A DNA stretch of 48,611 bases, from positions 1 to 48,611 of the forward strand of contig CAINXK010000045.1 in NCBI GenBank assembly GCA_903854805.1, written 5' to 3'. Shown here one piece after another: positions 1 to 48,611 of the stretch (position 1 is the stretch's first letter; every line of letters begins with the position of its first letter). The stretch is from an uncultured Anaerolineae bacterium. GTDB lineage: Bacteria > Chloroflexota > Anaerolineae > Anaerolineales > Villigracilaceae. The notes under the pieces were generated by a model, which was not told the DNA's origin, ran no database searches, and saw only the letters and a program-made list of their open reading frames with translations. The translations under genes were made by a program, and so were the position numbers.

Positions 1-486
1 CCCATCGTCTGACAGGCGGACCAACCGCTCATACTTCATACCTATCTTTTCAAGCACCCTGATGGAGCCAATGTTATCCTGATCTGTGATTGCCACCAGG
101 CGCTTGATTCCCAGACTGTGCAAGGCATAGTTTTTGACTGCCAGGACCGCTTCACTGGCATAGCCGTTACGCCAAAAGCGCTCCAGAAAGGCATATCCAA
201 TATCAATATCCTGCAAAGATTCTCTTTTTACCAGCCCGCAAATTCCAAGCGATTCTTTTGAGGACTGCAATTGAACCAGCCATAACCCGAAACCAAAGCG
301 TTCATAACTGGCGAGGGCGCCTTTTTGCAGATAACTTCTGGCATCGTCCAGGGTTCTAACGCCACGGTCTCCAATAAAACGCACAAAATCAGGTTCATTC
401 AGTAATTCGAGTATGAAACCTGCATCTTCCAGGGTCAGCTCAAGAAGGCAAAGCCTGCTCGTTTCCAAAACAAAAGACTGTGTCAT
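1..486 (-). CDS. GNAT family N-acetyltransferase (partial, C-terminus cut by window edge)
   Basis: The minus-strand frame encodes 162 residues and runs off the window edge. The start reads MTQSFVLETSRLCLLEL, followed by a RimJ/RimL-type acetyltransferase pattern: a mid-region with LGICGLVKR, then DIGYAFLERFWRNGYASEA and a downstream NIGSIRVLEKIGM. These are the usual acetyl-CoA-binding loop and C-terminal signature of ribosomal-protein-type GNAT enzymes, which move an acetyl group to an N-terminal or small-molecule amine. The ATG overlaps the surE stop as ATGA, so the two genes are translationally coupled. The acceptor cannot be told from sequence. Family call firm, substrate unknown. Confidence 0.85.
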   Translation of the reverse strand, partial: MTQSFVLETSRLCLLELTLEDAGFILELLNEPDFVRFIGDRGVRTLDDARSYLQKGALASYERFGFGLWLVQLQSSKESLGICGLVKRESLQDIDIGYAFLERFWRNGYASEAVLAVKNYALHSLGIKRLVAITDQDNIGSIRVLEKIGMKYERLVRLSDDG

Positions 487-1247
487 TCCCAATTCCATTT
501 TTCTAAAGTCAGCAAAGCCAGGCGTGCGGTAAGATCGAGCTGCAGAGGGGTTACCGAGATATACCCGGCCATCAATGCCCCAAAATCAGTACCAGCCTGA
601 TCAACACCGGTGGGGAATTCGCCACCAATCCAATAATATGGCTGACCGCGCGGATCAATGCGCGCGTCGAGCGCATCTCGATAAACACGCAAACCCTGGC
701 GAGTGGTCAAAAATCCTTTTAGCGCTGTTTCCGGCAAGTTGGGAATATTAACGTTCAAAAGGGTACCTTCCGGCAGGCCTTCAGCCAGAACAAGCGCCAC
801 AACCCGCGAAGCCAGACGCGCAGCAAGGGCATAATCCAATTCTCCGTGGCCCGGTCTGCCATCCAGCGAAAAGGCAACCCCGGGCACTCCCGAGATAACG
901 GCTTCCATCGCAGCTGTCACAGTTCCAGAATAGGTGACATCATGACCAATATTCGCGTTTGGGTTAATACCCGAAACCACCAGATCTATCTTTTTGGGCA
1001 CCACACCCAAAAAGGCCAACGCCACGCAATCACTCGGCGCGCCATCGCTCGCCTTGGCAGGTGAACCATCCGCAAGTTGTACATCCCGAACGCGCAGAGG
1101 ACGATCCATGGTCTTAACATGCCCGGATGCACTCCAATTGCGATCAGGAGCCAGAATAGTTACATCGCCAAGCTTACGCATGGCCTGCGCGAGTGCCAAT
1201 AAACCCGGCGCCTGTACGCCATCATCATTTGTTACCAGAATATGCAT
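483..1247 (-). CDS. surE: 5'/3'-nucleotidase SurE
   Basis: SurE is a metal-dependent survival phosphatase that dephosphorylates nucleoside 5'- and 3'-monophosphates in the cytoplasm. The 254-residue product begins MHILVTNDDGVQAPGL, with the acidic metal pair D8/D9. It also has DRNWSASGH, SDCVALAF and the SGINPNANIGHDV loop with the expected Asn metal ligand. Length matches the family. I chose the ATG at 1247 because GGAGG at 1251-1255 precedes it by a short spacer. The ATG at 1250 is too close, and longer extensions read poorly. The gene is divergent from the lipoprotein at 1280 and coupled to the downstream acetyltransferase. Confidence 0.95.
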   Translation of the reverse strand: MHILVTNDDGVQAPGLLALAQAMRKLGDVTILAPDRNWSASGHVKTMDRPLRVRDVQLADGSPAKASDGAPSDCVALAFLGVVPKKIDLVVSGINPNANIGHDVTYSGTVTAAMEAVISGVPGVAFSLDGRPGHGELDYALAARLASRVVALVLAEGLPEGTLLNVNIPNLPETALKGFLTTRQGLRVYRDALDARIDPRGQPYYWIGGEFPTGVDQAGTDFGALMAGYISVTPLQLDLTARLALLTLEKWNWE

Positions 1248-1265
1248 CATTCCTCCGATTCCCGA

Positions 1266-1273
1266 ATTATAAT
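1266..1273. promoter_or_regulatory. Shared symmetric -10 element between divergent genes
   Basis: ATTATAAT is its own reverse complement, so it gives a perfect TATAAT on both strands. On the plus strand (TATAAT 1268-1273) the predicted start of transcription is the A of the ATG at 1280, which would give a leaderless mRNA. On the minus strand (1271-1266) the start is about 1259, just ahead of the surE Shine-Dalgarno. No good -35 is visible on either side. Confidence 0.5.
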
Positions 1274-1279
1274 CCTCCC

Positions 1280-2332
1280 ATGCGCACACGCTTGCTTTTT
1301 GCTGTTTGCCTGGTGGTGCTAAGCGCCTGCACGCCCACTACCACCACGCAAACATCCTATCTGCCAGGTTTTTTCTACCTGACTTTCACACCAGACCCAA
1401 CGCTGCATTTGGCAAACGCTATTGATGCTTCTACGCGACAGCAAATCGCGCTCAATCCGCCCAGCGATTGCTCTTTTTATGCGCTTCGCCCCGCGCCATT
1501 GGGGCGCTGGATCGCAGTGGAATGGGAATGTTCATTTGGCCCGGCAGTGGAACTTTTTGATACTGCCAGCGGAAAATCGCACTTTGCGCTTTCGGATCCA
1601 AGCATCGACAGCCGTTTCCTTGCCTGGCAACCGGATGGTGGCGCACTTTATATAAAAATTGGAACTCTCTCAGTACCCCAGACCCTGCGAGTGGATGCGG
1701 CAACCGGCAAGGCAACTGAACTACCAATCTCGCCCTTTGCGTATGATTTGACAGTGGCACCCGATGGTCAGAAGGTCTTGTTTTCGCTTAGCAAGGGCAT
1801 CGGTTTTGGTTCTGAGACCTGGCTGGCTGGTCCGGATGGACAAAACCCGTCACAACTTTTGGTAGATACCGAAAATATAACCGCGCTTGCACAATACGCA
1901 CCCGATGGAAGCCAGATTGCTTATATTCGGATACCAGACAACCAGGAGGCTGCTCCGCCCGGCGAACTCTGGCTGATGGATGCCAATGGATTTCATCCGC
2001 GTATGCTAGCCAATGCGGATGCCGGGCGCGGATTTTCGCCAGCCTGGTCACCAGATGGATCCAAAATTGCTTTTATCGGCCGAGACCAACCTGAAAACCC
2101 AGCATCAATCAATCTTTCGATCTACGACTTGAAGCAGGCAAAGATTTTTAGCACTGCGGCTGCTCCCGACACCCAACCAGCATGGTCACCCGATAGCGAA
2201 ACCCTTATCTTTAGCAGCCTTTCCCCATTAAATGCCGGGGGTGATAAAATGGGTGTATGGCTTTTTGGATTTTCCAGTGGGCAGGTAAACAAACTGGTAA
2301 ACGGCGCTTGCTGCGCCGGATGGATTCGTTAA
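1280..2332 (+). CDS. Beta-propeller (WD40-like/PD40) lipoprotein
   Basis: This 350-residue protein starts MRTRLLFAVCLVVLSACTP, a lipoprotein signal peptide with lipobox LSAC, so it should be anchored outside the membrane. The mature part shows TolB/PD40-type blades: YAPDGSQIAYIR, AWSPDGSKIAFIGRD and AWSPDSETLIFSS, each the usual x-W/Y-SPDG-x-I-x-F/Y strand pattern. Such propellers bind proteins or ligands and no catalytic residues are apparent. The ATG at 1280 was chosen for the signal peptide. No Shine-Dalgarno precedes it, but TATAAT lies exactly at the distance expected for leaderless transcription. The next gene begins by overlapping its stop (TAATG), so the two form an operon. Specific role unknown. 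Confidence 0.75.
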   Translation: MRTRLLFAVCLVVLSACTPTTTTQTSYLPGFFYLTFTPDPTLHLANAIDASTRQQIALNPPSDCSFYALRPAPLGRWIAVEWECSFGPAVELFDTASGKSHFALSDPSIDSRFLAWQPDGGALYIKIGTLSVPQTLRVDAATGKATELPISPFAYDLTVAPDGQKVLFSLSKGIGFGSETWLAGPDGQNPSQLLVDTENITALAQYAPDGSQIAYIRIPDNQEAAPPGELWLMDANGFHPRMLANADAGRGFSPAWSPDGSKIAFIGRDQPENPASINLSIYDLKQAKIFSTAAAPDTQPAWSPDSETLIFSSLSPLNAGGDKMGVWLFGFSSGQVNKLVNGACCAGWIR

Positions 2333-3174
2333 TGAACCGGACTGTCTTTTTCGCACTAACACTTCTCATTTTCCCACTTCTCGGCGCCTGCGGACCGTTG
2401 GCCACCCCGGCAGTAGATTTGCCATTCGTCATAACCCTGACACACACAGCAGCGATTGGTTCGCCTATCCCTGCGCAGAAGCTTGCGATCGAAACCGAGC
2501 TGAGCGCCCCAACACAAATGGCAGAGCAAGTCGTTACGCCAACTGCCATTCAATCAGGATCCACCGCCACAACCAGCGCAGCAACTGCTGCAGCCGTAAC
2601 CCCGGCAGTCCCTTCAACTTACATTCCCTACCAACCGGCACCCACCGAAACGCTGCTGCCACAATTAGATCTTCCCACCGAACAACCCAGGGCACCTGCC
2701 TTGGTAGCATGGACAGGGCTCCCTACTTACCCTGGAGATTCAGACCCCGGCCGGCTCTTTCGCATGGATTACGATCCGGATATCTGGGCACAAACGGAGG
2801 GACTATTTGGCGATATCGTACTGGGCAACCGTCGTATCGATTACTGTACGATCACTCCCTGGACCGGGCGCGGCTTGCCAATGGATTGGAAAGTGACTCA
2901 TGAATTTCGCATTATCGGCTCGGCTGGCTTTGATGTGAACACCGTCACTGTTCAGGATACGGTTAAGTTTGTCAGTTACGTGGGTGGCGATACACATCTG
3001 CTGACTGGGTTCCAGGTTTCTTTCAATGAACAACAGGAGCAATGCCTGCAAGATGCGGAAGCTATTTTTGGCACACTGCGTGCCTTCGCATCAGTCCCCA
3101 CCGCAACACCCACCTTTATACCCGAGACGCCAACACCCAGCGTGACTGCAACGGGGGCAGCCCCCACGCCATGA
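2332..3174 (+). CDS. Thr/Pro-rich lipoprotein of unknown function
   Basis: The start MNRTVFFALTLLIFPLLGACG is a lipoprotein signal with lipobox LGAC. An alternative ATG at 2320 would add four residues. The 280-residue product has a Thr/Ala/Pro-rich linker up to about residue 125. A globular part follows (TGLPTYPGDSDPGRLFRMDYDP to about residue 255), then a second TPTFIPETPTPSVT tail. I do not recognise the globular domain. It holds two cysteines (DYCTITPW and QEQCLQDA) that could form a disulfide. The gene overlaps the upstream propeller lipoprotein (TAATG) and the downstream M23 peptidase (ATGA), so all three are probably co-translated and act at the cell surface. Confidence 0.6.
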   Translation: MNRTVFFALTLLIFPLLGACGPLATPAVDLPFVITLTHTAAIGSPIPAQKLAIETELSAPTQMAEQVVTPTAIQSGSTATTSAATAAAVTPAVPSTYIPYQPAPTETLLPQLDLPTEQPRAPALVAWTGLPTYPGDSDPGRLFRMDYDPDIWAQTEGLFGDIVLGNRRIDYCTITPWTGRGLPMDWKVTHEFRIIGSAGFDVNTVTVQDTVKFVSYVGGDTHLLTGFQVSFNEQQEQCLQDAEAIFGTLRAFASVPTATPTFIPETPTPSVTATGAAPTP

Positions 3175-5375
3175 TGCCAAAATTTCGCCCGCGCTTGTTG
3201 ACCAAATTATTTATTATTAAGCTCGCTGTTAGCGGACTGGCCGTCTTATCCGGGCTAATCATCACCCAGAGCGTTTTTGCGCGCCCCGCAAATCTGGTAA
3301 CGGCATTTCTATATCCGCCTTTTTACGGACGATCATCCGAAGAATCGATCTTCGATCATAGCAACCCCACTTACAGCACTTCAGATAACAAGGTCGTCAC
3401 CTATCAGGGCGAAATATTGAACAAGGCCTGTCCAAAGCCTGCACCGGAAGGCACTCCGCCGCCAAATGGTCTTTGCGATTATGGCTACGGTGGATACTGG
3501 AGCTATCGGCTGGGCGCTTACACTTTTTATAATGGGCATGATGGTATCGATTTCGGCTTAAGTTACCGTCCCGTGCTGGCCGCCGGAAACGCCAACCAGG
3601 TCATATACGCTGGTTGGTACAATCCGCAGGATCATCGCAGCAACCTGGGTATCTATGTCCGCTTACGTCATCCAGAAGGATACGATACCTGGTACGGCCA
3701 CATGAGTGCCCTGGCTGTTCAATCTTGCAGTTTTTCCGGTTGCACAGATCTTCAACACGGCGAGATCATCGGCACCAGCGGCACCACGGGCAACTCGTCC
3801 GGTCCACATTTGCACTTCCGTGTGACCAACTTGCAAGCCAAACCAATCGATCCATACGGATGGGCCGGACAACCCGGGCAGGATCCTTGGCCCTATAACC
3901 AGGCAGAATCGTTGTGGGCCCAATACCCCAACACCAGCGGGTCGCCTGCCAATGTCTATCCATCAGGCCCAGCCCTGACTGAAGCACCGGCAGCTGCCAG
4001 CGGTTATTTAATCGACGATCTTGACCCACGTTTTGACCAGATCCCGGCCAACTGCTGGAACGTCATCAACACCAGCGCCGCCAACAGTCAGAATGCGCGC
4101 ATGCTGGCGGTCCAGCCCATCACCGATGGCGTTGACACCTGCCAGGCGCGTTGGAAGCTCCCCCCCGCTACAGGTGCCGGCATCTTTGATGTGTATGTCA
4201 GAGTTCCGGTCATTCACGCCACCAGCGAAGGCGCCATCTACAACATCGTCCACGATGGAGTCACTGATGCCGTGGTACTTAACCAATCCGTATTCCCCAA
4301 CCCTGCCGTACCAAGTGGCTGGGTCACCATTGGGAAATATTATTTCAACGCGGCCAGCCTGGAATATGTTCAACTCGGAAATAAAACCCAGGACCAGTCT
4401 ACAACTGTATCCGGCCTGGAATTGGCGGCAGATGCTGTGCGTTTCGTTCCGCTCAGCGTCGGAACTGCGGTTCCAAGTGATACCCCCACCACGACACTGA
4501 CAGCAACTATCACGCTGACGCCATCCAGCACACTAACACCCACGCTTACCTATACACCATCCATCACGCCAACAGTCACAATCACCCAAACTGCACCTAT
4601 TACGCCATCTCCAACTATTACTAAAACACCAACCATCACCAAGACACCGACCATCACCAAAACCCCAACTTTCACCAGAACACCAACATTTACTCCGGTA
4701 ATCAAACCAAGCTCCACACGCTGGCCAACCGCAACCTTGCCGTATACCCTGATCAAGGTTTATTTTGCGAATGCCGCCCGCCTGGCAAGTGGGCAGCCAC
4801 CTTATGAGGTGAACCGGGGCAGATACATCAGTTCAAGCCTGGATTTACGCAAGGCAGCCATCGACCAGTATTTCAAGGGACCCGGCGCAACCGAGCGTTA
4901 CACCTATGGCGATGTGGCCATCTACGATGGCTATACCGGCTACACTAAATTTGAACTCACTGGCGGGCTTGCGCGAATTTACCTGGCGGGTAAGTGTAAA
5001 CGTCAGTTGGCGAATTACAGCATTGCGCAACTCCTGCTCATCAACCTGAAGCAGTTCCCACAAGTACAGGCTGTCAAGATATTTGATGAAAACGGGCAGA
5101 CTCAAAACCCGGATGGAATTAACGATTCAGTGCCTGCCTGCCTAGAAACAAATTACACGCCCACCCCCACGCCCATACTAACCTCACTCCCAGCGTCGGC
5201 CACCAGTACAATCACTCCGATTGTCCCGACCATGACGCCAACAAACCCAACACCACCAACCAATACGGCCACACCCGGCCTTCCATCTGTCACGCCAGCC
5301 ATTGCCACCCGTTGGCCCACATTAACCCCACGGCCAACCGATACTCGCTGGCCGACCCAGACCTCCCGACCATGA
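3171..5375 (+). CDS. M23-family metallopeptidase with golvesin-like and GerMN-like domains
   Basis: The 734-residue secreted protein has an N-terminal hydrophobic helix (residues about 10-35). An M23 (LytM-type) domain follows, with zinc motif HDGID (H123, D127) and GPHLHF (H213, H215). Next is a golvesin/xanthan-lyase-CBD-like beta domain (about 260-425) with YLIDDLDPRF, WKLPPATGAGIFDVYVRVP and LAADAVRFVPL. Then comes a Thr/Pro linker with TITKTP repeats. A GerMN-like domain (about 520-655) has LIKVYFANAARL, the KGPGATER-type helix and LKQFPQVQAVKIF. A second Thr/Pro tail ends in RWPT repeats. M23 enzymes cut peptidoglycan cross-bridges, and all four zinc-site residues are present, so it is probably active. 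The start is one of two ATGs (3171, 3174) overlapping the upstream stop. Confidence 0.8.
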   Translation: MMPKFRPRLLTKLFIIKLAVSGLAVLSGLIITQSVFARPANLVTAFLYPPFYGRSSEESIFDHSNPTYSTSDNKVVTYQGEILNKACPKPAPEGTPPPNGLCDYGYGGYWSYRLGAYTFYNGHDGIDFGLSYRPVLAAGNANQVIYAGWYNPQDHRSNLGIYVRLRHPEGYDTWYGHMSALAVQSCSFSGCTDLQHGEIIGTSGTTGNSSGPHLHFRVTNLQAKPIDPYGWAGQPGQDPWPYNQAESLWAQYPNTSGSPANVYPSGPALTEAPAAASGYLIDDLDPRFDQIPANCWNVINTSAANSQNARMLAVQPITDGVDTCQARWKLPPATGAGIFDVYVRVPVIHATSEGAIYNIVHDGVTDAVVLNQSVFPNPAVPSGWVTIGKYYFNAASLEYVQLGNKTQDQSTTVSGLELAADAVRFVPLSVGTAVPSDTPTTTLTATITLTPSSTLTPTLTYTPSITPTVTITQTAPITPSPTITKTPTITKTPTITKTPTFTRTPTFTPVIKPSSTRWPTATLPYTLIKVYFANAARLASGQPPYEVNRGRYISSSLDLRKAAIDQYFKGPGATERYTYGDVAIYDGYTGYTKFELTGGLARIYLAGKCKRQLANYSIAQLLLINLKQFPQVQAVKIFDENGQTQNPDGINDSVPACLETNYTPTPTPILTSLPASATSTITPIVPTMTPTNPTPPTNTATPGLPSVTPAIATRWPTLTPRPTDTRWPTQTSRP
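4612..4695 (+). repeat. Imperfect 15-bp tandem repeats coding a TITKTP linker
   Basis: Units of the type ACCATCACCAARACR repeat several times with third-base drift. They encode the TPTITKTP linker between the golvesin-like and GerMN-like domains of the M23 protein. This is a coding low-complexity repeat that may vary in copy number. Confidence 0.7.
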
Positions 5376-5523
5376 TTGCATCTATCAAGCCCGACCCATT
5401 TCGAAAGTAGGGACGAAACCAGACTCGAGGCACCATTCTGGCGACATATGCAGATGCGCGATTGCAGGTTTTCTTAGTTGTTAAAAATGGGGGGATAAAA
5501 CGAATCCCAAATCTATACAGTCT

Positions 5524-7038
5524 TCAAGGTGCCAAATCATACAGATAGAGATTGATAGCCGTGCCTGGATCAATGAATTCGCGTTTTTTGGTGCCAAGCT
5601 GACCGGCATAATGGAGGATATAGTCTCGATCATCCAGGTAGTCGTAATCCGTCAGGTGGCTGAATAAGAACCAGACCCGTTTTTTGCCCAGCATTTGATC
5701 AAGCTCAGCCTGGTAACCGGCCTGGTTTTGGCGAAAATCTGCGCCGTTCAAAACCGTCGCGTTTTCAAGACCATACTTGGGAGCATAGTATCGAAAAGCG
5801 GGGATACTCGTATTATAAAGATAAATGACGTCACTCGGTCGATAATTGGTTTTTAGAAAAACCATGGTAGGGGCGATATTTTCGGCCATTTTGGGCTTTA
5901 ACAGTAGCTCAATCGAAAAGCTGACAGAACCATAAGCCAGAACCGCGGTCAGCAGCAAGGCCCCGATCAGACCGAAGACAGGTTTGGAAGCAAATGGCCT
6001 GCGTAACACCTCGATCCCCTCTGCCGCGCAAATCAACAATCCTGGAACCACAAACATCGCCAACCGCCCGCCAAATGGATATTTTCCCAGGCTGGAGGCC
6101 AGGAGCGTAAAGGCCAGCGATAATACAAATATCCAGATCCAGCGTTTTTCTCGCAGGAACAAAGAAAGCAACCCAGCCAGCATCAAGAACAGGACCACAA
6201 TGGATGGCACATCAGTAGACAATCCGCCGGGATTGTAGAACAAACTTGTCAAGTGGTCCAGAATCCAGCCGGGGGTGGAACTGGAAAACGGCATAAAAAA
6301 ATCTGCCCAGAAACCAGTCAGAAAGGGGTCAGCTGCCAGGCTGCGATATTGGATCAGGTAGAGAGCAGCAAAATTGATCAGCCAAAAACACCCACATAAA
6401 ACATAGTTGAATACTTTGCGCCAGTCTTTTTTCAAGGCTGCCGTACCCATTAACACCAGGCCAAGGCCAGCCAGAGTAAATACTGCGGCATGCGAAATCC
6501 AGATGGAAAGCGCTCCAAACAAACCGAGCAACCAATAGTCCTTGCGGGTAGTTGCTTTGCCCAGCAGGTTGAGCCCCAATAAGTAGAGCAACAGGCTAAC
6601 CGTAATATCAACAGCATATTGTTTAACCTGTACGCTGTAAGAGACAATATGCCGGCTGGAAGCAAAAATAAGCAGGGCAAAAACAACGCCCACTGGACGA
6701 ATAAATTGGCGGGCTACCAACCATAAGATCACCAAAGATAAACAACCCGCTAAAAAGGGAAACAGGCGCAGGCTGTATTCATTATTTCCCAAAATTGTCT
6801 CAAACAGCTTGATTATCCACAAAAACCCCAGAGGGGCACCCTGTTCATAGTCCAGCGGCTTGAGCAGTGCGCTAAAACTACGGTTAACAATATTGAGGGC
6901 CAGCATAGCCTCATCCAACCAGAAAGAGAGATTCAACGTATATTGGCGAAAGCGCAAAACCAACCCGAATCCAATTACGAACAATGCGGCCGTAGTTTCA
7001 AGGTTGAGACGGGATTTTACCCACTTTACAATCGACAT
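5524..7038 (-). CDS. GT-C type membrane glycosyltransferase (PMT/ArnT-like)
   Basis: This 504-residue multi-pass protein has a short cytoplasmic start and first helix (TTAALFVIGFGLVLRF). The first extracytoplasmic loop holds FWLDEAMLALNIVNRSF, the acidic DE motif typical of GT-C enzymes that use polyprenyl-phosphate sugars (PMT_2/ArnT/RgtA group). About ten more helices follow, then a soluble C-terminal region from about residue 385 (TNYRPSDVIYLYNTSIPAFRYY). It likely adds a sugar to lipid, glycan or protein outside the membrane. It starts 12 bases after the phosphoglucose/phosphomannose isomerase gene on the same strand, so an activated-sugar link is plausible. Acceptor and donor unknown. 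Confidence 0.8.
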   Translation of the reverse strand: MSIVKWVKSRLNLETTAALFVIGFGLVLRFRQYTLNLSFWLDEAMLALNIVNRSFSALLKPLDYEQGAPLGFLWIIKLFETILGNNEYSLRLFPFLAGCLSLVILWLVARQFIRPVGVVFALLIFASSRHIVSYSVQVKQYAVDITVSLLLYLLGLNLLGKATTRKDYWLLGLFGALSIWISHAAVFTLAGLGLVLMGTAALKKDWRKVFNYVLCGCFWLINFAALYLIQYRSLAADPFLTGFWADFFMPFSSSTPGWILDHLTSLFYNPGGLSTDVPSIVVLFLMLAGLLSLFLREKRWIWIFVLSLAFTLLASSLGKYPFGGRLAMFVVPGLLICAAEGIEVLRRPFASKPVFGLIGALLLTAVLAYGSVSFSIELLLKPKMAENIAPTMVFLKTNYRPSDVIYLYNTSIPAFRYYAPKYGLENATVLNGADFRQNQAGYQAELDQMLGKKRVWFLFSHLTDYDYLDDRDYILHYAGQLGTKKREFIDPGTAINLYLYDLAP

Positions 7039-7050
7039 CGTGTTTGGATG

Positions 7051-8118
7051 CTATCTTTTCGCAGCAAGCGCGGCATTAAGTTCGACCAGCGCATCAACAG
7101 GTGTTGGGTTGGTGGAATAGGCAATCGCAAGATAGAAAGCCATATAATCGCCAAAATGAATTGCTGTCCACATTTGGGCGAGACTGGTTTCGCCCAAAGC
7201 CAGGTAGATATCTGTGTTAAGACCCTCAAGCATAAAGGTCTGCCGGGTAATCATAGCGCGGAGGCGATTGCGAGTATGTTCAGAAACCGCGCTTAGAAAA
7301 AGTGTCATCGTATGCGGCATAAGCAGGTCTGTAGACGGATTGACTATCCCTGCAAGAGTGTTGTGGTCGGCTTCGGGTAAAAATTCAAAATTGGCAGGCG
7401 CTTTTGCCAGTTCGTTGATCTGGGATTTCCAGCGCCGGGCAACTGTTGTCAAAACGCCAGAACCGAAAATCGTCACCCAGCGACCTACCAGCTGCCCGGC
7501 GTAACGCTTGGCCTGGTTTTGCGCGGCTGGAACAGAGACCTGAATCAGCTTTTGCTGAATTTTCATGGTTTGCACAGCTCCTGCCAACAGCTCAGCCTGT
7601 GCAGGTAACAAGCCAAGCCGTTCAAAAATAGCAAGCAGCAGCCCAAAAGCGAAACCAATGGATACACGTGTTTGGCTGGTGTGCGAAAAAAGCCAGACAG
7701 GACAGCCCGCAGTGGCAGCCCTTTCGGCTAATTTACCACCGGTGGTAACCACGATGATCGAGCAACCCTGCTTCAGAGCTTGTTCAAAAGAATCAAGCGT
7801 CTCTTCAGGTTCACCCAAGATCGATGATGCAATAAAGAGCGTTTGCTTGCCATTTGCGAAAGCGGGTAGACCGTAATCGCGATGCACAATGACAGGCACG
7901 GGACAATTTTGAGCAGCATACCCGGCCAGCAAATCGGCACCGATAGCCGAGCCGCCCATCCCACTGACAACCACACGCGTGATACCCATGATAGTTGGAA
8001 GTGGCAGCGTTTGGCCAAGCGTCCAAGCTTGGGCAAGTTGGTCAGGCAGATTGTCAATTTCTGCCAGCATATTCTGCTTATCGAGTTCTTTGATTACGGA
8101 GAGATCGTCAAGATTCAT
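7051..8118 (-). CDS. Bifunctional phosphoglucose/phosphomannose isomerase (SIS domain)
   Basis: The enzyme interconverts glucose-6-P or mannose-6-P with fructose-6-P. The 355-residue sequence has the features of the PGI/PMI family: an N-terminal MNLDDLSVIKELDKQNML, the first SIS domain with VVSGMGGSAIGADLLAGY, and a second SIS half with WVTIFGSGVLTTVARRWKSQINE. The FLPEADHNTLAGI segment carries the conserved Glu/His region of the active site. Length fits the family. It lies upstream of the membrane glycosyltransferase, with 12 bases between them, in one operon. A GGA about 6 bases before the ATG is a weak ribosome site. Sugar specificity cannot be read from sequence alone. Confidence 0.88.
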   Translation of the reverse strand: MNLDDLSVIKELDKQNMLAEIDNLPDQLAQAWTLGQTLPLPTIMGITRVVVSGMGGSAIGADLLAGYAAQNCPVPVIVHRDYGLPAFANGKQTLFIASSILGEPEETLDSFEQALKQGCSIIVVTTGGKLAERAATAGCPVWLFSHTSQTRVSIGFAFGLLLAIFERLGLLPAQAELLAGAVQTMKIQQKLIQVSVPAAQNQAKRYAGQLVGRWVTIFGSGVLTTVARRWKSQINELAKAPANFEFLPEADHNTLAGIVNPSTDLLMPHTMTLFLSAVSEHTRNRLRAMITRQTFMLEGLNTDIYLALGETSLAQMWTAIHFGDYMAFYLAIAYSTNPTPVDALVELNAALAAKR

Positions 8119-8275
8119 AGAATTTCCATGTCAAACACGAACCAGGTCCTAAATATTAAGCTGCGCATTTTCTCACGGCTTCCTCGGTTTTGCTTTTCAC
8201 CAGACTCTTTTGCTGCGCGGCAAATGCAAGTCAAAGGTTTGCCTTGCCTGTGTGTTTTCCGGGAAAATATCTTTT

Positions 8276-8301
8276 AAAAAACCACCCTAGCAATCCGGTG
8301 G
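8276..8301 (-). terminator. Intrinsic terminator of rsmI
   Basis: On the minus strand a CCACC/GGTGG stem (8301-8297 and 8286-8282) with a 10-base loop is followed by six T. It lies 37 bases past the rsmI stop. Confidence 0.65.
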
Positions 8302-8338
8302 CCATTTAGTGGAAACACAATGGTTTGGCCCTGGTTGG

Positions 8339-9169
8339 TTACTCTTTTTTCTCGAGCAACATTTTATAAATTTCACGACGTGCCCAACCTGATTTACGCC
8401 CAAGTTCAGCTGCAATCTCCTTGGCCGGGCGATCGGTTTGAAGAGCATCCTGGATGGCTGCATTGACCTGTTCTTCAGACCATTGAGCATTATCCGAATC
8501 GGCTGGGCGCCCACTGACAACCAGAACAAATTCTCCACGCGGCTCATGCTGGGTAAAGTGCGCAATTACCTGGCTAATACATCCACGCACTACCTGTTCG
8601 TAAATTTTTGTCAGTTCACGAGCGGCCGCAATTTCGCGATCACCGAGCGATGTCTGCATATCGGCTAAAGATTCAAGTACGCGATGCGGGCTTTCCAGAA
8701 AGAGCAATGTATAAGGAAGTGATTCTATCCCGGCGAAGAGGGCCTTTCGTTCAGATGTTTTCCGCGGCAGGTAACCGAGATAGAGGAATGAATCTGTGGG
8801 AAGGCCGGAGATTGCCAGGGCGGCAACTGGCGCAGAAGGCCCTGGGATTGGGCTGACAATGTGATTTGCATTGAGCGCCGCTTTAACCAGCTCATAACCA
8901 GGGTCGTTGATGGCTGGGGTGCCGGCATCCGATACCAGCGCAACGTCTCCCAGACTCAAAGCGGCAAGAATGGCATCCATTTTTGAAAGCTTGTTATGCT
9001 CATAGTAACTTGTCAGCGCTGTATGGATATCGAAATGAGTCAACAGCTGGCGTGTATGCCGGGTATCTTCGGCAGCAATCAGCCTGGCTTCACGCAGGAT
9101 GCGCACTGCGCGCGGACTCATATCTTCGAGATTACCAATCGGCGTGGCGACGAGAAAAAGTGTACCCAT
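8339..9169 (-). CDS. rsmI: 16S rRNA (cytidine-1402 2'-O)-methyltransferase RsmI
   Basis: RsmI uses S-adenosylmethionine to 2'-O-methylate C1402 in the decoding centre of 16S rRNA. The 276-residue protein begins MGTLFLVATPIGNLEDMS, the family signature. It continues with RLIAAEDTRHTRQLL, ALVSDAGTPAINDPG and SPIPGPSAPVAALAISGLP, the SAM-binding loops of the TP-methylase fold, and LLFLESPHR. The C-terminal helical region ends in a KSGWARREIYKMLL segment. The ATG at 9169 was preferred over 9187 because it aligns with the family start. TACAAT at 9181-9176 places transcription start at this ATG, so the mRNA may be leaderless. There is no adjacent partner gene. Confidence 0.95.
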   Translation of the reverse strand: MGTLFLVATPIGNLEDMSPRAVRILREARLIAAEDTRHTRQLLTHFDIHTALTSYYEHNKLSKMDAILAALSLGDVALVSDAGTPAINDPGYELVKAALNANHIVSPIPGPSAPVAALAISGLPTDSFLYLGYLPRKTSERKALFAGIESLPYTLLFLESPHRVLESLADMQTSLGDREIAAARELTKIYEQVVRGCISQVIAHFTQHEPRGEFVLVVSGRPADSDNAQWSEEQVNAAIQDALQTDRPAKEIAAELGRKSGWARREIYKMLLEKKE

Positions 9170-9175
9170 GCAATG

Positions 9176-9204
9176 ATTGTAACCCAATCTCGCCGGGCTG
9201 GAAA
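9176..9204 (-). promoter_or_regulatory. Predicted leaderless promoter of rsmI
   Basis: On the minus strand TTTCCA (9204-9199), a 17-base spacer and TACAAT (9181-9176) form a plausible sigma-70-type promoter. The expected +1 is the A of the ATG at 9169. Confidence 0.45.
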
Positions 9205-9380
9205 CGCACAGACATATGAGAAGTTGGACTTTTAATATAGCTGGTGATGTTCAAGAATAAATTTTTAATTGCTCCGAATCAAGTGTGCCCAACCCAATTT
9301 TAAACCAGGCAACAATCTGGCAGCAGCCGTCCGGGCACACCAAAAGCGAAATATGGGATAATGTATTGGGAAAAAATGCA

Positions 9381-10052
9381 ATGGATCATCGAAAAAACTG
9401 GACCCAGAAACAGGCTGAACTTCGCAAGGCGCTTTCATCCAAAGCTCGCATTGATGAAGCCAGCGCGCTTTTTATGGAGCAACACGCCGCAGTACACTGC
9501 GCGGATATTTCTGGCGGTCTCAGCTGGTCGCTGCAGGACGAGGTGATGACCGGGCTGACCGAAGTGCAGATCAAAAAAGTACCACGACCCGGACAAAATT
9601 CAATCGTCTGGCTGTTATGGCATATAACGCGTATCGAAGATATGACCATTAACACCCTGGCACTGGATCAATCCCAGGTCTGGACTGCAGATTGGGCTGC
9701 GCGATTGTGTTTTCCCTTGCCGGATTGTGGGGCGAGCATGGACGACAATGATGTGCATGAATTTAGCCAGATGATCTCTGTACGCACCATATTGGAGTAC
9801 CGCGCAGCCGTCGGGCGCCGCACTCGCGAAACTGTGCGGCAATTGAGTGCGGAACAAACCAAAGAAATCGTTCCGACCGAAATCGTTCAAAAACTGGTGG
9901 ACGAAGGCTCGATCAATTCCAGGGCAAACTGGCTATATGAATATTACTTAAATCGCAACAGAGGATTTTTCCTTACCAGAACAGCTACTTCTCACAATTT
10001 TATCCACTTAAACGAAGCCGGGCGTATTGGAAAGAAACTTACTGCCAGCTAA
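9381..10052 (+). CDS. DinB-like four-helix protein
   Basis: This 223-residue protein resembles the DinB/YfiT-like putative metalloenzyme superfamily. A first conserved helix contains NSIVWLLWHITRIEDMT, with the metal-type His. The C-terminal helix has TSHNFIHLNEAGRIGKKL, with two His three residues apart on one face, giving the usual three-His site. A typical DinB domain is about 150-170 residues, so the N-terminal helical region is slightly long. The ATG at 9381 was chosen because the upstream extension to 9285 has no signal and an unlikely composition. A GATAAT box lies at about 9356. Substrate unknown; thiol- or glutathione-linked transferases are the known enzymes in this fold. Confidence 0.6.
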   Translation: MDHRKNWTQKQAELRKALSSKARIDEASALFMEQHAAVHCADISGGLSWSLQDEVMTGLTEVQIKKVPRPGQNSIVWLLWHITRIEDMTINTLALDQSQVWTADWAARLCFPLPDCGASMDDNDVHEFSQMISVRTILEYRAAVGRRTRETVRQLSAEQTKEIVPTEIVQKLVDEGSINSRANWLYEYYLNRNRGFFLTRTATSHNFIHLNEAGRIGKKLTAS

Positions 10053-10101
10053 CCTCTTATAAAGCGTCCGCCCACACCGAAAGCTCCAGCTGGTTAGGTG
10101 C

Positions 10102-10107
10102 TATAAT
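10102..10107 (+). promoter_or_regulatory. Predicted -10 element upstream of lipoprotein gene
   Basis: TATAAT at 10102-10107 lies in the gap ahead of the lipoprotein at 10176. A second candidate, TACAAT, is at 10152-10157. Neither has a convincing -35. Confidence 0.35.
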
Positions 10108-10175
10108 GATTTTATTATCGTAGAAATACCAAGGCCTACAAATACGGAAAATACAATCAAAAAAACTATCTTCCT

Positions 10176-10772
10176 ATGAAATCATTCTTACACCTGGTTT
10201 TAGCTGTTTTGATTGGCGCCCTGGCGGCTTGTAATACATTTAACCCACCAATCGTGCCAACGCTGGCATATTCGACATCCGCCCCCCAACCCACGCAAGT
10301 CAGAACCAACCCAACACCCAATCCCTACGGACAAGTAATCACCTACAAGACTTTGCGGGTTACGATGACCCAGGCAGAGTTCACATCTGATTATGAAACA
10401 GAGTACGGTTCCCGAAGGGCACCACCTGTGGGGGCTAAATTTCTATGGATTGCTGTTCAATTTGAAAATATCAGCCCGAACGAGCAGAAACTTCCTGCAC
10501 CTGAGCACTTTATTTTGATCAAGGGCGCAGTTGAATTCAAGCCAACTTATGGACATCGCAAAGGTTACCCAGATTACACAAGCCTAAACCCTGGCCTGTA
10601 TCCAGGGCACAAAACGGAAGCCTGGCTACGTTTTGATTTACCCATGGACGCAGATTTAGCTGAACTTCAATTTGTTTTTCTTCCTGAAAGTGTCCAGGTC
10701 AGTAGTTCGTTCCCGGTCAGCGGTTATACATGGGCAGATCACCCGATGTTTTCATGGCAATGCGCACCGTAG
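10176..10772 (+). CDS. DUF4352-like lipoprotein
   Basis: The 198-residue product starts MKSFLHLVLAVLIGALAACN, a lipoprotein signal with lipobox LAAC. After a short Thr/Pro linker, an immunoglobulin-like domain (about residues 55-185) shows the DUF4352/TRF2-like pattern: LRVTMTQAEFTSDYE, a VGAKFLWIAVQFENISPNEQKLP strand pair, and HKTEAWLRFDLPMDADLAELQF. This fold is common in surface-anchored accessory proteins and has no known enzymatic role. The gene stands alone, with a promoter-like TATAAT at 10102. Function unknown beyond a surface-anchored beta domain. Confidence 0.65.
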   Translation: MKSFLHLVLAVLIGALAACNTFNPPIVPTLAYSTSAPQPTQVRTNPTPNPYGQVITYKTLRVTMTQAEFTSDYETEYGSRRAPPVGAKFLWIAVQFENISPNEQKLPAPEHFILIKGAVEFKPTYGHRKGYPDYTSLNPGLYPGHKTEAWLRFDLPMDADLAELQFVFLPESVQVSSSFPVSGYTWADHPMFSWQCAP

Positions 10773-10995
10773 TTTAGCTTGAACCTTGTTGCTGTTTTTA
10801 GATTATCTCAGTCCCGGTTTACCTCGCTAAAAAGGGCCCGCACAAGTGCAGGATTCAGATCTCCAAGAACTTTCCCCAAAACATTAATTATTAATATAAA
10901 ATTGTTCTTGAAAAACTATCCGAAATTCGGTTTCGTCCACAATGAGGGGCTGATACATCGATGTTTATGGCATTGGATATGAAGAGAAAATCAAT

Positions 10996-12945
10996 ATGAC
11001 CTGGCAAATTACCCCAATCGCCTTGATGTATCTTTTAGCTGCACTGATCAATCTGATTACGGCAGTGATCAATTGGCGCCGCCGCCATATCCACAAGGGT
11101 ATTGCCACAATTTCGCTGGTAGTGTTTTTGAATGGGGTAAGCCTGGCCGGCTGGTTCATCGAAATGGCCATCATTGAACCGGTTTACAAGCAAATCATGA
11201 TTTCCATCGAAGATAGTTTAGGGGGGATCATTTATGTTTTATTGCTATTTTTCGTATTAGACTTTTTTGACATATGGCCCTGGTTTCGGGGCTGGTGGCG
11301 CTGGTCTTTGTGGATTTTTTCTGCAATCGCTGCAATCGTCGGCCTGACAAACCCGCTGCATCGCCTGTACTGGTCAGGCTATACACCTGGGCCGCCAGGA
11401 AGCAATGTGATCTACTTTACCCATGGTCCGATTGGGGCAATCGCAACCGTTTTCTTCACAGAATTACTTACATTATCCTTCATCCTACTTTGTTATAAAT
11501 CTTTCACTTCCAAGAGACGTGAACGACAAACCGCCCTATTCATCACAACAGCCCTGGCCGCCCCCTTCTTCACTTTTCTAACCTTTGCACTCATACCAGA
11601 TCAATTTTCCAGTCTGCTCGCTTTTCCTTTCGGATACTCACTTACTGCCTTAATAATCGACTGGGCAGTCATGGAGGACTTTCGCTTCACTGTCAACGAA
11701 ACGACCAGCGGTCTGAAACTTTCAGTTGAAAATTTAAAGCTAGAGATCATCAAACGTGAGCATTTGGAGCAGGAATTACGCGAATCGCAGAATTTTCTTT
11801 CCATGCAGCTGGCCGCCCAGAGTTCCAAGCTTACAGGCGTTTATGACCTGATCCTGGTCAGTGGGCAGATGTCTGACCAATATCAGCTGATCCAAACCTC
11901 ACTAGTCAAACTCGCCGCTCTGCTATGTAGCCAGTCTGTTGTTTTTTTTCGCATTACTCACGACCAGAGTTTAGTGCTGGAGGCCAGCAGTGGCAATGGC
12001 AAAAACACAGAGGCCACGCCGATTAGCTCGGATTGGCTGCCTCTCACCCCAGATGTGCGCGCAGAGCTCTCGACACAGCAGGCCAGCGGCTTGCCTCCCG
12101 AACTAATACAGAAAGATAACGATGCGGCCCTTTTCAAATGGGTCATCGTCCAGGGTCATCCGATGGGGGTTCTGGCTGCTTACTGGGAGGCAGGTTACCG
12201 TTTCGCAGTAGATGATATTGCCCTGTTTGGTGCCATGGGCGATGGATTGGGACTGATCGTCGAAAACGCCCGCTTACGCCAAACCAGCGCAAACGCAGCC
12301 ACCCTGCAGGAAAGACATCGCCTGGCCAGAAATTTGCATGATTCGGTGACTCAATCGCTCCACAGCCTGGTGCTTTCATCACAGACCGCCATGGAAGAAA
12401 CCCTTGATCCTGTTCGTTTAAAAAGGATCCTGAAAGGCCTGGATACCGGCGCGCGCCAGGCTCTCAGAGAAATGCGGCTTTTACTATTCGAATTACGATT
12501 GGTGCCCCTGGACGATGCCCATCTGGTTGATCTGCTAAACAACCGGCTGGATTCGGTCGAACACCGTGGGGGCATCCAGGCAGAGCTGGAAGTTGAACCA
12601 GGCACATACTGGCCAAAAGCTTGGGAAATCAACCTGTATCCGCTGGCCATAGAGGCTCTTAATAATTCGCTCAAACATGCACGCGCCTCGCATGTAAGCA
12701 TTCGATTTAGCAATGGTGAAGACCGCCTGCTGATGGAGATCCGGGATAATGGGCTGGGGTTTGACCTTGCAACAGTGCCACCCGGTGGCATGGGCTTCAT
12801 TAGGATGGCCGAACACTGCGAACATCTTGGAGCCAATCTGGAAATTGCCACATCCCCTTCCACGGGGACTTCGATCCGGGTTAGAATAATGAACATTGAA
12901 AATGCTACACCCAATATAATCGATAAGGAATTTACCAATGGATAA
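10996..12945 (+). CDS. NarL-type sensor histidine kinase with 7TM N-terminus and GAF-like domain
   Basis: The 649-residue protein has seven predicted membrane helices (residues 1-230, from TPIALMYLLAALINLITAV to SLTALIIDWAVM), like the histidine kinase N-terminal 7TM sensor region. A coiled coil follows (about 240-275), then a GAF-like domain (about 290-430) and a HisKA_3 dimerisation box ERHRLARNLHDSVTQSLHSL with phospho-accepting H448. The HATPase domain has the N-box ALNNSLKHARASHV and the G-box DNGLGFDLATVPPGGMGFIRM. It likely senses a membrane or lipophilic signal and phosphorylates the regulator encoded next, whose start overlaps its 3' end by 8 bases. Signal unknown. Confidence 0.9.
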   Translation: MTWQITPIALMYLLAALINLITAVINWRRRHIHKGIATISLVVFLNGVSLAGWFIEMAIIEPVYKQIMISIEDSLGGIIYVLLLFFVLDFFDIWPWFRGWWRWSLWIFSAIAAIVGLTNPLHRLYWSGYTPGPPGSNVIYFTHGPIGAIATVFFTELLTLSFILLCYKSFTSKRRERQTALFITTALAAPFFTFLTFALIPDQFSSLLAFPFGYSLTALIIDWAVMEDFRFTVNETTSGLKLSVENLKLEIIKREHLEQELRESQNFLSMQLAAQSSKLTGVYDLILVSGQMSDQYQLIQTSLVKLAALLCSQSVVFFRITHDQSLVLEASSGNGKNTEATPISSDWLPLTPDVRAELSTQQASGLPPELIQKDNDAALFKWVIVQGHPMGVLAAYWEAGYRFAVDDIALFGAMGDGLGLIVENARLRQTSANAATLQERHRLARNLHDSVTQSLHSLVLSSQTAMEETLDPVRLKRILKGLDTGARQALREMRLLLFELRLVPLDDAHLVDLLNNRLDSVEHRGGIQAELEVEPGTYWPKAWEINLYPLAIEALNNSLKHARASHVSIRFSNGEDRLLMEIRDNGLGFDLATVPPGGMGFIRMAEHCEHLGANLEIATSPSTGTSIRVRIMNIENATPNIIDKEFTNG

Positions 12946-13573
12946 AATCCGTATTCTCATCGTTGACGACCACCCTCTAATGCGCGCAGCTTTGCATGAG
13001 GCCATCGAAATCGAAACTGATTTCGAGATCGTTGGAGAAGCTGTCAACGGCAGCCATGCCATCGAAATGGCAGCCAAATTAAAGCCCGATGTTATTATGA
13101 TGGACTTGTATATGCCAGTGATGGATGGGATTGATGCCACAGCGGAAATTATACGCTTACACCCGAACATAAAAATCTTGACGATCACAAGTTCAAACGA
13201 AGATGAAAAAGTCATTGCGGCAATTCGTGCCGGAGCATCAGGGTATATGCTCAAAGATTCATCCCGCGAGCGCATCTTATTCGGCCTACGCGAAGTTTCA
13301 CAAGGTCGCAGGTTTATTCCGCCCGAAATCGGTGAAAAACTGGCACGCGCCCTACAGAGCGAAAAAGAAATTACGGTCCCGCTTACGTCCCGAGAAAATG
13401 AAGTTCTCAACCTGATTGGCGATGGCCACGGCAATACTGAGATCGCAAAAACGTTGGTGCTGAGCGAGGCAACTGTGCGGGTACACATTTCGAACATTCT
13501 TCGCAAACTTAATTTTCAAAACCGCAGCCAGCTGGCTGTCTACGCTCAAAAGAACAAACCACGGATGTCATAA
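12938..13573 (+). CDS. NarL/FixJ-family response regulator
   Basis: The 211-residue regulator has a receiver domain (residues 1-120) with the acidic pair in ILIVDDHPLMR, phospho-accepting D56 (VIMMDLYMP), the switch Thr in ILTITSS and K106 (GYMLKDSS). A LuxR-type helix-turn-helix follows (about 145-207) with LTSRENEVLNLIGDG and the recognition helix EATVRVHISNILRKLNF. All key residues are present, so it should be a phosphorylation-dependent transcription factor. It overlaps the kinase gene by 8 bases and is followed by a strong terminator, closing the operon. Targets unknown. Confidence 0.93.
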   Translation: MDKIRILIVDDHPLMRAALHEAIEIETDFEIVGEAVNGSHAIEMAAKLKPDVIMMDLYMPVMDGIDATAEIIRLHPNIKILTITSSNEDEKVIAAIRAGASGYMLKDSSRERILFGLREVSQGRRFIPPEIGEKLARALQSEKEITVPLTSRENEVLNLIGDGHGNTEIAKTLVLSEATVRVHISNILRKLNFQNRSQLAVYAQKNKPRMS

Positions 13574-13621
13574 CAACAACTCAGAAGTGCTTGATTGATC
13601 ACCTTGAAAAAGCCGGAACGA

Positions 13622-13665
13622 AGAACGCTATCCAGAGTAATTCTGGATAGCGTTCTAATTTTTTT
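13622..13665 (+). terminator. Intrinsic terminator of the two-component operon
   Basis: A perfect 15-bp stem (13622-13636 with 13642-13656) closes a 5-base GTAAT loop. It is followed by AA and seven T (13659-13665). Confidence 0.92.
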
Positions 13666-13718
13666 GCTCACAAATCTGTAAGCTCTTGAAATACTAAACA
13701 AAACTAAACAAAATGCTA

Positions 13719-13747
13719 ATGACAGGCGAGTACTTATTTGTTATGCT
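13719..13747 (+). promoter_or_regulatory. Predicted promoter of the degenerate receiver gene
   Basis: ATGACA (13719-13724), a 17-base spacer and TATGCT (13742-13747) match the sigma-70 pattern. Expected +1 is about 13754, only three bases before the ATG at 13757, so the message would be nearly leaderless. Confidence 0.5.
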
Positions 13748-13756
13748 TGCAAGACT

Positions 13757-14194
13757 ATGGCATCATTAAGAAAAATTCAAGTCCTGTTGGCTGCACCAAA
13801 AAGTATCATGGGTAGTTCATTGCAAACATTTCTGAGAACAATGGTGGAAGTTGACATCAGCGGCATTGTCAACAAGCCTGATTGTATTCAAATCGCCTTA
13901 TCGAAACAACTGCCTGATATCCTGTTACTTGATGCAGATATGATCGACCAGCTTCCGGGACAGAGCATTGAAACAATTCTTGTAAATATCCACACCGTCT
14001 ATACAAAAATTTGCATAATTGTGCTTGTAAACAGTTTCGCACAGCAAAGCGCTGCATTGAATGCCAAAAGCGACCATGTGCTGATTAAAGGCGAGCTGGG
14101 AGATCAACTGCGCGAGGCCATCCGAGCCTACCCGGTTTGGTCAATGAGATTCCAGGATACGATTATTGCTGGCGAAACATTAAACAAAAGCTAA
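13757..14194 (+). CDS. Degenerate receiver-domain protein
   Basis: The 145-residue protein has the alternating strand/helix pattern of a response-regulator receiver and no output domain. The usual acidic pair after strand 1 is missing: it reads IQVLLAAPKS where IRVLIVDDH is typical. An Asp at the phosphorylation position (D59, ILLLDADM) and the conserved Lys (K111, VLIKGEL) remain. Without the acidic pair, Mg binding and normal phosphorylation are doubtful, so it may act as a pseudo-receiver that binds a partner. It follows the NarL-type operon but is separated from it by a strong terminator and its own promoter. The receiver fold is inferred from pattern only. Confidence 0.6.
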   Translation: MASLRKIQVLLAAPKSIMGSSLQTFLRTMVEVDISGIVNKPDCIQIALSKQLPDILLLDADMIDQLPGQSIETILVNIHTVYTKICIIVLVNSFAQQSAALNAKSDHVLIKGELGDQLREAIRAYPVWSMRFQDTIIAGETLNKS

Positions 14195-14252
14195 TTTTTT
14201 AATATTTAAAACCAGGTTCACGCCCGAAAGCCAACAAGGTCGGTTTAGCGCA

Positions 14253-16244
14253 TCACTGCAGTATTTCTCGTTTGAATTGGGTTTCATATAACTGGCTATA
14301 CAAACCAGCGCGCGCGAGCAGCTCGTCGTGGTTGCCACGTTCTACAATTCGGCCACGATCCATAACCAGGATCAGGTCAGCGGAGAGAATAGTACTTAAA
14401 CGATGCGCGATCACGATCGAGGTACGCCCAGCCATAACACGTTTAAGAGCTTCCTGGATGAGTGCTTCCGATTCGCTATCAAGACTGCTGGTCGCTTCAT
14501 CCAACACCAGGATACGAGGATTTTTCAGGATGACACGCGCCAGAGCAATGCGCTGTTTCTCCCCGCCGCTCAGTCTATAACCACGCTCCCCCACCACCGT
14601 TTCATACCCATCCTGCAAACCCATCACAAATTCGTGAATATTGGCAGCCCGTGCCGCGGCCTCAATTTCAGCCTGCGAAGCCTCAGGATGAGCATAAATC
14701 AAGTTGGTACGAATAGTATCGTGGAATAGGTAACTCTCCTGGGTCACCATACCAATTTGAGATGCCAACGAGTCTAACGTCACATCGCGTAAATCCTGCC
14801 CATCGATGCGAATGACCCCGCTGGATGGATCGTATAATCGCGGGATGAGATAGGTGGCGGTCGTTTTTCCAGCGCCGGATGGGCCAACCAGCGCAATCAA
14901 CTGTCCGGGAGCAGCATGGAAAGAAATGCCGCTCAAAGCCACATCCCGTGCCTGTGAAAGTACCCCGGATTGATTTTCACTGCTGGCATCATCTCCATCA
15001 GCTTTTATTTGGGTTAAATTTTTCCCCGATTCCGATTTCACTGCTGGCTTTCCATCATCAGCCTGCCCGCTGAGAACCGCTTTGACGTCTTCCATCTTTC
15101 CGTAACGCTTTACCTGGCTAAGCAATTTGGATTCATCGACGCTGTAATTAAAAGAAACATTCTCGAATTCCAGATCACCACGGACAGCATCCAGCACCAG
15201 AGCATCTTTTTTTTCAGGAATATCCACCGGCAGATCGATAATCTCAAATACGCGTTCAAAACTTACCATGCTGGTACTGAAATCAACCGGCGCACCCGCC
15301 AGGCCCTGCAGCGCTCCATAGAGCTGCCCCAAGAACGAGCCAAAGGCAACAATGGTGCCAACCGTGAAGGCACCCTGGATCACAAAGTAACCGCCAAGAC
15401 CGTAGACCAGCGCCGTGCCAACGGCACTAACCAGTCCAATGATGACAAAGAAGGCCGAACCGAACACAGCACGTTGAATGCCAATGTCCCTGACACTGGC
15501 AGCCCGCTGGCGGAAACGCGCTTCTTCCTCAAGCGTACGCCCAAAGAGTTTAACCAGCAGTGCTCCACCAATATTGAGGGTTTCGTTCATGTGGGCGTTC
15601 ATTTGCGCATTGGATTCCATCGCCTGCCGGGCAATTTCGCGCAGACGTCCTCCCAACTGGCGCGCCGAAATTATGAAAAGCGGCAGGATCAAGACACTCA
15701 CAATTGTCAACTGCCACTGTAAGGTCAGCATGACCGCCAAAATCGCCACAGCCTGGATAAGATTGGTAATAATGTTGACGATCGTATTACTGATGGCATT
15801 CTGAGCGCCAACCACATCATTGTTCAGGCGGCTCATCAACTCACCAATCTTTGTATTTGTAAAAAAGCGCAGGCTCATACGCTGGAGTTTGCCGAAGAGC
15901 AAAACGCGTAAATCATAAATGACACCTTCGCCAATGGCAGCGTTCAAGCGGCGCTGAACAACACCAACCGCGCCATTTAGTACAGGGATGAACAGCAAGG
16001 CCAGGGCAAACACCATCAAACCATTCAAATCTTTAGAAGGCAGCACCTTATCAATCAGGTTGCGGAATATGAGTGGAGAAGCCAGTGACAGGCCAGTACT
16101 GACCAGGATCGACGCCAGCATGCCACCAAGATGGCCCCAATAAGGGCGCGCATAAGTCAACACACGCAGCAAGAGTTCCCGGGTTACCTTGGGTGGTTTC
16201 TCATCACCAGAACGAATAAAAGCGAACCAACCGCCAGAGTGCAT
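14253..16244 (-). CDS. ABC exporter, fused permease-ATPase (MsbA/LmrA type)
   Basis: The 663-residue half-transporter has a six-helix type I exporter domain (residues about 30-330) and a C-terminal nucleotide-binding domain. Walker A is GPSGAGKTT (454-462), the signature is LSGGEKQR (558-565), Walker B is ILVLDEATS, and the H-loop is in IVIAHRLST. It would act as a homodimer exporting a lipid, drug or peptide. Unusually, about 60 extra charged residues (about 370-432, rich in Lys, Asp, Ser and Gly) sit between the first NBD strand (FENVSFNY) and ALSGISFHAAPGQ, where about 10 residues are normal. The ATG has a GGAGAAGG ribosome site. It is monocistronic and convergent with the receiver gene. 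Confidence 0.9.
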   Translation of the reverse strand: MHSGGWFAFIRSGDEKPPKVTRELLLRVLTYARPYWGHLGGMLASILVSTGLSLASPLIFRNLIDKVLPSKDLNGLMVFALALLFIPVLNGAVGVVQRRLNAAIGEGVIYDLRVLLFGKLQRMSLRFFTNTKIGELMSRLNNDVVGAQNAISNTIVNIITNLIQAVAILAVMLTLQWQLTIVSVLILPLFIISARQLGGRLREIARQAMESNAQMNAHMNETLNIGGALLVKLFGRTLEEEARFRQRAASVRDIGIQRAVFGSAFFVIIGLVSAVGTALVYGLGGYFVIQGAFTVGTIVAFGSFLGQLYGALQGLAGAPVDFSTSMVSFERVFEIIDLPVDIPEKKDALVLDAVRGDLEFENVSFNYSVDESKLLSQVKRYGKMEDVKAVLSGQADDGKPAVKSESGKNLTQIKADGDDASSENQSGVLSQARDVALSGISFHAAPGQLIALVGPSGAGKTTATYLIPRLYDPSSGVIRIDGQDLRDVTLDSLASQIGMVTQESYLFHDTIRTNLIYAHPEASQAEIEAAARAANIHEFVMGLQDGYETVVGERGYRLSGGEKQRIALARVILKNPRILVLDEATSSLDSESEALIQEALKRVMAGRTSIVIAHRLSTILSADLILVMDRGRIVERGNHDELLARAGLYSQLYETQFKREILQ

Positions 16245-16779
16245 AATTTTCCTTCTCCATTATCTTTTCGCAAGCTGAACAACTTGTCCAGACCAAGGTA
16301 AACACATATATCGGAAGTACTATAAAGCCAACCTGCTGATTTTGCAACCAGACATACGACCAGGTTAATGAAAGTCAAACGGAGATAGCCTTTTCGGTAG
16401 ATCCATGAGTTGATTTAAAGAAAACATGCATTTACTCATGGATACCCAGGGTCAGGTTATCATCACAACCATCGCGCACAAATGAACGGAAATCGGTGCT
16501 CCACATATGCTGATTGAACGAGACGATTGTCCCGCACAATCAGCCCGGTGATCACCTACCAGGTCAGAAGATATCCGACGCAGCTATGCAAAAATTTAGC
16601 ATTGACAAAGTAAATACATTTTAAAAAAAGGTTTTAGTAACCATAATTGAAGATAAAAACGAAAACAAGTCCGTTTTCTAAACTTCCAGGCTTGAGGCCT
16701 GAAGCCTTTGCTGCCCAGCAAGAAACAAGGCTGCCAATCGCTTTGAAACCTGGCAGCTTAATGGTTTAATATAATTCAA
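16245..16779. other. Intergenic region between divergent exporter and Nudix genes
   Basis: No supported gene in 535 bases. It holds a 10-bp inverted repeat at 16401-16443, a GAAAAC/GTTTTC minor hairpin near 16661-16678, and the AT-rich -10-like element just before the Nudix ATG. Confidence 0.5.
16401..16443. repeat. 10-bp inverted repeat
   Basis: ATCCATGAGT (16401-16410) and ACTCATGGAT (16434-16443) are perfect inverted copies with a 23-base spacer. They lie in the divergent gap about 160 bases from the exporter start and have no T-tract, so a regulatory site or RNA hairpin is more likely than a terminator. Confidence 0.4.
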
Positions 16780-17247
16780 ATGGACTATATTTTGCAGCTG
16801 CGCGAATTGATCGGACAGCGCCCAATTTTGATGGTTGGCGCCGCGATCCTGGTGGTTGATCAGGATAAGCGTTTGCTTTTGATGAAGCGCTCAGACAACG
16901 GCTGCTGGGGCCCGCCTGGTGGCGCAACCGAGCCAGGGGAACGAGTGGAGGATGCCGCCAAACGCGAAACGCTGGAGGAGACCGGGCTGATAATCGGCGA
17001 AATGACCCTCTTTGGTGTCTTTTCTGGGCCAGAACTGTATTACAAATATCCGAATGGGGACGAAGTTTACAATGTCACCATCGTTTATATTTCACAGGAT
17101 TTTGGATACACATCTGGCGGACCTGATCAGATCAGCCTTGACCACGGGCACACTGAATGGGGCTGGTTTAGTTTAGGCCAAATTCCAGAAAATAGCAGCC
17201 AACCGATGAAACCTGCTTTGGAACAATTTAAACGCAACTACCAGTGA
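16780..17247 (+). CDS. Nudix hydrolase
   Basis: The 155-residue protein carries a complete Nudix box beginning GGATEPGERVED and continuing KRETLEETGL (GX5EX7REUXEEXGU). It hydrolyses a nucleoside diphosphate linked to another group, in the cytoplasm, with Mg bound by the Glu residues. The N-terminal MDYILQLRELIGQRPILMVGA and GDEVYNVTIVYISQDF fit the MutT/YjhB-like group, with a YVSRD-like motif replaced by YISQD. A TAATATAAT box ends four bases before the ATG with no Shine-Dalgarno, suggesting a leaderless or near-leaderless message. Monocistronic. Substrate unknown. Confidence 0.88.
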   Translation: MDYILQLRELIGQRPILMVGAAILVVDQDKRLLLMKRSDNGCWGPPGGATEPGERVEDAAKRETLEETGLIIGEMTLFGVFSGPELYYKYPNGDEVYNVTIVYISQDFGYTSGGPDQISLDHGHTEWGWFSLGQIPENSSQPMKPALEQFKRNYQ

Positions 17248-17678
17248 CCGCAAAAATAATAGTTATACGTTACCTGGCTTGGGCTTTCAGTAAATCGAAT
17301 CAGGGGGATTGACCAAATTTTTATCATTCAAGGTTAAACAAATCCTGTCGATAATATACGTGGAAAAATATTTCATTTCCTACTGTATTGTTGATAGGAT
17401 CAAACGACTGCATAACTTGAGTTTTGGGGACTCTGGCATTGTGTGAATTTTTTCCTAAATCAGCATTAATATTTTTGGCATACGCTTTATCTCATCTTGT
17501 TCCAACCCGTTTCCAGAAAGCAAAGAAACCCGTGGACGGGCTGATATTCAAATATCGCTCAACTACAACAAAAAGTCTGGCCTCGCCCTGAAAAATAAAT
17601 ATTGCCCACATTCAACATACAGCTATTGACCGCCAACTTTCCTATAAAACTAAAAAACGCGCAAACAGCATTTTAAAT
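17248..17678. other. Intergenic region upstream of the Cache-pLGIC gene
   Basis: 431 bases with no supported gene or RNA. TTGACC (17626) and TATAAA (17643) are present but only 11 bases apart, too close for a standard promoter. Confidence 0.4.
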
Positions 17679-19817
17679 TTGAGAACTTTTTGGAGGCACA
17701 AAATCGCCAACTTACCACACAATCAACCGTTGGGTTCGCGCATTCTTTTGATAGCGGCTTTGGCCTCGGTCTTGGGCGGTTTTGGAAGCGCTTTTTTGAC
17801 AATGCAAGGATATCTTGCAGATCAAAAAAAAGAATTTGACGATGGCTTTGCTTATTCCCAAAACCAAACAGATGCTATTATGCAAAAGATGGATGCGGAA
17901 TTTGCCAGCCAAAAAATGGTCGTCGAAACCCTTGCGGATCAGTTATCGTCTGGCCAAATTCGTTATCAGGATGTTATCCCCGCAATCAAAGTGATTACTG
18001 ACCAGAAACCCAACTTATTTGGTGTGGTCGTCTGTTTTTCTCCTGGCGTGTATCCCGGAAAAAAGCTGTATGGGCCCTATTTGGCATTAAATCAAACCGG
18101 AAAACATGATCTTATCCAGGTAGAGGACATCTACGATTATTCGGATGCGGCATCACCCAAATCAGTATGGTACCAAAAAATTATCCAAGCAGGCAAAGGG
18201 CAGTGGATTCGACAATATGGTGAGGCTACACAAGATTGGGTGGTAATTTATGGAACTCCATTCTTCCGCATAGATGCTGTCACAGGCAAGAAAACCATTG
18301 CTGGCGTGGTTGCCGCGACACATTCTGTGGGCACAACGTTAAAAACATTTATGCAATCCATAGATCTGGGACAAGAAGGCTACGCTTTATTAGTCACAGA
18401 TGATGGCAAGATCGTGCATCATCCCAACCCGGCTGTGATCAATAAGACTATACAAAATATCGCAGACATGACCGGAGATGTTGTCCTTGCAGGGGCGGCA
18501 CAACGCCAATTGCAGGGAGAAAATTTCTACGTTGAACGCAAATCGATCAATCAAACGGCTTCGTGGACAACTTTCAGAGTACTACCGACCTCAAAATGGA
18601 CGGTGGTGACCGTCGTCTATCAAAATTCTCTATCCAGACCCGCCAGGATAATCTTCGTGCAATTTCTCTATCTTGGGCTGGCCCTCTTGGTGGGAATGCT
18701 GGGGTTGATGTTTTTAGTTTTTCGTCCTGATAAAAAAACGTCTTTGCGCTTATGGGCAACATCCTTGACGGGTGCCATTCTAATCACACTATGCCTGTTT
18801 TGGCTCTGGTATTTGGCCTATACCATTTCGCTCGAAAAAAGGGAGGTCATCATAAATGATGAAAATGTGGCGACTACCATCGCTGCGACAAAGAAAGACA
18901 GCCTGTCGGTCAGCGAAGCGCCAATCCAAATTCCCACCGGAATTATGATCGAAAATATTAGTATTTCCAACAACAGTGCGAAATTAACCGGTTACATTTG
19001 GCAAAAATATCCATTAAACATGGATAATGCCAGGATCATTGCGCCTCGTTTCCCCGATGCCATCGGCTCATCCGAACTCACCGAGGTCTATCGATTTACA
19101 CAGCATGGCAAGCTTGTGATTGGCTGGGTTTTTAATGCCGAACTAAGTCAACACTTCAACTTCAACCATTACCCAATCGACCAAAGTATCGTCCAACTTC
19201 TGATAGAGCCCAATGACTATACAATAAATGCGCTGATGGTACCTGACTTTCAGGAATACGAGTATATGTCACCCAGCCAAAAACCTGGCATCCAAAATAA
19301 TCTTTCGCCAGTTGGTTGGGAAATAAAGGACAGCTTTTTTTCCTATGTTCGCGCAACCTATAACACCACATTTGGCGGCTCGTCCAATATCTATATAAAT
19401 AAATATCCAGTTTTAGCATTCAATATCCAGTCCGAGCGGCTTGTGCTCTCACCGGTCATCACGTATGGAATTATCATCTGCGTCTTGTTGGTACAAATAT
19501 TTGGGCTGCTGTTATTCCCCATTGAGAAACCCACTGAATCTTTTTCCATATCATCAGCCTTATTCCTGGTGATTGCCATCACTCACAATACATTACGCGC
19601 AGGGTTGGATCTAAACGGAACAGTCTACCTTGAGTATTTATTCATCTTCATGTATCTAGTGGTTCTTCTTGTAGGGTTGATATCGCTCATGCGCACCCTT
19701 AATGTCGAGTCAAAAATGCTCTCTCAAGACGCATTGATACCAAAACTGATGTTTTGGCCGACTATATCCATGGTAGTTCTGATCATCACGCTGGTCGTTT
19801 TTTACCCTGGTGCGTAG
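17679..19817 (+). CDS. dCache-fused pentameric ligand-gated ion channel-like protein
   Basis: Order in 712 residues: TM1 (about 20-42), a dCache/PDC sensor domain (about 43-315), TM2 (324-348), TM3 (355-384), a pLGIC-type extracellular beta domain (about 385-588), then M1 (591-613), M2 (620-641), M3 (649-671) and M4 (690-709). Cache evidence is WYQKIIQAGKGQWIRQYGE, GTPFFRID, IAGVVAATHSVGTTLKTF and GYALLVTDDGKIVHHP. Channel evidence is TGYIWQKY, a Pro-loop with HYPIDQS (498-503), a VYLEY M2-M3 link, and close alignment to the next gene. Cache domains bind small metabolites outside the cell, and pLGICs pass ions through five M2 helices. The M1 Pro and the M2-M3 Pro of typical channels are absent. 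The start is uncertain: TTG at 17679, or ATC at 17703 six bases after GGAGG (17692-17696). Confidence 0.75.
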   Translation: MRTFWRHKIANLPHNQPLGSRILLIAALASVLGGFGSAFLTMQGYLADQKKEFDDGFAYSQNQTDAIMQKMDAEFASQKMVVETLADQLSSGQIRYQDVIPAIKVITDQKPNLFGVVVCFSPGVYPGKKLYGPYLALNQTGKHDLIQVEDIYDYSDAASPKSVWYQKIIQAGKGQWIRQYGEATQDWVVIYGTPFFRIDAVTGKKTIAGVVAATHSVGTTLKTFMQSIDLGQEGYALLVTDDGKIVHHPNPAVINKTIQNIADMTGDVVLAGAAQRQLQGENFYVERKSINQTASWTTFRVLPTSKWTVVTVVYQNSLSRPARIIFVQFLYLGLALLVGMLGLMFLVFRPDKKTSLRLWATSLTGAILITLCLFWLWYLAYTISLEKREVIINDENVATTIAATKKDSLSVSEAPIQIPTGIMIENISISNNSAKLTGYIWQKYPLNMDNARIIAPRFPDAIGSSELTEVYRFTQHGKLVIGWVFNAELSQHFNFNHYPIDQSIVQLLIEPNDYTINALMVPDFQEYEYMSPSQKPGIQNNLSPVGWEIKDSFFSYVRATYNTTFGGSSNIYINKYPVLAFNIQSERLVLSPVITYGIIICVLLVQIFGLLLFPIEKPTESFSISSALFLVIAITHNTLRAGLDLNGTVYLEYLFIFMYLVVLLVGLISLMRTLNVESKMLSQDALIPKLMFWPTISMVVLIITLVVFYPGA

Positions 19818-20205
19818 CTTGTCACAAATTACTGACGCCGTTGGTTTTTACAACACACTTTGTACCTGTAATTGTTGCTTTAACATCATACTTGTTTTTG
19901 TTAAAGATTTGGCCAGCGCACTCCAACCATATCAATGCGCGAGAATTCTGACTTTGGATCGTACAAGTATTGCCTCAGTTTTGCTTTTCCAATGATTACC
20001 AGATTACCCTTTTCTTTTGCTATTCTGTTCTTTCCAGATCAAAAAAATGCCTTTTCATTGTATTTCCCGCTTGATATTGTTGATACATTAAAGCCATGGA
20101 ACAAAAACCACAGCAAATCGGGCAAATTTTTCAATTCAGCAAAGTTCTATTTTTTGCACATGCAATAATATTGCTATCTTTTATGATTGTTACGTGAGGT
20201 GATTT
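19818..20205. other. Gap between the two channel-like genes
   Basis: 388 AT-rich bases with no supported gene or terminator. The second channel gene may share the first gene's transcript or have its own promoter near 20150-20190, but no clean -35/-10 pair is visible. Confidence 0.4.
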
Positions 20206-21525
20206 ATGAAATGGTCTGTTGTTTTCAGTGTATTCATTACCCTTGCGCTGGCAGGGTTAGTGGTGACTCCGGTCATTGCATACTCTGGCGACGGGACGTA
20301 TATTTCCGAAAGAGTTCGGGGAATGGTCATTTTGGGTTTTGCGTTACTGACAATTATCGCAACCACGTGGGTCTATTTCGTAAGCGGCGCGCGAAAGGAA
20401 AAGATCAGCGGCTTATGGCTGACCGCGATCGTATTTTCGGCATTATGTCTTATCGGGATTGGGACAATCTGGTACATGGTTTCGCATCGCTCACCAGATG
20501 AAGATACCCCGGCCAGCTATCACATGGTTCTCAACGATGCCGACGTGGCTTCCGTCAGAGAAGCACAGATTTCAGTTTCGCAAAGTACCAACATCGATCC
20601 GCCAATTTTTATTCCGACCGGTGTTTTCATCCAATCCATGGAATTTACCAGCGCCAACAACGTGGTCATTACTGGCTATATTTGGCAGCGCTATTCGAAT
20701 GACATTCCGGCCGATATTTCACGCGGTTTTGTCATGCCTGAAGGGGACAAGATCGATGGCACCGAGGTCTATCGTGTGAAACAGGGAAATGAAGAAGTGA
20801 TTGGCTGGTATATTCAGACTACCCTGCGCCAGACTTTTGATTATGCCCGCTACCCATTTGACCGGCAGGATATCTGGCTGCGGCTGTGGCACAAAGATTT
20901 TGCCCGCAACGTCATCCTGGTGCCTGATTTTGCAGCGTATGGTGGCAACTGGGAACTTTTCAACCGGATGGGCCTGGAGCGAGATTTTGTTCTGGAACGG
21001 CTGGCTCTCGAACGCACCTATTTCAATTATCACTTTAACAGCTACTCGACTAATTTTGGGATAAACAACTATATCGGGCAGAATAACTTTCCCGAACTTT
21101 ATTTCAATGTCGGTGTCCGGCGCGAGGTATTGGACGCATTCGTAGCTTATCTGATCCCGATGATCATCCTGATATTAATGGCCTTTGGGGTGCAATTTAT
21201 TGTCACCCAAATCGCTGAAAAGATGAGCATGTACGGGATCAGTACCATAGGCTTGATCGGATACTATGCTTCATTATTTTTCATTGGCATCCTGGCCCAC
21301 CTCGATATACGGCGCACATTAAATGCGCCGGGTGTGGTCTACCTGGAGTATTTTTACTTTGCGCTGTATACGATTCTGCTCCTACAAACCATCAACTCCA
21401 TAGTTTTCACTGTCTCGGACAAATTCCATTTCGTAGAATATGAAGATAACCTATATCCTAAGGTAATTTTCTTTCCGGTGACCCTGGGTATTATGTTTGT
21501 CGTGACAGCGATCATCTTTTTCTAA
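20206..21525 (+). CDS. Pentameric ligand-gated ion channel-like protein (Pro-loop receptor)
   Basis: The 439-residue protein has three N-terminal helices (about 4-25, 40-59, 69-91). A beta-sandwich extracellular domain follows (about 110-305), then M1 (310-333), M2 (341-364), M3 (377-401) and M4 (418-438). Marks of bacterial pLGICs such as GLIC are the Pro-loop RYPFDRQ (215-221), Arg residues just before M1 (VGVRREVLDAF), M1 Pro in AYLIPMII, the M2-M3 link LNAPGVVYLEY (like GLIC's NLPKTPYMTY), and an M4 beginning YPKVIFFPV. It should assemble as a pentameric ion channel. The ATG has GAGG at 20196-20199. It is paralogous to the preceding Cache-bearing protein over the whole channel part (IPTGV, TGYIWQRY, TEVYR, VIGW). 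Ligand and ion selectivity unknown. Confidence 0.8.
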   Translation: MKWSVVFSVFITLALAGLVVTPVIAYSGDGTYISERVRGMVILGFALLTIIATTWVYFVSGARKEKISGLWLTAIVFSALCLIGIGTIWYMVSHRSPDEDTPASYHMVLNDADVASVREAQISVSQSTNIDPPIFIPTGVFIQSMEFTSANNVVITGYIWQRYSNDIPADISRGFVMPEGDKIDGTEVYRVKQGNEEVIGWYIQTTLRQTFDYARYPFDRQDIWLRLWHKDFARNVILVPDFAAYGGNWELFNRMGLERDFVLERLALERTYFNYHFNSYSTNFGINNYIGQNNFPELYFNVGVRREVLDAFVAYLIPMIILILMAFGVQFIVTQIAEKMSMYGISTIGLIGYYASLFFIGILAHLDIRRTLNAPGVVYLEYFYFALYTILLLQTINSIVFTVSDKFHFVEYEDNLYPKVIFFPVTLGIMFVVTAIIFF

Positions 21526-21665
21526 AACGACACCTGCGCCGATGCCGGGTTGGTACCGGCGAGACCTTGGCCAAATTTTGTCGGTAGATGCCATTGAAAA
21601 ATACAAGGTGGCACCACCGCCGACACACCCAGAAAATACAATAGATCATCAATCACGCAATGCAA

Positions 21666-21698
21666 AAGGCCAGTACATTTGAAAGCTGTACTGGCCTT
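21666..21698 (-). terminator. Perfect 12-bp inverted repeat, weak terminator
   Basis: AAGGCCAGTACA (21666-21677) and its perfect complement (21687-21698) flank a 9-base loop. Only on the minus strand is there a short T-run after the stem, so it may end the small minus-strand ORF at 21800-21961. On the plus strand it lies 140 bases past the channel gene without a T-tract. Confidence 0.45.
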
Positions 21699-21799
21699 AC
21701 CTTGAAGTAGTAGACCAGGATAGATCTGACTGCCTTAAACTTGAAAGACCAATCATCGAATCAGACAAAATTTAAAAATGACCACGCCGCCCCACAATG

Positions 21800-21961
21800 T
21801 CATGTTTTGACGGGCTTTCCGACCACCCAGTACGGCTGAAGATGGACCAGGCCAGCACCCGTAAACCATAAAAGTGCCGCCAGGAATAACACCGGGTAAT
21901 TTTCTGTGGTCAGTAATGCCATTAATAACAATAGCTGCACCGCAAATGCTAAAATCAGCAT
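21800..21961 (-). CDS. Possible small two-helix membrane protein
   Basis: A minus-strand ORF of 53 codons starts at ATG 21961 and stops at 21800. It encodes two hydrophobic stretches (LILAFAVQLLLLMALLT and YPVLFLAALLWFTGAGLV) and a short polar tail ending VVGKPVKT. Nothing longer is open in frame; a stop lies ten codons upstream. The ribosome site (TAGGG) is weak. The composition is protein-like and a hairpin with a T-run lies about 100 bases downstream, so it may be a real small gene or the remnant of a larger one. I do not recognise a family. Confidence 0.4.
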   Translation of the reverse strand: MLILAFAVQLLLLMALLTTENYPVLFLAALLWFTGAGLVHLQPYWVVGKPVKT

Positions 21962-22262
21962 CGCCCTACAAGTTGACTTTTTGAGCCCTTACGCTGACTT
22001 TGAATGACTCGTAAGCATCCTAATTTTGCTACCCAAGCGAGCGAAAATCGAGATTTGAAATACCCCCGTTTCAGCGCCAGCTTAACCAATTTTCGCAGCA
22101 AAGTGTTAAAATCTCTGGCATGGGCTTACTCGAGTAGGTTGGGTTTTCGAATACTTCAACTTTACTGGATGAGCCCAATTTCTTTCAACGAATTCCGGCA
22201 TAGGAATTGGCATTGATCACATTAACTCGCAGTATGATTCCAATACGAAAGCTACGGCTCGA

Positions 22263-22268
22263 TATAAT
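22263..22268 (+). promoter_or_regulatory. Predicted -10 element of the hydroxyproline cluster
   Basis: TATAAT at 22263-22268 lies 40 bases before the ATG at 22308. The best -35 candidate (TTCCAA at 22238) is 19 bases upstream. AGGAG at 22296-22300 is the ribosome site. Confidence 0.45.
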
Positions 22269-22307
22269 AGCTCGCTTTGTATCATCCATTTTCCCAGGAG
22301 CAAACCA

Positions 22308-23183
22308 ATGCAATTAAAAGGCATATACGCCCCGATCGTGACACCCTTCGACTCTGACGAAAACATCAATTACGAGGTACTCAAACAGTTGATCGACTAT
22401 GTTCTGGCTAACGGCGTGACCGGGCTGGTGCCCGGCGGCACCACCGGCGAGGTGTATGCTTTCAGCGAAGCCGAACGGTTAGAAATCTTCAGGTTCGTTA
22501 AAGAATACGCCGGAACACGCGCCACACTGATCGCCGGAACCAACTCAGGAGCCACGCGTGATGTGATCCGCTACTCAGAAATTGCCGCCAAAATGGGCTA
22601 CGATGGATTGATGCTGGCCGTGCCGCCTTATTCACGCCCAAACCAGCGCGAACTGCTGGCGCACTACCGCGCTGTAGCCCAGGCAGTTGAAATTCCGATC
22701 GTACTTTACAACTTCCCTTGGCGCGCCGGAACCGAAGTGGGCTTCGATGTTCTGGATGGACTGCAAGAATACAAGCATGTGATTGGTATAAAAGAAGCCA
22801 GCGGCGAAATGGCGCGCGTGTACGAGATGCGCCTGCGCTATGGGGACCGATACCAGATCATTTGTGGTTCTGATGACCAGGCACTGGATTACTTTCTATG
22901 GGGCACGCAGAGCTGGATCGGCGGTGCGGCTTCCTGCGCGCCACGCCAACACGCCGCTGTGCTCGCGGCCGCCCAGACGGGTGATTTCAACCAGGCTCGT
23001 GCACTGATGGAAAAATTGCTGCCCATGCTGCGCAATATGGAAAGTGGCGGCTACACTCAAAAGGTCAAAGTTGGCTGCGAATTGCTCGGCATCCCGGTTG
23101 GCAATCCGCGCCGTCCACTACTGCCAATTTTGGATGAAGACCGGCGCGAATTCGAGCGTGTTTTCGCACTGGCGCAGGCCTGA
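22308..23183 (+). CDS. DHDPS/NAL-family lyase, probably Delta1-pyrroline-4-hydroxy-2-carboxylate deaminase
   Basis: The 291-residue TIM-barrel protein has the family active site: GGTTGE (T45/T46), Tyr134 in VLYNFPWRAG and Schiff-base Lys162 in IGIKEASGE. By itself it could be dihydrodipicolinate synthase, N-acetylneuraminate lyase or a related aldolase. The next two genes are a hydroxyproline-epimerase-type racemase and a D-amino-acid dehydrogenase. The best guess is therefore the deaminase that turns pyrroline-4-hydroxy-2-carboxylate into 2-oxoglutarate semialdehyde. It has a good AGGAG ribosome site and lies 17 bases before the epimerase gene. Family certain, specific function inferred from context. 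Confidence 0.8.
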   Translation: MQLKGIYAPIVTPFDSDENINYEVLKQLIDYVLANGVTGLVPGGTTGEVYAFSEAERLEIFRFVKEYAGTRATLIAGTNSGATRDVIRYSEIAAKMGYDGLMLAVPPYSRPNQRELLAHYRAVAQAVEIPIVLYNFPWRAGTEVGFDVLDGLQEYKHVIGIKEASGEMARVYEMRLRYGDRYQIICGSDDQALDYFLWGTQSWIGGAASCAPRQHAAVLAAAQTGDFNQARALMEKLLPMLRNMESGGYTQKVKVGCELLGIPVGNPRRPLLPILDEDRREFERVFALAQA

Positions 23184-23200
23184 TCCACAAAGGAGCGATA

Positions 23201-24151
23201 ATGAAACGTATCGCGTTTCTTGATTCTCACACCGGAGGCGAACCCACCCGCCTGATTGAAACAGGCGCACCTGATCTCGGAGGCGGAACAGTTGCCGAAA
23301 AGTTGACCCGCCTGAAAACAGACCACGATAATTTTCGCGGGCAGATGCTTAATGAACCGCGCGGCTCGGACGTACTCGTCGGCGCCCTGATGGTGGCGCC
23401 ATCCGACCCCACCTGCCAGCTGGGAGTAATCTATTTCAACAACGTGGGCTACCTGGGAATGTGTGGGCACGGAACGATTGGACTGATGGCATCGCTCTCT
23501 TACCTGGGACGCATCAGCCCAGGCACCTATCGCATCGAAACGCCGGTTGGCGTGGTCGCAGCAACCCTGCACCCCACCGCTGCCGGAAGTTCGTATCCAA
23601 ACCGGGTTTCTGTTCGCAATATTCCGGCTTATCGGCACCTGAAACAAGTAATCGTCGAGATCGATGGACGCAGTATCCACGGTGATGTTGCCTGGGGGGG
23701 CAACTGGTTCTTTCTGGTGCATGACCATGGATTGGACGTATCATTCAAAAATCTGGAAGAATTAACCGACTTTGCCTGGCGAGTACGCGCCGCTCTCACC
23801 CTGCTGGCTATCAAAGGCGCCGGTGGCCATGAAATTGACCATATCGAACTCTTTGCCAGCAGCCCGGAAGCCGACAGCCGCAGTTTCGTGTTATGCCCAG
23901 GCAAGGCTTATGACCGCTCACCATGCGGTACCGGCACCAGCGCAAAACTGGCCTGCCTTTACGAAGATGGCAAACTGGCTGAAGGTCAGGTTTGGAAACA
24001 GCAGAGCGTGGTGGGCAGTATTTTCGATGGACAGGTTGAGATTCAGAACGGGCAGATCATTCCAACCATCACCGGAGAAGCCTGGGTCATGGCCGAGGGA
24101 CAACTGCTGGTGGATGAGCGCGATCCGTTTGGGGATGGCTTCCAAGCTTGA
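23201..24151 (+). CDS. Proline racemase family, likely 4-hydroxyproline 2-epimerase
   Basis: The 316-residue protein begins MKRIAFLDSHTGGEPTRLIE, the signature start of hydroxyproline-type racemases. Both catalytic cysteines are present: C88 in GMCGHGTIG and C242 in SPCGTGTSAKL. Dehydratases of this family have Thr at the second site, so a racemase/epimerase is favoured. It would convert trans-4-hydroxy-L-proline to cis-4-hydroxy-D-proline by two-base proton transfer. It sits between the deaminase-like and dehydrogenase genes, with a GGAG ribosome site. Proline racemase activity is the alternative, but the context fits hydroxyproline better. Confidence 0.85.
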   Translation: MKRIAFLDSHTGGEPTRLIETGAPDLGGGTVAEKLTRLKTDHDNFRGQMLNEPRGSDVLVGALMVAPSDPTCQLGVIYFNNVGYLGMCGHGTIGLMASLSYLGRISPGTYRIETPVGVVAATLHPTAAGSSYPNRVSVRNIPAYRHLKQVIVEIDGRSIHGDVAWGGNWFFLVHDHGLDVSFKNLEELTDFAWRVRAALTLLAIKGAGGHEIDHIELFASSPEADSRSFVLCPGKAYDRSPCGTGTSAKLACLYEDGKLAEGQVWKQQSVVGSIFDGQVEIQNGQIIPTITGEAWVMAEGQLLVDERDPFGDGFQA

Positions 24152-24243
24152 TTTTTTGACTCTGCCCTGGGTAAGAAGCTGCTAATTCTTCGCCTGAAAA
24201 TTGGAAAATCCTGTATTTCGATGGTGTCTGGAAGGTGGCGTGT

Positions 24244-25497
24244 ATGACAACAAAAACTGATGTATTGATTATTGGAGGCGGCTCAATTGGCTTGAATTGC
24301 GCTTATTATTTGCAAAAAAACGGGCGCAGCGTAACCATTCTCGATCAAAAACAAATCGCAGCGGGCAGTTCAGCAGGGAATGCTGGTCATATTGTACCCA
24401 GCCATATTATTCCACTGGCTGCGCCAGGAATGATTGGTATGGCGCTCAAGTGGATGCTAAATCCGGACAGCAGCCCTTTCAGTATGAAGATCAGCCTGGA
24501 TCCAGCCTACATTGCATGGCTTTTCCAATTTTCGATGGCCTGCAGTGCCGCCAACGTGGAACGCGCCATTCCCCCTTTAAAATCTCTAGGCTTGTTGAGC
24601 GCTCAAAATTTTACCGACATGGTGACGGAAGAAAACTTTGATTGTCACTACAGCCAGACCGGCCTGCTGTTCCTCTATAAAAGCGAGGCGGCCTTCGCGA
24701 GCGGCAAACATGAAGCCGATCTACTGCACCAAAACGGACTACCTGCCGAAGTTCTCGATCGGGCGACAGTCCATGCAAGAGAACCATCCGCACTCGCGAG
24801 TGTGATCGGCGGTGTACACTTTACCGGAGACGCTTCGCTAAACCCGGCCAGTTTTCTGCTGCAGCTGGCAAAACGCGTGCGCGAGCAAGGCGCAGTTATT
24901 TATGAAAACACGCCGGTCAGCGCCATCGAAAGCGCCAATGGCAAAATTACACTGGTCAGAACAAATACAGAAGACTTCGAACCACAACTGGTGGTACTCG
25001 CGGCTGGGGCCTGGTCACCTCAGGTGGTGCGAGGCTTGGGACTGAATATTCCGATCCAACCGGCGCGTGGTTACAGTATGAGTATGCCAGCCACAAAAAA
25101 CATGCCCAAGCAGGCCTTGCTGTTGGGTGAAAAACGCGTGGCCGTCACTCCCATGGGAGATATATTGCGCTTCACCGGCCGGCTGGAACTGAGCACGCTG
25201 GATACAACTGTCAGCCAAAAACAAATCGCTGGCATCGAAAGTGCCGTGCGCGAATACATCCAAATGGATGAGAAACTGGAGATCAACGAAACCTGGGCCG
25301 GGCTGCGCCCGACAACGCCGGATGGACTGCCTATCATTGGGTTTTCGCCAAAGCATGCCAACCTGTTGTTGGCCAGTGGACATGCCATGCTGGGCCTTTC
25401 ACTCGGGCCAGGTACCGGGCAGGTGGTGGCAGAATTGGCCAGGGGTGCAAAACCAGCCTTTGACCTGGGTCCGCTGCAGGCAAAACGCTTCAATTAA
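24244..25497 (+). CDS. FAD-dependent D-amino acid dehydrogenase (D-hydroxyproline dehydrogenase-like)
   Basis: The 417-residue DAO-family protein has an N-terminal Rossmann dinucleotide motif (VLIIGGGSIGLNCAYYL). An FAD-contact segment SSAGNAGHIVPSHI, typical of DadA-like dehydrogenases, follows. The C-terminal WAGLRPTTPDGLPIIGFSP and SGHAMLGLSLGPGTGQVVAEL complete the FAD site. It would oxidise cis-4-hydroxy-D-proline to pyrroline-4-hydroxy-2-carboxylate, passing electrons to a membrane carrier rather than oxygen. The ATG at 24244 follows AAGGTGG; the GTG at 24235 overlaps that site and is unlikely. It closes the three-gene cluster and shares a bidirectional terminator with the multicopper oxidase. 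Confidence 0.85.
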   Translation: MTTKTDVLIIGGGSIGLNCAYYLQKNGRSVTILDQKQIAAGSSAGNAGHIVPSHIIPLAAPGMIGMALKWMLNPDSSPFSMKISLDPAYIAWLFQFSMACSAANVERAIPPLKSLGLLSAQNFTDMVTEENFDCHYSQTGLLFLYKSEAAFASGKHEADLLHQNGLPAEVLDRATVHAREPSALASVIGGVHFTGDASLNPASFLLQLAKRVREQGAVIYENTPVSAIESANGKITLVRTNTEDFEPQLVVLAAGAWSPQVVRGLGLNIPIQPARGYSMSMPATKNMPKQALLLGEKRVAVTPMGDILRFTGRLELSTLDTTVSQKQIAGIESAVREYIQMDEKLEINETWAGLRPTTPDGLPIIGFSPKHANLLLASGHAMLGLSLGPGTGQVVAELARGAKPAFDLGPLQAKRFN

Positions 25498-25792
25498 TAT
25501 CGTATTTTCTCACTGTCTGACCTTCCGCGGTAAGTAGGTGCCCATAATAACAACCGAAAAGAGGTTTTTTGTGCAGCTTAAGCAGCACTTGCGGAGCAGA
25601 GCATTGATTTTTATTCGCCTGCACTGATAAATCAGGAGGGCTTTCGAAATAGCCGATGAGCCTGAAATTAGATATAAAAAATCATCTCAAGACGGTAGTG
25701 CATAGGATTTTTATAGCTGCGTGTGCGCAAAAACCAATCCAATGTAGACCACGATCGATTGACATGATTATTATTAAAAGTCATCGCGATTG
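25498..25792. other. Gap after the hydroxyproline cluster
   Basis: 295 bases, AT-rich, ending in the bidirectional terminator. I see no gene or RNA motif in it. Confidence 0.5.
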
Positions 25793-25843
25793 ATTCAATA
25801 AAAAAGAGAAAGACAGGGTTCGTCTTTCTCTTTTTTATTGAAT
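25793..25843. terminator. Bidirectional intrinsic terminator
   Basis: A perfect 22-bp stem (25793-25814 with 25822-25843) closes a 7-base loop and has A/T runs on both sides. It lies between convergent genes (dehydrogenase on plus, multicopper oxidase on minus) and can serve both. Confidence 0.93.
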
Positions 25844-25892
25844 TACTGGTCTGCACCAGCTCTGGTAAATTAATAGCTCAAACCATTCCAGC

Positions 25893-27953
25893 TTATCCGG
25901 GCTGACCAGCTTGCAGCGGACCAATCCGGAAGGGACGCATCATCTCGTTATCTTCATGTTCAACGATATGACAGTGCCAGGCAAATTGTCCGGGGTTTTT
26001 GAATTGCGCGCGAATACGGGTCACTTCGCCGGGATACGCAATCACAGTGTCCTTCACGCCGCTCTCCCAAGCTTCCGGCGGCCTGACGCTGCCAGTAAGC
26101 TGCACGGGTGTGACTGGCTCCCCGGTGGCAGCATCCATTACCAGCCCCTCGCGATTCAGCACTTCAAAGGCCACCTCATGGACATGGATCGGGTGAGCAT
26201 CGACAGTGAAGTTATAGAACTCCCAGGTTTCGGTATCACCCACGTTGGGATTTTCAGTAACGGGATCCATCCACATGTGATGCAGCGGCATACCCACCTC
26301 GTCCAGGGTACCCAACATGGCAGCCGCCGGCCCAACCTGGGTCATCGACATTTCTTCCAACAAGGCCAGGGGTCGGGTCACATTCGAGGCAGGCAATGCC
26401 TGCAATGCAGGCAGTTGCAGAAATCTTGGTGGTGTGCTCTTGTCAGGACTTATAGCTGGCACAACCCGGAACTCCATAATCTGCCCAGTAGCCCCTGGGT
26501 CAGCAGGTTCGAAATCAGAACCTGGCAGACCGCCACCATAGGGCTCATCTGGACCGAGATTTGCAAGCACATAATTCCCCACCGGAACATTAGTAAAATC
26601 GACGATAACATCCGCGCGTTCAGCCGGGCTCATCAACAGTTGATTGGCATTGTTTGCGGTCAGGTTGCAAGGGGCAGCCAAAAAACCGCCTTCATTCCCG
26701 ATCTGCCATACTTCCACGCCCGGGATGTTACCAAAATTCAAAATCAGGAAGCGCGCCTGGCAACCATTTAGAAAGCGCAAACGATAGCGACGCTTTTCAA
26801 CTGTTTGAAATGGCCAGGTATTGCCATTGACCATGATGGTATTACCGAAGAATTCAGGGTTCCAGATAGGCGAAACATCCGTATCGGGAATATACGGCCC
26901 AATATATTGATCAAAGAATTCACGCGTATCTGGATAAAACAACGAACCATCGGCATTAAAGGCGCGATCCTGGATGGCAATCGGAATCTCGTAATAGGGC
27001 CGAGTCGCCGGGAATGCATCGCCTTCTTTTGGTGCAGGCCCGGGGAACACGGCTTGGCTTTTGGTGCGCGTATCTCGCACAGTCTTATCCCCGCTTGGGC
27101 CTCCACGGATGAGGAAAAAGCCAGCCGGCCCTGCGTAAACATTGACGCGTGTCATACCCAGAGTATGATCGTGATACCAGATTGTCGAAGCCCGGTTCAG
27201 ATTCGGATATTGGAACGTGGCATACCCAGAGCCCCAAGTAGTGCGTAGCTTGGAAGCCGCCTTGGCTTTGAAAAAATCATACCATGTGCCCTGGCTGGCA
27301 TATCCCACCGGAATATTAGCGGCACCAGGCAGGAACCAGGCTTCTGCATAGCCATCACTTTCATCGCCCACGCCCACGGCACCATGCAAATGCGGAACAT
27401 TTGGAACAGGACCTGTATACGTGCCCGGAGTTGATTGAAAGCTCGGCCGGGTATCACGACCAGTAGTACCACCGCCAGGATTGGCCCAATGCAGAGTCTG
27501 GTCAACAGGCAGCAAATGCGGCAGATAATTACCGTTTGCATCTTTCAAATTATTGATCCACTTAATCCGGACAGGCCGGTTCCAGGTGGCTTCAATAGTC
27601 AGAGACGGCGCATTATGCAGGAGGAGCCCTTTTTTACTGGCAGATTTGACTGCTCCGTAGCCCCAAACAGTCGTGGCAGGGTAGCCAGCCGGTAAGATCT
27701 GCTGACTGAACTGCTGCATGGAGATTTCATAATAGTCCGTCTCCTTGCCGCCTTTGGGTTCAATTACTCCAGCTCTTGGCATTACTGGCGGAATGAGCAG
27801 CGGAGTTTGGTATTTGGGGATCGCAGTCGGAACCAAGGTTGCAGTTGGAACTGCAGCCCGGACCTGGGTTATAAATTTACCCTTTACGGACGCATATACA
27901 ACAGCCGATAAACCAGCTGCACTTAATTTTAGAAAGTCTCGTCTGGTGAGCAT
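25893..27953 (-). CDS. CotA-like multicopper oxidase, Tat-exported
   Basis: The 686-residue protein starts MLTRRDFLKLSAAGLSAVV, a twin-arginine signal, so it is exported folded with its copper. The four copper-ligand segments are all present: PHLHG, WYHDHTLG, HPIHVHEVAFEVL and WHCHIVEHEDNEMMRPF. The last is close to the CotA/bilirubin-oxidase ending with an axial Met. Such enzymes oxidise phenols, bilirubin or metals such as Mn(II) and reduce oxygen to water, which is notable beside anaerobic-type genes. A TTG at 27965 is in frame but sits against the AAGGA; the ATG at 27953 is preferred. Its about 410-base leader contains a candidate c-di-GMP riboswitch and terminator. Confidence 0.9.
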   Translation of the reverse strand: MLTRRDFLKLSAAGLSAVVYASVKGKFITQVRAAVPTATLVPTAIPKYQTPLLIPPVMPRAGVIEPKGGKETDYYEISMQQFSQQILPAGYPATTVWGYGAVKSASKKGLLLHNAPSLTIEATWNRPVRIKWINNLKDANGNYLPHLLPVDQTLHWANPGGGTTGRDTRPSFQSTPGTYTGPVPNVPHLHGAVGVGDESDGYAEAWFLPGAANIPVGYASQGTWYDFFKAKAASKLRTTWGSGYATFQYPNLNRASTIWYHDHTLGMTRVNVYAGPAGFFLIRGGPSGDKTVRDTRTKSQAVFPGPAPKEGDAFPATRPYYEIPIAIQDRAFNADGSLFYPDTREFFDQYIGPYIPDTDVSPIWNPEFFGNTIMVNGNTWPFQTVEKRRYRLRFLNGCQARFLILNFGNIPGVEVWQIGNEGGFLAAPCNLTANNANQLLMSPAERADVIVDFTNVPVGNYVLANLGPDEPYGGGLPGSDFEPADPGATGQIMEFRVVPAISPDKSTPPRFLQLPALQALPASNVTRPLALLEEMSMTQVGPAAAMLGTLDEVGMPLHHMWMDPVTENPNVGDTETWEFYNFTVDAHPIHVHEVAFEVLNREGLVMDAATGEPVTPVQLTGSVRPPEAWESGVKDTVIAYPGEVTRIRAQFKNPGQFAWHCHIVEHEDNEMMRPFRIGPLQAGQPG

Positions 27954-28228
27954 TTTATTTACCAATCCTTGTTTATATCGTTAAAGTGTCCAAATTATCT
28001 GGTTGCAAACTCTGGGAAACTAATTTACAAAAATAAGATACGTACGCTGTAACTGATCTTCAAAACAATTTCTAAAAAACCCGGTAACAAATATGAGCAG
28101 CTTTGGAATGGCGATCTGCCCGACGAAACGGGACAATCAGGAACCTGGAATCAATATATCTAATAAATTACGAGAACCATGTCTGTCTGGATTTGTAAAT
28201 ATAAATTTCCGTGCGGCACCTCCTGAAT
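27954..28228 (-). other. Leader between the riboswitch terminator and the multicopper oxidase
   Basis: About 275 bases with no convincing ORF, although AGGAGGTGCC near 28212-28223 looks like a ribosome site. No recognised structure beyond the upstream riboswitch. Confidence 0.4.
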
Positions 28229-28262
28229 AAAAAAGGCTGCCATAGCATCGAGCACATGGCAG
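28229..28262 (-). terminator. Riboswitch-associated intrinsic terminator
   Basis: On the minus strand CTGCCAT (28262-28256) pairs with ATGGCAG (28243-28237), followed by CC and six T (28234-28229). The 5' arm overlaps the 3' end of the aptamer-like region, the usual layout for ligand-controlled termination. Confidence 0.75.
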
Positions 28263-28328
28263 TCTGGCGATCTGTGGAACAGATCCATGACTTTGCGTCT
28301 CCACCTCACGATGGGTTTGCCTTCTTGG
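28256..28328 (-). ncRNA. Candidate cyclic di-GMP-I (GEMM-I) riboswitch
   Basis: On the minus strand the order matches the GEMM-I core. GGCAAACC (28321-28314) is followed by a short stem capped by a GUGA GNRA tetraloop (about 28313-28302) and then by GACGCAAAGTC (28299-28289). A second hairpin (GATCTG/CAGATC, about 28285-28269) and GCCAGACTGCCA close the core. GEMM-I aptamers bind c-di-GMP between the two stems, and the GNRA loop docks into the second. A promoter lies just upstream and a terminator just downstream. The element would control the multicopper oxidase. I could not run a covariance model. Confidence 0.75.
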
Positions 28329-28372
28329 GGTTGGTTCGACCGGGTGGATACCCGGAAAACCTGTTATTCAAC

Positions 28373-28400
28373 AGTATAGCCAGACCTTGCAAAACTGCAA
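28373..28400 (-). promoter_or_regulatory. Predicted promoter for the riboswitch leader
   Basis: On the minus strand TTGCAG (28400-28395), a 16-base spacer and TATACT (28378-28373) give a good sigma-70-type promoter. Transcription would begin about 28366, just ahead of the aptamer. Confidence 0.55.
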
Positions 28401-28607
28401 GTATTAGAAAAGTATGATTTTTAGGTAAAAATCGCCTGCAATCTACCCTGGCAGATGGGAATTATTGCTCCAATAGCCACAGGAAACTCACCAACCACAC
28501 ATCTCAACAATAATCTAAAATGTAATCATTGCTTCAACTTATCAACTTACCAACTTCATGGTTTAATCGGATTGTCCCGTTCGCTCAAAACGGGCAAGGA
28601 GCCCAGC

Positions 28608-29507
28608 ATGTCCCATATTTCCTTCGCCACCAGTACTCGCGGACTAAACCGCGACCTACCGCCCATGCGACTGTACGAAAAAGCCAAGAAACTGGGCGTC
28701 TGGAATCCATCCGACCTTGATTTTTCCAAAGATCGCGAGGATTGGGCTCACCTGAGCAGTACTGAACAGGATTTGATCTGGCGCCTGACCGGCATGTTTG
28801 TATCCGGCGAGGAAGCTGTGACACTTGACCTGTTGCCGCTGATCAGTGTGATCGCCGCCGAAGGCCGCCTTGAAGAAGAGATGTATTTGACTACCTTCCT
28901 GTTCGAGGAGGCCAAGCACACCGATTTCTTCCGGCGTTTTATCGATGAAGTAGCCGGTGCACCGCAGGATTTGGCGCGTTATCACACCCAAAACTATCGT
29001 TTCATTTTTTATGAAGCCCTACCCGCCGCTCTGCAGGCCCTTAAAGAAGACTCTTCCCCCGCAGCACAAATTGGCGCTTCTGTCACCTATAACATGGTGG
29101 TTGAAGGCGTTCTGGCCGAAACCGGTTACCATGCATTTTTTAGCATGCTGGAGCGCAGCAACCTGCTGCCAGGGCTAAGAAAAGGCATCACACTGCTCAA
29201 ACAGGATGAATCGCGCCACATTGCTTACGGTGTCTACCTACTTTCGCGCCTGATCTGCGCAAACCCTGAATTGTGGGAACACTTGCAAAACCAGATGAAT
29301 GCCCTGCTGCCCGCTGCCATTGGCGTGATCGGAGACACCTTTGGTGCGTACGAGCTGGTACCCTTTGGGCTTGTTGAAGATGACTTCATCAATTACGCCA
29401 TGGATCAGTTTTCCAAACGCTCTGAACGACTCGAAAAAGCGCGCGGTTCCAGCCTGGATGAGATCAACCGCGTCACAAAATCGATCATCGAAAGTGGGGA
29501 TGCCTGA
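28608..29507 (+). CDS. R2-like ligand-binding oxidase (R2lox)
   Basis: The 299-residue ferritin-like protein matches R2lox rather than a class I ribonucleotide reductase R2. By position, metal ligands are E68, E101 and H104 (FEEAKH), E166 (YNMVVEGVLAE), E201 and H204 (DESRH). From memory, each is one less than the Geobacillus kaustophilus numbering. The pair that forms the ether crosslink in that protein is also present: V71 and Y161. R2lox holds a Mn/Fe cofactor with a bound long-chain fatty-acid-like ligand, and its substrate is unknown. The ATG at 28608 has AAGGAG six bases before it; the extension to 28455 has no support. It heads a five-gene same-strand run. Confidence 0.9.
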   Translation: MSHISFATSTRGLNRDLPPMRLYEKAKKLGVWNPSDLDFSKDREDWAHLSSTEQDLIWRLTGMFVSGEEAVTLDLLPLISVIAAEGRLEEEMYLTTFLFEEAKHTDFFRRFIDEVAGAPQDLARYHTQNYRFIFYEALPAALQALKEDSSPAAQIGASVTYNMVVEGVLAETGYHAFFSMLERSNLLPGLRKGITLLKQDESRHIAYGVYLLSRLICANPELWEHLQNQMNALLPAAIGVIGDTFGAYELVPFGLVEDDFINYAMDQFSKRSERLEKARGSSLDEINRVTKSIIESGDA

Positions 29508-29511
29508 AACC

Positions 29512-30048
29512 ATGCCCATCAAACCCTGGAAGGTCATCGAATCCAGCCGGCCGCGTAAGAACCTGCGCGTCGACAAGTGCGAACTACCAAACGGAAGTAT
29601 TATCGAAACGATGATCCTGGAATATGGCACCTGGGCCACAATAGTCGGCATTACAAAACAACAGGAAGTCATTTTGATCCAACAGTATCGTCACGGCGCC
29701 GGAAGAGTGATTTGGGAATTTCCTGGTGGCGTTGTTGACCAGGATGAAAGCCCATTACAGGCGGCAAAACGAGAACTTCTGGAAGAGAGCGGCTATAGCA
29801 GCGCCACCTGGATCGAAACCGGCATGGTTTCCGCAAACCCTGATACCCACACAAACCTGATTCATACTTTCCTGGCACTGGATATCGAAAAAGTGTCCGC
29901 CCAAAACCTGGATGCCACCGAAGAAATCGATGTGTTCCCAACCCCTTTAGACGAAGTGATCCAAATGGCAATTAAGGGTGAACTGTTACAATCCATGCAA
30001 GTCAGTGCTCTTTTCTTCGCGCTGGCGGAATTAAGGCGAATCAAATAA
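29512..30048 (+). CDS. ADP-ribose pyrophosphatase-type Nudix hydrolase
   Basis: The 178-residue product begins MPIKPWKVIESSRP, the usual start of ADP-sugar Nudix enzymes. It carries a full Nudix box starting GGVVDQDESP with KRELLEESGY, preceded by QYRHGAGRVIWEFPGG. Family members cleave ADP-ribose or related nucleoside diphosphate sugars, usually as dimers. The ATG at 29512 lies four bases after the R2lox stop; an ATG at 29500 overlapping R2lox is an alternative. It is in the same operon as R2lox and the heparinase-like gene. Exact substrate not certain. Confidence 0.88.
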   Translation: MPIKPWKVIESSRPRKNLRVDKCELPNGSIIETMILEYGTWATIVGITKQQEVILIQQYRHGAGRVIWEFPGGVVDQDESPLQAAKRELLEESGYSSATWIETGMVSANPDTHTNLIHTFLALDIEKVSAQNLDATEEIDVFPTPLDEVIQMAIKGELLQSMQVSALFFALAELRRIK

Positions 30049-30050
30049 CG

Positions 30051-32036
30051 ATGCAGAATTCACGAATTAAAACCGCCACAAAAGCACTGCGCCAGCTGGG
30101 TTTCACGCAGGTAGCCCTGAATCTGCTCTATAAACTGGGTCTAGCCAGCGGACATTACCAACGCTCCATCCGCCCACCCGCGCCAATTGATTCCCTGCGG
30201 CTCAAGCCGGGCATGCCAATGCCAGATCCGGAAATTTTACGCCTGTGCCTGGGCGAGAACGGCATGCGCGATTTACTGGCCGAAGCCGGTGAGATCACTG
30301 CCGGCAATTTTCGCCAATTTGGCGCAGCGCCTATCGTGCTAAATCTAATTCCCGAGGGCCCTTTGGCACATTGGACGGCTTATGAAACCGGGAAAGTTAG
30401 GCCTAAGCCGGCAACCGATATCAAAATGATCTGGGAACCAGCGCGTTTTGGGTGGGCCTTTGTGCTGGGGCGCGCGTATCACGTCAGCCGCGACGAACAA
30501 TACGCGGCTGCCTTCTGGCGTCTTTTTGAGATATTCAACAGCGCCAACCCCGCTTACCTGGGACCGAACTGGACCTCCGGGCAGGAGATCGGGCTACGCT
30601 TAATGGCCTGGGTCTGGGCCGCACAGATATTTACCCAATCGCAACATTCCCACCCGGCGCGTCTGACGGCCCTGGCAAATGCGATAGCTGTCCACGCTGC
30701 GCGCATTCCCGCCACCCTGCTATATGCGCGCTCACAAAATAATAATCACCTGTTGACCGAAGCCGCCGCGTTGTACACTTCCGGGCTGGCCCTACCAGAT
30801 CACCCGCATGCCTCGCAGTGGCTAAAGACCGGTCGAAGCTGGCTGGCATGGTGCTTCACTCACCAGATCGATCCTGACGGTGAATACGTCCAACATTCCA
30901 TGAATTACCAGCGCCTGATGCTGCAGACCGCCCTGTGGGTCTATGCGGTTTCAAATCCTGAAACAACCCGGGAATTAAAAGCCCCACTAGACGCTGTTGA
31001 GCGGAAAAATCTCGGCCAGGCCGCGAGCTGGCTGAGCTCGCGACTGGACCCGGTTTCAGGCCAGGCACCCAACTTGGGAGCAAACGACGGCGCGCTAATT
31101 TTTCCGCTTTCCAACTGCAGTTTTACAGATTACCGCCCAGTGACTCAAGCCGCCATCCAGGCTTTTCTGCCCACAGCAGGTCACCTGGCGCCAGGTTTAT
31201 GGGACGAAATGTCAATCTGGTATGGCCTCCAGCAAGAAAATGGGGCTAACCCAACCCAACCTGCCGAAAGCGGACAAATCTACGCAAAAGATTCCTGGGG
31301 CTCCTTGCGAGCCGTTCATTACACTTCGCGTCCATCCCACGCCGACCAATTGCATATCGATTTATGGTGGCGAGGCCTGAACATCGCCCAGGATGCCGGG
31401 ACATATCGCTATAACGCTGAGCCACCCTGGGATAACCAGCTGACATCAACGCTGGTACACAACACCGTCAGCGTGAATGGCGAGGAACAGATGACTCGCG
31501 CCGGTCGCTTTTTGTACCTGGATTGGGCCGAGGCTGCCTTCACTGAACAGGCATGGGAAAACAACACGCAACACGTCTCAGCCCAAACCACAGCCTATGC
31601 ACGCTTCCACGTTCTTCACAAGCGCAAATTGAGTTCTTTCGCAGATGGACGCTGGTTGGTAGAAGATGAACTGATGCGGACCGCATCAGTAAACATACGG
31701 CAAGTTGCACCAGTCTACCGGTTGCATTGGCTGCTGCCCGATTGGCAATGGCAATTGGATGAATTAGAAGCACGCACACGCCTGCAAATCCTTTCACCAC
31801 ATGGTTGGATCAGTCTGGTCATCTCTGCCGACCAGACCTTGCAGCGGGTCGGCTTGCTGCGCGCAGGCAAACTCCTGCAAGGGCAGGCTTTGCTTTCACC
31901 CGTTTTTGGCTGGTCTGCACCTACATATGATGTTAAAATTCCTGCGCTCTCCCTGTCAGTTGAAGTGCAAGCCTCACAAAATTTCCAATTCAATAGTGAA
32001 TTTATTTTTCCAACGGTAAGCGAAGCGAGCGCATAG
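30051..32036 (+). CDS. Heparinase II/III-like polysaccharide lyase family protein
   Basis: The 661-residue protein has an N-terminal alpha-toroid region (about 60-400) with WTSGQEIGLRLMAW, NNNHLLTEAAALY and YVQHSMNYQRLML, where Tyr and His of the lyase site usually lie. The C-terminal beta domain (about 425-650) has PSHADQLHIDLWWRGLNIAQ, DAGTYRYN and HNTVSVNGEEQM, the classic heparinase II/III signature. No signal peptide is visible, so it may act in the cytoplasm or in glycan assembly rather than as a secreted lyase. It is next to a GT4 glycosyltransferase, as in exopolysaccharide loci where these proteins accompany WbuB-like transferases. Confidence 0.85.
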   Translation: MQNSRIKTATKALRQLGFTQVALNLLYKLGLASGHYQRSIRPPAPIDSLRLKPGMPMPDPEILRLCLGENGMRDLLAEAGEITAGNFRQFGAAPIVLNLIPEGPLAHWTAYETGKVRPKPATDIKMIWEPARFGWAFVLGRAYHVSRDEQYAAAFWRLFEIFNSANPAYLGPNWTSGQEIGLRLMAWVWAAQIFTQSQHSHPARLTALANAIAVHAARIPATLLYARSQNNNHLLTEAAALYTSGLALPDHPHASQWLKTGRSWLAWCFTHQIDPDGEYVQHSMNYQRLMLQTALWVYAVSNPETTRELKAPLDAVERKNLGQAASWLSSRLDPVSGQAPNLGANDGALIFPLSNCSFTDYRPVTQAAIQAFLPTAGHLAPGLWDEMSIWYGLQQENGANPTQPAESGQIYAKDSWGSLRAVHYTSRPSHADQLHIDLWWRGLNIAQDAGTYRYNAEPPWDNQLTSTLVHNTVSVNGEEQMTRAGRFLYLDWAEAAFTEQAWENNTQHVSAQTTAYARFHVLHKRKLSSFADGRWLVEDELMRTASVNIRQVAPVYRLHWLLPDWQWQLDELEARTRLQILSPHGWISLVISADQTLQRVGLLRAGKLLQGQALLSPVFGWSAPTYDVKIPALSLSVEVQASQNFQFNSEFIFPTVSEASA

Positions 32037-32041
32037 ACTTA

Positions 32042-33292
32042 ATGAATATTCTCCTGATCCACCAGGCATTTGCAGCCCTGGACGAAGCCGGCGGGACCCG
32101 CCACCATGAATTGGCGCGTTTCCTCGTTCAAAAAGGCCACAAAGTCACTGTAATCGCCAGCCCAGTCAGCTACCTGACCGGGACATCTTCCCATAAGCAC
32201 AAAGAAGTCATCGAAGGTGTCACCATCCTGCGCGCCTACACCTACAATGCCTTGCACAAATCCTTCGTACACCGAGTTTTTTCCTTTTTATCCTTTATGA
32301 TTTCATCGTTTATTATCGGGCTGGGAGTCAGGAATGTGGATGTTGTTTGGGGTACTTCACCGCCAATTTTCCAGGGCCTGACCGCCTGGGTACTGGCGCG
32401 CTTAAAGAGAGCCAGATTCCTGTTTGAAGTGCGCGACTTGTGGCCTGATTTTGCCATCGCGGTAGGTGTGTTAAAAAGCCCAGCCTTGATAAAAATGTCA
32501 CTCTGGCTGGAAAAGTTTCTCTACCAACATGCCGACCACATGCTGGTGAACAGCCCTGGCTATGTGGATCACGTCAGGAACCGCGGAGCCAGATCTGTAG
32601 ATCTTGTACCCAACGGCGCCGATCCGACAATGTTCCAACCCGAGGATCAGGGTGCTGATTTCCGGCAGGCCCACAACTTAGGTGATCATTTTGTGGTGCT
32701 GTATGCCGGGGCGCATGGCATCTCGAATGACCTTGAAATTGTGCTGGAATGTGCCGAGATATTATCGCAGAACCCGGCTTTCCGGTTTGTTTTCTTGGGC
32801 GATGGCAAAGAGAAATCGGCACTGCAAGCACGCGCTGTCGAAATGGGCTTAAAAAATGTCCTATTCCTGCCATCCGTGCCCAAAAACGAGATGGCCGCAG
32901 CCTTGGCTGGGGCCCAGGCCTGCATCGCGATTTTAAAACCCCTGGAAGAATATAAAACAACCTACCCCAACAAAGTCTTTGATTACATGGCGGCAGGTCG
33001 CCCGGTGGTGCTGGCAATTGAGGGCGTTATTCGCGATGTAGTTGAGCAAGCCGATTGTGGCGTTTTTCCACGCCCAGGCGACGCGCAGGATATGGCCAAT
33101 GCCATCCAGTTTCTTGAAGCAGATCGGTACCACGCCAAAGTACTGGGGATGCATGGCCGGGAATACCTGGAAGAACATTTCAGCCGCGAGCATATTGCTG
33201 AAATGTTATCTGCAATATTTACAAAGATGCTGACCAGAGTATCTTCCACTCAAAACGGGAACCCTGGGAGCAAAGATGACAATGTTGGATGA
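32042..33292 (+). CDS. GT4-family glycosyltransferase (WbuB-like)
   Basis: The 416-residue GT-B protein starts MNILLIHQAFAALDEAGGTRHHELARFL, with the Gly-rich acceptor loop. The linker region has VWGTSPPIFQGLTAWVLARL and FEVRDLWPDFAIAVGVL. The C-terminal half has VVLYAGAHGISNDLEIVLECA, FVFLGDGKEK and the donor-site pattern YPNKVFDYMAAGRPVV. It transfers a sugar from a nucleotide donor, probably in extracellular or surface polysaccharide assembly. It lies five bases after the heparinase-like gene and overlaps the next gene by 17 bases. Donor and acceptor unknown. Confidence 0.9.
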   Translation: MNILLIHQAFAALDEAGGTRHHELARFLVQKGHKVTVIASPVSYLTGTSSHKHKEVIEGVTILRAYTYNALHKSFVHRVFSFLSFMISSFIIGLGVRNVDVVWGTSPPIFQGLTAWVLARLKRARFLFEVRDLWPDFAIAVGVLKSPALIKMSLWLEKFLYQHADHMLVNSPGYVDHVRNRGARSVDLVPNGADPTMFQPEDQGADFRQAHNLGDHFVVLYAGAHGISNDLEIVLECAEILSQNPAFRFVFLGDGKEKSALQARAVEMGLKNVLFLPSVPKNEMAAALAGAQACIAILKPLEEYKTTYPNKVFDYMAAGRPVVLAIEGVIRDVVEQADCGVFPRPGDAQDMANAIQFLEADRYHAKVLGMHGREYLEEHFSREHIAEMLSAIFTKMLTRVSSTQNGNPGSKDDNVG

Positions 33293-33617
33293 TTTCAGCG
33301 CAGTAAAACTTGAAATATATATTCCCGTCGACCATCTGGAAGCCCTGCAAAAGGCGCTGGCAGAGGTCGGTGCCGGGCAAGTCGGAAATTACGATCAATG
33401 CTGCGCAGTCATGGATGTTCGCGGGTATTGGCGTCCGCTTGAGGGCGCAAACCCTTTCCAGGGAGAAATCGGTCGGGTCGAAACCGGGCAGGAATGCAAG
33501 CTGGAAGTTAACTGCAAACGCGAAAGGGTCGCAGAAACCCTGCAAGCCATCCGGGCTGTACACCCGTATGAAGAACCTTTCATCAATATCATTCCACTTG
33601 CCAACCATCTCTTTTAA
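33276..33617 (+). CDS. YqfO/NIF3-like inserted-domain protein
   Basis: The 113-residue protein matches the ferredoxin-like domain inserted in YqfO-type NIF3 proteins, here standing alone. Features are an LEIYIPVDHLEALQKALAEVGAG start, VGNYDQCCAV, GYWRPLEGANPF and the ending IRAVHPYEEPFINIIPL. It is CutA/PII-like in fold and its function is unknown. The ATG has GGGAG at 33266-33270 and overlaps the glycosyltransferase gene by 17 bases. No link to glycan synthesis is established beyond co-location. Confidence 0.8.
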   Translation: MTMLDDFSAVKLEIYIPVDHLEALQKALAEVGAGQVGNYDQCCAVMDVRGYWRPLEGANPFQGEIGRVETGQECKLEVNCKRERVAETLQAIRAVHPYEEPFINIIPLANHLF

Positions 33618-33692
33618 TAAAATAATTTTGAAACTTTCCGGCAATTCAAACATCTAAAATGGTATATTTCTGCAAAAAATAGGAGCGCAAGA

Positions 33693-34016
33693 ATGGCACA
33701 AGCTGACATTATGGCCGGAAACTGCGGTTTCTCGACACAGGTCGAAACGAAGATGGACGGAACAGTATGCAAAGTGCGCATCACCAGTGAATGCGCGGCC
33801 ATCCGGCGCATGGCAGATGAGTTGACCGAAGTGGATCCCTATAAAGAAATTTCGTTCAGACGAACCATGCCAAAGACGCATGAAATGGGTGTCAAGTACT
33901 GCACTCACGCCGCCTGTCCGGTACCAGTGGGCATTATCAAAGCTATCGAAATTGAGGCCGGGCTGGCCTTACCAACAGATGTGATCATTAAGCTTTCAAA
34001 AACAAAACAGGAATAA
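33693..34016 (+). CDS. DUF6951-like small protein
   Basis: The 107-residue protein starts MAQADIMAGNCGFSTQVETKM and resembles the DUF6951 family of small cytoplasmic proteins. It holds cysteines at about 11, 26, 34, 70 and 75, including CTHAACPVPVGIIKAIEIEAG. It could bind a metal or a redox group but no function is known. AGGAGCG precedes the ATG. It is followed after two bases by a TTG-started membrane protein gene. Confidence 0.6.
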   Translation: MAQADIMAGNCGFSTQVETKMDGTVCKVRITSECAAIRRMADELTEVDPYKEISFRRTMPKTHEMGVKYCTHAACPVPVGIIKAIEIEAGLALPTDVIIKLSKTKQE

Positions 34017-34018
34017 GC

Positions 34019-34429
34019 TTGCGCCTGTGGTTTGCCCGCATCCTGATTGGAGTGGTCATCGCCTGGAATTTGCAGGCTGCGCTGGCTTTTTTCCTATCTC
34101 CAGGAACTTTTGCGACTGGTTTTGAATTATCTGGCATACCCGGCCTGGCTGCCGTGCGCGGGATCGCGGTCTTATTCGTCATGTGGAATGTGCCGTATGT
34201 CATGGCAGCCTGGCAACCGCAGCGACACAGCCTGTCACTGCTGGAAGCGCTTGTGATGCAATTCATCGGAGTGAGCGGTGAGACAGTCATCCTGCTGACG
34301 CTACCCCCCGGGCATGCCGTGCTGCAAGGCTCAATCCAGCGCTTCCTCACTTTCGACGCCTGCGGACTGGCCGTTTTGGCGCTGGCGATGTGGCTGGCAA
34401 GAAAGCAAAACCAGGATGTCTCTCAATAA
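34019..34429 (+). CDS. Four-helix membrane protein of unknown function
   Basis: The 136-residue product has four predicted helices: RILIGVVIAWNLQAALAFFL, GIAVLFVMWNVPYVMAAW, LEALVMQFIGVSGETVILL and ACGLAVLALAMWLARK. There is no recognised family motif. The start is TTG with AGGA about seven bases before it. It begins two bases after the DUF6951-like gene, so the pair is probably one operon, closed by the hairpin at 34432-34458. Confidence 0.6.
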   Translation: MRLWFARILIGVVIAWNLQAALAFFLSPGTFATGFELSGIPGLAAVRGIAVLFVMWNVPYVMAAWQPQRHSLSLLEALVMQFIGVSGETVILLTLPPGHAVLQGSIQRFLTFDACGLAVLALAMWLARKQNQDVSQ

Positions 34430-34431
34430 TT

Positions 34432-34458
34432 ACAGCCCTGTTACCTGCACAGGGCTGT
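34432..34458 (+). terminator. Hairpin after the four-helix protein gene, probable terminator
   Basis: ACAGCCCTGT (34432-34441) and ACAGGGCTGT (34449-34458) form a perfect 10-bp stem with a 7-base loop. It is followed by AT-rich ATAATTT rather than a clean T-tract. Confidence 0.55.
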
Positions 34459-34522
34459 ATAATTTAATCGTACATCTTAAATTTTTTGTGCGCTCAATAT
34501 TCAAACCGAGGGAGCAGCGTCC

Positions 34523-34615
34523 ATGCCAAAAATTAAATTTGACCGGTTCTATCGCTACAATGACCTGACCCATCTACTGCAAACCTTTGCCGATGAATAC
34601 CCCCTCAACTCGTGA
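34523..34615 (+). pseudogene. Truncated N-terminus of an M14 zinc carboxypeptidase
   Basis: An ATG with a GGAG ribosome site opens a 30-residue frame, MPKIKFDRFYRYNDLTHLLQ then TFADEYPLNS, and stops. The Y-x-x-Y-x-x-L-x-x-x-L-x-x-x-F-x-x-x-YP pattern is the start of M14 peptidases. The zinc-binding domain that should follow is absent, so a deletion has removed almost the whole gene. Confidence 0.5.
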
Positions 34616-34770
34616 AAATCATATTGGGGTTGATGGTGCTGCCAGATATGCCTGCCTGGTACAGCACAGCGCCTACCGGTCTGATTGTCCTGCAGCTAGC
34701 GGGCTTGATTGGGGTTTTGAGCTTGGTAGGGCTCTGGCTGGAAAGGAAAAGTGTAATCCTGGTTTTGTAA
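34612..34770 (+). CDS. Short hydrophobic ORF, doubtful
   Basis: A GTG overlapping the stop of the M14 fragment opens 52 codons encoding KIILGLMVLPDMPAWYST, then the strongly hydrophobic stretch LIVLQLAGLIGVLSLVGLWL and a short basic tail. It could be a small membrane protein or the C-terminal remains of a gene lost in the deletion. No family recognised. Confidence 0.3.
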   Translation: MKIILGLMVLPDMPAWYSTAPTGLIVLQLAGLIGVLSLVGLWLERKSVILVL

Positions 34771-34844
34771 ACGCTGGAACAAAAACGAGATGGCGCGCGT
34801 CTATCATGCAGTACAGCCACCCGCCAAATTTATCGGAGGATCAC

Positions 34845-35879
34845 ATGAAATCACAGTTCCGGATTGCTTTATTAATAACCATATTGACAGCGCTGCTTCT
34901 GGCAGGCTGCGCACCAGCTTCCGCACCCACCACCGCGCCCTATGTAGAAGCCCCGGCAGCCCCGGCTGGAGCCGACCTATATTCCGCACAGGCTCCTGAG
35001 ATGCCAGCACCACCTGCCCAGAAATCTGGCGCAGAGCCAGTTAGTGCGCCTGATGCAAACTCGGCAGCATCAGCGCCGGGAGCAAATAGCTTGCCCGAGA
35101 ATGCCACCATTCAAACCGGCACAGAAGCGCTGATCAGTGCACAGACCGATCGCATGATCATTAAAAACGCCGAGGTCAAACTGCTGGTGATAAATACGGA
35201 TAATGCTATCGACCGCAGTATGCAAGTGGTCAGTGACGTTGGCGGCTATATCATCTCTTCGCGTGTCTGGTATCAAGAAGCCAACGGAGAAAACTACAAA
35301 TTCGGCACGCTCAGTATCGGTGTGCCAGTCGTTCAGTTCGAACCAGCGCTGCGCCGTCTGCGCGGGCTGGCCATGCGTGTGCTCGACGAAAACGCATCCG
35401 GGCAGGATGTCACCAGCGAATATGTGGATCTGCAATCACAACTCGGGAACCTCGAAGCCACCCGTGACCGTATCCGCAGTTTTTTAGCAGATGCCAAAAC
35501 CATCGAAGAATCGCTGCGCATCAACCAGGAATTAACCAACATAGAGGGACAGATCGAACAGGTTAAGGGGCGCATGAACTTCATTTCGAACCGCTCAGCG
35601 TTTTCCACGATCACGGTTAATTTTGAACCTGATATTCCCGCCCTGACCCCCACTCCCACCCCAACTGCCTTACCCACCGCCACACCCAAAGTCTGGAACC
35701 CCGGTGAAACCATGCAGCAGGCCACAGGCGCTGTTACAAACATTTACCAGGGATTCGTGGAACTGGCAATCTGGTTATTTGTGGTCATCATCCCACTGCT
35801 TGCGCCACCCGCGGTGATCATGTGGGGTATCTATAAGCTGGTAACGCGCAAGAGCAAGAAACCCGAAACAACCAAGTAA
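34845..35879 (+). CDS. DUF4349 lipoprotein
   Basis: The 344-residue protein starts MKSQFRIALLITILTALLLAG with lipobox LAGC. A Thr/Pro/Ala linker precedes a DUF4349 domain (about 95-255): RMIIKNAEVKLLV, GGYIISSRVW, SIGVPVVQFEPALRRLRGL, a coiled coil in LQSQLGNLEATRDRIRSFL, and SAFSTITVNFEP. A second linker and a C-terminal helix (about 300-332) with a basic KLVTRKSKK tail follow. Both ends may be membrane-tethered. DUF4349 proteins are common envelope proteins of unknown role. The ATG at 34845 has GGAGGA four bases before it. Confidence 0.85.
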   Translation: MKSQFRIALLITILTALLLAGCAPASAPTTAPYVEAPAAPAGADLYSAQAPEMPAPPAQKSGAEPVSAPDANSAASAPGANSLPENATIQTGTEALISAQTDRMIIKNAEVKLLVINTDNAIDRSMQVVSDVGGYIISSRVWYQEANGENYKFGTLSIGVPVVQFEPALRRLRGLAMRVLDENASGQDVTSEYVDLQSQLGNLEATRDRIRSFLADAKTIEESLRINQELTNIEGQIEQVKGRMNFISNRSAFSTITVNFEPDIPALTPTPTPTALPTATPKVWNPGETMQQATGAVTNIYQGFVELAIWLFVVIIPLLAPPAVIMWGIYKLVTRKSKKPETTK

Positions 35880-35897
35880 AAACCATCTGCCGAACAC

Positions 35898-35933
35898 AAG
35901 CCGGAACCCAGAACGGGTTCCGGCTTTTTATTT
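35898..35933 (+). terminator. Intrinsic terminator of the DUF4349 gene
   Basis: GCCGGAACCC (35900-35909) and GGGTTCCGGC (35915-35924), extended by AA/TT, form a stem with a 5-base loop followed by five T. Confidence 0.92.
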
Positions 35934-36079
35934 GGATCAATCCACCACCAAAATTCATTCAACAAGCCATAATATATTAAAAATAAATGAGAAATTTAAA
36001 CTGGTCGTAACCTTTTGGGGTTGAATGCGACAAATAGTTATCAAACAGATCAACAGCAGTATTCAAAAATGGAGTAAAC

Positions 36080-36592
36080 ATGAACCCAAAAAATGCACTT
36101 TTTCTCTCCGCTTCACTGACAGCTTTTGTGTTATCAGTCCTCTTCGGAGTAGTAACCAAAATATCCAATGACACCACGCAGACAGCCGCGGCTGCCCCGC
36201 TAGTTCAAGCAACCGCTGTAATTACGAATACAGCGGTTCCCACCCTGGAACAACCAACCGACCTGCCAGTGCCAACCGCAATATTGCCGCCCACTCCAGA
36301 TGAAGCTGCGCTGCTGGCCGCTGAAGCCATTAATCGGCAGGATGTCTACAGTGTGGAAACAACCACCTATCAGGGCGCCGAGGCGTACAAAGTCGTTTTT
36401 AGTTCCGGCGATATAGTTTACATCGGGCTGAATAAACAGGTGCTCACCAAAACCAAACTTCAGGCAGCCGTCGTGAGTGTCGAGCCAACCCAGGCACCAA
36501 AGAAAAAGAACAAAGCCAACAATAATTCACAACCTGCTGCCAACCAATCCAGCGGCGAAGGTGATCATCAAGAAGCTGAACACGAAGATTAG
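36080..36592 (+). CDS. Membrane-anchored PepSY-like protein
   Basis: The 170-residue protein has one N-terminal helix (about 5-27, LFLSASLTAFVLSVLFGVV). A Thr/Pro/Ala linker and a small PepSY-like domain (about 75-130) with EAINRQDVYSVETTTYQGAE and YKVVFSSGDIVYIGLNKQVL follow. The hydrophilic tail has a KKKNKANNNSQ run and ends EHED. It heads a same-strand cassette with a Gly-rich protein, ApbE and a ferric-reductase-like cytochrome. A role as an extracytoplasmic partner of that redox module is likely. GGAG at 36070-36073 is the ribosome site. Confidence 0.65.
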   Translation: MNPKNALFLSASLTAFVLSVLFGVVTKISNDTTQTAAAAPLVQATAVITNTAVPTLEQPTDLPVPTAILPPTPDEAALLAAEAINRQDVYSVETTTYQGAEAYKVVFSSGDIVYIGLNKQVLTKTKLQAAVVSVEPTQAPKKKNKANNNSQPAANQSSGEGDHQEAEHED

Positions 36593-36627
36593 TAAAAAGC
36601 ATATCTTGATAACAAAGGAGACTCATT

Positions 36628-37041
36628 ATGGCTAACAAACCACAAGGTAAAAGCTGGAGCGAAATTCAGATGGCAATCACGGCCGTCGCAATCACAGCCA
36701 CACTGGCATTCTGGAACATCTTCTCTGCACCCGATAAATCCCTGGCGGCAGCCAAGATGGCAGAAACACCAACCCCACCCGCGCCTCCCACACCCACGGA
36801 AACAGAACTACCCACTGAAACAGCCGTTTCAGCGCCAACAGCGTCACTGGGATTACGCCCGATAAAAATCATTTACGGCGGTAAAGCACCGGTACAACAG
36901 GTCGTTCAGGTGGCAGCAGCACCCGCTAAAAAACGCAAAAGCGGTGGTGGTGGTGATGGTGGTGGCGGTGGCGGTGGTGGTGGTGGTGGCTCAGCACCGG
37001 CAGCTTCCCAACCCGCCAGCACCGGCTCATCCAAACCATGA
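36628..37041 (+). CDS. Small membrane-anchored protein with poly-Gly tail
   Basis: The 137-residue protein has one helix (about 11-30, QMAITAVAITATLAFWNIF), a Thr/Pro/Glu linker (46-70), a short segment GLRPIKIIYGGKAPVQQVVQ, and a basic KKRKS followed by an almost pure Gly run (about 108-122) and a Ser/Pro end. No enzymatic domain is visible. It overlaps the apbE start as ATGA, so it is coupled to flavin transfer. It could be a structural or flavin-carrying partner, but no flavinylation motif is apparent. Confidence 0.65.
   Translation: MANKPQGKSWSEIQMAITAVAITATLAFWNIFSAPDKSLAAAKMAETPTPPAPPTPTETELPTETAVSAPTASLGLRPIKIIYGGKAPVQQVVQVAAAPAKKRKSGGGGDGGGGGGGGGGGSAPAASQPASTGSSKP
36942..36990 (+). 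repeat. GGT trinucleotide tract coding poly-Gly
   Basis: About sixteen GGT/GGC codons, with one GAT, run in a row in the tail of the small anchored protein. Such tracts can change length by slippage in frame. Confidence 0.85.
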
Positions 37042-37964
37042 TCTATCGAATCGACTTCAGAGCGATGGGTTGCCAGATGATCGCAATGATCGATAGCCCA
37101 TCACCCGAAGCGCCTGAACTTTTAGCCCAGGTCCCCAACTGGTTTGAAGAATGGGAACAGATACTCAGCCGCTTTCGCGCAGATAGTGAACTAACCCAAC
37201 TAAACAACTCGGCTGGTTGGCCCATGCAAGTAAGTCAGATCCTTTGGGATGTATTTCAATCCGCACAGGATGCCGAAAAAGCCAGCGATGGACTGGTTAG
37301 AGCCACCATCCTGCAAGCCCTGGTCAACGCCGGATATGATCGTAGCTTTGACCAGATGCAGCCTGAAAACAAGCAGCTAACGATCAGCACCTGGAATATG
37401 GTATCTTCACTGGCCGAAGTAAGCAGCGATGAAACCAACCGGTCGATCTGCCTACCCGCAGATGTGCATCTGGATTTCGGCGGTGTAGCCAAGGGCTGGG
37501 CTGCCCAACAAGCCGCAAAACGATTATCAGAATATGGGGCTGTCCTGGTCAGCGCCGGCGGCGACATTGCCATCAGTGCAGAACTTCTGACCGGCGAATT
37601 ATGGCCTGTAACCATCGATGATCCACTCAAAACCGGCGATATTATCGCCACCTTGATGTTAGGCCCCTGTGGCGTGGCCACTTCTGGAACCGATTACAGA
37701 CGCTGGAAAAATGGCGGGCATTGGAATCACCACATAATCGACCCGCGCAGCGGCAGACCCGCCCAAACAGACTTGATTTCCGCGACTGTGGTTGCTCCCA
37801 CCGCCCTACAGGCTGAGATGGCAGCGAAAACGGTCATGATCCTGGGTAGCAAGAACGGCATGGATTGGATTGAAGCAAGGCCTGAATTTTCAGCCTTGTT
37901 AGTAAGAGAAACCGGTGAAATTTTTTGCAGCAATTATATGGAACACCTTTTTTGGAGATCTTGA
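37038..37964 (+). CDS. apbE: FAD:protein FMN transferase ApbE
   Basis: ApbE moves FMN from FAD onto a Ser or Thr of a target protein. The 308-residue product has the family motifs: LSRFRADSELTQLNN, VHLDFGGVAKGWAAQQAAK, VSAGGDIAIS and ATSGTDYRRW followed by HHIIDPRSGRPAQTD. It lacks the usual signal peptide or lipobox: the frame begins directly MIYRIDFRAMGCQMIAM and overlaps the previous stop. It is therefore predicted to work in the cytoplasm. The following gene overlaps its stop (TGATG) and encodes a ferric-reductase-like cytochrome. No FMN_bind-type target is encoded beside it. Confidence 0.92.
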   Translation: MIYRIDFRAMGCQMIAMIDSPSPEAPELLAQVPNWFEEWEQILSRFRADSELTQLNNSAGWPMQVSQILWDVFQSAQDAEKASDGLVRATILQALVNAGYDRSFDQMQPENKQLTISTWNMVSSLAEVSSDETNRSICLPADVHLDFGGVAKGWAAQQAAKRLSEYGAVLVSAGGDIAISAELLTGELWPVTIDDPLKTGDIIATLMLGPCGVATSGTDYRRWKNGGHWNHHIIDPRSGRPAQTDLISATVVAPTALQAEMAAKTVMILGSKNGMDWIEARPEFSALLVRETGEIFCSNYMEHLFWRS

Positions 37965-38728
37965 TGAACGCGAGAATGCCCGAACAAACAGAATTTGAAT
38001 CAACCATAGGCGCACAAACCTTTGTACTCGTGCTTCTGGGTATCTCGGTTGGCACCCTGGCAGCAGTGGTCATCCTGCCAACCTGGATGCCCAACCTGGC
38101 AACATCTCTGCTCGGCAGAGACCCAAAAGCATTTTGGTACCTTTCGAGAGGCAGTTCCTTTGTGGCGATGAGTCTGCTTTGGCTTTCTATGGCGTTGGGA
38201 TTATCAATCACCAATAAAATGGCGCGCGTTTGGCCAGGCGCCCCGGCTGCCTTTGCCATTCATGAATACGTCAGCCTGCTTGGGTTAGCCTTTGCCATCT
38301 TCCACGCGCTCGTACTGATGGGTGACCATTACATCAAGTTCACACTGGCGCAAATCATGGTCCCGTTTTCCGCAGTTGGTTTCAAGCCATTTTTGGTTGG
38401 CTTGGGACAGGTGGGTTTCTACGTCTGGTTGTTGGTAGCGCTCAGCTTTTATGTGCGCGCAAAAATTGGTCCCAAAACATGGCGCGCCATCCATTACATC
38501 AGCTTTTTAAGTTACTGCATAGCGCTCTATCATGGCATCAGCAGTGGCACCGATACCAAACTGGTCTGGGCTCAGGCCTATTACTGGGTATCTGGTGCAA
38601 GCCTGACATTTATGTTGATGTACCGAATCATCGTAACCATTGCTGCCAAATTTAGCAAACCATCCCCGCGCCCCATGCCTGCGCCTGCACCATCGGCCCC
38701 GCCGCGCGAAAGTACGCCCACGGCATAG
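37964..38728 (+). CDS. Ferric-reductase-like transmembrane cytochrome
   Basis: The 254-residue protein has about six helices of the ferric reductase-like transmembrane domain. Two pairs of His on consecutive helices fit bis-His haem b sites: AIHEYVSLLGLAFAIFHAL and AIHYISFLSYCIALYHGI. The C-terminus is a short Pro-rich cytoplasmic or periplasmic tail. There is no fused FAD/NAD domain, so it needs a partner to supply electrons. The ATG at 37964 overlaps the apbE stop and has GGAGA before it. It is the last gene of the cassette, followed by a strong terminator. Confidence 0.85.
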   Translation: MNARMPEQTEFESTIGAQTFVLVLLGISVGTLAAVVILPTWMPNLATSLLGRDPKAFWYLSRGSSFVAMSLLWLSMALGLSITNKMARVWPGAPAAFAIHEYVSLLGLAFAIFHALVLMGDHYIKFTLAQIMVPFSAVGFKPFLVGLGQVGFYVWLLVALSFYVRAKIGPKTWRAIHYISFLSYCIALYHGISSGTDTKLVWAQAYYWVSGASLTFMLMYRIIVTIAAKFSKPSPRPMPAPAPSAPPRESTPTA

Positions 38729-38747
38729 TCATTTCATGGTTTATTCA

Positions 38748-38781
38748 AAAGCCGTCCTGTTGTTTAGGGCGGCTTTTTTTT
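38748..38781 (+). terminator. Intrinsic terminator of the ApbE/cytochrome cassette
   Basis: AAAGCCGTCCT (38748-38758) pairs with AGGGCGGCTTT (38766-38776) with one G-T pair and a 7-base loop. Eight T follow the stem's GGC (38774-38781). Confidence 0.9.
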
Positions 38782-38849
38782 AGGCAAACAGACCAAATCG
38801 AGCCAGACCACTCCCAGGGTACAGCTATTTTGGCAGATTTAACAAATCA

Positions 38850-38880
38850 TTAACAGCCGTTTTTAAGTTTATGGTATAGT
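38850..38880 (+). promoter_or_regulatory. Predicted promoter of the PhoB/PhoR-type pair
   Basis: TTAACA (38850-38855) and TATAGT (38875-38880) with a 19-base spacer. AGGA at 38891-38894 is the ribosome site five bases before the ATG at 38900. Confidence 0.4.
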
Positions 38881-38899
38881 AATTTTATACAGGATACCC

Positions 38900-39613
38900 A
38901 TGCCAGAAACCATTCTCGTTGTTGAAGACGAACCATCGCTGCAAGAAACACTCGCGTATAATCTGCAAAAACAAGGTTATACAGTGGAAAGTGCCGGGGA
39001 CGGACGTATCGCGCTTGATATTGCGCGGCGGCTAAAACCCGATCTGATCCTGCTGGACATCATGCTGCCCGGTCTCAACGGGGTCGATGTTTGCAAAACA
39101 CTGCGCCGCGAAAACTTCCAGGCTCCCATTATCATGCTGACTGCCCGAGATGACGAAATTGACCGTGTCGTTGGGCTCGAAATCGGCGCAGACGACTATG
39201 TAACCAAACCTTTTTCGATGCGTGAACTTATGGCGCGCGTCAAGGCACAACTACGGCGAACTGATAGCATCCGCGACGAACTCGAAAAAATCAAGACCAG
39301 CGTCCCAGTTCAAGACACCCTGGTTTTCGAAAACCTGACCATAAATCGTACCCGTCGCGAGGTAACGATGGACGGGCTGGCTTTGGCCTTCAAACCTCAG
39401 GAATATGATCTGATGTTATTCTTCGGCGAGCACAAGGGCCAGATGCTTTCACGCGAATTCGTTCTGGAGCGAGTGTGGGGCTGGGATTATATTGGCGACA
39501 GCCGCACCGTCGATGTGCATGTGCGCTGGTTGCGCCAAAAAATTGAAAAGGACCCCGCCAACCCAATTCGCATTGTGACTGTCAGGGGCGGTGGTTACCG
39601 TTTTGAAGGATGA
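38900..39613 (+). CDS. OmpR/PhoB-family response regulator
   Basis: The 237-residue regulator has a receiver domain with the acidic pair in [11 protein letters not shown], phospho-accepting D53 ([10 protein letters not shown]), the switch Thr in IIMLTAR and K103 (VTKPFSM). A winged helix follows (about 140-235) with [37 protein letters not shown] and [17 protein letters not shown], ending in the VRGGGYRFE wing. All key residues are intact. It overlaps the histidine kinase start by ATGA. The set resembles PhoB, but no pst genes are in view, so the target is not known. Confidence 0.93.
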
Positions 39614-40860
39614 CCAGCCTCCTGCTGGCTCCACTAGGTACAACAATACTGATACTGGGGTGGTTTTCCTGGCGCTATTTCAGGTTGCGCCGCAAGCTGG
39701 ATGAATACACACGTACAATTCAACAGGCTACCAGAGTTGAATTTTCGCCAGAAAATCTGCCGGCAGATTTCGAGGACATCGAGCCGCTCTCAGATGCCGT
39801 TCACGCACTCGCCAGGAGCATGGCTACCCGTCTCTCAAACCTTGAAGCTGAAAGAGCCCGGCTTGAAGCAACCCTGACACAGATGACAGATGGCGTCCTG
39901 ATTGTTGATACTCAGGGGCGCATCCAAATGACCAACCCGGCAGCAGAAAAAATGTTTGGCGAGGGCGAATCACTTATTGGGAAAACCGTTAGTGTGGCCC
40001 TGCGCCACCACCTATTGATCGAAACCTGGCGCAAATGCCAGCAAAGCAATGAAATGCAGAGCGATTCTGTAGAGCTTGGGGTTATGCGCAAATTTCTACA
40101 AATTATCGCCATTCCCGACAAACATGCAAATGGCGCAATTTTGCTGGTTCAAGATCTGACGCGCATCCGCCGGCTTGAAACCGTTCGACGCGATTTTATT
40201 TCGAATGTCTCGCATGAATTACGCACCCCACTGGCCTCTTTGAGAGCACTTACCGAAACTCTGCAAGAAGGCGCGTTGGAAGATCCGCCCGCAGCACGCC
40301 GCTTCTTGGGGCGCATCCAAACCGAAGTTGACGCCCTTACACAAATGGCCACCGAACTGCTTGAACTATCGCGGATCGAATCCGGGCAGGTTCCGCTTGC
40401 GCGCAAGCCGATTCTGCCCACCGATCTGCTGCATTCCGCCGCAGACCGCATGAAAGTGCAAGCCGAGCGCGCCGGACATAGCTTGCAGGTTGTGTGCGCA
40501 AAAGATCTGCCATACATCAACGCTGACCTGCCCCGCCTGGAGCAGGTGTTGGTAAACCTGATCCACAACGCTGTAAAGTTCACCCAACCCGGTGGCGAAA
40601 TAATCCTGACCGCAGTTCCTAACGAGCGCTACATTCTTTTTTCGGTGCAAGATCATGGTGCCGGCATCCCATCAGACGACCTGCCGCGCATCTTTGAGCG
40701 TTTCTATCGCGTAGATCGCTCCCGCACAGGCGGAGGCACCGGACTGGGGCTTTCGATCGCAAAGCATCTGGTAGAGGTTCATGATGGCAAGATCTGGGCC
40801 GAAAGCCGCGAAGGGGAAGGCAGTACGTTCTTTTTCACTATTCCAACCAGCCAGGCCTGA
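39610..40860 (+). CDS. PhoR-like sensor histidine kinase
   Basis: The 416-residue kinase has one N-terminal helix (about 2-20), a HAMP-like linker, a PAS domain (about 85-185, [20 protein letters not shown]) and HisKA with H202 in [19 protein letters not shown]. The HATPase domain has N-box [15 protein letters not shown]-box DHGAGIP, F-box [17 protein letters not shown] and a G-box [10 protein letters not shown]. The layout is that of PhoR/WalK-type kinases with no large extracytoplasmic sensor. It signals to the regulator encoded just before it. Confidence 0.93.
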
Positions 40861-40892
40861 TAGAAAAAACCACCCACACTATATTCGTATTT

Positions 40893-40926
40893 AATCCCAG
40901 ATAGTTCCCATCTATCTGGGATTTTC
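40893..40926 (+). terminator. Intrinsic terminator of the PhoB/PhoR-type operon
   Basis: A perfect 12-bp stem (40893-40904 with 40912-40923) with a 7-base loop, followed by a short T-run. Confidence 0.75.
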
Positions 40927-41211
40927 GCATCCAGCAGCCGCATGGTCTCACGCGGCCTGCCACCCTAGACAGAGTGAGCTATCCTCGAAGGAAAGAAGAT
41001 GTTCTCGTGGACACTTTTGATTAACATTCGCCTCGCAACAAATATCAGCATTGTAAAAAGCAAAACCAGGGCAGCCGTAAGTAAATACCTATATTCATTG
41101 GCAAAATCGGTATAAAATACCCAAATAATGATACTTAGGTCACAGATCATTTCTACCCTATGGTGATAAACTGAAACTGAGTTTCTACTAACCACAGGAG
41201 TCGTACATTTT
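40927..41211. other. Upstream region of the radical SAM gene
   Basis: About 285 bases with no supported gene. TATAAA-type boxes near 41111 and AGGAG at 41196-41200, eleven bases before the ATG, are the only visible signals. Confidence 0.4.
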
Positions 41212-42465
41212 ATGGAATCAAAACCAACATTATGGGTTGAGGTCGACCAACAGGGTCGGCTGGTTATGCCTGCCGAAGTTGTGGACCAATTCGGTCTGAA
41301 ACCGGGCGCAAAAATGCGGGTTGAATCAAACGGGCATGGTTTCAAGATGCACCGCCCAGTGACACAACTAACAAAGATTTACATCGAGCCGACGGTAGAT
41401 TGTAATCTGGACTGCATCACCTGTTTTCGGAATGCCTGGGACCAACCAATCGGCAAGATGAGCGACGATACCTTTGCCCACATTCTGGATGGTTTGAAAG
41501 CCATGGACCCGATCCCCCATGTATACTTTGGTGGAATTGGTGAACCACTTTTTCATCCGCGCACCATTGAATGGATCCGGCAAATAAAAGCCCTCGGCAC
41601 ACGGGTGGAATTGATCACCAATGGCACGACCCTGGTGGAAAAGAAAGCGCGCGAACTAATCGATACCGGGCTGGATGTTCTCTGGGTCTCGCTGGATGGA
41701 GCCACACCCGAAAGTTACTCGGATGTGCGCCTGGGTGCAGAGCTGCCTCAAGTGGTGGAAAACATTCGCAGGTTTTCAAAAATGCGGAAAGGCGGGCACT
41801 ACCCACGGCCAGAGATTGGTGTGGCCTTTGTAGGCATGAAGCGCAATATCGACCAGCTGCCACAAGTAATCAAACTGGGTAAATCGATGGGTGCCAGGCA
41901 TTTTTCAGTCAGCAATGTACAACCCGCCACAAAAGAAATGCAGGCCGAGCGTCTTTACACACGCACCATGACCAATATCGCCTACCTGCCTTCCAGCACC
42001 AACCCTTACCTGAGCCTGCCTAAGATGGATTTTAACGAAGATACCCGCGAAGCCCTGTTTGCAGCCTTTAACAGCGGATGCAATGTCAGTTTTGCGGGTA
42101 ATAATTGGGGCGGCTCAAACGACGTCTGTAACTTCATCGAAAGTGGCACCATGACGATTGCATGGAACGGCGATGCCAGTCCATGCTGGCCTCTGATGCA
42201 TAACCACACCAGCTTCTTGCACGGGAAGCCGCGAAAAATCAACAAACACGTGATTGGCAGTGTACAGTCGCATAGCATCGAAGAATTGTGGTTAGACCCG
42301 GCTTATGTCGGCTACCGTGAAAAGGTGCAGCGCTTTGCCTTCGCACCCTGTACGTTTTGTGGCGGTTGTGAATTATCCGAAGAAAATAAAGAAGACTGCC
42401 TTGGCAACGAAGCTCCCGCCTGCGGAGGCTGCCTTTGGGCACAAGGCGTCATTCAATGCCCATAA
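41212..42465 (+). CDS. Radical SAM/SPASM protein with AbrB-like N-terminus (tungsten cofactor maturase-like)
   Basis: Residues 7-48 (LWVEVDQQGRLVMPAEVVDQF and KPGAKMRVESNGHGF) look like an AbrB/SpoVT DNA-binding hairpin. A radical SAM domain follows with the cluster motif C64-x3-C68-x2-C71 (TVDCNLDCITCFRNAW) and IPHVYFGGIGEPLFHP. The C-terminal SPASM part is Cys-rich, with CTFCGGCELSEENKEDC and CGGCLWAQGVIQC. From memory, the core resembles the tungsten cofactor oxidoreductase maturase family, which usually sits beside an aldehyde:ferredoxin oxidoreductase-type gene. None is in this window. It is monocistronic, closed by the terminator at 42548. It could also be a peptide-modifying SPASM enzyme. 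Confidence 0.75.
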   Translation: MESKPTLWVEVDQQGRLVMPAEVVDQFGLKPGAKMRVESNGHGFKMHRPVTQLTKIYIEPTVDCNLDCITCFRNAWDQPIGKMSDDTFAHILDGLKAMDPIPHVYFGGIGEPLFHPRTIEWIRQIKALGTRVELITNGTTLVEKKARELIDTGLDVLWVSLDGATPESYSDVRLGAELPQVVENIRRFSKMRKGGHYPRPEIGVAFVGMKRNIDQLPQVIKLGKSMGARHFSVSNVQPATKEMQAERLYTRTMTNIAYLPSSTNPYLSLPKMDFNEDTREALFAAFNSGCNVSFAGNNWGGSNDVCNFIESGTMTIAWNGDASPCWPLMHNHTSFLHGKPRKINKHVIGSVQSHSIEELWLDPAYVGYREKVQRFAFAPCTFCGGCELSEENKEDCLGNEAPACGGCLWAQGVIQCP

Positions 42466-42547
42466 AGCCTAAAAACAACACAAACAACCTTGATATTTAG
42501 CTTCTACCTATGGGGCTGCGTGGCAATAGAATTGCTTCCAAACCCTG

Positions 42548-42597
42548 AAAACGAAATCGAGCGGGTCTAAAACCACCCGCTCGATTTCGTTTTTTTT
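42548..42597 (+). terminator. Intrinsic terminator of the radical SAM gene
   Basis: A perfect 16-bp stem between 42551-42566 and 42575-42590, extended by flanking A/T, with an 8-base loop and seven T after it. Confidence 0.93.
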
Positions 42598-42770
42598 AGA
42601 CTCTGCTACCAAAAACGGTCACCAGCAATTACGAAAGTTACCCTGTTGTGACCCAACGAATCATTTTAATCTCAATCTTAAAATAAGGATATCAAGTGAA
42701 CAGACTGGAGAATCATTTGAATGGAATTAAGAATAACAATATTTTCACACACACTTTGTTACAAAAGGTC
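42598..42770. other. Gap between radical SAM terminator and transporter promoter
   Basis: No gene seen. AT-rich spacer ahead of the strong promoter at 42771. Confidence 0.5.
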
Positions 42771-42799
42771 TTGACAATCTTACATGGAAACCGTACAAT
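42771..42799 (+). promoter_or_regulatory. Strong sigma-70-type promoter of the sugar ABC transporter
   Basis: TTGACA (42771-42776), exactly 17 bases, then TACAAT (42794-42799). The -35 is perfect. The -10 overlaps the operator that follows. Confidence 0.88.
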
Positions 42800-42813
42800 G
42801 GTATCGTTACCAT
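42798..42813 (+). promoter_or_regulatory. LacI-family-type operator
   Basis: ATGGTATCGTTACCAT is a 16-base near-perfect palindrome (7 of 8 pairs) with a central CG, the usual form of LacI/GalR-family sites. It overlaps the last two bases of the -10, so a bound repressor would block the promoter. No LacI-type regulator gene is in the window. Confidence 0.72.
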
Positions 42814-42882
42814 GAGTTAATTATTAATATCATATTTAAGACTTTCGTCTAACCAAACAAGCATACTAAGGAACGCTCGCTA

Positions 42883-44397
42883 ATGAATAGTCCTCTGGTT
42901 TTGATGGAAGGCATCGAAAAGTCATTTACAGGCGTTCATGCGCTCAGCCAATGCAGGTTTGAACTCCAGGCTGGTGAAGTTATGGCGTTGGTTGGGGAAA
43001 ACGGCGCTGGAAAGTCCACTTTAATGAAGATTTTGACCGGAGTCTATAAAAAAGATGCCGGTCATATTTTTTACAAGGGACAAGAGGTTGAAGTCCCGAA
43101 CCCGGCTGCGGCCCAACACCTGGGCATCAGCATTATTCACCAGGAACTCAACTTGATGCCGCATCTCAGTGTGGCTCAGAATATATTTATCGGGCGAGAA
43201 CCTCGCAAAGCAAAAATTTTTCTAAACGACGACGAAATTAATTTAAAAACAACCCAGCTGTTGGACATGATGCACCTCAAGCTTGATCCACGTGTAAAAG
43301 TGGCTGATCTAACCGTTGCGAAGCAGCAGATGGTAGAAATTGCCAAAGCGCTCTCGTACAATGCTGAAGTTTTGATCATGGATGAACCGACTGCTGCGTT
43401 GACCGAATCTGAAATTGATGAGCTTTTTATCATAATTCGACGTCTGCGCGAAAAAGGCGTCGGGATTGTGCATATTTCACATCGCCTGGAAGAATTAAAA
43501 CAAATCTCCGACCGCGTGACAGTCATGCGTGACGGTCAATACATCGATACGGTCAACACCAAAGAAACCTCCATCGACAAGATTATCAGTATGATGGTCG
43601 GCCGAACGATATTTGAATCCTCCCCCGAAATTCCAGAAAACCCATCCAGCGAGATCGTGCTGGATGTAAAAAATCTCAACCGCGGGAATGTCATCAAGAA
43701 TGTCAGCTTTTGCCTGAATAAAGGAGAAATCCTCGGGTTTGCCGGGTTGATGGGCGCCGGGCGGACAGAGGTGGCACGCGCAATTTTTGGCGCCGACCCT
43801 TATGAACAGGGCGAAGTATATATTCGAGGTAAAAAGACCGACATCAAAAGTCCAAACGACGCGGTCCAACATGGTATTGGATATTTATCCGAAGATCGAA
43901 AAAGATATGGTCTCACGCTTGGAATGGATGTAGAGACAAATGTTGTTTTGGCAGCCTACAACAAATTCCTGGGATTTTTGGGGATCGTAAAGAATGAAAA
44001 AACAGCGGAAACAGCCGAGCATTATGTGCAGGCTCTGTCCATCAAAACGCCAAGTATTCAACAGAGCACAAAGAATCTTTCAGGCGGAAACCAGCAAAAG
44101 GTGATCATAGCAAAATGGTTGACCGCCAACACCGAAATCTTGATCTTTGATGAACCTACTCGTGGTATTGACGTTGGAGCAAAGAGCGAAATTTACAAAC
44201 TGCTCAACGATCTGGCTCGCCAGGGCAAATCAATCATCATGATCTCTTCTGAGCTGCCAGAAATCTTGCGTATGAGTCACCGGATTATCGTAATGTGTGA
44301 AGGTCGCATTACTGGCGAGCTGGATGGAGCAACCGCCACACAAGAGAAAATCATGAAATATGCCACCCAGCGCACAGAATCATTGATCGTTAATTAA
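42883..44397 (+). CDS. Sugar ABC transporter ATPase (RbsA/MglA type)
   Basis: The 504-residue protein has two nucleotide-binding domains in tandem, the layout of monosaccharide (CUT2) importers. Domain 1 has Walker [10 protein letters not shown] and Walker [16 protein letters not shown]. Domain 2 has a degenerate Walker A (GLMGAGRTE), as is normal for this family, plus [15 protein letters not shown] and [16 protein letters not shown]. It powers uptake through the permease and binding protein encoded next. The AAGGA ribosome site precedes the ATG. It is the first gene behind the TTGACA/TACAAT promoter and LacI-type operator. Confidence 0.95.
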
Positions 44398-44468
44398 GAT
44401 TAACCGCATTTTACAATCTGCTTCCTGACTCACACGCACACCCAATAACGAATTTCGGAAGGTGAATG

Positions 44469-45458
44469 ATGTCCATTATAAATGCTCAGAAACAATCTTT
44501 CCTGCGCTCAGATGCAACCCAAAAACTGCTGGCATTTGCAGCCCTGATTGTGCTCTTCGTGGGCTTTTCTCTGGCATCGCCTAACTTTTTTTCTTTCTCA
44601 AATATCACCGGTATATTACTGGCCACGGCCGTAAACGGTGTGTTGGCGCTGGGGGTCACATTTGTCATCATCACGGCCGGGATCGATCTTTCGATTGGCA
44701 CGGTTATGACATTTTCAGCCGTCATGACCGGTGTTTTTATCACAATGTGGAAGCTGCCGGTTTCAGTGGGTGTTGTAGGTGGTTTGCTCGCCGGGGGTGC
44801 CTGCGGATTGGTAAGCGGTATCCTTATCGCCAAGATGAAAATTCCACCTTTCATTGCCACACTCGGCATGATGATGGTCACTAAGGGTCTTTCTCTGGTG
44901 ATTTCAGGTTTGAAACCAATTTATTTTACCGACACTCCAGTCTTCAATCAGATTGCAATGGGATCAGTCCTGGGAAAAATCATCCCAGGCTTTGAAATTC
45001 CCAATGCAGTCTTAATCCTGTTCGCGGCTGCAATTATAGCCAGCCTGGTTCTGACGAAAACAATCTTGGGACGCTATGATTGCGCGATTGGCTCTAATGA
45101 AGAAGCTACACGGCTTTCTGGTGTCAACGTGGATCGTTGGAAAATTGCGATCTATAGCCTGTGCGGTTTGTTCGCCGGGTTGGCAGGCGTATTGATGGCC
45201 TCGCGCTTGAATTCAGCCCAACCCGCGCTAGGTGCTGGGTATGAGTTGGATGCAATCGCTGCAGCAGTGATCGGCGGCACTTCTTTGAGCGGTGGAGAAG
45301 GTACCATCGTCGGAACCATTATTGGCGCATTCATCATGAGCGTTTTAACCAATGGTTTACGCATTCTCTCAGTGCCGCAAGAATGGCAAATGGTGGTTAC
45401 CGGCGGGATCGTGATTGCCGCCGTATATGCAGATATCCTGCGCCGTCGCCAAAAATAA
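44469..45458 (+). CDS. Sugar ABC transporter permease (RbsC type)
   Basis: The 329-residue membrane protein has about eight to ten helices and BPD_transp_2 family marks: GITAGIDLSIGTVM-like VIITAGIDLSIGTVM, PPFIATLGMMMVTKGLSL, and the cytoplasmic coupling region GRYDCAIGSNEEATRLSGVNV. VIGGTSLSGGEGTIVGTIIGA is also typical. The ATG at 44469 was chosen because GAAGG is six bases before it; 44466 is also possible. It lies 71 bases after the ATPase gene in the same operon. Confidence 0.93.
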   Translation: MSIINAQKQSFLRSDATQKLLAFAALIVLFVGFSLASPNFFSFSNITGILLATAVNGVLALGVTFVIITAGIDLSIGTVMTFSAVMTGVFITMWKLPVSVGVVGGLLAGGACGLVSGILIAKMKIPPFIATLGMMMVTKGLSLVISGLKPIYFTDTPVFNQIAMGSVLGKIIPGFEIPNAVLILFAAAIIASLVLTKTILGRYDCAIGSNEEATRLSGVNVDRWKIAIYSLCGLFAGLAGVLMASRLNSAQPALGAGYELDAIAAAVIGGTSLSGGEGTIVGTIIGAFIMSVLTNGLRILSVPQEWQMVVTGGIVIAAVYADILRRRQK

Positions 45459-45565
45459 CGGCAAATTTCAAAGATGAAAGGAGCAGAGAAAATAAAAAGA
45501 AATCTATGCTCGAAAAGAAGTCTGTTCAATTTTTCAACCCTAACACTCTAAGAGGAGAAATAGAA

Positions 45566-46552
45566 ATGAAGGCTCAAAAACTGTTTTCTTTATTCGTGAC
45601 CCTCGTGGTCATCTCCATGCTGGTCGCTGCTTGCGCTCCCGCTGCCGCCCCCGCCGCCCCGGCCGCTCCCGCTGCCGCCACCAAACTGTATATCCCTGTT
45701 ATTTCCAAGGGTTTCCAGCACCAGTTCTGGCAAGCCGTCAAGATTGGTTCCGAGAAGGCTGCAAAAGATTTGAATGTTGACATCTCCTTTGAAGGCCCTG
45801 AAGGCGAAAATCAAGTTGACAAACAAGTTGAAATGTTCCAGACCGCCCTCGACAAGAAACCAGCCGCCATCTGCCTGGCCGCAGTAGACTCCAAGGCTTT
45901 CATTCCGCTGCTTGAGAAGGCCAAGGCTGCCAAGATCCCCGTGATCGGCTTTGACTCCGGCGTCGACAGTGACATCCCGGTCACAACCGCTTCCACTGAC
46001 AATATAGCCGCCGCCGCTATGGCTGCTGACAAAATGGCCGAACTTGTCGGTGGCGAAGGCGAAGTTGCCGTTATCGCTCACGACCAGACCAGCCGCACCG
46101 GCATCGATCGCGTCAAAGGCTTCACTGATCAGATGACCAATAAGTACCCCAAGATCAAGATCGTCGAAACCCAGTATGGTGGCGGCGACCAACTCAAATC
46201 CACCGACCTGGCCAAGACCATCATCCAGGCCCACCCCAACCTGAAGGGCTTCTTCGGCGCGAACGAAGGCTCGATCATCGGCGTGCTGAACGGCGTCAAA
46301 GAAATGAACATGATCGGCAAGATTGTAGTCATCGGCTACGACTCCGGCCAACAGCAGATGGACGCTGTCCGCAGTGGCGCCGAAGCCGGCGCGATCACCC
46401 AGGACCCGATCGGTATTGGTTACAAATGCGTTGAAGCTGCCGTGAAGGCTGTCAACGGCGAAACCCTGCCCAAGAACATCGACACTGGCTTCAAATGGTA
46501 CGACAAGACCAACATCGACGACCCGGCCATCCAGGCTGTGCTGTACAAGTAA
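45566..46552 (+). CDS. Sugar-binding lipoprotein of the ABC transporter (Peripla_BP_4)
   Basis: The 328-residue protein starts MKAQKLFSLFVTLVVISMLV with lipobox VAAC (Cys23) and an Ala/Pro spacer. A ribose-binding-like fold follows with LYIPVISKGFQHQFWQAVK, DKKPAAICLAAVDSKAFIPLLE, VIGFDSGVD, EVAVIAHDQTSRTGIDRVK and GFFGANEGSIIGVLNG. It captures the substrate outside the membrane. Codon use is sharply biased to C- and G-ending codons compared with the ATPase and permease, a sign of high expression. GAGGAG at 45552-45557 is the ribosome site. A perfect terminator follows. The exact sugar is unknown. Confidence 0.93.
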   Translation: MKAQKLFSLFVTLVVISMLVAACAPAAAPAAPAAPAAATKLYIPVISKGFQHQFWQAVKIGSEKAAKDLNVDISFEGPEGENQVDKQVEMFQTALDKKPAAICLAAVDSKAFIPLLEKAKAAKIPVIGFDSGVDSDIPVTTASTDNIAAAAMAADKMAELVGGEGEVAVIAHDQTSRTGIDRVKGFTDQMTNKYPKIKIVETQYGGGDQLKSTDLAKTIIQAHPNLKGFFGANEGSIIGVLNGVKEMNMIGKIVVIGYDSGQQQMDAVRSGAEAGAITQDPIGIGYKCVEAAVKAVNGETLPKNIDTGFKWYDKTNIDDPAIQAVLYK

Positions 46553-46570
46553 TTTGATCGGTTATGAAGT

Positions 46571-46601
46571 GGGCTGCTGGTTCTCCAGCAGCCCTTTTTT
46601 T
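46571..46601 (+). terminator. Intrinsic terminator of the sugar transporter operon
   Basis: GGGCTGCTGG (46571-46580), TTCT loop, CCAGCAGCCC (46585-46594), then seven T. It separates the transporter from the activase gene. Confidence 0.95.
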
Positions 46602-46676
46602 ATCCTTTTGCCCGGAGAACTGGTCTTGTCCCGGTTCTTAAATAAGGTTCCCAGTGGTATTACGAAAGCCGGAATA

Positions 46677-46705
46677 TTGACAGATAATTGGTATCATCTG
46701 ATAAT
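46677..46705 (+). promoter_or_regulatory. Promoter of the glycyl-radical enzyme operon
   Basis: TTGACA (46677-46682), exactly 17 bases, GATAAT (46700-46705). Expected transcription start near 46712, about 28 bases before the ATG at 46739. Confidence 0.85.
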
Positions 46706-46715
46706 ACCAATTATC
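46683..46715 (+). promoter_or_regulatory. 12-bp inverted repeat operator in the GRE promoter
   Basis: GATAATTGGTAT (46683-46694) and ATACCAATTATC (46704-46715) are perfect inverted copies around a 9-base spacer. The left arm fills the promoter spacer and the right arm covers the -10 and start. It contains the same TGGTAT half-site as the transporter operator at 42798. Confidence 0.7.
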
Positions 46716-46738
46716 AAATATGATTTGAGAAATGATGT

Positions 46739-47608
46739 ATGCAAATTAAGATTTTCCAAAAAGGCTTTAATTATTCTCAAGACGGTACCGGCAACCGTCT
46801 GGTCTACCATCTGCAAGGGTGTAATTTGCATTGCCCTTGGTGCGCCAATCCTGAAGGGATTGCCATCAAAGGGGCTCTCTGGGTATCCAACGAATTTTTA
46901 ATTGACTCAATTTGTCCATATGGTGCCATCGACTCAAAACAAATTAATCGATTGCTGTGTGATGCTTGCAACACCAGGGAATGCATTACCCGCCACAGAA
47001 CCAGGGGAATCCGGCTTTCTTATCAAGAATACGAAATCGATGCCATTATTGAAGAAGTTAAACGAAGCTCTGCTCTTTTTTATGATGGAGGCGGTGTAAC
47101 TTTAAGCGGTGGAGAACCAACCCTCCAATTTGAAGCCGTCAAACTATTATTGAGTGAATTAAAAAATCTGGGTATCCACACAGCCATTGAGACCAATGCC
47201 AGTCACCCCAGGCTTGAAACTCTTTTTCCATTTATTGATTTACTCATCATGGATTTCAAACATTACGACGATGCTCTTTGCGCCAGTGTGACCGGTGTAA
47301 ATAATGCGATAGTCAAAGAAAATATCCTAAAAGCAGCTGCCTTGCACAACAGGGTTCTGATACGCGTCCCAGTTATTAAGAGTTTTAATGATTCAGTGAC
47401 CGATATCTGGAATTATGTTGGTTTTTTCAAACAGCATAATATTTCAAATGCAACTTTTGAGTTTTTACCTTTCCATGAATACGGTCGGACAAAATGGCTG
47501 CAGTGTGGCATGTCTTACGTCATGCAAGATGGTTATGTTAATCCAGAAATAATCGCTTTATATGAAAAAATATTCATGGATAGCAATTTCAAGTTGGCCC
47601 ATACATAA
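46739..47608 (+). CDS. Glycyl-radical enzyme activating protein
   Basis: The 289-residue radical SAM protein has cluster motif GCNLHCPWCANPEG (CxxxCxxC) and the typical YDGGGVTLSGGEPTLQ. It cleaves S-adenosylmethionine to place a glycyl radical on the enzyme encoded next. The insert after the cluster motif holds only four cysteines (SICPYGAI, LLCDACNTREC), where most GRE activases of this type have eight for two extra 4Fe-4S clusters. Only one auxiliary cluster is therefore expected. It starts just downstream of its own promoter and operator, and the GRE gene follows after 11 bases. Confidence 0.92.
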   Translation: MQIKIFQKGFNYSQDGTGNRLVYHLQGCNLHCPWCANPEGIAIKGALWVSNEFLIDSICPYGAIDSKQINRLLCDACNTRECITRHRTRGIRLSYQEYEIDAIIEEVKRSSALFYDGGGVTLSGGEPTLQFEAVKLLLSELKNLGIHTAIETNASHPRLETLFPFIDLLIMDFKHYDDALCASVTGVNNAIVKENILKAAALHNRVLIRVPVIKSFNDSVTDIWNYVGFFKQHNISNATFEFLPFHEYGRTKWLQCGMSYVMQDGYVNPEIIALYEKIFMDSNFKLAHT

Positions 47609-47619
47609 GGAGATATTGG

Positions 47620-48611
47620 ATGTCCATTGAAAAAATTTATGCCACAGAAGCATTGAATCAAATGGCCCGCAAACTCTTTGAAGAAGAACGGAAGCGGAAC
47701 CGCCTGGATGGCTGGTTTATTGCGAAAGAAATTGCGCGTGGATGCGACGAAAAGTATCGCGAGCTTCCGTCTCCTTTGAAAGCAGCCGAAACCCTGCGAG
47801 AAATCCTTAAACAAATTCCGCTTGAGATCAGCGAGCATGCAATTTTTGCAGGTACACAAAATGATGCCTTTGCGAGGTCTTATGCGTTGATCAACCCTGC
47901 TTTTAGGGTCGACTCTTTCAACGGATATTGTGATCCTGCGGCTGTATTTAATGACATCCAACCCAATGAAATATTTAGCGAAGCACGGATTCAAGCGCTC
48001 CGTGCTTATACCCTGGAAACGCCCTTTGTGAAGAATCTAAAAGATGCCTATAAAAAGGCGGAGAATGACACATCCGAGGCCGTTTATTTTATTGAACAGG
48101 TGACCGGACATCTCATCCCAGACATTAAACCGGTTCTTTCGATGGGCATTGAAGGGCTCCTGCAAGCAATTGATCAAAACAACCTTATTGCCACAGATCC
48201 ATCCCAAAAAACCTATTTTGAAGCGATCAAGATAACGCTGGATGGAGTAGCCATACTGGCAGGTCGCTATGCAGAATGTGCCAGACAGTTGCTCCAAAAT
48301 GAAACCAACCCTGAGCGCAGGGATTTGCTAAAATTGATGGAAGACACCCTGGGCAAGGTTCCATTCCGGGCAGCTGATAACCTGTATGAAGCCATCCAAT
48401 CTTTTATTTTGATCTGGCAGGTCATGTGTTTGGAACAAGCACCCAACCCGTTTGCCTTTTCTGTCGGGAATGCTGACCGCATTTTTGAGCCCTACCGCGC
48501 AGCCGGCGCATCAGACAGCCAAACCACTTCGGCACTCTTTAAACATCTGTTGGTTTTCTTCAACGTCGGTGACCGAAGTTGGGCTATTTCACAAAACCTG
48601 ATCGTGGGCGG
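47620..48611 (+). CDS. Glycyl radical enzyme (PFL-like), partial, C-terminus outside window
   Basis: The first 330 codons of a pyruvate-formate-lyase-like enzyme run to the window edge. The ATG at 47620 follows AAGGAG. The N-terminal part reads MSIEKIYATEALNQMARKLF with GWFIAKEIARG, GTQNDAFARSYALINPAFR, EQVTGHLIPDIKPVLSMGI and ILIWQVMCLEQAPNPFAFSVG, consistent with the PFL barrel. The catalytic Cys and the C-terminal Gly loop lie beyond the edge, so the class cannot be set. It does not look like pyruvate formate-lyase itself. With a CUT2 sugar transporter next door under a related operator, a sugar- or polyol-type substrate is likely. Confidence 0.85.
   Translation, partial: MSIEKIYATEALNQMARKLFEEERKRNRLDGWFIAKEIARGCDEKYRELPSPLKAAETLREILKQIPLEISEHAIFAGTQNDAFARSYALINPAFRVDSFNGYCDPAAVFNDIQPNEIFSEARIQALRAYTLETPFVKNLKDAYKKAENDTSEAVYFIEQVTGHLIPDIKPVLSMGIEGLLQAIDQNNLIATDPSQKTYFEAIKITLDGVAILAGRYAECARQLLQNETNPERRDLLKLMEDTLGKVPFRAADNLYEAIQSFILIWQVMCLEQAPNPFAFSVGNADRIFEPYRAAGASDSQTTSALFKHLLVFFNVGDRSWAISQNLIVG

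What the first reader, a model, noticed from the sequence alone, without database searches (positions are those of the whole stretch)
17679..21525. Tandem pentameric ligand-gated channel genes, one fused to a dCache sensor
Two adjacent paralogs carry the pLGIC extracellular domain (YPFDRQ and YPIDQS Pro-loop) and four-helix pore region, with clear likeness to GLIC at the Pro-loop, the pre-M1 Arg, the M1 Pro, the M2-M3 Pro-x-x-x-Y and M4. The first adds an extracytoplasmic dCache domain, normally found on chemoreceptors and kinases. A Cache domain linked to an ion channel would turn a metabolite signal directly into ion flow. A few bacterial pLGICs with extra N-terminal domains are known; a Cache-pLGIC and plain pLGIC pair in one locus is much less described.
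Basis: partly seen in the sequence, partly recalled or inferred. Interest (0 to 1): 0.92.

Follow-up and report, generated by a model that had tools for sequence, protein, structure and literature searches.

The report
Paired bacterial neurotransmitter-receptor-like channel genes
Two neighbouring bacterial genes encode distant relatives of our nerve-signal receptor channels, one carrying an extra outside sensor and one without it; fusions of this sensor to such channels were reported in 2004, but the built-in membrane anchor and the pairing of a sensor-bearing with a bare subunit look little explored and testable.

Summary

Cache-pLGIC fusion is not new: Tasneem et al. 2004 reported it in Methanosarcina, Cytophaga and Microbulbifer. 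It is the commoner form of a large family (832 database proteins; 190 genome stretches). Less described: sensor and channel are separated by a membrane hairpin, so B has seven predicted TM helices, not four; bare subunits recur. A and B belong to distant clades, so they are not a local duplication. The A+B pair recurs in one other genome. In two related Streptomyces, separately, a bare subunit follows a PBP-I-fused pLGIC.

Best reading: A is a sensor subunit and B a core subunit of a ligand-gated channel, possibly hetero-oligomeric. Fold and homology are shown; pentamer, conduction, ligand and A-B assembly are inferred. B-type genes also occur without A in four other genomes, which weakens obligate pairing.

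The parts
17692..17696 (+). GGAGG, probable ribosome-binding site of A, 6 nt before an ATC at 17703 that aligns with Met1 of orthologue P0122
   Evidence: sequence, orthologue N-termini compared by eye; inference
17679..19817 (+). gene A: Cache-pLGIC, 712 aa from TTG 17679, or 704 aa from ATC 17703
17811..18638 (+). A dCache sensor (residues 45-320), extracytoplasmic
18642..18824 (+). A TM2-TM3 membrane hairpin (residues 322-348, 355-382) between sensor and channel, with a basic loop
   Evidence: helices in the model, homologous to B TM2-TM3, hydropathy across the family
18912..19442 (+). A pLGIC-type beta-sandwich (residues 412-588), Pro-loop YPIDQS at 19170-19187, pre-M1 Arg587
19446..19802 (+). 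A M1-M4; acidic residue E620 at the predicted cytoplasmic end of M2 (6 of 6 A-clade rows acidic)
20206..21525 (+). gene B: Cache-less seven-TM pLGIC, 439 aa
20212..20484 (+). B three N-terminal TM helices (residues 3-26, 35-59, 67-93); no dCache between the first two
   Evidence: model; its lowest confidence is in residues 1-30
20593..21123 (+). B pLGIC-type beta-sandwich (residues 130-306), Pro-loop YPFDRQ at 20851-20868, pre-M1 Arg306
21127..21519 (+). B M1-M4 (M2 residues 347-372 with His365 and Arg369)

Best explanation
[quoted passage not shown] In each subunit an extracytoplasmic beta-sandwich sits on a four-helix pore domain (shown: fold and homology). In the commoner form of this branch a dCache sensor is anchored by TM1 and TM2 and joined through a TM2-TM3 hairpin and a helix to the beta-sandwich. 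A ligand bound by the dCache of A would shift TM2-TM3 and that helix, and so tilt the beta-sandwich and open the pore (inferred). B lacks the sensor but keeps the TM helices and the conserved core, so it most likely contributes pore and interface, either as homo-oligomer or together with A (inferred; the weakest step). A carries an acidic residue at the predicted inner end of M2, the position that makes some animal pores cation-selective (numbering recalled and uncertain).
Against: The TMD alone gives no significant profile match to classical pLGICs (2.1%). Pfam Neur_chan models do not hit A or B. M2 has the lowest hydrophobic moment of the four helices (0.35 against 0.36-0.63), not what a classical amphipathic pore helix would show. 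B M2 has Gly at the predicted -1' and Phe at 9', and the conserved Arg and His are not typical pore residues. Four other genomes with B-clade genes show only one family gene each at E up to 1e-10. A has lost several residues conserved elsewhere in the family, so it may not form a working pore. Only monomers were modelled. The A-B gap is 388 bp here though 47 bp in L001.
Confidence: 0.6

Rival explanations
1. A receptor on a pLGIC scaffold that no longer conducts: A and B sense and pass a conformational signal to another membrane or cytoplasmic partner.
For: TMD alone not recognised by profile; M2 lacks the usual polar rings in B and has the lowest hydrophobic moment of the four helices; 14 more residues between pre-M1 Arg and the M2-M3 turn in B than in the GLIC-like L085 (counted on the sequences); the A clade has lost conserved core residues.
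Against: Four-helix bundle superposes on open GLIC; M2 is still the least hydrophobic helix; no cytoplasmic signalling domain by Pfam in A, B or 13 relatives scanned; no neighbour shared by the window and L001.
Confidence: 0.25
2. A and B form separate homo-oligomeric channels with unrelated triggers; adjacency is only a shared transfer unit.
For: B-clade genes stand alone in G375-G378; A and B lie in distant clades; 388 bp gap here; family genes are sparse, 3 of 301 genomes of the order and 15 of 396 of the class, as if mobile.
Against: The same A+B order in L001 with a 47 bp gap; a sensor-bearing plus bare pair also in Streptomyces, in another clade; 6 of 79 loci hold two family genes.
Confidence: 0.45
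3. Not pLGICs at all: a convergent beta-sandwich plus four helices.
For: Pfam silence; no profile signal from the TMD alone.
Confidence: 0.02

Closest known systems
MCP-N/Cache-fused ART-LGICs of Methanosarcina, Cytophaga, Microbulbifer (Tasneem et al. 2004, PMC549065; passages and sections 6, 8, 17 seen)
   Same: Cache domain N-terminal to the pLGIC core; members of this branch come from Methanosarcina (P0132, P0168) and Cytophaga (P0187)
   Different: The sections seen describe extra domains between signal peptide and LBD and do not mention a TM hairpin or a bare partner with three N-terminal TMs. Their exact proteins could not be compared.
GLIC / ELIC (classical prokaryotic pLGICs)
   Different: About 14% identity; extra N-terminal TMs and sensor; longer M1-M2 stretch; different M2
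DeCLIC (PMC9897478 passages; PMC12664993 search listing only)
   Same: Prokaryotic pLGIC with accessory extracellular domains
   Different: As recalled, its NTD is soluble and stacked on the ECD, not anchored by its own TM helices
PBP-I-fused bacterial pLGICs (a Tasneem 2004 theme)
   Same: Small-molecule sensor fused to a pLGIC; in L070 and L075 such a gene precedes a bare member of this branch
   Different: Different sensor fold; core closer to classical pLGICs
[not shown]
   Same: Sensor fold, TM-anchored on both sides
   Different: Output is a channel-type domain; AA-motif Arg missing

Membership tests
pLGIC (Cys-loop/Pro-loop) superfamily | ECD beta-sandwich plus four-helix TMD in one chain | tested here: met
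pLGIC (Cys-loop/Pro-loop) superfamily | sequence homology above chance | tested here: met
   97.4% against at most 1.5% in controls; 103/122 against 0/122 reversed; carried by the ECD (96%), not by the TMD alone (2.1%)
pLGIC (Cys-loop/Pro-loop) superfamily | Pro-loop and pre-M1 Arg | tested here: met
   both in A and B
   met in B; A keeps only the Tyr; outside the B clade the M2-M3 Pro is not among the four commonest residues
pLGIC (Cys-loop/Pro-loop) superfamily | hit to Pfam PF02931/PF02932 | tested here: not met
   no hit at E up to 1 for A and B; weak test, since PF02931 also finds nothing in G011, whose PBP-fused pLGIC hits PF02932 only
pLGIC (Cys-loop/Pro-loop) superfamily | pentamer with a ligand-gated ion pore | not testable with these tools
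   only monomers modelled; no currents
dCache | double PDC fold between two TMs | tested here: met
dCache_1AA (amino-acid sensors) | Arg equivalent to PctA R126 | tested here: not met
   gap or Ser162 in A, column variable in the branch (motif from passages)
dCache_1AA and dCache_1AM | Asp equivalent to PctA D173 | tested here: not met
   Thr214 in A by the PctA alignment (offset set by W128/Y129), column variable
Cache-fused ART-LGICs of Tasneem 2004 | order sensor-LBD-4TM and kinship with Methanosarcina/Cytophaga members | tested here: met
Cache-fused ART-LGICs of Tasneem 2004 | same orthologous group as the 2004 proteins themselves | not testable with these tools
   their sequences are not in the text seen; a Cache HMM hits 0 of 30 loci of PF02931-type pLGICs (loci reach about 1.5 kb to either side), which makes identity likely

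The most novel reading that the evidence does not exclude
Prokaryotes have two-component ligand-gated channels: a sensor-bearing pLGIC subunit (membrane-anchored Cache in Chloroflexota, PBP-I in Streptomyces) assembles with a bare seven-TM pLGIC subunit, and in the Cache forms the sensor signal reaches the pore through a transmembrane hairpin rather than from a domain stacked on the ECD as in DeCLIC.
Probability: 0.3. Interest if true: 0.8.

Novelty: new variant of a known kind. Interest (0 to 1): 0.55.

Why it matters
How accessory domains gate pLGICs is an open question, and a 2022 paper calls DeCLIC the only member with an extra N-terminal domain of solved structure (PMC9897478, passage). 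This branch is large and spans Bacteria and Archaea; the 16 members scanned with Pfam hit no Neur_chan model. It has natural sensor-plus and sensor-minus versions of the same subunit, sometimes side by side. That makes sensor-to-pore coupling, and whether prokaryotic pLGICs form heteromers, directly testable.

Tried and rejected
Local duplication of A and B: rejected, since A lies in sets of 7 and 10 rows (SH-aLRT 100) and B in sets of 13 and 14 rows (99), far apart (a quick tree without bootstrap, long branches flagged by the program).

Amino-acid or amine sensing by the A dCache: the motif Arg and Asp are absent, so the downstream hydroxyproline-type genes give no ligand.

Functional inference from neighbours: no ORF of 110 aa or more within 5 kb is shared between the window and L001 at E<1e-8. 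Across the branch, 12 of 79 loci have a stand-alone PBP-I-like protein beside the Cache form (8 same strand, 4 opposite; 4 of the 12 checked by Pfam, all Peripla_BP_6). None of the window's neighbours joined that cluster.

Promoters and terminators: 7 and 5 found, 10.7 and 5.5 expected from shuffles. tRNAs: none in the window. Co-occurrence of A and B at scale: too few positive genomes. G1520: contigs end upstream of the genes, so pairing could not be judged. The VIA lists show only chains that Foldseek ranked first; that is no evidence against other folds. P0128/P0129: an extra N-terminal membrane part looked MscS-like by eye; Pfam found nothing there.

Rows dropped: A1 holds 110 and A2 90 of the 129 proteins, besides the window's own; the others were left out by hand, not by a rule (near-duplicates and fragments; for A2 also Cache-less ones). 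One search listed 120 of 832 hits. The tree used loci genes with core score of at least 250, 27 hand-picked proteins and 8 of the 20 pLGICs as outgroup; its P rows were labelled Cache by a length of 600 aa or more, the locus rows by HMM. Some Cache-less rows are truncated (L054, L062, L063). P0121, a near-copy of A, was left out of the column counts. L098 (205 aa) was left out of the pLGIC HMM, which rests on 20 of 21.
Full report
WHAT IS THERE. Two + strand genes lie at 17679-19817 (A) and 20206-21525 (B). No tRNA is in the window and no whole genome is held for it. A very close relative (P0121, 100% over the searched core) is named by its source as a Chloroflexi MAG protein. A begins with a TTG in the mechanical ORF list, but orthologue P0122 (704 aa) begins at the residue that the window encodes as ATC at 17703, preceded by GGAGG at 17692-17696; A is therefore probably 704 aa with an unusual start, or the ATC is a local change (N-termini compared by eye).

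DOMAINS BY SEQUENCE. Pfam finds the Cache in A (two models over their cut-offs, dCache_1 below its own) and nothing over a cut-off in B; Neur_chan_LBD and Neur_chan_memb do not appear for either at E up to 1. NCBIfam has nothing useful. B matches A over 400 residues that include A's two helices after the Cache (E 4e-43), so B is A without the dCache. Single-sequence searches of the PDB find chemoreceptor and kinase dCaches for A and nothing credible for B. The family profile reaches nAChR alpha7 at the pre-M1/M1 stretch with E about 2, a hint only.

HOMOLOGY. Reversed and nine column-shuffled versions give at most 1.5%; the ECD alone gives 96%; the TMD alone only 2.1%. An HMM of the 20 finds 105 of 122 family proteins at E<1e-3, 103 of 122 with Z set to 1000, 0 of 122 reversed, and 1 of 554 neighbouring ORFs, which proved to be a PBP-fused pLGIC. 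B scores 1.3e-7 and A 5.8e-7 for a search of 122 sequences.

HOW COMMON. The protein search with B returned 832 proteins at E up to 1e-3; of the 120 listed, 80 carry a Cache annotation. The genome scan found 190 encoding stretches and kept 79 loci; these hold 85 family genes, 55 with Cache, in 13 named phyla including methanogens, and 6 loci hold two genes. By simple hydropathy 71 of 76 Cache rows of the tree show three or more hydrophobic segments before the core, and 26 of 45 Cache-less rows have a long N-part with two or more; 18 of the other 19 have none or one. Within Chloroflexota it is sparse: 3 of 301 genomes of the order of G374 (query A core) and 15 of 396 of its class (query B core), both at E up to 1e-10.

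TREE. With 121 family rows and 8 outgroup rows the family separates from classical pLGICs. A falls in a Cache clade (7 rows, 100; 10 rows, 100) and B in a Cache-less clade (13 rows, 99; 14 rows, 99), far apart. Cache presence needs 7 changes on the tree, 5 forced by starred branches; some of these are truncated genes (for example L054, L063). It is a quick tree with long branches, so fine placement is unsure. The outgroup root puts Cache forms deepest, so losing the Cache is the simpler reading, but only that.

PRIOR ART. Tasneem et al. 2004 (PMC549065; abstract and other passages, sections 8, 6, 17; not the whole text) described MCP-N plus Cache fusions to ART-LGICs in Methanosarcina, Cytophaga and Microbulbifer, PBP-I fusions, and operons with PBP-II or Cache proteins, and suggested chemotaxis receptors. 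Members of the present branch come from Methanosarcina and Cytophaga. In 119 genomes of the class of G003, the genome behind a locus titled Methanosarcinaceae (L014), 9 have listed matches reaching the channel core of profile A1, while PF02931 passes its cut-off in 3 others (most A1 matches there, in 88 genomes, cover the Cache only, and the list was cut). A Cache HMM hits 0 of 30 loci of PF02931-type pLGICs (about 1.5 kb of flank). So the 2004 Cache-LGICs are very probably this branch, though their sequences could not be compared. Jaiteh et al. 2016 (PMC4795631, passages) has no occurrence of the word Cache in its main text. Searches for ligand-gated channels with Cache or dCache returned no other paper on this fusion by title and abstract; the library holds open-licence papers only.

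THE PAIR. A+B occurs in the window and in L001, an uncultured Anaerolineae bacterium, there with a 47 bp gap against 388 bp here. P0004 and P0124 share a longest-contig length of 5826, which suggests a third case (circumstantial). Four other genomes with B-clade genes show a single family gene. Cyanobacterial loci L020 and L036 hold orthologous pairs of Cache forms. In both Streptomyces loci of the scan (L070, L075; close relatives, so probably one event) a bare three-TM member follows a gene with Peripla_BP_6 and a pLGIC core; two further genes in G1520 could not be judged. This separate sensor-plus-bare pairing is the best support for hetero-assembly; it is still only gene order.

PORE AND POCKET. 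In 101 other family rows the Pro-loop Pro is 101/101, Asp 99, pre-M1 Arg 98, M1 Pro 77, M2 Arg369 100 and His/Gln365 100. If Arg369 is 19' (recalled from glycine receptors), A has an acid at -1' (E or D in 6 of 6 A-clade rows; 26 of 121 rows overall), and B has Gly there. A lost R208, W224, E297, Y299, N415 and the M1 Pro relative to the family, while B keeps them. This suggests that A is specialised. M2 is the least hydrophobic and most charged helix, but has the lowest hydrophobic moment of the four, so the pore assignment rests on the fold.

TOPOLOGY SUPPORT. Three relatives (two in G837, one in G892) carry a C-terminal SBP_bac_5 domain after M4 (E about 1e-55), a domain that works outside the cell, so the C-terminus is outside, as in pLGICs.

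MECHANISM. Shown: fold, homology, domain order, pairing in two genomes. Inferred: pentamer; dCache ligand outside, then TM2-TM3 hairpin, helix, beta-sandwich, M2; A as sensor and B as core subunit. The ligand is unknown; amino-acid and amine motifs are not met.

VERDICT. A sound observation whose claimed rarity is overstated: a member of a known kind with a variant layout and an unexplored pairing.

Noticed in passing
L147 2023-5964(-), L149 1490-5680(-), L148 3880-8076(+): Cache-pLGIC proteins of 1314-1399 aa with a C-terminal SBP_bac_5 (oligopeptide-binding type) domain after M4, in two genomes.
   Followed up: partly
L070 4907-7747 and 7773-9104; L075 4643-7756 and 7617-9113 (open frames; true starts not set): Streptomyces: PBP-I-fused pLGIC directly upstream of a bare three-TM member of this branch.
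   Followed up: partly
12 of 79 loci, e.g. L007 9135-10313, L025 5839-6993: Stand-alone PBP-I-like protein next to the Cache-pLGIC gene, 8 same strand with gaps of 41 bp or less, 4 opposite strand at 95-180 bp (4 of 12 checked by Pfam).
   Followed up: partly
window 17703: Probable ATC start codon of gene A with a well-placed GGAGG.
   Followed up: partly
window 22308-25497: DapA-like, proline-racemase/hydroxyproline-epimerase-like and FAD-oxidoreductase genes, which look like hydroxyproline catabolism (named by eye from the translations; not searched).
   Followed up: no
L001 1-2057: Four bacteriohemerythrin-like genes in a row upstream of the A+B pair (named by eye); not shared with the window.
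   Followed up: no
P0128, P0129: Cache-pLGICs with a further N-terminal membrane part, MscS-like by eye, no Pfam hit there.
   Followed up: partly
L064 4701-6392; L078 downstream of the family gene: Bare three-TM form beside a Na/H exchanger plus TrkA_N protein (Pfam checked for L064 only; L078 by eye).
   Followed up: no
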